Below, piece after piece: positions 1-37,945 of a stretch of 37,945 nucleotides of DNA. The stretch spans positions 1 to 37,945 of the forward strand of contig JALWLL010000090.1 in NCBI GenBank assembly GCA_026996295.1, given 5' to 3'. Positions within the stretch are counted from its first letter, which is position 1. Each line of letters begins with the position of its first letter. The notes beneath the pieces are model-generated. The model saw only the letters and a list, made by a program, of their open reading frames with translations. It did not search any database and was not told the origin of the DNA. This DNA is from Sulfurimonas sp. (GTDB taxonomy: Bacteria; Campylobacterota; Campylobacteria; Campylobacterales; Sulfurimonadaceae). Position numbers and translations under genes: made by a program.

Positions 1-1050
1 TTAATTCTAATGGCAATTTTAGTTGCTGTATCAGCAGCACTGTTTTTAAAAAAACAAAAAGAGAGTGTTTCCGATTTACCGGTAGCTAAAGAGTATCTCA
101 AAAGTGTAGATATTGTAATGGCAAAAGAGGAGTATCTCTCGCAAAAAAAAGAATTTTTAGCAGAAGTTTTATCATCTAAAAGTGCAAATATCGCTACAAA
201 ATTTGTAGCAAGAATTAAAAAAATATATGTCAATGAAAACGATAAAGTCAAAAAAGGTGATCTGCTTGTCTCTTTGGATGATAGAGAGATACTAGCAACG
301 CTCTCATCGCTTAAAGAGCAAAAAAAATCTTTAGCTCTTGATGTTGCAAATGCAAAAAATATTTTACAGAGAAATCAAAAACTTTATGACATAGAAGCGA
401 TCTCAAAAGAGGCGTTTGATGCTTCTAGAGCAATGTATCAAACAAAACTTTCAGCTTTAAAATCTACAGATGAAAAAATAAATCAAACAAAAGTACAACT
501 CCAATACTTAAATATAAGAGCCCCTTTTAGTGGTGTGGTTGGTTCCAAATTGTTAGATGCCGGATCATTGGCACCGGCGGGTAAGGTGATCTTAACGCTT
601 AACTCTGATGATCAAAAACTTAACTTTATGTTTTCACAAAATGAAAAACCGATAGCTCAAGGGCAAAAAGTGTTTTTAGACAACAAAGAGATAGGGTATA
701 TCTCTAAAATATATGATGATGCGAGAAATACTTTGCTTGTAGCTGAAGTAAAACTCTACAAGCCACTGCCGTTAGCAAATAAGTCCTATAAAAATATAGA
801 AGTGCAAGTCGATAGTGAACAACAAGCTTGTACGCTTCCTCTTAATGCACTTTTACACAAACATGATAAAGTCTATGTGATGGTATATAAAGATGAAAAA
901 TTTTCTCAAATGGAAGTTACGGTTGCTCTTGAAAATTCTCAAAGAGCTGCCGTCTCTCCATGTCCAACTGAACCGGTTGGGGCTGCATCAGAAGCAAAAC
1001 TTTCTATTCTTCCTACCTATGGAAAAATCATAGTGAACAAGGCTCAATAA
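1..1050 (+). CDS. RND efflux periplasmic adaptor subunit (HlyD/AcrA family), 5' end cut by window
   Basis: Membrane-fusion protein that links an inner-membrane RND pump to an outer-membrane channel. The frame is open to the first base, so the ATG at position 10 may be internal; the true start probably lies just off the window. The visible N-terminus is a hydrophobic anchor followed by Lys-rich sequence. A lipoyl-like half (around residues 60-90, KIYVNENDKVKKGDLLVSLD) is followed by an alpha-helical hairpin (about 95-160) and the second lipoyl half (IRAPFSGVVGSKLLDAGSL), then a beta-barrel region. This order is diagnostic of the family. One base separates its stop from the ATG of the pump gene, so the two are co-transcribed. 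The substrate cannot be read from the sequence. Confidence 0.9.
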   Translation, partial: LILMAILVAVSAALFLKKQKESVSDLPVAKEYLKSVDIVMAKEEYLSQKKEFLAEVLSSKSANIATKFVARIKKIYVNENDKVKKGDLLVSLDDREILATLSSLKEQKKSLALDVANAKNILQRNQKLYDIEAISKEAFDASRAMYQTKLSALKSTDEKINQTKVQLQYLNIRAPFSGVVGSKLLDAGSLAPAGKVILTLNSDDQKLNFMFSQNEKPIAQGQKVFLDNKEIGYISKIYDDARNTLLVAEVKLYKPLPLANKSYKNIEVQVDSEQQACTLPLNALLHKHDKVYVMVYKDEKFSQMEVTVALENSQRAAVSPCPTEPVGAASEAKLSILPTYGKIIVNKAQ

Positions 1051-1051
1051 A

Positions 1052-4000
1052 ATGAAAAAAGATTTTTCCATTGTAAACTTTTTACTTGGCAGACCCTATT
1101 TTATATTTTCATTTTTGACACTCTTTTTGTTTTTAGGAGCAGTAGGTTACAATCAAATCGACAGAAAATTGTTTCCGGATTCTAATTATCCCACAGTTGC
1201 GGTTGTAGTTGTTCAGCCTGGTGCTTCGGCAAAGAGTATTGCTACGAATGTATCTATTCCCGTAGAGGAGGAGCTTTACACTTTAGATAAGATCAGAAGA
1301 GTGTACTCCACTACTATCGATGAAGTAAGTGTCATCAATGCGGAATTTGATTATGCAAAAAATATTGATGCAGCTACAAGTGATGTCAGTAATTCCCTTG
1401 ATAAGATAAAATCAAAACTGCCAGACTCAATACTAGCTCCGCAAATCATAAAAATAACAGCGGCAACTGCACCTATTGTTACATATGCCATAAGCTCTAA
1501 AGATGGTGCTATATCTTTAGAAGATATTAGACAGCTTGCTTCAACAAAGATAAAACATGACATCATAAGACTAGAGGGTATTGCAGGTGTGGATATCTTT
1601 GGTGGGTATGAAAAAGAGATAGAGGTTATTGTCGATAAGGATAAACTAGATAAGTATAATCTTGATATAGCAACTGTTGTAGCAAAATTAAAAGCAAATG
1701 ACAACGATTTTGCCATAGGTTTTATAACAAGCCAAAACAGTAGGTATCTTCTCAAATCAAAAGGTAAAAAGGATACTATCTCCAAACTAAAATCGATCAG
1801 TATTACAAAAGATATAGAGTTGAAAGATATTGCAAAAGTATATTTTGGGCACTATGACAACTCTGCTGAGTATTATGGAAACTCTAAACATGCAATCGCA
1901 CTTGCCGTTCAAAGAGCTGAAAATGCTGATGTTGTTAAGAGTATTGATCTCGTTCAAAAAGAGATAGACAAGCTAAAGCAAAAATATAAAAATTTAGAGT
2001 TTACCATTACAGATACACAAAAAGACACCATTGTTCAAAGTACTGACAATATGTTTGAATCTTTAAGAGATGCTATCGTTATGTCAACCATAGTGGTGTT
2101 TTTCTTTTTAGCATCTTTTAGACAGGTGTTAGTTGTTCTTGTAACAATTCCTCTTGTATATGCAACAACGGTAGCATTGATGTGGATTGTTGGAATTGAG
2201 TTTAATGTTGTAACGTTAACAGCGATAATTTTGGCACTTGGACTCTTGCTCGATGATGCTGTTGTTGTTATGGAAAATATAGAGCGACACTATCGAGAAC
2301 TTCATGATGAGATACATAAAGCTGTTTATAACGGTACAAAAGAGATAATGTTTGCTGACCTTAGTGGAACAATAACAACTATGATAGCACTCTCGCCAAT
2401 GCTCTTTGTCGGTGGTTACCCACAAACTATATTTCAACCGCTTGTTGGAACGCTTCTGCTTGCACTTGCTGCTTCATATGTGATTTCGATAACGGCAGTG
2501 CCTTTGTTATCATTAAAAATTCTTACCATTAAATCTCCATTTATTTTAAAAAGTGAAGCTCTTTTTGAGAAGTTTGTTGGAGGGTTTAGTAGCTCTATCG
2601 CTAACTTTTTTGCAAGTGCTGTTGCTTTGGCCATTAAGAGAAAAAGCGTTGCGTTTAGCTACATCGCGGTGTTGATATTTTTATTTGTGACAAGTGTAAA
2701 AGGTGTTATGCCAACTGTTGGTCAAGAGTTAATGCCGCCTATGGATACCGGTGGTGCTAAAATCAGTATAACGGTTGATCCAAACTTACCTATTGAAGCG
2801 AGTAAAAAGATAGTACAAGAAGCAAATAAAATTATAAGCGAAGAGGGAGAACTGTTATATCTCTCAAGTGCTATCGGCAGTGAAGCAGGTATTATGAGTA
2901 TAGGAAGTGGGAGCGGGATCGATCATATCAGTATAACTGCAACCTATATCGATAGATACCATAGAGATGAAACGATATGGGAAATAGAGAAAAGATTACG
3001 AGAAAAATTAAATAAAATCAAAAATGTTCACAGTGTGGATGTTGTCGATTATGGTGCAACAGCACTTGCAAGTTTACGAGCCAACATCGATGTGACTCTT
3101 TACAGTGATGATTTGAAAAACCTGCAACAAGCTGGCGATATGGTAGCTGATGCGATGCAGCAAACCGGTGGAGTTGTCTCTGTCTCAAAAACATGGCAAA
3201 ACAATAAAAAGGTATATGAGTTTGAGATAGATGAGAAAAAAGCAGCCTACTACGGTCTGAGTAATGAAGATATATCAAAACAGCTTCAAACATTTGTAAG
3301 AGGGGCTAAAGCAGCATCTTTTTATCTGCAAAACAGTACAGATTTCGGTATAAGAGTTTGGGTAGATGAAGATAAAAGGGATAATATTGAGAGCTTAAAA
3401 TCATACCTCATAAGTACCAAAAAAGGGAAAGTTCCATTAAGTGATATGATAACTCTAAAATTTATTAATGAGCCTTCACTCATCACAAGAGAGGGTTTAC
3501 AATATACCTTGAATGTTTATGGTTTTAGAGAAAAAGCAGCCATTTCACATATTATGAGTAACTTTGAGGAGGCTTTTAAAGGAAAGGTACTTCCAGAAGG
3601 TGTTGAGATGGAGCAAACAGGTGATATAAAACAGTTTAAAAGTGCAGCCGGCAGGATGATAGGAGCAATCGGCTTTGCCGTTGTACTTATATTTTTTACA
3701 CTGATTGCCCTGTTTAACTCCGTAAAGATATCTTTAATGATAATCTTATCTATCCCTTTGACTATAATAGGGGCTTCGTGGATGATGCTTCTTATGTACT
3801 ATCATACATCTATGCCGGCGATGATGGGTTTTATACTTCTAAGTGGTATTATTGTAAATAATGCGATTTTACTTATACATTTTGCCATAGAGAAGATGCA
3901 GGCGGGACTTAGTAAAAGTGAGGCAATGATTGAGAGTATCAAAATTAGAACAAGACCGGTTTTGATGACAGCTTTTGCTACTTCAGCAGGGATGCTGCCG

Positions 4001-4144
4001 GTTGCACTTGGTTCTGCAATAGGGCTAGAGAGACTAGCTCCTCTTGGCGCAGTTGCAATCGGTGGTTTGATTGTTGGAACATTTTTAACACTTTTATTTA
4101 TACCTCTTGTGTTTATTTGGAGTATAAAAAAGGAGGATGTATAA
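1052..4144 (+). CDS. RND efflux pump inner-membrane permease (AcrB/MexB-like, HAE family)
   Basis: Proton-driven inner-membrane transporter of 1030 residues, the usual length for the AcrB superfamily. It shows an N-terminal membrane helix (about 12-32), a large periplasmic loop, a block of helices (about 335-490), a second periplasmic loop and a C-terminal helix block (about 875-1025). The proton-relay pair in helix 4 is D401-D402, inside GLLLDDAVVVMENIERH. The helix-10 relay position occupied by Lys in AcrB is Asn here (VNNAILL, about 936), as in many HAE-type pumps. Together with the upstream adaptor it forms a two-gene unit; no TolC-like channel gene is inside the window. It ends 7 bases from the convergent rseP stop. 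Drug, solvent or metabolite export cannot be distinguished. Confidence 0.95.
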   Translation: MKKDFSIVNFLLGRPYFIFSFLTLFLFLGAVGYNQIDRKLFPDSNYPTVAVVVVQPGASAKSIATNVSIPVEEELYTLDKIRRVYSTTIDEVSVINAEFDYAKNIDAATSDVSNSLDKIKSKLPDSILAPQIIKITAATAPIVTYAISSKDGAISLEDIRQLASTKIKHDIIRLEGIAGVDIFGGYEKEIEVIVDKDKLDKYNLDIATVVAKLKANDNDFAIGFITSQNSRYLLKSKGKKDTISKLKSISITKDIELKDIAKVYFGHYDNSAEYYGNSKHAIALAVQRAENADVVKSIDLVQKEIDKLKQKYKNLEFTITDTQKDTIVQSTDNMFESLRDAIVMSTIVVFFFLASFRQVLVVLVTIPLVYATTVALMWIVGIEFNVVTLTAIILALGLLLDDAVVVMENIERHYRELHDEIHKAVYNGTKEIMFADLSGTITTMIALSPMLFVGGYPQTIFQPLVGTLLLALAASYVISITAVPLLSLKILTIKSPFILKSEALFEKFVGGFSSSIANFFASAVALAIKRKSVAFSYIAVLIFLFVTSVKGVMPTVGQELMPPMDTGGAKISITVDPNLPIEASKKIVQEANKIISEEGELLYLSSAIGSEAGIMSIGSGSGIDHISITATYIDRYHRDETIWEIEKRLREKLNKIKNVHSVDVVDYGATALASLRANIDVTLYSDDLKNLQQAGDMVADAMQQTGGVVSVSKTWQNNKKVYEFEIDEKKAAYYGLSNEDISKQLQTFVRGAKAASFYLQNSTDFGIRVWVDEDKRDNIESLKSYLISTKKGKVPLSDMITLKFINEPSLITREGLQYTLNVYGFREKAAISHIMSNFEEAFKGKVLPEGVEMEQTGDIKQFKSAAGRMIGAIGFAVVLIFFTLIALFNSVKISLMIILSIPLTIIGASWMMLLMYYHTSMPAMMGFILLSGIIVNNAILLIHFAIEKMQAGLSKSEAMIESIKIRTRPVLMTAFATSAGMLPVALGSAIGLERLAPLGAVAIGGLIVGTFLTLLFIPLVFIWSIKKEDV

Positions 4145-4151
4145 GATATAA

Positions 4152-5204
4152 CTAGTTCATCAATCTATTTATATCGTTATAGAGTCCCAGTCCCATAAGT
4201 GAAAAAAGTATCACCCATCCCGCAATGGTGAGTTTGATAATGATCGCCTCACTCGGGGCTCTTCTGGCAATCATCTCATAAAGGTTAAACATAATGTGCC
4301 CACCATCAAGTGCAGGGATAGGAAGCAGGTTAAGCACCCCAAGATTTACAGATATAAGAGCTGCAAAAAAGAGCACTGCCATCCATCCTGCATCGGTTGC
4401 ATCGGAAGTAAGTTTCACTATACTTATGACACCTCCAAGCTCTTGAGCAGGAACCTCTCCAAAGAGTAGTTTTTTAACACCTGTAAAGATAACCGTTGAT
4501 GCAAAAACAGTTTGTTCAGTTGCATAGGAGAGGGTGTTTGCAAGTGTAAGATCGAGCTTGTGCGTAACTCCTGCACTACCGATACCTATCATCTTCTTAT
4601 GCACCACCTCATTGTACATATTGGTTGTTTGAGTGATTTTTGGAGTAAGTGTTTTGTATTCTAAAAACCCGTTACGCTCTATCTCAAGTTGAAGAGGACC
4701 CTTTGATTCGGAGATGATGTGTGCCATCTCTTTCCATGTTGTGATCTCTGTGCCGTTTATTGAGCGTATGGTGTCATTGCTCTCAAGCCCCGCAATATAT
4801 GCAGGGGAGTCTTTGACGACGTTGCCAATGACAGGAGAAAGGATGTTTGGTCCACCAAGAGCAATAAGGAAGTATAAAATAAATGCAAGTATAAAGTTTG
4901 CAGCAGGACCGGCTAAAAGTATAAATATTTTCTGCAGAGGTGTTTTTACATTGTAACTATCAGGATCAAAACTTTTTTTGCTTGGGTCACTGTCGTCTTG
5001 ACCTTTCATCTTGACATAACCGCCAAGGGGGATCATAGAGATCTTCCACTCTGTACCCCACTTCTTAAAAGAGGCAACTTTACTTCCAAACCCAATACTG
5101 AATGTCTCGACATATACACCCATTAGTCTAGCAGCCATATAATGCCCCAATTCATGAAAAAAAATAAGTGCAGATAAAACTGCGAGCGATACTATCCAGC
5201 TCAT
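4152..5204 (-). CDS. rseP: RIP metalloprotease RseP (site-2 protease family, M50)
   Basis: Intramembrane zinc protease of 350 residues that cuts transmembrane anti-sigma factors or signal-peptide remnants within the inner membrane. The zinc motif HELGH is at 17-21 in the first helix; the third ligand is in PALDGGH (D300). A PDZ domain lies between them (about 110-190, GLESNDTIRSINGTEI). The last two helices are hydrophobic as expected. The start codon overlaps the end of pgsA by four bases (ATGA), so the two genes are translationally linked. The actual substrate in this organism is unknown; no anti-sigma factor gene is in the window. Confidence 0.95.
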   Translation of the reverse strand: MSWIVSLAVLSALIFFHELGHYMAARLMGVYVETFSIGFGSKVASFKKWGTEWKISMIPLGGYVKMKGQDDSDPSKKSFDPDSYNVKTPLQKIFILLAGPAANFILAFILYFLIALGGPNILSPVIGNVVKDSPAYIAGLESNDTIRSINGTEITTWKEMAHIISESKGPLQLEIERNGFLEYKTLTPKITQTTNMYNEVVHKKMIGIGSAGVTHKLDLTLANTLSYATEQTVFASTVIFTGVKKLLFGEVPAQELGGVISIVKLTSDATDAGWMAVLFFAALISVNLGVLNLLPIPALDGGHIMFNLYEMIARRAPSEAIIIKLTIAGWVILFSLMGLGLYNDINRLMN

Positions 5205-5755
5205 GATATACTCTCCTTTGTGAGTGCTGCTTTAAAGCCGTAAAGATACTCTAAACCGGAGTAAACGGTGAGAAAAACGGCAAACCATAAAAGCTCTTCA
5301 CCAAAAGGCCAGTGCATAAGCAAAAAGCCTATGGCGATCATTTGTGCTACGGTTTTTATCTTGCCTGCCCATGATGCTTTGACACTTATACCTTCACTCA
5401 CGGCAACTGTTCTGATACCTGTTATAAAAAGCTCCCGAACTATGATGATGTAAATAGCCCATGCAGAAGCAGCGCCTATCATCATAAGTCCTAAAAATGC
5501 AGCCAAAGTAAGCATTTTGTCTGCCAAAGGATCAAGTATAGCACCGAGCATGGTTGACTGGTTCCACTCCCTTGCTATATAACCGTCAAAAAAGTCAGTT
5601 ACAGAAGCAAGAACAAATAAGAGGGAAGCAAAGTAATAGTTCCATGTTATATCAAAGCCGTTGTTTGTAAAATACTCAGGATTGAGTATGATCCAAAACA
5701 TCAACGGCGCGAGTACGATTCTGAGTGAAGCCAATGCATTTGGAAGATTTAGCAA
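5201..5755 (-). CDS. pgsA: CDP-diacylglycerol--glycerol-3-phosphate 3-phosphatidyltransferase
   Basis: Makes phosphatidylglycerol phosphate from CDP-diacylglycerol and glycerol-3-phosphate at the inner membrane. The CDP-alcohol phosphotransferase signature D-x2-DG-x2-AR-x8-G-x3-D-x3-D is fully present (DFFDGYIARE ... GAILDPLADK). I place the start at the TTG at 5755, giving a 184-residue protein beginning LLNLPNALASLRI, the normal family N-terminus; an AAGGA site (5761-5765) sits five bases upstream. A longer reading from an upstream TTG (5809) adds 18 residues that do not look like the family. It overlaps rseP by four bases and follows the fabL-like gene by 63 bases, in the same operon. Confidence 0.93.
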   Translation of the reverse strand: MLNLPNALASLRIVLAPLMFWIILNPEYFTNNGFDITWNYYFASLLFVLASVTDFFDGYIAREWNQSTMLGAILDPLADKMLTLAAFLGLMMIGAASAWAIYIIIVRELFITGIRTVAVSEGISVKASWAGKIKTVAQMIAIGFLLMHWPFGEELLWFAVFLTVYSGLEYLYGFKAALTKESIS

Positions 5756-5818
5756 GGTTATCCTTAGTTGTGTAGAAAATAGTATCGGGCACTTTTGTAA
5801 AAGTGCCAAAGGCAGTGT

Positions 5819-6601
5819 TTACTGGAAAGTTGTTCCACCATCGACGACGATTGTTTGACCTGTAAGCCATGAAGAATCGTTGGAGCATAAAAACAAACAT
5901 GCACCTGTGAGGTCTTGTGCTTCACCCATACGAGAGAGTGGAGAGCGGTTGACAACCTCAGCTTTTACCTCTTCATAGTTAGGAAATGCCTTGAGTGCAT
6001 CTGTATCGATAGGACCACCGCTTACTGCATTGACACGGATTTTTTTCTCGCCAAGTTCAGCCGCGGCATAGCGAACCATAGTTTCAACTGCCGCTTTATT
6101 TGTTCCGTGACCTGCATAGTTTGGAGTATATACAAGATTACCGGTAGAACTCATACTGATGATAGAACCTCCACCTGTTTTCTCCATCCTTTTTGCTGCT
6201 TCTTGTGCACCGACAACAAAGGCATCTACCGTGGCTGTCCAGATATTATCAAGACCACGAGGTTTGAGTCTCATAAAAGGACCAAAACCACCGACAACCG
6301 CACGACCTGAAATGATGGCATTGGATATAAAAAAGTCAAGTCTCTCAAAATCTTCATCAAACTCTTTGTAAACATCTTTGTATGTCAGAGGCTCTAAAAT
6401 ATTGAGTTTATACGCTTTACATTTGACACCATAGAGTTTTTCAACATCTGCTATGATCTCATTTGCCGTGTCGGCACTTGAAGCATAAGTAAAGGCTACA
6501 TCACACCCCTCTTTGGCAAATGCGTAAACTATCGCTTTTCCGATACCACGTGTTCCGCCACTTACAAAAAGAGTTTTCCCCTGCATAGAGTTTTGTGTCA
6601 T
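5819..6601 (-). CDS. fabL: Enoyl-[acyl-carrier-protein] reductase, FabL-like short-chain dehydrogenase
   Basis: Predicted to reduce enoyl-ACP in the last step of fatty-acid elongation. It has the Rossmann motif SGGTRGIG (about 14-21 from the chosen start) and, instead of the ordinary SDR YxxxK, the spaced Y-x6-K pair YAGHGTNK (Y162, K169) that marks FabI/FabL enoyl reductases. The C-terminus (SSWLTGQTIVVDGG) is standard SDR. The best start is the ATG at 6601: AAAGGA lies seven bases upstream and the gene then begins one base after the dapA stop. A longer start at 6622 would overlap dapA. An FabL ortholog is known in Helicobacter pylori; a general SDR of other specificity cannot be fully excluded. 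Confidence 0.88.
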   Translation of the reverse strand: MTQNSMQGKTLFVSGGTRGIGKAIVYAFAKEGCDVAFTYASSADTANEIIADVEKLYGVKCKAYKLNILEPLTYKDVYKEFDEDFERLDFFISNAIISGRAVVGGFGPFMRLKPRGLDNIWTATVDAFVVGAQEAAKRMEKTGGGSIISMSSTGNLVYTPNYAGHGTNKAAVETMVRYAAAELGEKKIRVNAVSGGPIDTDALKAFPNYEEVKAEVVNRSPLSRMGEAQDLTGACLFLCSNDSSWLTGQTIVVDGGTTFQ

Positions 6602-6602
6602 A

Positions 6603-7496
6603 TTATAGTCCTTTGATATCATATATTTTCATAACTTCTTCAAGTTTTTTCATGTTTTCGATGCTCGGGTGAACAAGTGGAAGTCTGTACTCCAAAGTTT
6701 CAATAAGTCCTGCAATGTACATAGCCGCTTTGATCATAACAGGGTTGGACTCCAAAAAGAGTGCTTTGTTGATAGGATAGAGCATATCATTGATCTCTTT
6801 TGCTCCGCTAAAGTCACCATTGAGTGCACGTGTAACAAGTTCACTTTTAAGATCCGGCAAAAGATTTGAGGTTACAGAAGTGATACCTGCACCCCCGGTT
6901 GCCAAAATAGGGTAGTCAATAGCATCATCACCACTAAACACTTTTAGCTCAGGTCTTCGTGAGATAAGCTCTATGGCTCTGTCTAAAGAGCCTGTTGCTT
7001 CTTTGATGCCATAAATATTTTCAACATCATCAAAAAGTCTTATAACTGTATCTGCTTCTATGTCAACAGCCGTACGCCCTGGAACATTGTAAAGCATAAA
7101 CGGAAGTTCACTGACAGCTTCAGCGATAGCTTTATAGTGTTGGTAAAGACCCTCTTGAGAGGGCTTGTTATAGTATGGACTTACTGAGAAGATCGCATCT
7201 ACACCACATCTTTGTGCGTGTTTAGCAATGTTTATGGCCTCTGCTGTAGAGTTGCTTCCAGCACCTGCCAAAACTTTTGTATTTGTCCCTTTACAAACCT
7301 CTACCGAGATCTCTATACATCTTTTATCTTCTTCATATGTAAGTGTAGCACTCTCTCCGGTTGTTCCTACCGGACATACCGCGTCTATGCCGTTATCTAT
7401 CTGTCGTTGAATAAGTTTTGCGTATGCAGACTCATCGAGTTTTCCGTTTTTAAACGGGGTTATGAGTGCTGTTGAAGAACCTGTTACAATATTCAT
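6603..7496 (-). CDS. dapA: 4-hydroxy-tetrahydrodipicolinate synthase
   Basis: Condenses pyruvate with aspartate semialdehyde, the entry step to lysine and meso-diaminopimelate for peptidoglycan. All hallmarks are visible in 297 residues: GTTGES (T45), YNVPGR (Y136) and the Schiff-base lysine K165 in YGIKEATGS. AAAGGGC lies about seven bases before the ATG. It is followed one base later by the fabL-like gene and preceded, after a 110-base gap with a hairpin, by the M16 peptidase gene. Confidence 0.97.
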   Translation of the reverse strand: MNIVTGSSTALITPFKNGKLDESAYAKLIQRQIDNGIDAVCPVGTTGESATLTYEEDKRCIEISVEVCKGTNTKVLAGAGSNSTAEAINIAKHAQRCGVDAIFSVSPYYNKPSQEGLYQHYKAIAEAVSELPFMLYNVPGRTAVDIEADTVIRLFDDVENIYGIKEATGSLDRAIELISRRPELKVFSGDDAIDYPILATGGAGITSVTSNLLPDLKSELVTRALNGDFSGAKEINDMLYPINKALFLESNPVMIKAAMYIAGLIETLEYRLPLVHPSIENMKKLEEVMKIYDIKGL

Positions 7497-7576
7497 CTAG
7501 TTGCCCTTTAAAAATAATACGCAATTATATCGAAAAAGTGTTAATTCTAAATTGTGTCAATGGATATATTTCTTTA

Positions 7577-7596
7577 CCGACAAGTTTGTTTGTCGG
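7577..7596. terminator. Hairpin between the M16 peptidase and dapA genes, possible weak terminator or attenuator
   Basis: Seven-base perfect stem CCGACAA / TTGTCGG with a six-base loop, starting 11 bases downstream of the M16 peptidase stop. In the direction of transcription (-) it is followed by TAAAGAAATATATCC, which lacks a real U-run, so it is at best a partial terminator; an mRNA-stabilising stem is also possible. Confidence 0.45.
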
Positions 7597-7606
7597 CAAA
7601 GTGGTG

Positions 7607-8899
7607 TTATTTTTGCAATATTAAAGTGGTGGATTTTTGGAAGTCAAAGTATTTATTTGCTATCTCTTTTAGCCCTTTTGCAGTCACTTTGTTGATATTT
7701 TGCTCATAAGTCAAAAGAGGCTGTATATCACCTCTTACGAGGTAGCTTCCATAAAGATTTGCTACAGATGTAGAGCTCTCAAGGGAGTAGATAAAATCAG
7801 CTTTTGTATTGATTTTTACTTTTTGCAGTTCTGCTTTTGAAACTTTTTTGTTTTTAAGAAGCTCTATTTGTGCTTTGAGTTCTTTTTCTACCTCTGTTGC
7901 TTTGACGCCGGGATTACAAACCGCTAAAAATATAAAAAGTCCTGCATCAATATTTTCCATATTATAAGCATATATCTGATTGACAAGTTTTTTATCGGTT
8001 ACAAGCTCCTTGTAGAGTCTTGAGCTTTTGCCTGAACTTAGGATCTCAGAAATAGCACTGAGTGTTACCTGATCAGGACTCTGGAAGTTTGGTATATGAA
8101 AGGTGATAGCTACCATTTCAACCTCACTCTCTTTGTGAATCGTCACTCTTTTTGCACCGTCTTGTTCAGGTTCAACAAACTTAAATACAGGTAACTCTTT
8201 TGTATTTTTGATTTTAGAGAAGTATTTTTTAGCCTGCTTGAAAACCTCTTTGGGTTCTACATCGCCCGTAACCATTAAAATGGCATTGCTTGGCTGGTAG
8301 TAAGTGGCATGAAAATCTCTTATGTCATCAATAGTCCATGTTTTAATGTCATTTTTAAAGCCGATGGGTGTCCAGTGATAAGGGTGGTAGATATAAGCGT
8401 TGTTGAACATTCTAAAGTAAAGATATCCAAGTGGATTGTTGTCTGTTCTCCAAAGTCGCTCTTCTAAAACTACCTTGCGTTCGGGTTGAAACTCCTCATC
8501 TTTAAGGTTAAGATTTTGCATAAGCTCTGCATACAGTTCAAGAGATTTACTTAAGTTGTCTGTACTTGATTTTATGTAGTAGTGTGTATAGTCAAAGCCA
8601 GTGGAAGCGTTGTTAAGACCCCCTATGCTTTTGACCTCTTTGTCAAATTCACCGGCATCAAGGTTTTTGGTAGATTTAAAATTCATATGTTCAAGCATAT
8701 GGGCGATACCTGTTTTTCCCATCACTTCGTTTCTGCTTCCAACTTTGTAAAAAATATCGGTACTGATAACATTTGTATTGTTCTTGAGTGGTATTACAAC
8801 GATCTGTAAACCATTTTTTAGTGTTTTACTCTCATATTTTGGTAGTGATGATCCCATTAGTGTCCCTAAAATTAGTGTGAGTGCCAAGAGAAATTTCAT
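7607..8899 (-). CDS. M16 family zinc metallopeptidase (processing-peptidase/PqqF-like)
   Basis: Secreted or periplasmic zinc peptidase of 430 residues with a cleavable signal peptide (about 1-17, MKFLLALTLILGTLMGSS). The inverted zinc motif HxxEH is H67-MLE-H71, and the third ligand fits E147 in ERKVVLEERLW, the usual spacing of about 75 residues. The C-terminal half (about 230-430) resembles the inactive second M16 domain. Its ATG overlaps the pyrD stop (ATGA), so it is co-transcribed with pyrD. The natural substrate is unknown. C. jejuni, as I recall, has the same pyrD–peptidase–dapA order. Confidence 0.92.
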   Translation of the reverse strand: MKFLLALTLILGTLMGSSLPKYESKTLKNGLQIVVIPLKNNTNVISTDIFYKVGSRNEVMGKTGIAHMLEHMNFKSTKNLDAGEFDKEVKSIGGLNNASTGFDYTHYYIKSSTDNLSKSLELYAELMQNLNLKDEEFQPERKVVLEERLWRTDNNPLGYLYFRMFNNAYIYHPYHWTPIGFKNDIKTWTIDDIRDFHATYYQPSNAILMVTGDVEPKEVFKQAKKYFSKIKNTKELPVFKFVEPEQDGAKRVTIHKESEVEMVAITFHIPNFQSPDQVTLSAISEILSSGKSSRLYKELVTDKKLVNQIYAYNMENIDAGLFIFLAVCNPGVKATEVEKELKAQIELLKNKKVSKAELQKVKINTKADFIYSLESSTSVANLYGSYLVRGDIQPLLTYEQNINKVTAKGLKEIANKYFDFQKSTTLILQK

Positions 8900-9954
8900 T
8901 TTCTGTCTGCACCTATTGCTTGGGTTATATTTGTATAACCATCAGCTTGTAAAAGTTCTATCAGTTCTTTGTTGATGTTCATGATCATATCGGGGCCGTG
9001 AAACACAAGGCCACTAAGGATTTGAACAAGTGAAGCACCTGCTTTTATACGCTTGTAAGCTTCCTCTGCAGAGTCAATACCACCAACACTGATAAGTACT
9101 GTTTTGCCATAAAGCTCTTTTGCGATCGCTTCAAAAATCTCAAAACTTTTTTGTTTTAAGACTGCACCGCTTATGCCGCCAATCGCTTTTGGATGTTTGA
9201 CAAGGGAGTAGTCTATGGTGGTGTTTGTGGCGATGATCCCATCTGCTCCACACTCTACAGCCATCGTTGTGAGTGTAACGGCATCTTCTGGTGTCATATC
9301 CGGTGCAATTTTAAGCAATATCGGTTTGCTTGTTATCTTTTTAGCTTCTTCAAAGAGGCTTGATATGAACTTCTCATTTTGCAGGTCTCTAAGTCCCGGA
9401 GTATTTGGAGAGGAGATATTGATAACAAGGTAATCTCCCAAATTATGAAGTGCCTTAATGAGGTTGGTGTAGTCATTGATGGCTTCACTCTCAGGCGTTG
9501 TTTTGTTTTTTCCTATATTCACACCGATAGGTGTTGTAAAAGGGTAACGCTGTTTGAGCCTTTTTTGTACCTTAAATAGACCCTCATTGTTAAAGCCCAT
9601 AGCATTTTGAATACTTTGTTCCTCTACATGGCGAAACATTCTTGGCTTTGGGTTTCCCTCTTGGGGTTTTGGGGTCACAGTACCGATCTCTGTAAATCCA
9701 AAACCTAAGATCTGCACACCACGTATCATGGTCGCATTTTTGTCAAAGCCTGCACCAAGACCTATGGGATTGTAGAAGCTGCAGCCAAAGAGTTCCTGTT
9801 TTAAAATATCGTCACTGATAAAGTGAGAGTTTAAAAAAGAGTTAAAAGGGATCTGGCAAAAGTTTGGCATTCTCAGAACACACTCTGCTACATGATGAGC
9901 TGATTCGGGTTGTAGTTTAAAAAGCCATGGTTTGATTAGGTTGTAGTTTATCAT
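8896..9954 (-). CDS. pyrD: Dihydroorotate dehydrogenase (quinone), class 2
   Basis: Membrane-associated flavoenzyme of pyrimidine synthesis that oxidises dihydroorotate to orotate and passes electrons to the quinone pool. Class 2 features: the N-terminal amphipathic extension (about 1-40), GLGAGFDKN at about 66-73, and the catalytic serine S182 in NISSPNTPGLRD, where class 1 enzymes have Cys. The FMN phosphate region is VGGIDSAEEAYKRIKAGASLVQ. It is the first gene of the minus-strand block ending at rseP. The ribosome-binding site is weak. A -10 hexamer is seen at 9986-9991. Confidence 0.97.
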   Translation of the reverse strand: MINYNLIKPWLFKLQPESAHHVAECVLRMPNFCQIPFNSFLNSHFISDDILKQELFGCSFYNPIGLGAGFDKNATMIRGVQILGFGFTEIGTVTPKPQEGNPKPRMFRHVEEQSIQNAMGFNNEGLFKVQKRLKQRYPFTTPIGVNIGKNKTTPESEAINDYTNLIKALHNLGDYLVINISSPNTPGLRDLQNEKFISSLFEEAKKITSKPILLKIAPDMTPEDAVTLTTMAVECGADGIIATNTTIDYSLVKHPKAIGGISGAVLKQKSFEIFEAIAKELYGKTVLISVGGIDSAEEAYKRIKAGASLVQILSGLVFHGPDMIMNINKELIELLQADGYTNITQAIGADRK

Positions 9955-9985
9955 ATGAGTTGTTTTCCACTTTAAAAATTAGGTG

Positions 9986-9991
9986 ATTATA
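9986..9991 (-). promoter_or_regulatory. Probable -10 element for the pyrD operon
   Basis: TATAAT on the minus strand 32 bases before the pyrD ATG, giving a leader of about 25 bases. No recognisable -35 box at the usual spacing, which is common in Campylobacterota promoters. Confidence 0.45.
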
Positions 9992-10049
9992 CTAAAATAA
10001 AGGTAAAGATTTGCTAATATAACATAAACAAAGATCTAAAGGAGAAGTG

Positions 10050-10607
10050 ATGAGTAAAGTATTGGTGCCACTTGCCGGTGGTTTTGAAGAGATTGAAGCA
10101 GTTACGATCGTAGATGTGCTTAGACGTGCAGAAATAGATGTGTTACTCGCTTCACTAACAAATGAAAAAGCAGTTAAAGGGACAAACGGCATTACTGTTT
10201 TAGCTGATATGCACATACAAGATGTAGATGTTGAAACACTTGATATGATTGTTCTTCCCGGAGGATGGGATGGTACATATGCTTTGGCAGATGATGCAAC
10301 TGTACAAAGCATTTTAAAAGAGATGGATGCCAAAGGGAAAAATATCGCTGCTATTTGTGCGGCTCCCTTTGCACTGAACAAAGCGGGTGTTTTAAAGAAA
10401 AACTATACATGTTATCCCTCTGTCGAAGAGCAGATCCGTAAAGACGGTTATCTCGGTGACATAGCTAAAGTGGTCGAAGATGAAAATGTGCTCACATCGC
10501 GTGGACCGGGAACAGCACTTTGTTTTGCTCTTGAGATTGTAAAAAAACTCAAAGGTGATGAGAGCTACAGCGCTTTAAAAGAGGGGCTTTTAGCAGATTT
10601 TTGCTAA
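10050..10607 (+). CDS. DJ-1/PfpI family protein (YajL/ThiJ-like)
   Basis: Cytoplasmic protein of 185 residues in the DJ-1 superfamily. The nucleophilic cysteine is C103 in AAICAAPFAL and the supporting acid is E14 in GGFEEIE, matching C106 and E18 of human DJ-1. DJ-1-type enzymes have been linked to oxidative-stress protection and glyoxal detoxification; the exact activity is debated. I prefer the ATG at 10050 over the in-frame GTG three bases earlier because GGAG at 10041-10044 is five bases upstream. It stands alone between the divergent pyrD operon and the convergent cytochrome gene. Confidence 0.93.
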   Translation: MSKVLVPLAGGFEEIEAVTIVDVLRRAEIDVLLASLTNEKAVKGTNGITVLADMHIQDVDVETLDMIVLPGGWDGTYALADDATVQSILKEMDAKGKNIAAICAAPFALNKAGVLKKNYTCYPSVEEQIRKDGYLGDIAKVVEDENVLTSRGPGTALCFALEIVKKLKGDESYSALKEGLLADFC

Positions 10608-10611
10608 GTAA

Positions 10612-10633
10612 AAACTAGGAGTTTTCCTAGTTT
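10612..10633. terminator. Bidirectional hairpin terminator between convergent genes
   Basis: Perfect nine-base stem AAACTAGGA / TCCTAGTTT with a GTTT loop, four A's on one side and three T's on the other, between the DJ-1 stop and the cytochrome gene. The TAG stop of the cytochrome gene (10627-10629) lies inside the stem. Confidence 0.75.
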
Positions 10634-11109
10634 GGATGGCATGTTTTACACAACTCGCTTCTATAGTTGTCTTTTCGAAGATAGGTTGGGAACTCTTTGT
10701 TGTGTGGATTGTGGCAGCTGACACACTCTACTTTGTCATAGTAAAGGATGTCGCTAATAGTGTTTGCACTATCCCATGAAACGATGCTGGTTGCTTTAGC
10801 GCGCAAACTGTTAGAGAGTGAATACTCATCGTACACGATGCTTACTGGGTGGTTCATTCCGTTTATTTCGGTATCGGCTGTGCCGAGTGTTGAACCCGGC
10901 AGGTTGATATCAACGGCAGTTGCACTTACTCCATCATGACAGGTTAGGCAGGAAAATGTGGAAGCTACCATCTCATCTGTTGTGTGACAGTTTGCACACG
11001 GTTGATTGTCTGTGGTGTAGTCTATTACAAGGTCATGGGGATTTCCGGCAAAAAGTCCAGATTGGATAAGAAGAGTAAAAAGCAAAATATTTGTCAGACT
11101 TTTAAGCAT
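10627..11109 (-). CDS. Periplasmic tetrahaem cytochrome c (doubled CXXCH type)
   Basis: Exported 160-residue electron carrier. After a signal peptide (about 1-21, ending GLFAG) there are four CXXCH haem-binding motifs at 38-42, 54-58, 129-133 and 154-158, arranged as two pairs separated by about 70 residues, the 'doubled CXXCH' layout. Additional His residues (H86, H136) could be distal ligands. Nothing nearby names a redox partner; such proteins serve in respiratory chains of Campylobacterota. The start is the only good ATG, with a weak Shine-Dalgarno sequence. It has its own upstream region of 110 bases, so it is probably a single-gene transcript. Confidence 0.9.
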   Translation of the reverse strand: MLKSLTNILLFTLLIQSGLFAGNPHDLVIDYTTDNQPCANCHTTDEMVASTFSCLTCHDGVSATAVDINLPGSTLGTADTEINGMNHPVSIVYDEYSLSNSLRAKATSIVSWDSANTISDILYYDKVECVSCHNPHNKEFPTYLRKDNYRSELCKTCHPN

Positions 11110-11132
11110 AAAACACCACTTATTTGTTTTTT

Positions 11133-11146
11133 TGATAATTGTATCA
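11133..11146. promoter_or_regulatory. Small palindrome upstream of the cytochrome gene, possible operator
   Basis: TGATA-ATTG-TATCA, a perfect 5-4-5 inverted repeat 24 bases before the cytochrome ATG, overlapping a TACAAT -10 candidate (11138-11143, minus strand). It resembles Crp/FNR-family half sites, but the half-site spacing is two bases longer than a classical FNR box. Confidence 0.25.
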
Positions 11147-11219
11147 TAAAAACTGAAAAATTGGAACTAATTTTGATTATTAATCTGTTAAATTATATTT
11201 CATGTGTAAAAATAACATT

Positions 11220-11825
11220 TTATAATTGATAAAGCAGATCACGTATAAGATGAAAAAGTTCCTCTTTGGCTTCTTCTATTGTTGGAGCAAAACAAATAAT
11301 ACCATCTTGATGACCTTTCATAACAAATATATTATCTGTTAGGGGATCGTTTTGTTTATAGAGTTGTTGTATCTCTGTGATCATCTCTTTGGTTCCGTAC
11401 TCAGCTTCTGTATAGAGGTACTTTTTTTCTATCATAAACTTCCATAAAGCGTTGGAATGTATATGAATCACTCCGTTTATGTTTGTATCAAGTGAATAGA
11501 TAACAGCATGGCTTAGTGCTTCACTGCTTGGTTTGTGGAGCCCTTTTGAGAAGATGCGAAAGGTTTGGAAGTTATAATCCTCTACATAGGTGTAAAACTC
11601 TTTGCCAAGGAGCTCCTTGTTTCCGGTTTGCGTGGCTGTGATGAAAAAAGAGTCACCCTGTGTGTCTTTGAGTGAGATATTTCCATAGCCGATCCCCTGT
11701 TTCTCCCCGATAAGTCCCAGGGTAAAAAGCTCATAACGCACACGTTCAAGCTCTTCAAACTTCTTAAATTCAGGTGCTTCGTCACTTAAATGTTCGATAG
11801 TGTATTTGATAACTCCATCTATCAT
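11220..11825 (-). CDS. Class II aldolase/adducin family protein in a methylthioribose salvage operon
   Basis: Zinc-dependent aldolase or dehydratase fold, 201 residues. Visible residues: GNIS (48-51), the acid E102 in KPSSE, zinc ligands H121 and H123 in VIHIHSNALW, and H172 in GHQDGIICF. The HQDG sequence after the third histidine differs from the common HHG. It overlaps mtnA by four bases (ATGA) and is the last gene after mtnK–mtnA. Two roles fit: MtnB-like dehydration of 5-methylthioribulose-1-phosphate, or cleavage of that sugar phosphate to DHAP and an aldehyde as in the 'DHAP shunt'. With no mtnC, mtnD or mtnW nearby, the aldolase role is favoured by inference. Confidence 0.85.
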   Translation of the reverse strand: MIDGVIKYTIEHLSDEAPEFKKFEELERVRYELFTLGLIGEKQGIGYGNISLKDTQGDSFFITATQTGNKELLGKEFYTYVEDYNFQTFRIFSKGLHKPSSEALSHAVIYSLDTNINGVIHIHSNALWKFMIEKKYLYTEAEYGTKEMITEIQQLYKQNDPLTDNIFVMKGHQDGIICFAPTIEEAKEELFHLIRDLLYQL

Positions 11826-12886
11826 ATGAGACTCATGATCGCTTCTTTATTTGGTTCGATAACCCCCGCTTCTGTAATAAGTGCCGTGATAAGTCTCGCA
11901 GGTGTAACATCAAAACCGTAGTTGAGCCCTTTTGCATTGCGGGGTGTTATGCGTATCTCCTGAATTTGACCATGAGTGTCAATACCCCGCATCATATGGA
12001 TCTCATCTTCACTCCTCACCTCTATCTCTATATCTTTAAGCCCATCACAGCTCTCAAAATCAAAAGTGCTCAAGGGTAGGGCAATATAAAAGGGGATATC
12101 ATTGTCCTTGGCGGCAAGTGCTTTGAGATAGGTTCCTATCTTATTGGCAGCATCACCAGATGCTGTGACTCTGTCTGCCCCTGTTATGACCATATCGACC
12201 ATCTTGTGCTGCATAAGATGTCCACCTGTATTGTCAGCTATAATGGTATGGTTGATCCCTGCTTGCGAGAGTTCCCATGAGGTAAGGTTCGCGCCCTGGT
12301 TTCTTGGACGTGTCTCATCTACCCATACATGAATATCTATGCCGCGTCTTTGTGCTTCATAGATAGGTGCCAAAGCTGTTCCATCATCTATAATAGCGAG
12401 CCATCCCGCATTGCAGTGCGTTAAAATATGAAAGCTTGAGAGCTTGTTTTTTTTCATAATATCTTCGATAATATCACAGCCGAGCCTGCCGATAGTTTGA
12501 CTTCTGTGTACATCTTCATCACAAATGAGTATCGCTTCTGCTTTGGTGTCTTCTATAATATTGGTGCTGTTTTGCACCACCTCAAGCATTCTGTCCACTG
12601 CCCACATAAGGTTTACCGCTGTGGGGCGTGAAGAGCGTATTTTTTGTGCCCCTTGCAAGATGCGCTCTTTGTCATTGCCAAACTCCCTTGCAAGCAGGTA
12701 CACACCAAATGCGGCAACATTACCTATAACCCCCGCACCCCGTACTGTCATATCTGCAATAGCTTCTGTGGCATCAGCGCCGCCTTTGAGTATGCGTGTT
12801 TTGTTTTCATGTGGCAGGTATCTCTGATCTATTACTTCTAAATCGCCACTTTGTGTGAGCCATAATGGTTTGTAGGTTCCGTGCAT
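11822..12886 (-). CDS. mtnA: S-methyl-5-thioribose-1-phosphate isomerase
   Basis: Converts the aldose MTR-1-phosphate to the ketose MTRu-1-phosphate in salvage of 5'-methylthioadenosine. The 354-residue protein has the eIF2B-alpha/MtnA fold: VRGAGVIGN near 48-56, the catalytic cysteine C158 in THCNAGWLA, and the catalytic aspartate D238 in ITGADRV, followed by NKIGTY. The region VDETRPRNQGANLTSWEL carries the family signature with RNQ where many family members have RLQ or LLQ. Its start is one base after the mtnK stop and its end overlaps the aldolase gene. The same enzyme may also act on 5-deoxyribose-1-phosphate from 5'-deoxyadenosine. Confidence 0.95.
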   Translation of the reverse strand: MHGTYKPLWLTQSGDLEVIDQRYLPHENKTRILKGGADATEAIADMTVRGAGVIGNVAAFGVYLLAREFGNDKERILQGAQKIRSSRPTAVNLMWAVDRMLEVVQNSTNIIEDTKAEAILICDEDVHRSQTIGRLGCDIIEDIMKKNKLSSFHILTHCNAGWLAIIDDGTALAPIYEAQRRGIDIHVWVDETRPRNQGANLTSWELSQAGINHTIIADNTGGHLMQHKMVDMVITGADRVTASGDAANKIGTYLKALAAKDNDIPFYIALPLSTFDFESCDGLKDIEIEVRSEDEIHMMRGIDTHGQIQEIRITPRNAKGLNYGFDVTPARLITALITEAGVIEPNKEAIMSLI

Positions 12887-12887
12887 T

Positions 12888-14102
12888 TTAAGCCTTTAGC
12901 AGTTCTAAGATATCTTCTATCTGTGTTATATTTGTATGATTTTTTATAAACTTCTCACCTATGTGTAAAGCCAGACGGTTTGCTTTTTCTCTCAGCGCTG
13001 CATCTTTGATACCGCGAATATCTTCAACTCCTGCAATACCGAGCTGACGACGCATGATCTTGCAGCCTGCAAAACCTATGGTGTCTTGAAGTATGCTGAG
13101 CATACACTCTTTTTGGTATGCTTTTTTCATCTTCTGAGTTGCAAACTGATCTTCAAACAAAGCACTTTTGGAACTCTCATCCCAGAGTGCAAGAAACTTT
13201 TCTTCAAAGAGTTTGTAAACTTTTATGGTTGTTTGAAGCACCCACTGTGAATAAGTCTCACTATCATCTTGTATGGAATGCGAGATCCAAGACATCACCA
13301 AATTGGCTATCAGTGCTCCCAGATCAAAACCAAATGGACCGACAAAGGCGAACTCTGAGTCTATGACACAGGTTTTTTCTTTGTTGATCATGATGGAGCC
13401 TGTATGCAAGTCACCATGGAGCAGGGCATCACTTTGGTTCATAAACTTATACTTGAGTTTGAGTATCTCAACTTTGAGTGTCTCATCTTCTGAGATCTTT
13501 TGTGCTATATCTGCAAGTTCTGGAAGTTGGGCATTGGTTTGGTGTTGCATAAAAGGGGCAGTAAAAACAAAATCCTCTGTAAGTTTGCAAAGCTCTGTGT
13601 TTCCTATGAACATAGCGGTAAGTTCACGTTTTTGCTTACTTGAGAGATACAAGGAAGATGTTTTAAAAAGTGTTGTTGCCAAAAATGAGCTGATATGTTC
13701 TGCAAAGTTTGGATAGTATGTACCCTCGATCATCCCCTTACGCATAATGATATACCCATCAAGATACTCCATAATGATGACACTCATCTGCTCATCACTA
13801 AAGTAGATCTTTGGTACAAAAGGTGTTATGTTTGAGAAGTATTGAAGTGAACGGATCTCATAAGTCATGCGCTCTTTTGAGAGAGGGTAACTCTCACCTG
13901 CACAGCGTAAATAGGGAACCGCCTGTTTCACGATGAGCTTTTTTTGAGGGTTTTTAGAAGATGAGACCAAAAAAACGAAGTTTAAGTTGCCATCACCTAT
14001 CTCCTCTATGTGAAGCTGATCGTCCTTAAAAAAAGAGGCGATAGTTGTGAGTGAAAGTAAGTAGGATGTGATGTTGTCGCTATTGAGAATATTATAAGCC
14101 AT
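12888..14102 (-). CDS. mtnK: 5-methylthioribose kinase (APH-like fold)
   Basis: ATP-dependent phosphorylation of methylthioribose at C1, feeding MtnA. The 404-residue protein has an aminoglycoside-phosphotransferase-like fold: the Gly-rich loop EIGDGNLNFVF (34-44), Lys in LIVKQA (K59), the catalytic loop LLHGDLHTGS (227-236) and the metal-binding DSEFAFVGPFGFDLG (248-262), all typical of MtnK. An AGGAGA site precedes the ATG, which overlaps the upstream methyltransferase gene by 11 bases. It supplies the first step of the salvage set; the nucleosidase that would release methylthioribose (MTAN) is not in this window. Confidence 0.93.
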   Translation of the reverse strand: MAYNILNSDNITSYLLSLTTIASFFKDDQLHIEEIGDGNLNFVFLVSSSKNPQKKLIVKQAVPYLRCAGESYPLSKERMTYEIRSLQYFSNITPFVPKIYFSDEQMSVIIMEYLDGYIIMRKGMIEGTYYPNFAEHISSFLATTLFKTSSLYLSSKQKRELTAMFIGNTELCKLTEDFVFTAPFMQHQTNAQLPELADIAQKISEDETLKVEILKLKYKFMNQSDALLHGDLHTGSIMINKEKTCVIDSEFAFVGPFGFDLGALIANLVMSWISHSIQDDSETYSQWVLQTTIKVYKLFEEKFLALWDESSKSALFEDQFATQKMKKAYQKECMLSILQDTIGFAGCKIMRRQLGIAGVEDIRGIKDAALREKANRLALHIGEKFIKNHTNITQIEDILELLKA

Positions 14103-15012
14103 TATTTCTCCTGAAAATAAGATTTTTTAAGCTTTTTTCTTCATTTGCACTTGCAAACTCGGGAACATTTTTGAGACGTGTTTCATACGTAAAACTTGGA
14201 GCCCACTTCTGAAACAGCTCCACTATGAAGTGTGTATCTAGTTCGGGTGAGTTCAAACAAGATAAAACGATACAGTTCTCAGAAGCAAGTTGTGGAAGTT
14301 TTTTTATAAGCTTTTCGTAGTCCTTGCCTGCTTCAAAACTACCCCGTTGAAAGCTAGGTGGATCGATGATGATAAGATCATAAGGACCCTTGCGTTTGAG
14401 TGAAGAGAATGATTTGAGTATATTGTAGGGCAGATAGCTTACACCTCTTGGATCGAGCTTGTTGAGAGTGTGGTTTGCTTTTCCTGTTGAGAGCGCGCTT
14501 TTGCTCATATCTACATTGACTATGCTCTTTGCACCGCCGTATTTGGCAGCAACAGAAAAAGCACAGGTGTAGGCAAAAAGATTGAGCACATTTTTTTTAT
14601 GGGCATTTTCTCTTACAAAATTTCTGCCGTTTTTCATATCTGCAAAATAATAGCTGTTTTTGTTGCTAAGGAGGTTGAGCTTTAGCTTCATACCATTTTC
14701 TATGATGTAGAGATCTTCTGGAAGTTCACCGAGCAGAATTTCACTCGGAGCACCCTTGATGTATCTTCTTTGCACAACCAAAGTGGTGTAGTGAGAGCTC
14801 TTTATGAAGTTCTTAAGCATGGCTAAAAGTGCATCTTCATTCTCCTCTTGGAAGTAAAGAGCAACACTTACAATCTCCCCATTTATACTGTCGATAGTCA
14901 GATGCTTCCAGCCCTCATACAGTCCGCCGCGACCATGAAAAATCCTTGTGAACTCTTCTGAGATCTCTTGTGTGTTGTGCTCTAGGTGTTTTTGTAACTC
15001 TTGGAGGGTCAT
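14092..15012 (-). CDS. Class I SAM-dependent methyltransferase (COG1092, RlmI/RlmK-like)
   Basis: Predicted nucleic-acid methyltransferase of 306 residues. SAM-binding motif I is VLNLFAYTCAFSVAAKYGGA, the acidic motif II VNVDMSK, and motif IV DPPSF in LIIIDPPSFQRGSF, as in 23S rRNA methyltransferases of COG1092. A cysteine follows in IVLSCLNSPEL. It lacks an obvious PUA domain; the N-terminal ~110 residues form a different region. It begins two bases after the cysS stop and overlaps mtnK. Target base and rRNA site cannot be assigned. Its presence in the operon may be only positional. Confidence 0.85.
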   Translation of the reverse strand: MTLQELQKHLEHNTQEISEEFTRIFHGRGGLYEGWKHLTIDSINGEIVSVALYFQEENEDALLAMLKNFIKSSHYTTLVVQRRYIKGAPSEILLGELPEDLYIIENGMKLKLNLLSNKNSYYFADMKNGRNFVRENAHKKNVLNLFAYTCAFSVAAKYGGAKSIVNVDMSKSALSTGKANHTLNKLDPRGVSYLPYNILKSFSSLKRKGPYDLIIIDPPSFQRGSFEAGKDYEKLIKKLPQLASENCIVLSCLNSPELDTHFIVELFQKWAPSFTYETRLKNVPEFASANEEKSLKNLIFRRNNGL

Positions 15013-15013
15013 G

Positions 15014-16414
15014 CTAGATTTTTTCCCAAAATGTACCGTCTGGTGTATCCATGATGTTTACACCAAAAGCCAAGATCTCATCTCGAAGTTTATCAGAGCT
15101 TGCAAAGTCTTTTGCTTTTTTTGCTTCGTTTCTTTTTTGGATAAGATCAAAAATCTTCTCTTTGGTTTGTGGATCTACACCATGCTGAAAATACTCATAC
15201 GGGTTTTTGACACCAAAACCAAGCACTTTTTCTATGTAGGCAAAGTTTGCAAGGGTCTCTTTTTTGAGCGCCTTATGTTTACCTGGCGTGTCGAGTGTTT
15301 CATTGGCACTGCTGATCATCTCATCTATGAGTGCAAGAGCAGAGGAGATGTTTAAATCATCACTCAGTACTTCTAAAAGCTTGGTTTGAAACTCTGTTTT
15401 CTCAAAGTTATGAGAGAGCCCAAAAAGGCGTTTTTTGAGTCTGTAGATCTTATCGAGCCGTTTTTTTGCTACTTGAAGATCGTCTGTGTTGAAGTTAAAG
15501 TTACTTCTGTAGTGAGAACCCAAGAGGTAAAAACGAAGTACTTCACCATCATACTCTTTGAGTGCATCTTTTAAAAAAAAGCTGTTTCCCAAAGACTTGC
15601 TCATCTTCTCCCCCTCAATGTTTACAAAACCGTTATGGATCCAGTAGTTTGCTATAGCGTGGTTTGTTGCACAGCGTGTTTGTGCAGCTTCATTTTCATG
15701 GTGGGGAAAGAGTAGGTCGGCACCGCCGCCGTGAATATCTACGGCATAAGGCTGATGCTCTTTTGCAAGATGCTTCTCAATCATGGCAGAACACTCCAAG
15801 TGCCAGCCCGGGCGACCTGCACCAAATGGTGACTCAAAGGTCACAGAGCCGTCTTGTACGCTCTTCCAAAGTGCAAAATCGGCACTGTTTTTTTTGAGTG
15901 ATGAGCTTGCAACGCGTTGTTGTTTGTCATCTTCCTCCTGTACTCTTTTAGAAAGACTGAGATACTCGCTGTCACTTGAGGTATCAAAGTACACATCCCC
16001 CTCCTGAGTGGTATAAGCATGACCTGAATCTATGAGTTTTTGTATAAGTGTGAACATCGCTTCAAGTGACTCTGTCGCTTTTGGCTCAATATCGGGGCGT
16101 ATCACTCCGAGTGCTTGCATCTCTTGATGAAACGCTTCTGTATAAAAACCTGTGATCTCTTTGATACTTTTGTTTTGCTCAGCCGCTTTTTTGATGATTT
16201 TATCGTCAATGTCGGTGATATTTCTTGCATAAGTGACATCATAGCCATTGGCACGAAGTACACGCACCAGCAGGTCAAAAACAAGTGCACTTTTGGCATG
16301 ACCAAGATGGGCATCATCATACACCGTTGGACCACATACATACAAAGAGGCTTTGCCCTCTTCTAGCGGTTCAAATTTTCGTTTTGTTTTTTGTACTGAA
16401 TCGTATAAATGCAT
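15014..16414 (-). CDS. cysS: Cysteinyl-tRNA synthetase
   Basis: Charges tRNA-Cys. In 466 residues it has the class I signatures: the HIGH-type motif H36-LG-H39 in YDDAHLGHAKS and KMSKS at 270-274. The zinc-site residues C27, C208 and the HHENE segment (238-242) are in place. The length agrees with bacterial CysRS. It lies 64 bases downstream of murJ and just upstream of the methyltransferase/mtn genes. Confidence 0.98.
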   Translation of the reverse strand: MHLYDSVQKTKRKFEPLEEGKASLYVCGPTVYDDAHLGHAKSALVFDLLVRVLRANGYDVTYARNITDIDDKIIKKAAEQNKSIKEITGFYTEAFHQEMQALGVIRPDIEPKATESLEAMFTLIQKLIDSGHAYTTQEGDVYFDTSSDSEYLSLSKRVQEEDDKQQRVASSSLKKNSADFALWKSVQDGSVTFESPFGAGRPGWHLECSAMIEKHLAKEHQPYAVDIHGGGADLLFPHHENEAAQTRCATNHAIANYWIHNGFVNIEGEKMSKSLGNSFFLKDALKEYDGEVLRFYLLGSHYRSNFNFNTDDLQVAKKRLDKIYRLKKRLFGLSHNFEKTEFQTKLLEVLSDDLNISSALALIDEMISSANETLDTPGKHKALKKETLANFAYIEKVLGFGVKNPYEYFQHGVDPQTKEKIFDLIQKRNEAKKAKDFASSDKLRDEILAFGVNIMDTPDGTFWEKI

Positions 16415-16478
16415 AGAATATCCATAGTTATGTAAAATATTTTTGCTATTCTAGCATATTAAAGGTTGTATCCCAGTT

Positions 16479-17885
16479 CTATATATAGCTTTGGATAAAA
16501 TTTTTAAATACTAAAAGTATGCTTGTAAATACAACACAACCCGCCAGAAGGTAGAGGGTGTTTTTACAACGGAGCATATCCAAAAATTTGTGTACCCCAA
16601 AAACCCTTATGGTAAGGGTAAAACTCACTATGCCGCCTATAGTACTTGCTAGTGCCAAACCGCTTACTCCAAGTGGACCTATGAGGCTAAGCGCCATTAC
16701 GGTGTATGCCCCCAAAGAGTAGGTGGCTATTTTTGCTGCATGCAGCTGCATCTCTTTTGCATAGAGCCAGAGTATGAAGAGTTTTTGAAGTCCAAAGGGT
16801 AAAAGTCCTAACATATACATCTGTAAAACGGTGGTGGTATTGGCTGTATCTTGTGCACTAAATGCCCCACGCTCAAAAAGAAGCCATGTTATTTCATGTG
16901 CGAGTATAAAACCGCCCAAAGTACTCGCACTCAGTAAAAATGCCAAAAACCAAAAAGCTTTATGTAAAAATGCGAGCGCTTTTTGTTCATCTTTATTTTT
17001 TAAATAACGCGCTATACGTGGAAACAAAGCTATAGATGTTGCGATGGCAAACAAGGCAAGGGGAAGCTGAAAAATGCGGTTGGCATAATAGAGGTAACTT
17101 ATGGAGCCCGTGATTAAGAAAGAGGCTAAAAAGGTATCTAAAAAAGCGCTTACCTGTGCGGTGGAGTTTCCCCACATTGCCGGAAAAAAGTTGTTTCTAA
17201 ACTTTTTTACATCTTTTTTTATGATCTTTGACTTTACACCCATATGCCTAAAACCACCTATGAGGAGCTTAGAGAGGCCAAGTTTGTGTATCGCTATCAT
17301 ATGAACAGCGAGCTGCATCATACCACCTATGATCACACCAAAGCTCAGGTAGTAAACCACTTCGCTGTGAGATTTTTCCTCAGCAAGGTACAAAGCCAAT
17401 ATGAGTGAGATGTTCAGAAGCGCTGTTGAGAATGCAGATGTGGCAAAGTGGTTCTTGTACTGGAGCATACCACTTAAAAAAGTCACGGCAAAAATGAGTG
17501 GCAGGTACCAAAAATTTATGGCAACATAAGGTGCGGCTATCTCTATGGTTTGTGCATCAAAACCTACTGCTATCGTTTTAGTAGCAAGTTCGGGAAGGAG
17601 ATTGACAAGAAGTGTAAGGAGCAGGATGATACTTAAGAATATCAAAAATATATTGGCACAGAAAACACCCTTGTGAAGTGAGCGGGAAAATGCAGGGATG
17701 AAAACCTGAGTAAAAGCACCCTCTGCAAATATGCGACGAAAAAGGTTTGGAAGTTTAAAGGCTACGAAAAATATATCGCTGTAGATATTGGCACCAAGAA
17801 CAGAAGCTGTAAATAAGTCTCGAACAAATCCTAAAACTCTTGAGAAAAGGATTCCAAAACTGTTTGTAAATATGGCTTTAAACAT
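16479..17885 (-). CDS. murJ: Lipid II flippase MurJ
   Basis: Polytopic MOP-superfamily protein of 468 residues that moves lipid II across the inner membrane during peptidoglycan synthesis. The N-terminus (GILFSRVLGFVRDLFTASVLGA) and the LPNLFRRIFAEGAFTQVFIPAF segment carry the family arginines and the FAEGAF signature. About 13-14 hydrophobic segments are seen. It is the first gene of the minus-strand series running to the aldolase and is divergent from fapA, with 89 A+T-rich bases between them. Confidence 0.97.
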   Translation of the reverse strand: MFKAIFTNSFGILFSRVLGFVRDLFTASVLGANIYSDIFFVAFKLPNLFRRIFAEGAFTQVFIPAFSRSLHKGVFCANIFLIFLSIILLLTLLVNLLPELATKTIAVGFDAQTIEIAAPYVAINFWYLPLIFAVTFLSGMLQYKNHFATSAFSTALLNISLILALYLAEEKSHSEVVYYLSFGVIIGGMMQLAVHMIAIHKLGLSKLLIGGFRHMGVKSKIIKKDVKKFRNNFFPAMWGNSTAQVSAFLDTFLASFLITGSISYLYYANRIFQLPLALFAIATSIALFPRIARYLKNKDEQKALAFLHKAFWFLAFLLSASTLGGFILAHEITWLLFERGAFSAQDTANTTTVLQMYMLGLLPFGLQKLFILWLYAKEMQLHAAKIATYSLGAYTVMALSLIGPLGVSGLALASTIGGIVSFTLTIRVFGVHKFLDMLRCKNTLYLLAGCVVFTSILLVFKNFIQSYI

Positions 17886-17974
17886 AGGCTTCTTTAGGTG
17901 GTGAATTAAAAAATAAAGTTACTTTTACGATATTTTAACAAATAATCTATTAAAATGTAGTTTTTAAATTTGGT

Positions 17975-19894
17975 ATGGTGATTAAAATGGCATTATTTGG
18001 CTCTGGCTCAAAAAAAACTACATCTATGAAAAAAGTTCGACCGACTGTTGTGCGTACACAAAATGTAGCAAAAGAGCTTATGGGTTTTGCCTCATCCTAT
18101 GACATAAAAGTTGAAACACTCGACTTTAACCTCCTCTCAGTGCAAACATACACACGTATGAATGCCGAAGGTGCAGAGGGGGAATGGGAAGAGATATCTG
18201 CAAGTGAAGTGTATGATCTTGATGATAAAACAGCACTTCTTAATCCTCACTTTGAAATAAAACAGATGTATGAAATAGAGATGTTTCAAAAAAACAAGGC
18301 TGACGATAAGTTTAGAGATTTTCATGCTTCTGTCGGCGCAAATGCTACTAAGTGTAAAGTGTACCTGAGTATCAAAGAGGGCTCGAAGCTCTCTTACTTC
18401 CCAAGGTTTGAAGAGGAGTTACGCAACTTCATTAACAAGAAAAAAGTTCGTGCAAATATTCTCATCAATATATTTGACAGTATGTTATGTGATGCTATCT
18501 CAGAGATCTCCGCCTTTGTTCAAGTACAGGAAAATGCACTCTTTAAAAAAACCCAGACCTATTTGATAGCTGAGAGCCATGAGCCGACACTGACAAAAGA
18601 TGATGAACTCATACTTCATTATGACAAAAAAGATGAAGTTGATGAACATACAAAGGTTGATTATGCAAAACGTGGTTTTATTCAGAGTGTTTTAGAAGAT
18701 GAGCTTCTTATAGAGTATATCAAACCGCAAGAGGGTAAACCCGGAAGAAACTGCCGCGGGGAGTATATGAATCCAAAAGAACCGGAAGTGAAAAACGCTC
18801 CAACTTTTAACATAGATGATACCATCAAAATGATTGAAACCCCTGAAAATATAGAATACCGGGCAAAAGAGAATGGCTATATTGCTCTTGAAGGTAGTAC
18901 GTATCTTATAAAAACAGATGTGGATATAGGTGAGATCAGTTTTAAAACAACAGGTTCCATCTCAACCGGACTTGACTCTGATGTCAATATAAGCGTAAAA
19001 GAGAAAGATGCACTCAAAGATGCCGTGGGAACAGGTATGGAAGTGGAAGTGAGTGAGATCACCATAGAGGGAAATGTCGGCTCAAGTGCAAAGGTCAATG
19101 CGATCAAAGCTACCGTAGAGGGGCAGGTGCATAAAACTGCCATGGTAAGAGCACACAGTTTGAAGATCAATGTGCATAAAGGGATGGCATATGGACGAGA
19201 TATCGATATAACAAGGCTTGAACATGGTGTGGTTGATGGAGACACGGTAAGGATTGCACAGGCAGTCGGTGGTGAGATTCGGGCAAAAGAGTTGGTCATA
19301 GAGGTGTGTGCTTCTTACGTCAAAGCCACGGCATCAAGATTTATAGAGATCAAAAAACTTCAGGGTGGTGAGAATGTTTTTGTTATTGATCCGCTTTTGA
19401 AAAAAGATACCAAAGAGGACTTTGGCGATAATCAGGAGCATATCAGTGAGCTTGAGCGTGATATACGAAATATCAAACAAGAGATACAAAAGTACACAAA
19501 AATGATCAAAGAGGGTATGCCTGCCTTTAATGACTTGAAAAAACGTTTGATGGGCTATAAGAAAAACGGGGTCAAGCTTCCAAGCTCCTTTGTCAAACAG
19601 TACAAGCAGTTTCAAAAGCTTCAAGAACACCTCAAAAACATAAAAGCCGAACATGAACAAAAAAAAGATAAACTCAAACTTTTGACGAGCAAAACATCCT
19701 CTTTTCAGGAAAACATTTTTGATGCAAGAATCATCAACAGAGATCATTGGGAAGGGTATAACGAATTGAAATTTAAGCTGGTTGATCCACCTATGGAAGT
19801 GACATACAGCCCACCTGAAGGTTCTGCAGAAAAAGTGTTTGCACTGGTTGAGGTTGATGAGGGTCAGTATGAAATAAAGGCAGTAAAAGAGTGA
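17975..19894 (+). CDS. fapA: FapA family protein (DUF342), flagellar assembly protein A-like
   Basis: Cytoplasmic protein of 639 residues. The central part (about 200-470) has the repetitive beta-helix pattern typical of DUF342/FapA, including GYIALEGSTYLIKTDVDIG and several VEGQVHKTAMV-like turns. The C-terminal third holds a long coiled coil (about 485-580, rich in E/K heptads). In Vibrio, FapA affects polar flagellar assembly and protein localisation; in Campylobacterota its role is little known. Two starts are possible, ATG at 17975 or 17987; neither has a strong Shine-Dalgarno site. It leads the plus-strand series that continues with ruvA, ddl and murF. Confidence 0.9.
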   Translation: MVIKMALFGSGSKKTTSMKKVRPTVVRTQNVAKELMGFASSYDIKVETLDFNLLSVQTYTRMNAEGAEGEWEEISASEVYDLDDKTALLNPHFEIKQMYEIEMFQKNKADDKFRDFHASVGANATKCKVYLSIKEGSKLSYFPRFEEELRNFINKKKVRANILINIFDSMLCDAISEISAFVQVQENALFKKTQTYLIAESHEPTLTKDDELILHYDKKDEVDEHTKVDYAKRGFIQSVLEDELLIEYIKPQEGKPGRNCRGEYMNPKEPEVKNAPTFNIDDTIKMIETPENIEYRAKENGYIALEGSTYLIKTDVDIGEISFKTTGSISTGLDSDVNISVKEKDALKDAVGTGMEVEVSEITIEGNVGSSAKVNAIKATVEGQVHKTAMVRAHSLKINVHKGMAYGRDIDITRLEHGVVDGDTVRIAQAVGGEIRAKELVIEVCASYVKATASRFIEIKKLQGGENVFVIDPLLKKDTKEDFGDNQEHISELERDIRNIKQEIQKYTKMIKEGMPAFNDLKKRLMGYKKNGVKLPSSFVKQYKQFQKLQEHLKNIKAEHEQKKDKLKLLTSKTSSFQENIFDARIINRDHWEGYNELKFKLVDPPMEVTYSPPEGSAEKVFALVEVDEGQYEIKAVKE

Positions 19895-19907
19895 AAGAAG
19901 ATATGAA

Positions 19908-20474
19908 ATGATAGTGGGACTCAAGGGAAGCATAGCGTATAAAGAACCGAGCTTTGTGCATGTGGATGTCAATGGTGTGATCTATGAGGTGTTTATTTCG
20001 CTTCATACATTTTCAGCCTTGCCAAAAAGTGAAGTGAAACTTTTTACGGCACATATTATACGTGAAGATGCACAGCTTCTGTATGGTTTTTTAGATGAAA
20101 GTGAAAAGAAACTTTTTCAAAGACTCATAAAAATAAGCGGTGTAGGACCAAAAGTGGCGATGGCAATATGCTCCACATACACACCTTCTCAGTTTGCGAA
20201 TGTTATAAACAACAAAGATGTCAACGGTGTGAAAAAAGTTCCGGGTATCGGTCCAAAGAGTGCGGGACGCATACTTGTGGAGCTCAACGGTTTTGATATG
20301 GAGCTTGTCTCTTCATCATCATCGCCTCACAATCAGTCTTTTAACGAAGCTGCCGAGGCTTTGGAAGCTTTAGGATTTAAAAAAGAGAAAATATCAAAGG
20401 CATTGAGTGCGTGTGAAGGGGAAGATACCGCTTCACTTGTCAAAGGTGCATTAAAATTATTACAAACTATATAA
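19908..20474 (+). CDS. ruvA: Holliday junction branch migration protein RuvA
   Basis: Binds Holliday junctions and loads the RuvB motor. The 188 residues show the three domains: an OB fold (1-60, beginning MIVGLKGSIAYKEP), two helix-hairpin-helix motifs (VGPKVAMAI about 80-88 and VPGIGPKSAGRILVEL about 110-125), and the C-terminal RuvB-contact domain (about 145-188, EALEALGFKKEKISKAL). It follows fapA by 13 bases and precedes ddl by nine. The ribosome-binding site is weak, suggesting coupled translation. Confidence 0.97.
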   Translation: MIVGLKGSIAYKEPSFVHVDVNGVIYEVFISLHTFSALPKSEVKLFTAHIIREDAQLLYGFLDESEKKLFQRLIKISGVGPKVAMAICSTYTPSQFANVINNKDVNGVKKVPGIGPKSAGRILVELNGFDMELVSSSSSPHNQSFNEAAEALEALGFKKEKISKALSACEGEDTASLVKGALKLLQTI

Positions 20475-20483
20475 GGGTATATA

Positions 20484-21521
20484 TTGAAATTAACTATTTT
20501 ATTTGGTGGCGCAAGTTTTGAACATGAGATCAGCATAGTAAGTGCTATAACTTTAAAAGAGAAGCTTTCGGGATTTGATTTGAGTTTTATTTTTTGTGAT
20601 CAGGATCATTCTTTTTATCTCATAGATCCTCTCAAGATGAAAGCTGTGACATTTAGTAAAGGTGAGCATAAGAAAATGCCTGAACTCAGCATAAGCAAAG
20701 GGGGCTTTTTGCAAAAAAGTGTGTTCTCATCCACATTGCATAAAGCTACCGTGGTGAATTTGATTCACGGTGCAGACGGGGAAGATGGAACTATGGCGGC
20801 ACTGCTTGACTTTTTTTCTATTGCATATATTGGACCGAGAGTGGATGCAAGTGTGTTCTCTTATGACAAACGCTATACAAAGTACCTGTGTGAGGCGATA
20901 GGTGTTCGATGTGTGAACTATGAGGTGTTGAGTGCGAATGAGCATAAAAATATCAAGACACCTTACCCGATCATTATAAAACCTGCCCGTCTTGGAAGCT
21001 CTATTGGTGTGAGCATCGTAAAAGATGAAAGTGAACTTGATTATGCGCTTGATACCGCTTTTGAGTTTGACAGTGCACTTGTAGTGGAGCCGTTTTTAGA
21101 GGGTGTCAAAGAGTATAATCTTGCAGGTTATATGGCAAATGGAGAAGTTCACTTTTCCATAGTGGAAGAACCTCAAAAAAATGAGTTTTTAGATTTTGAG
21201 AAGAAGTATATGGACTTTTCCAGAAGTTCTCAGGTTTTAGAAGCTGATATCAGTGACGACCTTAAACAAAGACTGCAAAATACGTTTGAGAAGATCTATA
21301 GAAATCTGTTCGAGGGAGCATTGATTCGGTGTGATTTTTTTGTTCTCAATGATGAGGTGTATCTTAATGAGATCAACCCGATTCCGGGCTCTATGGCAAA
21401 TTATCTTTTTGCTGATTTTACAAGCTGTGTTGAAGAGCTTGCCCACTCGCTTCCACGCCCAAAAAAAGCACAGGTCTCTTACGAGTATATCCACTCTATT
21501 TCTCAAGCTAAAGGGAAATAA
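20484..21521 (+). CDS. ddl: D-alanine--D-alanine ligase
   Basis: ATP-grasp enzyme joining two D-alanines for the peptidoglycan stem peptide. In 345 residues: N-terminal LFGGASFEHEIS, the ATP-binding segment PIIIKPARLGSSIGVSIVKDE, and the metal-binding NEINPIPGS near the C-terminus. Translation starts at TTG (20484) with AAGGG seven bases upstream; there is no ATG at the family start position. The stop overlaps the next ATG (TAATG). Its product is the substrate of MurF two genes downstream. Confidence 0.96.
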   Translation: MKLTILFGGASFEHEISIVSAITLKEKLSGFDLSFIFCDQDHSFYLIDPLKMKAVTFSKGEHKKMPELSISKGGFLQKSVFSSTLHKATVVNLIHGADGEDGTMAALLDFFSIAYIGPRVDASVFSYDKRYTKYLCEAIGVRCVNYEVLSANEHKNIKTPYPIIIKPARLGSSIGVSIVKDESELDYALDTAFEFDSALVVEPFLEGVKEYNLAGYMANGEVHFSIVEEPQKNEFLDFEKKYMDFSRSSQVLEADISDDLKQRLQNTFEKIYRNLFEGALIRCDFFVLNDEVYLNEINPIPGSMANYLFADFTSCVEELAHSLPRPKKAQVSYEYIHSISQAKGK

Positions 21522-22255
21522 TGGCTGTAAAGTCGATACAGTATCATCAACACACTCTTGATATCAGTTATGAGATACTCAATCCAAACGCAAAAGTTGA
21601 CTTGATCATACTTCACGGTTGGGGGAGTAACAAAAGCTTGATGAAGCAGGCTTTTTCGCCCTATATGGATAGTTTTCGTCATATATATATTGACCTTCCG
21701 GGTTTTGGTAACAGTACCTGTAATGTTTCACTCACTACAGAGGATTATGCGAGAATCGTTGAACTTCTTATGATCCATATGAATGCTTCCAAAGATATTG
21801 TTTTAGGGCACTCATTTGGTGGCAAGGTAGCACTTTTACTTGAGCCAAAAGTTTTGGTTTTAGTAGCGAGTGCCGGCATATATGTAGCCAAACCGCTCAA
21901 GGTCAAAGCAAAAATAGCACTTTTTAAAATATTAAAAGTGTTTGGTTTTGCCAAGCTGCGTTCACTTTTTGTAGCAGATGATGCCAAAAGCCTGAGTGAG
22001 CCGATGTATGAAACTTTTAAAAATGTGGTCAATGAGGACTTTAGTGATGAGTTTGCACACTACGAAGGGAAAGCTCTGCTGTGCTGGGGAAAAGATGACA
22101 CCGCAACACCATTAAGTTCAGCGCAAAAAATAGACGAGCTTATCAAAGATTCTACATTGGAAGTGTATGAGGGTGATCATTACTTTTTTATGAAACATGC
22201 AAAAGATGTATCTGCAAAAATTGAAACAACTTTTTTAAAAACCTTGGAGCATTAG
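21521..22255 (+). CDS. Alpha/beta hydrolase between ddl and murF
   Basis: Cytoplasmic serine hydrolase fold of 244 residues. The oxyanion region is LHGWGSNKS (31-39), the nucleophile elbow GHSFGG has S98, and the likely acid and base are D192 or D193 (WGKDDTATP) and H220 (EGDHYFF). The substrate is unknown. It overlaps ddl by one base and is followed directly by murF, so the three proteins are made together; I recall a hydrolase in the same place in C. jejuni. A role in handling D-Ala-D-Ala or a wall intermediate is only inference from position. Confidence 0.9.
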   Translation: MAVKSIQYHQHTLDISYEILNPNAKVDLIILHGWGSNKSLMKQAFSPYMDSFRHIYIDLPGFGNSTCNVSLTTEDYARIVELLMIHMNASKDIVLGHSFGGKVALLLEPKVLVLVASAGIYVAKPLKVKAKIALFKILKVFGFAKLRSLFVADDAKSLSEPMYETFKNVVNEDFSDEFAHYEGKALLCWGKDDTATPLSSAQKIDELIKDSTLEVYEGDHYFFMKHAKDVSAKIETTFLKTLEH

Positions 22256-23701
22256 ATGGAAAACTATGAAGTTTTGGTGGCTTTTGTAACAAATGTACTT
22301 TTTGTTACTGTTTTAGGTTGGTATCTTATCACCAATCTGCAATGGTATGATTATAAACTTTCACGGGTGATTTTGAAGCATCATAAGCCATGGTGGCATG
22401 TCATATACTTTTTCATCCCTTTTGTAGCCTACTATACAACCGGAAAATTCTTTGTTATCTTTTTCCTTTTTGCTGTTTTGCCGGCTATGTTCGTGTGGCA
22501 TAAAAAACTGGATAAAAAGCTTGTTCTTACTTGGCGTGTGAAACGCTTTTTGATTCTTCTTATCTCTTTGGTGCTTTTTCAAGATGTGTTATGTACTCTT
22601 AAAGATGCGTGTGAGGTTTATGGTGTCTTCATGCCTTTGGCTATTGCCTATATAGGCAGTTATATGATCGAGAAGTTCTTGTTTACGGCATTTAAAAAAG
22701 AGGCAAAAAAGAAACTCAAAGAGATGAAAGATCTTCAAATAGTGTGCATCACAGGAAGTTACGGCAAAACAAGCATAAAAAACTTTGTAGCACAGATACT
22801 CTCTAAAAAATTCAATGTGTATGCAACGCCTAGAAGTGTGAACACGCTTGGCGGAATCATGCGTGATGTCAATGAGTCACTTCCACAACAAACGCAAATC
22901 TATGTATGTGAAGCGGGTGCAAGAGAGCGTGGAGATATTTATGAGATCACCACTTTTTTAGAGCCACAGAGAGTGATAGTGGGTAAAGTGGGACTGGCGC
23001 ACATAGAGTACTTTAAAACACTCGAAAATATCATAGCGACAAAACTTGAGATTATGCAGTCTCCAAGGCTTGAAATGGCATTTATACACACTTCCGTAAC
23101 AGATGAACCTCATGAAAAGGTGACTTTTTTCGGTGATGAAGTGTTGAATGTAAACGCAACGCTTGAGGGAACAGACTTTGAACTTCAACTTGATGATGAA
23201 GTGTTGCAACTTCATACAGATGTTCTTGGTGAGTTCCAAACGATGAACATCGCTGTGGCTATTCGGATCGCAAAAAGCTTCGGTATGAGCAATGAAGATA
23301 TTATAAATGCCGTAAGTGCATTGGAGCCGGTAGAGCACAGGCTTCAGAAGATCAAAGCCGGAGGAAAGATCATTCTTGATGATGGTTATAACGGTAACAT
23401 CGACGGCATGCTTGAGGCTGTAAGGCTTTGTTCTTTGCATGATGGAAGAAAAGTGATAGTAACTCCGGGATTGGTTGAGAGTTCCAAAGAGCTCAATTTA
23501 AAGCTCATAGAAGCTATTAACAAGGTGTTTGACATCGTGATCGTTACGGGTTCTCTCAATGCGGAACTTTTTGACAAAAATCTTAAAGTAAAAACAAAGA
23601 TCATTTTACATGACAAATCCTCGCTAACAGATCTCTTGGCAAATCAGACAAAAGCAGGGGATATCATCCTGTTTGCAAATGATGCACCAAGTTTTATATA
23701 G
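22256..23701 (+). CDS. murF: UDP-N-acetylmuramoyl-tripeptide--D-alanyl-D-alanine ligase with N-terminal membrane domain
   Basis: Adds D-Ala-D-Ala to UDP-MurNAc-tripeptide. The ATP loop is ITGSYGKTS (165-173), followed by the Mur-ligase central and C-terminal domains (DDGYNGNIDGM about 376-386, EPVEHRLQ about 360). Unlike E. coli MurF, the first ~150 residues are not a soluble UDP-binding domain but contain four or five hydrophobic segments (about 6-27, 47-62, 64-81, 97-115, 124-143), so the enzyme appears membrane-anchored. Overall length (481) is near normal only because this domain replaces the usual one. It starts directly after the hydrolase stop. Assignment as MurF rests on the Mur-ligase core plus the adjacent ddl. 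Confidence 0.9.
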   Translation: MENYEVLVAFVTNVLFVTVLGWYLITNLQWYDYKLSRVILKHHKPWWHVIYFFIPFVAYYTTGKFFVIFFLFAVLPAMFVWHKKLDKKLVLTWRVKRFLILLISLVLFQDVLCTLKDACEVYGVFMPLAIAYIGSYMIEKFLFTAFKKEAKKKLKEMKDLQIVCITGSYGKTSIKNFVAQILSKKFNVYATPRSVNTLGGIMRDVNESLPQQTQIYVCEAGARERGDIYEITTFLEPQRVIVGKVGLAHIEYFKTLENIIATKLEIMQSPRLEMAFIHTSVTDEPHEKVTFFGDEVLNVNATLEGTDFELQLDDEVLQLHTDVLGEFQTMNIAVAIRIAKSFGMSNEDIINAVSALEPVEHRLQKIKAGGKIILDDGYNGNIDGMLEAVRLCSLHDGRKVIVTPGLVESSKELNLKLIEAINKVFDIVIVTGSLNAELFDKNLKVKTKIILHDKSSLTDLLANQTKAGDIILFANDAPSFI

Positions 23702-23709
23702 GTTTTTTT

Positions 23710-24195
23710 GTGAATTTCATAGATAAAAGCATCAAATACCTAGGTTATTTTACAGCATGTGTCCTTGGCGTTTTAGTTGTACTTGTTGTGTATGATGCAA
23801 CAGCGCGCTACCTTTTCTCTACAGGTTCCATAGCGCTGCAGGAGCTTGAGTGGCACCTCTTTGATGTGATCATACTCTTTGGTATAGCCTACACGCTCAA
23901 AGAAGCTGCGCATGTGCGAGTTGACATTTTTTATGATAAGTACTCACCAAGAACAAAAGCTGTGGTGGATATAGTGGCATCACTTTTTTTTGTTTTACCG
24001 TTTTCTTTTTTAATTATCTACATAGGGATCGATTTTGTAACGATGAGTTATATACAAAATGAAGCATCCTCAAACCCAGGCGGACTTGAGTACAGGTTCT
24101 TAGTCAAAGCACTTTTGCCACTTTCTTTTGTATTTTTGGCACTTCAGGCATTTCGTGATGTTGTTGAGAGTGTGAATGAATGGAGAGCCCTATGA
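23710..24195 (+). CDS. TRAP transporter small permease (DctQ family)
   Basis: Inner-membrane subunit of a TRAP transporter, 161 residues with four hydrophobic segments (about 13-35, 45-64, 86-108, 133-150). The pattern RYLFSTGSIALQELEWHLFDVIILFG matches DctQ. Translation probably starts at GTG (23710), eight bases after the murF stop; the ribosome-binding site is poor. It overlaps the large-subunit gene. The substrate is unknown, because the binding protein that would hint at it is absent. Confidence 0.9.
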   Translation: MNFIDKSIKYLGYFTACVLGVLVVLVVYDATARYLFSTGSIALQELEWHLFDVIILFGIAYTLKEAAHVRVDIFYDKYSPRTKAVVDIVASLFFVLPFSFLIIYIGIDFVTMSYIQNEASSNPGGLEYRFLVKALLPLSFVFLALQAFRDVVESVNEWRAL

Positions 24196-25475
24196 TAGCG
24201 ATGCTTATGTTTGTCATAGTCCTCGCACTTTTGTTGGTAGGTATTCCGGTTGCTTTTGTTTTTGGAACAGTGGCGATCGCTTTTGCCTTTTTTGTACCAC
24301 ATTTGGGATTTGATGTTTTTTCGGTACTTCCATTTAGAATTTATGGAATTATGTCCAACACGACACTTATGGCTGTTCCTTTGTTCATAGCGATGGGACT
24401 TGTTCTTGAGAAGTCACAAATGGCAGAGAGACTGCTTGTCTCTATGAGTGCACTTTTTCGTGGTGTGCGTGGTGGTTTGGCGGTAAGTGTTGTGCTTGTT
24501 GGTGCGATGCTTGCAGCTTCTACAGGGATAGTCTCTGCTTCGGTTGTTATGATGAGTGTTATTGCGCTTCCACTTATGATAAAAGCAGGCTACGATAAAG
24601 GGCTGGCTTCTGGAACGGTAGCGGCTTCAGGAACACTTGGGCAGATCATACCTCCAAGCATCATACTCATTATTTTGGGTGATGTTATGAGTGTAAGTGT
24701 GGGTGAGCTTTTTATGGGTGCGGTTCTTCCAGGACTTGTTTTGGTTGGGTTGTATGTCGCTTATATACTGATTCGTTCCTATTTTGATCCCGATGTAGCA
24801 CCGATACCAAAAGATATTCAGATGGTGAGTTTGAAGGAGATAGTTTTCTCTATAGTACCGCCCCTGCTTCTTATGGTCTCAGTTCTTGGAAGTATCTTTG
24901 CAGGTATCGCTTCGCCGACCGAGTCTGCTGCCTTTGGTGTGATAGGTGCGCTTTTGCTGGCACTCTTTAACAGATCATTCTCTTTTGAGATGTTGCGTTA
25001 CGCTTCACTTGAGACAGTAAAACTCAGCGGGATGATATTTATGATCCTCATCGGTGCTACTGCATTTTCTTTGGTGTTTAACGAGCTTGGTGGAAGTGAT
25101 CTTATACTTGAGTTTTTCTCTGAAGATATAGGGGATGTTTGGATATTTATCGCTGTGGCGATGTTAAGCATCTTTATACTTGGTTTTTTTATAGATTTTA
25201 TAGAGATCAGTTTTATCATTGTTCCTATTTTGGTACCTGTGATGAATGCGTTTGGGATAGACCCTATCTGGTTTGCGGTTCTTATTGCACTCAATCTGCA
25301 AGCCTCGTTCTTAACGCCACCTTTTGGACTTTCTCTGTTTTTTCTCAAAGGTGCAGCAGGTGAGAGCATAAAAACTATGCAGATATATAAAGGGATCATC
25401 CCTTTTATACTGCTACAGCTTCTTGGACTCGGTTTGGTTATAATGTTTCCGGATCTGGTTTTTGCTTTTCTATAA
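24192..25475 (+). CDS. TRAP transporter large permease (DctM family)
   Basis: Sodium-coupled transport subunit with about 12 membrane segments, 427 residues from the chosen start. Typical DctM sequence: GIPVAFVFGTVAIAFAF, VSASVVMMSVIALPLM, and the TRAP signature GTLGQIIPPSIILIILGD. I choose the ATG at 24192, which forms an ATGA overlap with dctQ and has GGAGAG just upstream; an in-frame ATG at 24180 would add four residues. No dctP gene lies between murF and the HIT gene, so the periplasmic receptor must be encoded elsewhere. Confidence 0.93.
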   Translation: MIAMLMFVIVLALLLVGIPVAFVFGTVAIAFAFFVPHLGFDVFSVLPFRIYGIMSNTTLMAVPLFIAMGLVLEKSQMAERLLVSMSALFRGVRGGLAVSVVLVGAMLAASTGIVSASVVMMSVIALPLMIKAGYDKGLASGTVAASGTLGQIIPPSIILIILGDVMSVSVGELFMGAVLPGLVLVGLYVAYILIRSYFDPDVAPIPKDIQMVSLKEIVFSIVPPLLLMVSVLGSIFAGIASPTESAAFGVIGALLLALFNRSFSFEMLRYASLETVKLSGMIFMILIGATAFSLVFNELGGSDLILEFFSEDIGDVWIFIAVAMLSIFILGFFIDFIEISFIIVPILVPVMNAFGIDPIWFAVLIALNLQASFLTPPFGLSLFFLKGAAGESIKTMQIYKGIIPFILLQLLGLGLVIMFPDLVFAFL

Positions 25476-25488
25476 ATAAGGAGTAGAG

Positions 25489-25980
25489 ATGGAAAATATC
25501 TTATACGCACCATGGCGGGATGAGTATGTTACAAGTGAAAAAATACAGGGGTGTGTCTTTTGTCATATAAGTACACATGAACAAGATGATAGATCGCTAC
25601 ATGTGCTTCATCGTGATGCATACTGTTTTATTGTTATGAACCGCTACCCCTACACCCCCGGGCATTTTATGATCATTCCCCACGTACATACTGACAAACT
25701 TGAGGAACTTCCGAGTGAGACTTGGCTACATATGAGTGCGCTAGCACAAAAGTGTGTTAGACTTTTAAAAGAGGGCTTTGGTGCCAAAGGGGTCAACATA
25801 GGTATGAACCTTGGGGGAGCTGCGGGTGCCGGAATAGCAGAACATATACATATGCATCTTGTTCCCCGCTGGGAGAGAGATACGAACTTTATCACATCGA
25901 TTGCTGACACGAGAGTTTACTCAACCGATTTTGAGAAAATCTATAAAAAGATCAAGGCGTTGATTCCTGATTATATTTGA
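25489..25980 (+). CDS. HIT family nucleotide hydrolase/transferase
   Basis: Histidine-triad protein of 163 residues. The triad is H119-x-H121-x-H123 in EHIHMHLVPRW. The N-terminus (LYAPWRDEYV) and the CVFC pair (C22, C25) place it in the zinc-containing branch close to Ap4A phosphorylase/FHIT-like proteins, which act on dinucleoside polyphosphates or nucleotide adducts. A strong AAGGAGTAGAG site precedes the ATG, 13 bases after dctM. The substrate in the cell is not known. Confidence 0.93.
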   Translation: MENILYAPWRDEYVTSEKIQGCVFCHISTHEQDDRSLHVLHRDAYCFIVMNRYPYTPGHFMIIPHVHTDKLEELPSETWLHMSALAQKCVRLLKEGFGAKGVNIGMNLGGAAGAGIAEHIHMHLVPRWERDTNFITSIADTRVYSTDFEKIYKKIKALIPDYI

Positions 25981-26011
25981 AAAAGCATAATGATGATTTA
26001 ATTTTGAATTA

Positions 26012-26025
26012 ATCTATTTATAGAT
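26012..26025. promoter_or_regulatory. Palindrome upstream of the DUF77 gene
   Basis: ATCTAT-TT-ATAGAT, a perfect 6-2-6 inverted repeat, 36 bases before the ATG of the thiamine-binding-like gene. It could be an operator or a chance A+T-rich dyad. Confidence 0.2.
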
Positions 26026-26061
26026 AGTATCTGGCATTTTAATGTCAAAAGAGAGAGAAAA

Positions 26062-26388
26062 ATGACAAGTGTATTATTAGAATTTAGTATGTTTCCAACA
26101 TCAGATGAGTGTAGAGAGGGTTCTTCTGTATCAAAACAGGTAAGTAAGGTTATAGATGCCATTGATAAGTCGGGTATTGCATATCAGTTGACGCCTATGG
26201 GAACGATTATAGAAGCTGCAAGCATGAAAGAGGCTCTTGGTATCATAGAGCTTGCATATGAGCAGTTAGAGTGTTGTGAGAGAGTCTATTCATCACTTAA
26301 GTTCGATATACGTAAAAATTGTGAAAACAGACTCAAAACAAAAATAGAGTCTGTTGAAAAGGTTTTAAACAGAGAGGTAAACCACTAG
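26062..26388 (+). CDS. MTH1187/YkoF-like thiamine-binding protein (DUF77)
   Basis: Small 108-residue protein of the DUF77 family. The N-terminus (VLLEFSMFPTSDE), the middle (GIAYQLTPMGTIIEA) and the C-terminal helix rich in Lys/Glu are characteristic. Family members bind thiamine or related pyrimidines in structural work, but their cellular role is unclear. The ribosome-binding site is AAGAGAGAG. No TPP riboswitch-like sequence and no thiamine transporter genes are seen near it. It converges on the 36-residue microprotein, with six bases between the two stops. Confidence 0.9.
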   Translation: MTSVLLEFSMFPTSDECREGSSVSKQVSKVIDAIDKSGIAYQLTPMGTIIEAASMKEALGIIELAYEQLECCERVYSSLKFDIRKNCENRLKTKIESVEKVLNREVNH

Positions 26389-26394
26389 AAGGGT

Positions 26395-26505
26395 TTACTT
26401 CTTGTCCTCTTTTTTTCTTGTTAAAACAAATATAAATAAACCCGCGATCACTACAAAAACGACTGTTCTTATGGTAAGTGTAAGGGGATCGGTAGTATCT
26501 TGCAT
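26395..26505 (-). CDS. 36-residue single-pass membrane microprotein, unknown function
   Basis: Not previously named as far as I know. The short protein begins MQDTTDPLTLTIRTVVFVV, continues through a hydrophobic helix (about 12-28, ending IAGLFIFVL) and ends with a basic/charged tail (TRKKEDKK). That layout suggests an inner-membrane peptide with the tail in the cytoplasm. Support for it being real: AAAAGGGATACT places a Shine-Dalgarno site about six bases before the ATG, and a recognisable promoter (TTGACT-N17-TAAACT) lies just upstream. It sits between the DUF77 gene and the tRNA cluster. I cannot assign a family. Confidence 0.65.
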   Translation of the reverse strand: MQDTTDPLTLTIRTVVFVVIAGLFIFVLTRKKEDKK

Positions 26506-26537
26506 AGTATCCCTTTTGTGGTGTTTTTAAAGAGTAA

Positions 26538-26566
26538 AGTTTATCACAAACATATACTTTAGTCAA
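26538..26566 (-). promoter_or_regulatory. Sigma-70 promoter for the microprotein gene
   Basis: TTGACT (26561-26566), 17-base spacer, TAAACT (26538-26543) on the minus strand. Predicted transcription start near 26531, 26 bases before the ATG. Confidence 0.55.
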
Positions 26567-26618
26567 TCTCTTCTAAGTTCAAATGGTTTTTGCAAAGTTG
26601 TTTGAATGGGCGAGGTTG

Positions 26619-26693
26619 TGGATGGGGTAGAGGGATTCGAACCCCCGAATATCGGTACCAAAAACCGAGGCCTTACCGCTTGGCGATACCCCA
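26619..26693 (-). tRNA. tRNA-Gln (anticodon TTG), copy 1
   Basis: 75 bases including an encoded CCA. Acceptor TGGGGTA pairs with TACCCCA; anticodon loop contains TTG after a CGG stem; the T-arm is GGGGGTTCGAATCCCTC. The U1-A72 pair is a known tRNA-Gln feature recognised by the amidotransferase route; discriminator base is T rather than the G73 of E. coli. Confidence 0.96.
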
Positions 26694-26718
26694 ATATGTA
26701 GTAATAATAAGTAAAAAT

Positions 26719-26795
<77 letters not shown>

Positions 26796-26824
26796 TCATT
26801 ATAAATCAATAGATATGATAAAAG

Positions 26825-26899
26825 TGGATGGGGTAGAGGGATTCGAACCCCCGAATATCGGTACCAAAAACCGAGGCCTTACCGCTTGGCGATACCCCA
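26825..26899 (-). tRNA. tRNA-Gln (anticodon TTG), copy 2
   Basis: 75 bases, same sequence as copy 1, encoded CCA and T discriminator retained. Confidence 0.96.
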
Positions 26900-26911
26900 A
26901 AACTGTAAAAT

Positions 26912-26988
<77 letters not shown>

Positions 26989-27027
26989 TTACTCAAACAA
27001 ACGCTTTATCGCTGTTTGTGGAGCGAA

Positions 27028-27056
27028 ATTATAGGTAATTTCACTTGCTTTGTCAA
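27028..27056 (-). promoter_or_regulatory. Perfect consensus sigma-70 promoter of the tRNA cluster
   Basis: TTGACA (27051-27056), exactly 17 bases, TATAAT (27028-27033) on the minus strand. Predicted start near 27021; a short stem (26997-27019, ACAAAC/GTTTGT) lies at the 5' end of the precursor. Confidence 0.9.
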
Positions 27057-27113
27057 GTGTTTTGGTGAAAAATGTATAAATTTTTTTTACGCTGTGTTTA
27101 ATCAAGATTTCTA

Positions 27114-27119
27114 TATAAT
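27114..27119 (+). promoter_or_regulatory. Probable -10 box of the ribB-type gene
   Basis: TATAAT 28 bases before the ATG, in the sequence TCTATATAATTTC. No good -35 box. No FMN-riboswitch-like conserved blocks are seen in the short leader. Confidence 0.5.
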
Positions 27120-27147
27120 TTCATAAAATTTTTATTAAAGAGTTTAG

Positions 27148-28176
27148 ATGACACCGACGCAAAGAGTATTACAAGCTATAGAAGAGATCAAAAAGGGCAA
27201 CATGGTGATCATGGTTGATGATGAGGATAGAGAAAATGAGGGTGATCTAGTCTATGCCTCAGCATTTTCTACACCTGAACATGTTAACTTTATGGCGACC
27301 CATGCAAGAGGACTGATCTGTGTAGCTATTAGCAAGACCATAGCGAACAGACTTGAGCTTAACCCTATGGTGAGTTCTAACACCTCCTCTTATGAAACGG
27401 CATTTACAGTCTCTGTCGATGCAAAAAATGCTTTGACAGGTATATCTGCAGCGGAGAGAGATGAGACCATTAAGATCCTTGCAAACCCTATCAGTCATGC
27501 TGATGAGCTTGTAAAGCCCGGACATATATTTCCTCTTATCGCAAAAGACGGGGGGACTCTTGTAAGAACGGGACACACTGAGGGTTCAGTCGATCTTTGT
27601 CGTTTGGCGGGTTTGAGCGAGTCTTCTGTTATTTGTGAGATCATTAAAGAAGACGGCACAATGGCAAGACGTGATGACTTGGATATTTTTGCAAAAGAGC
27701 ACAACCTCAAGACGGTGTTTATCTCAGATATTGTCGAGTACCGTTTGGCAAATGAGAGACTTGTAAACGAAACAGAGGTACAGGAGATAGAGTTTTTTGG
27801 TGTAAAAGTGAAAAAGTGCACCTTTGAGGATCACGATCACATAGAGCATACAGCCATTGTGTTTTACAATGCCGGTGAAGTGGCCAATGTCCGGGTGCAC
27901 AATGTTATCTCAGATAAAGAGCTGTTACTGAACCAAAAAAAGTATAACAACCTTATACATTCTATTGAGTATCTTAAGCAAAACAGCGGTGTTTTACTTT
28001 TTATCAATAAAGCAAACCATCAGGACAATGCTGCCATGAAAGAGTTTGGTATCGGTGCTCAAATATTAAAATCGCTCGGTGTATCGAAAATGAACCTCTT
28101 AGTATCTACAAAGCCAACAGACTTTGTAGGTTTGAGTGGTTTTGGCTTGGAAGTGAAAGAGTTTATCTCTATTTAA
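27148..28176 (+). CDS. ribB: 3,4-dihydroxy-2-butanone 4-phosphate synthase with degenerate GTP cyclohydrolase II-like domain
   Basis: Makes the four-carbon precursor of riboflavin from ribulose-5-phosphate. The N-terminal ~200 residues hold the RibB motifs DDEDRENEGD (24-33), THARGLICV (51-59) and RTGHTEGSVDL (140-150, with H143). The C-terminal ~135 residues align by length and by the end sequence (FGIGAQILKSLGVSKMNLLV) with RibA, but the zinc cysteines and the substrate-binding arginine region of an active cyclohydrolase are missing: the matching stretch reads RVHNVISDKELLLNQKKYNN. Such 'RibBX'-type fusions lacking RibA activity are known in other bacteria. A separate ribA is therefore expected elsewhere. 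It overlaps the convergent response-regulator gene by eight bases. Confidence 0.93.
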   Translation: MTPTQRVLQAIEEIKKGNMVIMVDDEDRENEGDLVYASAFSTPEHVNFMATHARGLICVAISKTIANRLELNPMVSSNTSSYETAFTVSVDAKNALTGISAAERDETIKILANPISHADELVKPGHIFPLIAKDGGTLVRTGHTEGSVDLCRLAGLSESSVICEIIKEDGTMARRDDLDIFAKEHNLKTVFISDIVEYRLANERLVNETEVQEIEFFGVKVKKCTFEDHDHIEHTAIVFYNAGEVANVRVHNVISDKELLLNQKKYNNLIHSIEYLKQNSGVLLFINKANHQDNAAMKEFGIGAQILKSLGVSKMNLLVSTKPTDFVGLSGFGLEVKEFISI

Positions 28177-28924
28177 GTGCTCTGTACATCTCTAGCATGT
28201 TTAGGGTGTTTGAGACTCTATTGATAAACTCTTCATTGATGAATGGCTTTGGTATATAGTCATTGATACCCGCTTTTAAAAACTTTGCTATCATAGAATT
28301 TTCTTCAGTTCCCGAGAGAAGCAAGATGGGAAGTTCCTCTTTGGGGTATTTGGAGCGAACACGCTTTGCAAGCTCATAACCGTTCATGCCCGGCATCTCA
28401 TAATCAGAGATAATCAGGTCTATTTTTTTGGACTCGGTGTCACTGAGGTATGCCCACGCTTCATAGGCACTTTTGCATTTGATATAGTTAAGTTTTTGTG
28501 TATCAAGCAAGATCGCCAAAGTATTGAGGATCAAAGAGGAGTCATCGACCAGAAGTATGTTGATATGCTCATTGTTTATGAGTCTTTGTACTATGTTGAG
28601 TGATATTGTGCCGTTAGAGCTGTTATCGGTGATGATATAGTCACTTACACCCAAGGCAAGGATCTTCTCTCTTGTTGTATCGTTCCATTTGTTAGTAAGA
28701 ACTATAACTGTTTTTTCCTCATCACTCAAGTGATCTATGAGAGAGATGGTATGGAGATCTAAACGGATAAAATACAGATCATAGCTTGAAATATTTTCAA
28801 TCTTTCGTATCTGCTCAAACTCACTGACAACATCATATGCAAAGTTGAACTTAGTGCTTAGTCTTTTTCGTAATGAGTTTATATATCTTATGTCATTATC
28901 TATAATCAGTATTTTTTTAAACAT
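28169..28924 (-). CDS. Response regulator with two receiver domains, the first degenerate
   Basis: 251 residues made of two CheY-like receivers and no output domain. The second receiver (about 121-245) is complete: acid pair D127-D128, phospho-acceptor D174 in LIISDYEMPGMNG, and K226 in DYIPKPF. In the first (about 3-115) the phospho-acceptor position is Arg (R54 in DLYFIRLDL), and the conserved Lys is replaced (DYIITDNSS); only the acid pocket D9/D11 and T77 remain. The first domain probably acts as a non-phosphorylated interaction or dimerisation module. No histidine kinase is adjacent, so the partner is unknown. It is transcribed toward ribB and divergently from the sugar operon. Confidence 0.9.
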   Translation of the reverse strand: MFKKILIIDNDIRYINSLRKRLSTKFNFAYDVVSEFEQIRKIENISSYDLYFIRLDLHTISLIDHLSDEEKTVIVLTNKWNDTTREKILALGVSDYIITDNSSNGTISLNIVQRLINNEHINILLVDDSSLILNTLAILLDTQKLNYIKCKSAYEAWAYLSDTESKKIDLIISDYEMPGMNGYELAKRVRSKYPKEELPILLLSGTEENSMIAKFLKAGINDYIPKPFINEEFINRVSNTLNMLEMYRALK

Positions 28925-29104
28925 GGTGTTTTCGTAAAGGTTTCAGAAGTTCCCTTTTTTCTTTTAATTCTACACACTTTTATATATAATAAAAATAAAG
29001 TATAAAACATAAAATTACTACTGGCTAGAGTGAGAAAGGATATCTTAAAGAATGAATGATAATTTTCTATAAAGGTTTAATTGAGCTTAGGATATACTTG
29101 GAGT

Positions 29105-29932
29105 ATGAAAAATATCTACATAACTGACCTTGACCACACCTTTTTACGAAACGATTTGAGTATTAGTGCCTATACTAAAAATATTTGGAACGATAAAGCT
29201 GCCAGCTCACTTTTAAGTGTTGCAACAGCCAGAACCTACAAAAAGACAGCAGAGTTTTTAGACGGTATTTGTATAAGCACGCCTATGATTTTGCTCGATG
29301 GAGCACTTATCGCTACTATGGATAAACAGGTTATCGATACAAAGTTCATAGATCGGGAGATAGCAGATATCATCATAAATGAGGGGGCAAGATACGGCAT
29401 ATATCCTTTTGTTCTTGCACTTAACGATACCAAAGAGCTCAGTGAGGTGTTTGTTCACTCGAGTACGCTGAACATGCATCAGTCAGAAGTACTGAGGCGT
29501 TATGCCCATGATGATAATCTGGTTGAAGAGAAAAAGATCCAATCAAGAGAGAAAAATTTTAAAGTTGTCTATATGGGAGAGGAGAGTTTGCTTCGTGAAC
29601 TTCATGCTACTTTGCAAACACTTTTTGGGGATACTTTGAAGTTTATTATCGCACCTGAAGCGTATGTTCAGTGTTATTTTTTGACCATTTTACATAAAGA
29701 TGCCGACAAGTCACATGGTATAAAGAGCGTGCAGGAGCACTGTGGTTTTGATCTAAACTCGCTAACGGTCTTTGGTGACAACCTAAACGATCTTGGTATG
29801 TTCGCACTTGCAAACACTTCCGTAGCGGTTGCCAATGCACATGAGCAACTTAAAGAGCAGGCAGATGTGATACTAGAACATACAAACGATGAAGATGGTG
29901 TTGCAAAGTATTTGGCAGGGGTTAGTGAGTGA
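29105..29932 (+). CDS. HAD-superfamily phosphatase, Cof/IIB type
   Basis: Phosphatase of about 275 residues. Nucleophile and acid are D8 and D10 in YITDLDHTFLR, and motif IV is GDNLNDLGM near residue 218; the region between is the type-IIB cap. The ATG at 29105 gives the canonical family N-terminus (MKNIYITDLDHT), though its Shine-Dalgarno spacing is poor; an in-frame TTG at 29081 with AAAGG five bases upstream would add eight residues and is a real alternative. It overlaps the sugar transporter gene by four bases, so the substrate is likely a sugar phosphate, by inference. Confidence 0.88.
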   Translation: MKNIYITDLDHTFLRNDLSISAYTKNIWNDKAASSLLSVATARTYKKTAEFLDGICISTPMILLDGALIATMDKQVIDTKFIDREIADIIINEGARYGIYPFVLALNDTKELSEVFVHSSTLNMHQSEVLRRYAHDDNLVEEKKIQSREKNFKVVYMGEESLLRELHATLQTLFGDTLKFIIAPEAYVQCYFLTILHKDADKSHGIKSVQEHCGFDLNSLTVFGDNLNDLGMFALANTSVAVANAHEQLKEQADVILEHTNDEDGVAKYLAGVSE

Positions 29933-31212
29933 GGGAGAAAAGTAGTTTTTTCCCTATGCTCATCATAGGGACTTTGTTTTTTATTTTTGGTTTTGTGACT
30001 TGGCTCAACGGTTCACTTATCCCTTTTTTAAAAGTGATCTGTGAGCTCAATGAGTTTGAAGCTTTGTTTGTTACGTTTGCTTTTTATATTGCCTATACGC
30101 TTATGGCGTATCCGATGTCGTTGGTGCTTGAGAGAACAGGCTACAAAAATGGTATGGCGCTTGGTTTGGGCGTGATGGTCATAGGAAGTCTGCTGTTTAT
30201 CCCCGCGGCACTGAGTGGGAAGTTTTTGGTTTTTTTAGCAGCTTTATTTACCCTTGGTACAGGTCTGACGATACTGCAAACCGCTTCCAACCCCTATGTT
30301 GTACTGATCGGTCCCATACAAAGTGCGGCGATGCGTATCAGCATCATGGGACTTATCAACAAAAGTGCGGGTGTTTTGGCACCGCTCATCTTTACTGCGC
30401 TTATCCTCTCAGATATAACAGCACTCTCACTTGAAGAGCTTTCTTCTGCCCAAGTTGAGCAACTCGCTACTCGTCTGATAGTGCCTTATATTATCATGGC
30501 TGTGATGTTGGGTGCGTTGATGATGCTTGTAAAGTTCTCCTCACTTCCTGAACTGGAGTTTGAGAAGCAACACGAGCAAGAAAGGGGAAGTATTTTTGAG
30601 TTTCCGCGTGTAGTATTGGGTGCGATTGCACTGTTTTTTTATGTAGGCATCGAGGTGATAGCGGGAGATACTATAGGGCTTTATGCTCAAAGTATCGGTG
30701 TTGCCAATGCTACGGCCCTGACATCATACACTATGGTGTTTATGGTGCTTGGTTATCTGGTGGGTGTGTTTTGCATACCAAAGTACCTCTCTCAGGAAAA
30801 AGCTCTGAGTGGTTCTGCAGTGCTTGGCATAGTGTTTTTACTTGGTGTGGTGTTTACTTCACAAGAGAGTCATCGTGTCTCAGAAGTTTTATGGGGGTGG
30901 AGCGGTGTAGCCACACTGCCTGATAGTGTGACATTTATAGCACTTCTAGGGTTTGCAAATGCTCTTGTGTGGCCGACCATTTGGCCTTTGGCGCTTGAAG
31001 GGCTTGGTAAATTTACAGCACAGGGAAGTGCGCTGCTTATTATGGCGATCGCCGGTGGAGCGGTGCTTCCTTTGGTGTTTGGTAAGATCGCACAAAGTAC
31101 GGCAGATATGCAAAGTGCTTATCTGGTATGTATTGTGTGTTACACATTTATACTCAGGTATGCTTTGAAGTGGCACAAGATGCAAAAATGGGGTGAAGAT
31201 GTCAGAAGTTAA
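29929..31212 (+). CDS. Sugar MFS transporter, FucP/GluP family
   Basis: Proton- or sodium-coupled sugar symporter of 427 residues with about 12 membrane helices. The N-terminal FGFVTWLNGSLIPFLK and the central QTASNPYVVLIGP and RISIMGLINKSAG are signatures of the fucose/glucose/galactose permease family, which includes H. pylori GluP and C. jejuni FucP. The start is GTG at 29929, with AGGGG seven bases upstream, overlapping the HAD gene. The flanking hexose-6-phosphate mutarotase suggests glucose or galactose rather than fucose, but this is inference. Confidence 0.92.
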   Translation: MREKSSFFPMLIIGTLFFIFGFVTWLNGSLIPFLKVICELNEFEALFVTFAFYIAYTLMAYPMSLVLERTGYKNGMALGLGVMVIGSLLFIPAALSGKFLVFLAALFTLGTGLTILQTASNPYVVLIGPIQSAAMRISIMGLINKSAGVLAPLIFTALILSDITALSLEELSSAQVEQLATRLIVPYIIMAVMLGALMMLVKFSSLPELEFEKQHEQERGSIFEFPRVVLGAIALFFYVGIEVIAGDTIGLYAQSIGVANATALTSYTMVFMVLGYLVGVFCIPKYLSQEKALSGSAVLGIVFLLGVVFTSQESHRVSEVLWGWSGVATLPDSVTFIALLGFANALVWPTIWPLALEGLGKFTAQGSALLIMAIAGGAVLPLVFGKIAQSTADMQSAYLVCIVCYTFILRYALKWHKMQKWGEDVRS

Positions 31213-32047
31213 AGAGCTTGCCAACGGTTTTAGATATATAGAAGTGAACAACAAGGCAGCCAGTGCAAAGATAGCACTGCAAGGTGCTCATGTTTTTTCG
31301 TATAAACCACATAAGACAGGGGAAGTACTGTGGCTAAGTGAGCTGAGTGACTTTGAAACCACTCGGGCAATACGGGGTGGTATCCCCCTTTGTTGGCCAT
31401 GGTTTGGTATGTCTGAAAACACAAACTTACCCCAACACGGTTTTGCGAGAAACTCTATGTTTGAACTCATAGATATACAGCAGATAGACCCAAACACTAC
31501 ACAGGTAGTTTTACAGATGACACAAACGCCGGTGAGTTTGCAGATGTGGGAGTTTGCGTTTGTACTGCAGATGAAGTGTACAGTATCAGATACGCTCAGA
31601 GTGGAGCTTACTACAATAAATACAGATACAAAACCTTTTAAAATTACTCAAGCGCTCCACACATACTTTTGTGTTTCAGATATTGAAAACATTGCCATTT
31701 CAGGTTTGGAGGGTAAACCCTATCTTGATGCGCTTACTTCCAAGAAGCACACTCAAGAGGGTGTTATAGAGTTTGACTCAGAAGTGGACAGAGTGTATCA
31801 AAAAGTAGAGAATGAGATAAAGCTCAAAGATATAAACAAGGTCGTGAGTATCACAAACAGTGGTTCAAGTTCTGTGGTCGTATGGAACCCATGGATCACA
31901 AAATGTGCGCGTATGAGTGCTATGAAAAAAGATGCCTACAGGGAGTTTGTGTGCATAGAGTCTGCAAACGCTTTGGAAGATGTTCGGGTTTTACAGCCTC
32001 AAGAATACCATACAATAGTAGCGGTTGTTTCAGATGAGTTTGTTTAA
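31199..32047 (+). CDS. D-hexose-6-phosphate mutarotase (YeaD-like aldose-1-epimerase family)
   Basis: Interconverts the alpha and beta anomers of hexose-6-phosphates in the cytoplasm. The 282-residue protein has the family sequence RGGIPLCWPWFG (about 60-71), HGFARNS, the catalytic-site HTYFCVSDI and the C-terminal CIESANALED. I choose the ATG at 31199 (GGGG five bases upstream); an in-frame GTG two codons earlier is less likely. It overlaps the transporter gene by 14 bases, closing a three-gene sugar unit. Confidence 0.93.
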   Translation: MSEVKELANGFRYIEVNNKAASAKIALQGAHVFSYKPHKTGEVLWLSELSDFETTRAIRGGIPLCWPWFGMSENTNLPQHGFARNSMFELIDIQQIDPNTTQVVLQMTQTPVSLQMWEFAFVLQMKCTVSDTLRVELTTINTDTKPFKITQALHTYFCVSDIENIAISGLEGKPYLDALTSKKHTQEGVIEFDSEVDRVYQKVENEIKLKDINKVVSITNSGSSSVVVWNPWITKCARMSAMKKDAYREFVCIESANALEDVRVLQPQEYHTIVAVVSDEFV

Positions 32048-32145
32048 GCAGTATTTTGTGTGTTTATGTTGATTTTTAGAGTTTGTTTGTGTAGAATGTG
32101 TTTTAATGAATGTTTAGATGATGTAATTAACCTTTAAGGAGTCAA

Positions 32146-32979
32146 ATGAAATCAAGTGGTAAAACAATACAAATTTACCTTCCAGATGGAAATCCTCGTG
32201 GCTTAAAAATAGCAGAAATAACAAGTAGGACTATTCAAGCTATTTTATTGCCTCGATCAATTTTAGATGAAGCTTCAAAAAGAGATGAGCTAAATAATGT
32301 TGGTATTTATTTATTATTTGGCATTAATGATTCCAAATCTCAAGTTTATATAGGTGAAGCAGAAAATTGTTTATCAAGATTGAAGCAGCATAATAAAACA
32401 AAAGATTTTTGGACTCATGTGCTTGTTTTTATATCAAAGACACAATTTTTTACAAAAACCCATATTAAATTTTTAGAATGGCTTTCTTATGAGCAAGCTC
32501 ATAAATCAAATAGATTTCTACTAGAAAATAGTAATATACCTACAAAACCATATATATCAGAATCAGTTGAGTCAGATTTATATGATAATTTTGAAACCAT
32601 ACAAATTTTAGCCTCCACACTAGGATACCCCGTATTTGACATAATTAAAAAACCGACAAAAAAAGAAATTATTGAATGTAAAGGTAAATTAGCTTCAGCA
32701 AAAGGTGAATATACAGAAGATGGTTTAATTATTTTTAAGGGCTCAACTTGTAATTTAGAAGAGACCAAAACAGCTGGAGATTGGGTTATCAATAAAAGAA
32801 AGGAATTGGTTGGTAAAAAAGTTTTAATCAAAAAAGATGATATATACGAATTTACAACCGACTATGTTTTTTCCTCACCAAGTGCAGCAGCCGCGGTAGT
32901 ATTAGCAAGAAGTGCAAATGGATGGATAGAGTGGAAATACCAAAATGGTAAAACATTAGACGAAGTAAAAAGACAATAA
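32146..32979 (+). CDS. GIY-YIG nuclease-fold protein with C-terminal DUF4357
   Basis: 277 residues. The GIY-YIG-like core is about 50-100: VGIYLLFG, then QVYIGEAENCLSRLKQHNKTKDFW, with the R (SRLKQH) in its normal place. The C-terminal ~80 residues (GDWVINKRKELV ... SANGWIEWKYQNGKTLDEVKR) match DUF4357, a domain often linked to restriction-modification or phage-related genes. A good AAGGAG site precedes the ATG. The coding sequence is clearly more A+T-rich than its neighbours and uses more Asn/Lys/Ile codons, suggesting recent acquisition. The function is unknown; no methylase or other restriction gene is next to it. Confidence 0.85.
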   Translation: MKSSGKTIQIYLPDGNPRGLKIAEITSRTIQAILLPRSILDEASKRDELNNVGIYLLFGINDSKSQVYIGEAENCLSRLKQHNKTKDFWTHVLVFISKTQFFTKTHIKFLEWLSYEQAHKSNRFLLENSNIPTKPYISESVESDLYDNFETIQILASTLGYPVFDIIKKPTKKEIIECKGKLASAKGEYTEDGLIIFKGSTCNLEETKTAGDWVINKRKELVGKKVLIKKDDIYEFTTDYVFSSPSAAAAVVLARSANGWIEWKYQNGKTLDEVKRQ

Positions 32980-33067
32980 ACAAGGGAGATAAGGTGGTAA
33001 TCCTCCTAAAAACCCAATCTTTCCAAAAGTAGAAAATTCCACTAAAATATTACAAGGAGTATTTATA

Positions 33068-33277
33068 ATGAGAGAAGAATATGATTTTAGTAACTCCGTT
33101 ACAAACCCTTATGCAAAGCATGTAAAAAAGCAAATTTCAATTCGTATTGAAACAGATACTATTGACTACTTTAAAGAACTTGCTAAAGAAACGGGTATAT
33201 CTTATCAAAACCTTATAAATTCTTATTTAACAGAGTGTGCACATAAGCATCTAAAGCCTGAATTGAAGTGGGTATAA
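33068..33277 (+). CDS. BrnA/CopG-type antitoxin-like protein, apparently without its toxin
   Basis: 69-residue ribbon-helix-helix protein. The segment KKQISIRIETDTIDYFKELAKE gives the beta-strand and first helix, and TGISYQNLINSYLTECAHKH the second helix, as in BrnA-type antitoxins. An AAGGAG site lies eight bases upstream of the ATG. BrnA is normally preceded by a ~90-residue BrnT toxin gene; here only 88 bases separate it from the GIY-YIG gene and no toxin frame is visible. It may be an orphan regulator or the remnant of a toxin-antitoxin pair. Confidence 0.8.
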   Translation: MREEYDFSNSVTNPYAKHVKKQISIRIETDTIDYFKELAKETGISYQNLINSYLTECAHKHLKPELKWV

Positions 33278-33291
33278 TTTATAAAATTCAA

Positions 33292-33306
33292 ATAATTAAT
33301 AATTAT
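33292..33306. promoter_or_regulatory. Fur-family-like operator (putative Zur/Fur box) of the zinc operon
   Basis: ATAATTA-A-TAATTAT, a perfect 7-1-7 inverted repeat, the geometry of Fur/Zur boxes. It lies about 25-39 bases before the predicted transcription start, over the -35 region, so a bound repressor would block the promoter. Confidence 0.55.
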
Positions 33307-33315
33307 CATAACCTA

Positions 33316-33324
33316 TGCTATAAT
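33316..33324 (+). promoter_or_regulatory. Extended -10 promoter of the zinc operon
   Basis: TGCTATAAT: a perfect -10 hexamer with the TGn extension. The predicted start (about 33331) falls on the first ATGs of the gene, implying a leaderless or almost leaderless mRNA. Confidence 0.65.
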
Positions 33325-33329
33325 CTCAT

Positions 33330-33605
33330 ATGATGAAAGTTTGGTTGAGAAAATATTTTGCTATTGTTTTTGTACTGGCAACCCTTCTTGGAAGTCATCA
33401 TCATCATGATGATTTAAAACAGCATAGCGATTGTCAGATATGTACTGTTCAGTCAAGTTTGTCTCATGCAGACACTCCTGCTGATAGCTGCTATTTAAGT
33501 GATATTTCACCTTATTCAGAAGCAATACTAGGCTCCTTGGCAAACATCATCGTAAGCTCCAAACAGATCATATCTCATGCCAGAGCACCTCCAAAATACT
33601 CTTGA
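33330..33605 (+). CDS. Small exported His-rich protein, first gene of zinc operon (DUF2946-like)
   Basis: 91 residues: N-terminal signal or anchor (about 5-21), then GSHHHHDD (21-28), the Cys pair CQIC (35-38), further His (H33, H46) and Cys (C54), and a C-terminal RAPPKYS. The His/Cys content and the ARAPP ending recall DUF2946-type proteins, and the position before znuA/znuB-like genes suggests periplasmic zinc binding or delivery. Two ATGs stand in tandem (33330, 33333) with no Shine-Dalgarno site, since the promoter lies immediately upstream. The function is inferred from context only. Confidence 0.75.
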   Translation: MMKVWLRKYFAIVFVLATLLGSHHHHDDLKQHSDCQICTVQSSLSHADTPADSCYLSDISPYSEAILGSLANIIVSSKQIISHARAPPKYS

Positions 33606-33663
33606 TTTTATAAATATAAAAAAATAAACCATTATCAAAACACTAAAATACAAGAGGATAACT

Positions 33664-34908
33664 ATGTATAAAAAATTAGCATTATTCTCGTTTTTTGCCG
33701 CAGTTTCACTGATGGCAGAGAGTGAGATAGATACTTTAAAAACACAGTTGCAAGAGCAACAAACGATGACACAGCTTTTGCTTAAAAAGGTCAATGACTT
33801 AGAGAAAAAAGATGCACAAAAAGACAAAGAGACCCTTGAGGGTGCGTTTTTACAAAACACTTCAGCAAGCTTTTCTCAAAATGCGTATCTTCCAGATATT
33901 GCACTTGTTTTAAATATGTCGGCAGTTGGAAGGGATCTTTCAAATACTCAATATGAAAATTTTGCCATTCCCGGTTTCATAGATGCCACAGACGCAGAAC
34001 TACCCTTTAACAAAGATCGGGGTTTCAATCTCAACTATGCAGAAGTAGCGATGCACTCGGTAGTGGATCCCTATTTTGAGGTATATACTATTTTTCATTT
34101 GAAACGTACAGAGTTTGAGATAGGCGAAGCGTATGTTCTAACGACAAGTTTACCCGAAGGTTTACGCATAAAGGCAGGAAAGTTTAAAAGTAGTTTTGGA
34201 CGCATCAATGAAAAGCATCAACATTCTTGGAATTTCGATGAACAGCCCATAATCTATAAAGCGCTTTTTGGTCCTGATGCCATTAGCGATGCAGGTATCC
34301 AGCTACAGTGGGTAGCACCGACCGATACGTACACCATGGTAGGTGTTGAAGCGATGCAGGGCACAAACGAGAGAAGTTTTGGCGACATAGAAGAAAACAA
34401 CCTTTACACCGCTTATGTAAAATCAAGTCTTGATATAACGGATGATCTCTCTATTTTGGGTGGTGTGAGTTTGGCACACGGTAAAACCGCCACAAAAGAG
34501 CAGAGCGATGTGTATGGTGTTGATTTGACATTGAGAGAGCAGCTTGGAAGTTACAGTGCCCTTATTTGGCAGAGTGAATTTTTGCAGCGTAACAAAGGCA
34601 CAGGAGAAAAACAGTCGGGATTATATACAGAAGTGGTATATCAATATAACAAAAATTATAGCGGTGGTGTGAGGTATGAAAAAATCACTAAAAACCAAAC
34701 CGATTTAAGCATTTACAGTGGCATAGACACTGACAATTTACAAAAGTACACAGCGATGCTACAGTACAAACCTTTTGCTTTTTCTCGGCTGAGACTTGAG
34801 TACTCTTATGATGCAACAAAAATCATAGACGGACAAAGAACAGATATAAACACGGTGATATTATCACTCAATATTGCAGCGGGCGCACACGGTGCCCATG
34901 CTTATTAG
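33664..34908 (+). CDS. Putative outer-membrane beta-barrel protein (porin-like) of the zinc operon
   Basis: 414 residues with signal peptide (about 1-18, SLMAES), an N-terminal coiled coil (about 20-58, IDTLKTQLQEQQTMTQLLLK) and then alternating beta-strand sequence typical of a barrel, ending in an aromatic residue. The C-terminus reads GAHGAHAY, adding two His near the end. An AGAGGA site precedes the ATG. It is 58 bases after the His-rich gene and 10 bases before the znuA-like gene, so it probably passes zinc or another divalent metal through the outer membrane; this is inference. No TonB box is seen, so it is not a TonB-dependent receptor. Confidence 0.82.
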   Translation: MYKKLALFSFFAAVSLMAESEIDTLKTQLQEQQTMTQLLLKKVNDLEKKDAQKDKETLEGAFLQNTSASFSQNAYLPDIALVLNMSAVGRDLSNTQYENFAIPGFIDATDAELPFNKDRGFNLNYAEVAMHSVVDPYFEVYTIFHLKRTEFEIGEAYVLTTSLPEGLRIKAGKFKSSFGRINEKHQHSWNFDEQPIIYKALFGPDAISDAGIQLQWVAPTDTYTMVGVEAMQGTNERSFGDIEENNLYTAYVKSSLDITDDLSILGGVSLAHGKTATKEQSDVYGVDLTLREQLGSYSALIWQSEFLQRNKGTGEKQSGLYTEVVYQYNKNYSGGVRYEKITKNQTDLSIYSGIDTDNLQKYTAMLQYKPFAFSRLRLEYSYDATKIIDGQRTDINTVILSLNIAAGAHGAHAY

Positions 34909-34918
34909 GGAGAAGAAG

Positions 34919-35800
34919 ATGAAAAAAATACTCTGGGCTAGTTTAGTGCTTGCGAGTTCACTTTTTGCGACACTCAAAATAGATACGACATATGCAACTC
35001 TTGGCGCAGTGACACAAGAGGTAGGAGGAGACTTGGTGGAGGTTCATGTTCTTGGAAGCTCTAAGTATGATCCGCACTTTATTGTGCCAAAGCCCTCATT
35101 GCTTTCTAAGCTTCGCCGTGCAGATTTGCTTATCATCAACGGAGGAGGTTTGGAAGTTGGCTGGTTACCTCCACTCATCAGAAGCGCCAACAACAGAAAA
35201 ATCCAGCCCGGAGCAGAGGGTTTTTTAGATATGAGCCATTTTATTAAGATGATAGACAAACCGACCTCTGTTTCACGTGCTTTTGGAGATATCCATGCAC
35301 AGGGAAATCCTCACTATGTTACAGACCCGCATCAGGTGATCGTGATGGCAAAGGTTATAGCGAAGAAATTGGCACAGATCGATCCTTCACATACACAGAA
35401 CTATCAGCATAATTTAGAGAAGTTTCTAAAAAAATGGGAGGCTTACCTGAAAAAGTTTGATCTAAAAATGTCTCAGTGCACTACAAAAAAAGTGTTGCAA
35501 TACCATGAGCTCTATAACTACTTTCTCAAACGCTACGGCATTGTAAGTGTTGGCAATATTGAGCCGCTTCCGGGGATCACACCAAGTTCAAAACACACAC
35601 TCGAACTTATCGGCACAGTCAAAGAAAACGGTGTGAAAAAGATACTTCAAGATGTGTACCATGACAAAAAAGCTGCAGAGTTCATCGCCGCAAAAACGGG
35701 TGCAAAGGTGGTGGTAGTTCCTCATGATGTCGGCTCTGTGAAAGCAGCGGATACATTGGAGGATTTTTACAACACCATGGCGAAGAGCATATGCAACTAG
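34919..35800 (+). CDS. znuA: Metal ABC transporter substrate-binding protein, ZnuA-like (cluster A-I)
   Basis: Periplasmic binding protein of 293 residues with signal peptide (about 1-17). Metal ligands fit H53 (KYDPHFIVPK), H132 (QGNPHYVTDPHQ), H196 (LQYHELYNYF) and D270 (VVPHDVGS), the TroA/ZnuA set. The flexible His/Asp-rich loop common in ZnuA is absent. The ATG at 34919 has AGGGAG upstream and gives a normal signal peptide; an earlier in-frame start would overlap the porin gene. The end overlaps the permease gene by ten bases. Zinc is the likely metal; manganese or iron is possible. Confidence 0.92.
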   Translation: MKKILWASLVLASSLFATLKIDTTYATLGAVTQEVGGDLVEVHVLGSSKYDPHFIVPKPSLLSKLRRADLLIINGGGLEVGWLPPLIRSANNRKIQPGAEGFLDMSHFIKMIDKPTSVSRAFGDIHAQGNPHYVTDPHQVIVMAKVIAKKLAQIDPSHTQNYQHNLEKFLKKWEAYLKKFDLKMSQCTTKKVLQYHELYNYFLKRYGIVSVGNIEPLPGITPSSKHTLELIGTVKENGVKKILQDVYHDKKAAEFIAAKTGAKVVVVPHDVGSVKAADTLEDFYNTMAKSICN

Positions 35801-36540
35801 TAGAACTTTTATGGCCTGCCTTTGTGCTGGCTATTGTACTTGTTTATATTCATACCATTTTTGGTGTGGAGATCATCCGTCGCGGTGTGATCTTTACCGA
35901 CTTGGCGATAGGGCAGGTTGCAGCTGTGGGGATGGCTCTGAGTGTAGCATTTTTAGATGGTGCATACCAAACATCGCTTACGCTTTTGTTTGCTGTTAGT
36001 GCAGCGATCATCATCGCATGGGCTACAAAAAAAGTGAAAAATGTTGAGGCTTTCATAGGCTTGCTGTATGCGCTTGGTATCTCTGCGATCATGCTCGTTT
36101 TAGCTAAAAGTGCTGAGGGGATGGAGCTTTTTTCCAAGCTGAGTGCTGCAGATATCCTGTTTGTATCAGCAGATGAACTTTATAAAGATATGGCTATCTA
36201 TCTGCCCATCTCTTTGGTGATGTTCTTTGTGTATCCAAAGACAAAAGGGGTGCTCAAAGAGCTGATCTTTTTTATCATGCTTGCCCTTACTGTGACATCT
36301 TCCGTACAGTCTGCAGGGGTACTTGTAGTATTTGCTTTGCTTATTGCGCCCTCATATGCAGGCGTGATGCAAAAAAGATTTGATCCTCTTTATTTTGCAT
36401 GGATATTTGGTTCCTTGGCAATTATGGCGGCACTTTATGGTTCGTACACTTTTGATCTGCCTACGGGATACACCATTATTTTTGTGAGTGTGGCTGCTTC
36501 ACTGCTGTTTGTTGTTTATAAAAACATAAAAGCAAACTAA
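35791..36540 (+). CDS. znuB: Metal ABC transporter permease, ZnuB-like
   Basis: Inner-membrane permease of the zinc/manganese ABC family, 249 residues with seven or eight hydrophobic segments. The segment IRRGVIFTDLAIGQVAAVGMAL and the SVQSAGVLVVFALLIAPSYAG region are typical. It overlaps the binding-protein gene. The ATPase (ZnuC) gene that normally accompanies it is missing: the next gene is on the opposite strand and its stop overlaps this stop by four bases. Confidence 0.92.
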   Translation: MQLVELLWPAFVLAIVLVYIHTIFGVEIIRRGVIFTDLAIGQVAAVGMALSVAFLDGAYQTSLTLLFAVSAAIIIAWATKKVKNVEAFIGLLYALGISAIMLVLAKSAEGMELFSKLSAADILFVSADELYKDMAIYLPISLVMFFVYPKTKGVLKELIFFIMLALTVTSSVQSAGVLVVFALLIAPSYAGVMQKRFDPLYFAWIFGSLAIMAALYGSYTFDLPTGYTIIFVSVAASLLFVVYKNIKAN

Positions 36541-37502
36541 AGCATTTTATGTGCATCGTGAGCAAGTCGCATAACACCTACGGCATAGTTTGAAGAGTTG
36601 TTATACCGCATGATCTTTTTTGTATAGTCTCTGAGATATTTAAGCTCTGGTTTGTTTTTTGTAAAACAGTTGTACACTTTGCCGCTTTTACTTTTTTCAT
36701 ACACAAAGCTTGCATCCTCATTGTCAAACTCATACTGATACCAAGCAGACTCTATAGCTTGCATATCGGGTATTTTATCCCACTCCATAAGTTGTGTAAA
36801 GTTTGCTTTTTTATGTAAAAACTTACCTGCCGAGACTATGGCGTCTTGCATTTTTGTCAGATCGGCATATGCTCTTTTGTAGCCCTCTGCATAGATGAAG
36901 CTGTTTGGCATAAACTGAGGTATCCCAACTGCCCCTGCATAGGAGCTTGGAAGTATGCACTCCTCTATTTCTATGTTGTTTTTGTAGCAGTAGGTGATGA
37001 TGGAAGCCATATTTGTTTTCCCCATTTTCAGAAGCCATTTTTCTCTTGAGCTGTTGGGTTTGGTTCTAACAACAAGTGTGTTAAAGACTATAAAAGCATC
37101 ATGTGTCGGTTTGATCTTGCCTAGTTTTGTTTCTTTAAGAAGTATGGCGGCGATGATCTCGCGGTTCACACCGAACTTTTGTTCCGTGTAGTCGTACACC
37201 TCTTTGTACTTTTTGAGATGTTGTACCATTTGAGGAATGTATTTTACGAGAACATTGTTAGCTTTTTTTTCGTTTTCTCTATGTTTTTTGATATATCTTG
37301 GTTGGAGATATTTGTAACTCACCTCATCAAATTTTTTGGTTCTAAAGTATGAAAGTAAAAATTTATTGGCATACTCGTATGAAACTCCCTGTTTGACAAC
37401 TTTTTTACATATATCGCTGTAGTGTTCATTTTTAAAGTCGCAGTTAGTGTACTGTGCAAAAAGTATGGTGCTGATGAAAAGGGGTAGAAAGATCTTTATC
37501 AC
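36537..37502 (-). CDS. Lytic murein transglycosylase, MltB-type (GH103)
   Basis: Cleaves the glycan strands of peptidoglycan to 1,6-anhydro products in the periplasm. 321 residues with signal peptide (about 1-16). The catalytic glutamate is in AILLKETKLG (E at about 129) and the GH103 signature SYAGAVGIPQFMPNSF is complete. The C-terminal region (YAVGVMRLAH) closes the domain. The signal peptide ends FAQY with no cysteine lipobox, so it may be soluble. It lies downstream of the MurU-like gene by 51 bases. Confidence 0.92.
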   Translation of the reverse strand: MIKIFLPLFISTILFAQYTNCDFKNEHYSDICKKVVKQGVSYEYANKFLLSYFRTKKFDEVSYKYLQPRYIKKHRENEKKANNVLVKYIPQMVQHLKKYKEVYDYTEQKFGVNREIIAAILLKETKLGKIKPTHDAFIVFNTLVVRTKPNSSREKWLLKMGKTNMASIITYCYKNNIEIEECILPSSYAGAVGIPQFMPNSFIYAEGYKRAYADLTKMQDAIVSAGKFLHKKANFTQLMEWDKIPDMQAIESAWYQYEFDNEDASFVYEKSKSGKVYNCFTKNKPELKYLRDYTKKIMRYNNSSNYAVGVMRLAHDAHKML

Positions 37503-37553
37503 GAAAAATTCCTTAGTAAATATCTGCTAACATCATAACAAAGTTTTGCAAAC

Positions 37554-37945
37554 TTAGTAGTTTTTTTTACGTGTGTTGTTGATATCTTTGAGCCTTTTGG
37601 GTGTACCTATATCGTGCCACACTCCACAGTAGAGTTCACCACTGATCATATCTTTTTGTATGGCATCTTTTAGAAGTGGGGCAAGTGCTCTTTTTCCATA
37701 GGGAAGTTTGTGAAAAAGTTTTGGGCTGTAGTAGCCTATGCCTGCAAATGTGAACATCTCTTTGGCACTTTTTTGCAAACGCCCATCCTGTAAAGAAAAG
37801 TCACCCTTCTCGTTATGGGGAGGGTTTGGCACAAGCACAAGGTGTGCAAGGGTGTCGTTTTGAAGGCAAAAATGGGGATCAAACTCATAGTCACACCATA
37901 TATCGGCGTTAAGAGTCAAAAAGGTCTCCTCCCCTAGAAGCGGCA
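37554..37945 (-). CDS. murU: Nucleotidyltransferase, N-acetylmuramate-1-phosphate uridylyltransferase (MurU)-like, 5' end cut by window
   Basis: C-terminal ~130 residues of a sugar-1-phosphate nucleotidyltransferase; the frame runs to the last base, so the N-terminus with the nucleotide-binding loop is off the window. Visible parts: FLTLNADIWCDYEF, with the metal-binding Asp; VLVPNPPHNEKGDF, a MurU signature; FTFAGIGYYSPKLF; and WHDIGTPKRLKDIN at the end. MurU makes UDP-MurNAc from recycled MurNAc-1-phosphate. Its partner kinase AmgK would be expected upstream, beyond the right edge. A mannose-1-phosphate guanylyltransferase is the alternative. Confidence 0.82.
   Translation of the reverse strand, partial: PLLGEETFLTLNADIWCDYEFDPHFCLQNDTLAHLVLVPNPPHNEKGDFSLQDGRLQKSAKEMFTFAGIGYYSPKLFHKLPYGKRALAPLLKDAIQKDMISGELYCGVWHDIGTPKRLKDINNTRKKNY

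Follow-up and report, generated by a model that had tools for sequence, protein, structure and literature searches.

We assign a probability of just over one-half (0.52) to the reading that four adjacent genes in a Sulfurimonas sp. genome form an uptake cassette for times of metal scarcity, made up of an arrest leader, a porin, a binding protein, and a permease that works independently of ATP. The genes lie on the forward strand at positions 33330-36540 of the window (the whole stretch of 37,945 nucleotides that was analyzed), as four ORFs in the order given by the initial annotation: small protein, barrel, ZnuA-like, ZnuB-like. That annotation's interpretation is partly supported; it overlooked the most telling point, which is that the permease itself, judged by its sequence, is without the ATPase-coupling segment. 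The observations behind our reading are the gene set, its conservation, the selection acting on it, the deletion of the coupling segment, the anatomy of the arrest motif, and the complementarity of a hairpin.

From these observations we infer ribosome stalling, a direction of regulation, transport, its energy source, and a metal, in the following scheme. Translation of the first ORF, for which the mRNA is probably leaderless, would be followed by export of the product. Its C-terminal RAPP-like motif would arrest the ribosome just short of the stop codon, and the arrested ribosome, sitting on the 5′ arm of the hairpin, would leave the Shine-Dalgarno (SD) sequence of the barrel gene free, so that the barrel, the ZnuA-like protein, and the permease are made. 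Metal bound by the His and CxxC motifs of the nascent chain would relieve the arrest, the hairpin would form, and translation would be switched off, which is a CruR-like direction. Metal would enter the periplasm through the barrel; there the ZnuA-like protein would bind it and dock on the permease, an ABC-3 fold without a coupling helix. The permease would then import the ion without an ATPase, driven by the membrane potential or together with protons.

The permease and the missing ATPase

The permease gene (35791..36540, forward strand; 249 aa), which we call perm2, matches PF00950 with 46 bits (cut-off 20.1). Its AF2 model (pLDDT 91) aligns with the PsaB structure over 245 residues (Z 24.2, rmsd 3.6), and the fold is kept over the full length. 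Compared with all 22 canonical ABC-3 permeases and the BtuC-like permease of the same genome, perm2 carries a 15-residue deletion: the coupling region measures 28 aa in 52 of 54 perm2 sequences (25 and 29 aa in the other two), as against 43 aa in every canonical permease and in the BtuC-like protein; a Vibrio permease has 24 aa. E. coli ZnuB and PsaB have 14-residue insertions at the point of the deletion, and in the perm2 model two residues lie between helices 127-150 and 153-175. We take the deleted segment to be the ATPase-coupling helix. Because the segment in which that helix lies is missing, the ATPase-free state looks to be built into perm2. Coupling helices are described as allosteric hotspots in PsaBC/MntBC (excerpts of PMC11779740).

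An Asp-His-Asp triad is reported to be essential in MntBC (excerpts of PMC8487065); we mapped its positions onto perm2 by motif, MntC itself lying outside the alignment. The His position is occupied by His in 22/22 canonical permeases but by Gln in 53 and Ser in 1 of the 54 perm2 sequences, and the second Asp, also present in all 22 canonical proteins, is Glu in all 54. At the first Asp position perm2 invariably has Leu, with an invariant Asp one residue earlier; only 11 of the 22 canonical proteins have Asp or Glu there, so this position is not conserved among them either. Four residues, H21, E112, D121, and D222, are newly invariant in perm2.

ZnuC, which the initial annotation described as missing, is indeed missing from the locus, where the gene 3′ of perm2 (36537-37502) is convergent, but not from the genome. 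No ABC ATPase motifs were flagged in the ORFs neighboring the window cassette, and, of the 54 loci, the 52 in which at least 1 kb of sequence follows perm2 all lack a ZnuC-type ATPase next to it. The stretches examined around the loci contain five ABC ATPases at other places; the nearest (337 nt away, in locus L091) has MlaF as its best match and an MlaD gene behind it. A genome search for an orphan znuC, the check that had been proposed, found a complete canonical znuA-znuC-znuB instead (G000:C95; L052:6208-8720), which rules out a lone znuC as the explanation. Among the 45 genomes that bear the cassette, which were the ones searched for ZnuC, a canonical ABC-3 permease is present in 44 and a ZnuC match in 42, and the three without a match are 80-89% complete. 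This co-occurrence says little, because within the order 270 of 298 genomes contain a strong match to ABC-3 (best E ≤ 3e-35).

Two other accounts of perm2 draw on the canonical system. In some ABC and ECF systems a single ATPase is shared by several permeases, and the ZnuC of the unlinked znuABC might likewise power perm2 in trans. The complete znuABC of the window genome, the counts just given, and the incompleteness of the three exceptions would suit such a borrowed motor, but the segment expected to grip an ATPase is deleted from perm2 and the co-occurrence is uninformative; we consider this account improbable. It is also unlikely that perm2 transports nothing and serves the ZnuA-like protein as a receptor or docking site, in sensing or as a periplasmic metal store, with ZnuABC doing the importing. 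Such a role fits the loss of the coupling segment and of the permeation-path His, and the retention of a canonical importer in cassette genomes. Against it, the full-length permease fold and the four new invariant residues look like a working ion path, and no cytoplasmic partner is evident, because no further gene is conserved beside perm2.

The cassette has in common with ZnuABC, PsaBCA, and MntBCA a ZnuA-like binding protein and a permease that follows the PsaB fold from end to end, but no ATPase gene adjoins it, its coupling segment is deleted, its permeation His is replaced by Gln, and it brings along an outer-membrane barrel and a leader of its own. Solitary S components (BioY, BtuM) have the ECF S-component fold and, unlike the cassette, neither a binding protein nor a porin. 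They resemble it in that they belong to the membrane portion of ATP-driven importers yet can function when the ATPase module is absent (excerpts of PMC11109136).

Spread of the cassette, its barrel, and its binding protein

The order leader, barrel, ZnuA-like gene, permease recurs in 54 Campylobacterota loci with distinct permease sequences, these being the perm2 hits that remained after removal of those shorter than 235 aa and of exact copies. The same order is found across families of the order Campylobacterales, far above chance, and the joint recurrence of small protein, barrel, and loop-less ZnuA across Campylobacterota, which the initial annotation had put forward as a check, is borne out. 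The barrel is present in 53 loci and the ZnuA-like gene in all 54; the leader is present in all 47 loci in which the available sequence reaches that far (44 by profile and 3 by inspection, diverged leaders having been spotted by inspection in L071, L088, L094, and L095). The genes are under purifying selection, as in the comparison of perm2 from the window and from L053 (dN 0.10, dS 1.38). At 40% identity or more over most of the query, 45 of 298 genomes bear the cassette, including G106 (one with a stop) and G167 (incomplete); five further genomes (G006, G107, G152, G185, and G233) hold fragments only. The profile search scored no more than six candidates per genome. In Gammaproteobacteria, a plasmid collection contained one Vibrio record with the cassette; Vibrio campbellii has a barrel, a ZnuA-like gene, and a permease that is shortened in a comparable way, with no ATPase. 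No neighbor was common to more than 8 of the 54 loci, few neighbors having been identified.

A public record (Sulfurovum mangrovi) carries the labels "zinc ABC transporter substrate-binding protein" and "metal ABC transporter permease"; the ATP-binding-cassette mechanism that they imply is probably wrong. Among the literature matches listed, the titles and the openings of the abstracts contain no description of the cassette or of a ZnuB without an ATPase, and the excerpts of PMC10066037 name znuA once, within a list of gene names.

The barrel gene (33664..34908, forward strand) encodes 414 aa, including an N-terminal helix that is probably a coiled coil. According to its AF2 model (pLDDT 86), the protein is an outer-membrane porin fold of the 16-strand porin class. 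Foldseek matched the model to the porins VhChiP, MOMP, OmpT, and DcaP (best E 8e-12), with target-normalised TM values of about 0.5-0.65 for several porins, and no Pfam family was reached. Five His residues (H145, H185, H187, H409, and H412) are invariant in 43 barrel sequences. Of the earlier interpretation, what is supported is a dedicated gene set that includes an outer-membrane barrel (of porin fold, with these five His) and regularly has no ATPase gene next to it.

The ZnuA-like gene (34919..35800, forward strand; 293 aa) matches PF01297 (E 3e-46, 158 bits, cut-off 29) and belongs to cluster A-I. By eye it lacks the His-rich loop, as previously noted, and has a short GDxH..GNPH loop in its place; the other ZnuA of the genome has the loop. 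Its conserved motifs are DPH, GNPH, Q(Y/F)H, and PHD. Its best NCBIfam match, 106.7 bits under a cut-off of 350, is AztC of the AztABCD zinc importer, which it resembles; the AztABCD cut-offs were not reached. AztABCD has an ATPase.

The leader ORF and the barrel Shine-Dalgarno sequence

The first ORF (33330..33605, forward strand; 91 aa), from spacing and strand the first gene of a metal-related operon, has a hydrophobic N-terminus, carries the HHHHDD and CxxC pair (CQIC) already reported for it, and ends in RAPPKYS. We do not file it as a member of DUF2946 (PF11162; E 0.0014), because its 19.9 bits fall under the gathering cut-off of 23.7. CxxC occurs in 43 of 44 leaders (L091 has none; the diverged leader of L094, spotted by inspection, shows none either), at a distance of 44-46 residues from the RAPP-like motif in 42 of the 44 and of 43 residues in one. 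A PP near the C-terminus is found in 44/44 leaders versus 2/433 other ORFs. The C-terminal motif is RAPP in 25, RSPP in 7, QAPP in 4, HAPP and NAPP in 3 each, and APPP and RDPP in 1 each; RAPP, RSPP, QAPP, HAPP, or RDPP, all found in described arrest motifs (excerpts of PMC12992588 and PMC10987492), together account for 40 of the 44. Most of the RAPP-like sequences of E. coli and B. subtilis that were tested gave no efficient arrest, and a RAPP-like motif alone is insufficient (excerpts of PMC10987492). Between the motifs the leader sequence is poorly conserved, with conserved His and Asp besides CxxC.

A -10-like hexamer (score at least 5/6) ends 5-9 nt before the ATG in 30 of 44 leaders and at 11-12 nt in 4, with 10 lacking one, compared with 20 of 211 ATG ORFs that lie in these loci but are not leaders; where two leader ATGs were possible, the better one was taken. 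In the window this hexamer is TATAAT (33319..33324, forward strand), 5 nt before the ATG, a predicted promoter for an mRNA that is probably leaderless. Of the 36 junctions analyzed, 35 have the barrel SD paired with the end of the leader mRNA (P>0.5), the exception being L090; near-duplicates (L068, L069, L076, and L082) and loci with an uncertain barrel start (L075, L077, L081, and L093) had been dropped from the 44. For the window junction, the pairing probability of the SD is no more than about one-half (P 0.52). There, in the MFE fold, the 5′ arm (33599..33610, forward strand) comprises the leader's last codon, its stop codon, and the next bases, and the 3′ arm (33644..33656, forward strand) overlaps the barrel SD. 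Mean pairing of the SD is 0.91 with the native leader arm versus 0.59 with that arm shuffled, and the duplex is worth -11.0 kcal/mol within loci versus -7.5 kcal/mol across loci (0 of 20,000 permutations as good). With this covariation, a predicted stem-loop over the ribosome-binding site of the next gene, as in CutF-type systems, is present in the same 35 junctions.

These features suggest that the small protein is probably an arrest peptide of the CruR/CutF type, putatively metal sensing, and this is a better reading than a metal-capturing protein. Like the leader, CruR (Bordetella pertussis bp2923-bfrG) heads an import operon and has a CxxC and a RAPP three residues from its C-terminal end, with a spacing of 45 residues (excerpts of PMC9426467). 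The leader differs from CruR in falling under the Pfam DUF2946 cut-off and in what follows it, namely porin, ZnuA, and ABC-3 genes rather than a TonB receptor and copper genes. Its junction is 41-61 nt in 35 of 44 loci (range 31-143) with an SD-masking hairpin, whereas that of CruR is a long region with Rho-dependent termination. According to excerpts on CutF (Rhodobacter capsulatus cutFOG), that system shares an exported leader, a proline-rich C-terminus, and a stem-loop over the downstream ribosome-binding site; the leader described here, in contrast, has a RAPP-like motif, a predicted opposite direction (metal switches off), and an uptake cassette where cutFOG has a multicopper oxidase.

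The earlier proposal that the metal-capturing loop of ZnuA had moved to a separate periplasmic protein is not supported: the small protein shows CruR-type arrest-peptide features, and the end of its mRNA is able to occlude the barrel SD. A stable zinc chaperone in the periplasm that replaces the ZnuA His loop would explain why the small protein, with its hydrophobic N-terminus, carries HHHHDD and CxxC, but it has no need of a RAPP-like motif at a fixed distance from CxxC or of a hairpin coupled to the barrel SD, and the sequence between the motifs is poorly conserved; we regard it as very unlikely. CruR was deemed short-lived by its authors, with a further function unlikely (excerpts of PMC9426467).

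The metal and the significance of the cassette

The metal is most likely zinc; copper is possible. An importer of the same architecture under a CruR-type copper leader would be in keeping with the retention of CxxC in nearly all leaders and with the fact that CruR/CutF leaders with Cys motifs are mostly tied to copper genes (excerpts of PMC9426467 and PMC9973294). In L077, 188 nt separate the end of a CusA/CzcA-family RND efflux gene from the leader, a neighborhood compatible with either copper or zinc. Copper nevertheless strikes us as a doubtful choice. The ZnuA and ABC-3 families handle Zn, Mn, or Fe, the leader carries additional conserved His and Asp, no neighbor is widely shared among the few identified, and the homologous barrel promoter of the Vibrio locus L120 has two Zur-box-like sites with one mismatch each where 0.04 are expected (positive control, E. 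coli znuA-znuC). Members of the CusA/CzcA-family cluster are also found in L057 and, 29 kb off, in the window. A calcium-type P-type ATPase, under its cut-offs, neighbors the cassette in 6 loci.

Simple scans revealed no conserved Fur/Zur-like operator before the Campylobacterota leaders. Fur-box-like stretches occur in a few loci (the window, L038, and L053); the AT-rich stretch of the window at about 33296-33320 could be either a Fur site or a chance occurrence. The window genome has only two Fur-family genes, with best matches to Fur and PerR. No zinc-responsive DUF2946-like leader is found among the literature matches listed, and the authors of the CruR study state that no riboswitch is known for zinc (excerpts of PMC9426467).

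Our fuller proposal, which we advance tentatively, is that the cassette may be an ABC-3-derived importer that has shed ATPase and coupling helix to become a secondary transporter or gated channel, with its own porin, and with a zinc-sensing arrest leader that replaces Zur where Zur is absent. If perm2 transports without ATP, it would be a natural experiment, an ABC permease uncoupled from ATP that yet keeps its binding protein, and the question of coupling could be tested through one 15-residue segment, grafted or deleted. The leader would carry metal-responsive arrest peptides to a new set of genes and possibly to zinc.

Gene content and conservation of the cassette

Four ORFs on the plus strand fill 33330-36540 of the window, as the initial annotation had correctly described. 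They encode a 91-aa small protein (33330-33605), a 414-aa barrel (33664-34908), a 293-aa ZnuA-like protein (34919-35800), and a 249-aa ABC-3 permease (perm2; 35791-36540), and the gene 3' of perm2 is convergent. The genome holding the window (a 2.1-Mb draft, 119 contigs, 100% complete) carries a separate ordinary znuA-znuC-znuB on contig C95, and the ZnuA encoded there has a His-rich loop. The genome's third ABC-3-family match (L099, G000:C53) is, by eye, a BtuC-type permease within a cobalamin uptake cluster with an ATPase, a binding protein, and a TonB receptor. Directly upstream of the cassette, 33068-33274 encodes a small RHH/CopG- or BrnA-like antitoxin (PF14384, 29.6 bits; PF12441, 29.1 bits; each over the cut-off). 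Just 5' of this ORF, a gene for a GIY-YIG and DUF4357 protein (32146-32979) is possibly a recent insertion next to the cassette.

Of 298 genomes of the order, 45 encode perm2-type proteins, counted as those at least 40% identical to the query along most of its length, whereas canonical ABC-3 permeases are ~24-34% identical to it; in this search, families f11 and f14 gave no match better than 1e-5. A profile built from 40 perm2 sequences matched 50 of the 397 genomes in a phylum sample (E <= 1e-25), all 50 of which belong to four families (f1, f4, f6, and f18). The comparison covered 54 loci whose perm2 sequences differ from one another and are no shorter than 235 aa. All 54 have the ZnuA-like gene and 53 the barrel, and a profile found the small protein, termed the leader here, in 44. 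In seven of the other ten loci, the fetched sequence stops no more than 145 nt from the first cassette gene, and three (L071, L088, and L094) have diverged ORFs at the leader position that also have a PP motif at the end; a diverged ORF occupies this position too in L095, whose perm2 is under the length cut. The flanks vary, and no neighbor gene is common to more than 8 of the 54 loci. The identities of the four genes correlate pairwise (r 0.67-0.88, 44 loci), which shared descent alone explains in part, and wherever dS was computable for a pair, perm2 dN/dS fell well under one. The cassette is a conserved unit and not an accidental gene order.

The permease and its coupling segment

Downstream sequence of 1 kb or more is available for 52 of 54 loci, and in none of them does a ZnuC-type ATPase gene sit next to perm2. 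Five ABC ATPases lie inside the fetched stretches, four of them 2-6.5 kb off and one (in L091) 337 nt downstream. The L091 protein belongs to another system, as its best match is MlaF and an MlaD gene follows.

We aligned the 54 perm2 sequences with 21 canonical permeases from cassette-bearing genomes, E. coli ZnuB, a Vibrio protein, and the BtuC-like permease of the window's genome. One segment measures 43 residues in the BtuC-like permease and in each of the 22 canonical permeases, whereas in perm2 it has 28 residues in 52 sequences and 25 and 29, respectively, in the remaining two. When the perm2 profile was compared with two solved permeases, E. coli ZnuB at E 4e-8 and PsaB at E 8e-4, both had an insertion of ~14 residues at this point. 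In the AF2 model of perm2 (pLDDT 91), which among solved structures is most like PsaB (Z 24.2, rmsd 3.6, 245 aligned), helices 127-150 and 153-175 lie at the shortened segment with two residues between them. In this family, the segment is established as the coupling helix (the L-loop of BtuC-type permeases). Coupling helices are reported to be allosteric hotspots joining the two domains in PsaBC and MntBC (PMC11779740). Judged by sequence, perm2 appears to have neither an ATPase gene alongside it nor the segment that would grip an ATPase.

Asp47, His51, and Asp94 are essential in the MntBC permeation path (PMC8487065), and we placed these positions in the alignment by motif. The His is conserved in 22/22 canonical permeases but is Gln in 53 and Ser in 1 of the 54 perm2 proteins, and the second Asp, likewise conserved in 22/22, is Glu in 54/54. 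The first Asp is Asp or Glu in only 11/22 canonical permeases and Leu in all perm2 proteins, which have an invariant Asp one position before it. Perm2 has further invariant residues, namely His21, Glu112, Asp121, and Asp222. In the tree, a branch with support of 97/92 sets perm2 apart (100/97 for perm2 together with the Vibrio protein), but long branches are flagged.

The Vibrio protein comes from a Vibrio campbellii replicon (L120) on which genes for a barrel, a ZnuA-like protein, and a perm2-like permease follow the cassette order; the cassette profiles matched them at E 4e-54, 2e-68, and 2e-33 (118 ORFs searched). No ATPase was flagged within 12.7 kb, and a leader was not found. The Vibrio barrel has GAHGAHAF at its end, which closely resembles the ends of the cassette barrels. 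The permease has a similar deletion (segment of 24 residues) and shares the Gln and Glu changes with perm2, but lacks His21, Glu112, and Asp121.

Among the titles and abstract openings listed by a literature search, with most subscription journals outside its reach, there was no description of the cassette or of an ABC-3 permease without a coupling helix. Solitary BioY and BtuM, parts of ATP-driven importers, can work ATP-free (PMC11109136) and provide a precedent for such activity.

The small protein as a probable leader peptide

The initial annotation suggested that the small protein may be a periplasmic metal catcher. The match of the small protein to DUF2946 is weak (E 0.0014) and falls under the cut-off. 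CruR, a DUF2946 leader of Bordetella, senses copper through its CxxC and requires a C-terminal RAPP, three residues from the end, for expression of the downstream gene; in its family, 45 residues separate CxxC from RAPP, give or take one or two (PMC9426467). The cassette leaders resemble CruR in all three features. CxxC occurs in 43/44, and its spacing to the final motif is 44-46 in 42 and 43 in one. The final motif is RAPP in 25, RSPP in 7, QAPP in 4, HAPP and NAPP in 3 each, and APPP and RDPP in 1 each, with three residues after PP in 33/44; only 2 of 433 other ORFs from the same loci have PP within the last ten residues. RAPP-like motifs, among them RSPP, RDPP, QAPP, and HAPP, have been described in arrest peptides or arrest-permissive variants, in which stalling occurs when the codon of the third residue occupies the P site, and the arrest of CruR itself has been demonstrated in vitro (PMC12992588 and PMC10987492). 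Such a motif alone is insufficient, as most of the E. coli and B. subtilis RAPP-like sequences tested failed to arrest efficiently (PMC10987492). By its sequence and by analogy, the small protein appears to be a CruR-type leader and is a putative arrest peptide.

The 3' end of the leader ORF has complementarity to the barrel Shine-Dalgarno. Across 36 junctions, mean duplex energy was -11.0 kcal/mol within loci and -7.5 between loci (0/20000 permutations as good), and mean pairing probability was 0.91 in junction folds compared with 0.59 with the arm shuffled; the figures overstate the evidence, since related loci are not independent of one another. Whole-junction folds paired the Shine-Dalgarno with the leader end in 35/36 (the exception is L090), and between families, changes in one are visibly compensated in the other. 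With a ribosome stalled at RAPP, the 5' arm would be covered and the barrel Shine-Dalgarno left free, as has been proposed for CutF (PMC9973294). In most loci, the leader mRNA probably starts at the leader ATG or close to it, because a -10-like hexamer ends 5-9 nt 5' of the ATG in 30/44 (20/211 control ORFs); L073, L074, L076, and L078 have a Shine-Dalgarno-like stretch before the leader instead.

Metal, loss, and spread

We consider zinc to be the metal of the cassette with a probability of about two in three. The ZnuA and ABC-3 families and the extra His/Asp in the leader speak for it, as does a genome with only two Fur-family genes (best NCBIfam matches Fur and PerR, both below cut-off). 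The best hint is a pair of Zur-box-like sites just upstream of the Vibrio barrel, where 0.04 would be expected by chance; as a control, 6 kb of E. coli sequence contained a single match to the pattern, between znuA and znuC. The competing reading, copper, draws on the copper company that known Cys-type leaders keep, and a CusA/CzcA-family RND gene that ends 188 nt before one leader (L077:1192-4239) fits either metal.

Divergent from the Vibrio promoter with the Zur-like sites are two ChrR cupin-domain ORFs (PF12973; L120:2975-3627). A P-type ATPase, of calcium type according to a scan of one member of the group, flanks the cassette in 6/54 loci (L050, L070, L085, L087, L089, and L090).

The AF2 model of the barrel (pLDDT 86) has a long N-terminal helix followed by a barrel resembling porins such as VhChiP, MOMP, OmpT, and DcaP, and five His are invariant across 43 barrel sequences. 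It is reasonable to suppose that the barrel may be a metal-selective pore.

Broken or partial copies of perm2 (a second fragment pair in L075, a stop in L096, and a short remnant in L098) suggest that the cassette has been lost repeatedly. In Sulfurovum mangrovi, the cassette is on a 395-kb plasmid (L121, NZ_CP087125.1), where the annotation names zinc ABC transporter genes and gives hypothetical proteins at the barrel and leader positions. Carriage on a plasmid would give the cassette a means of spreading.
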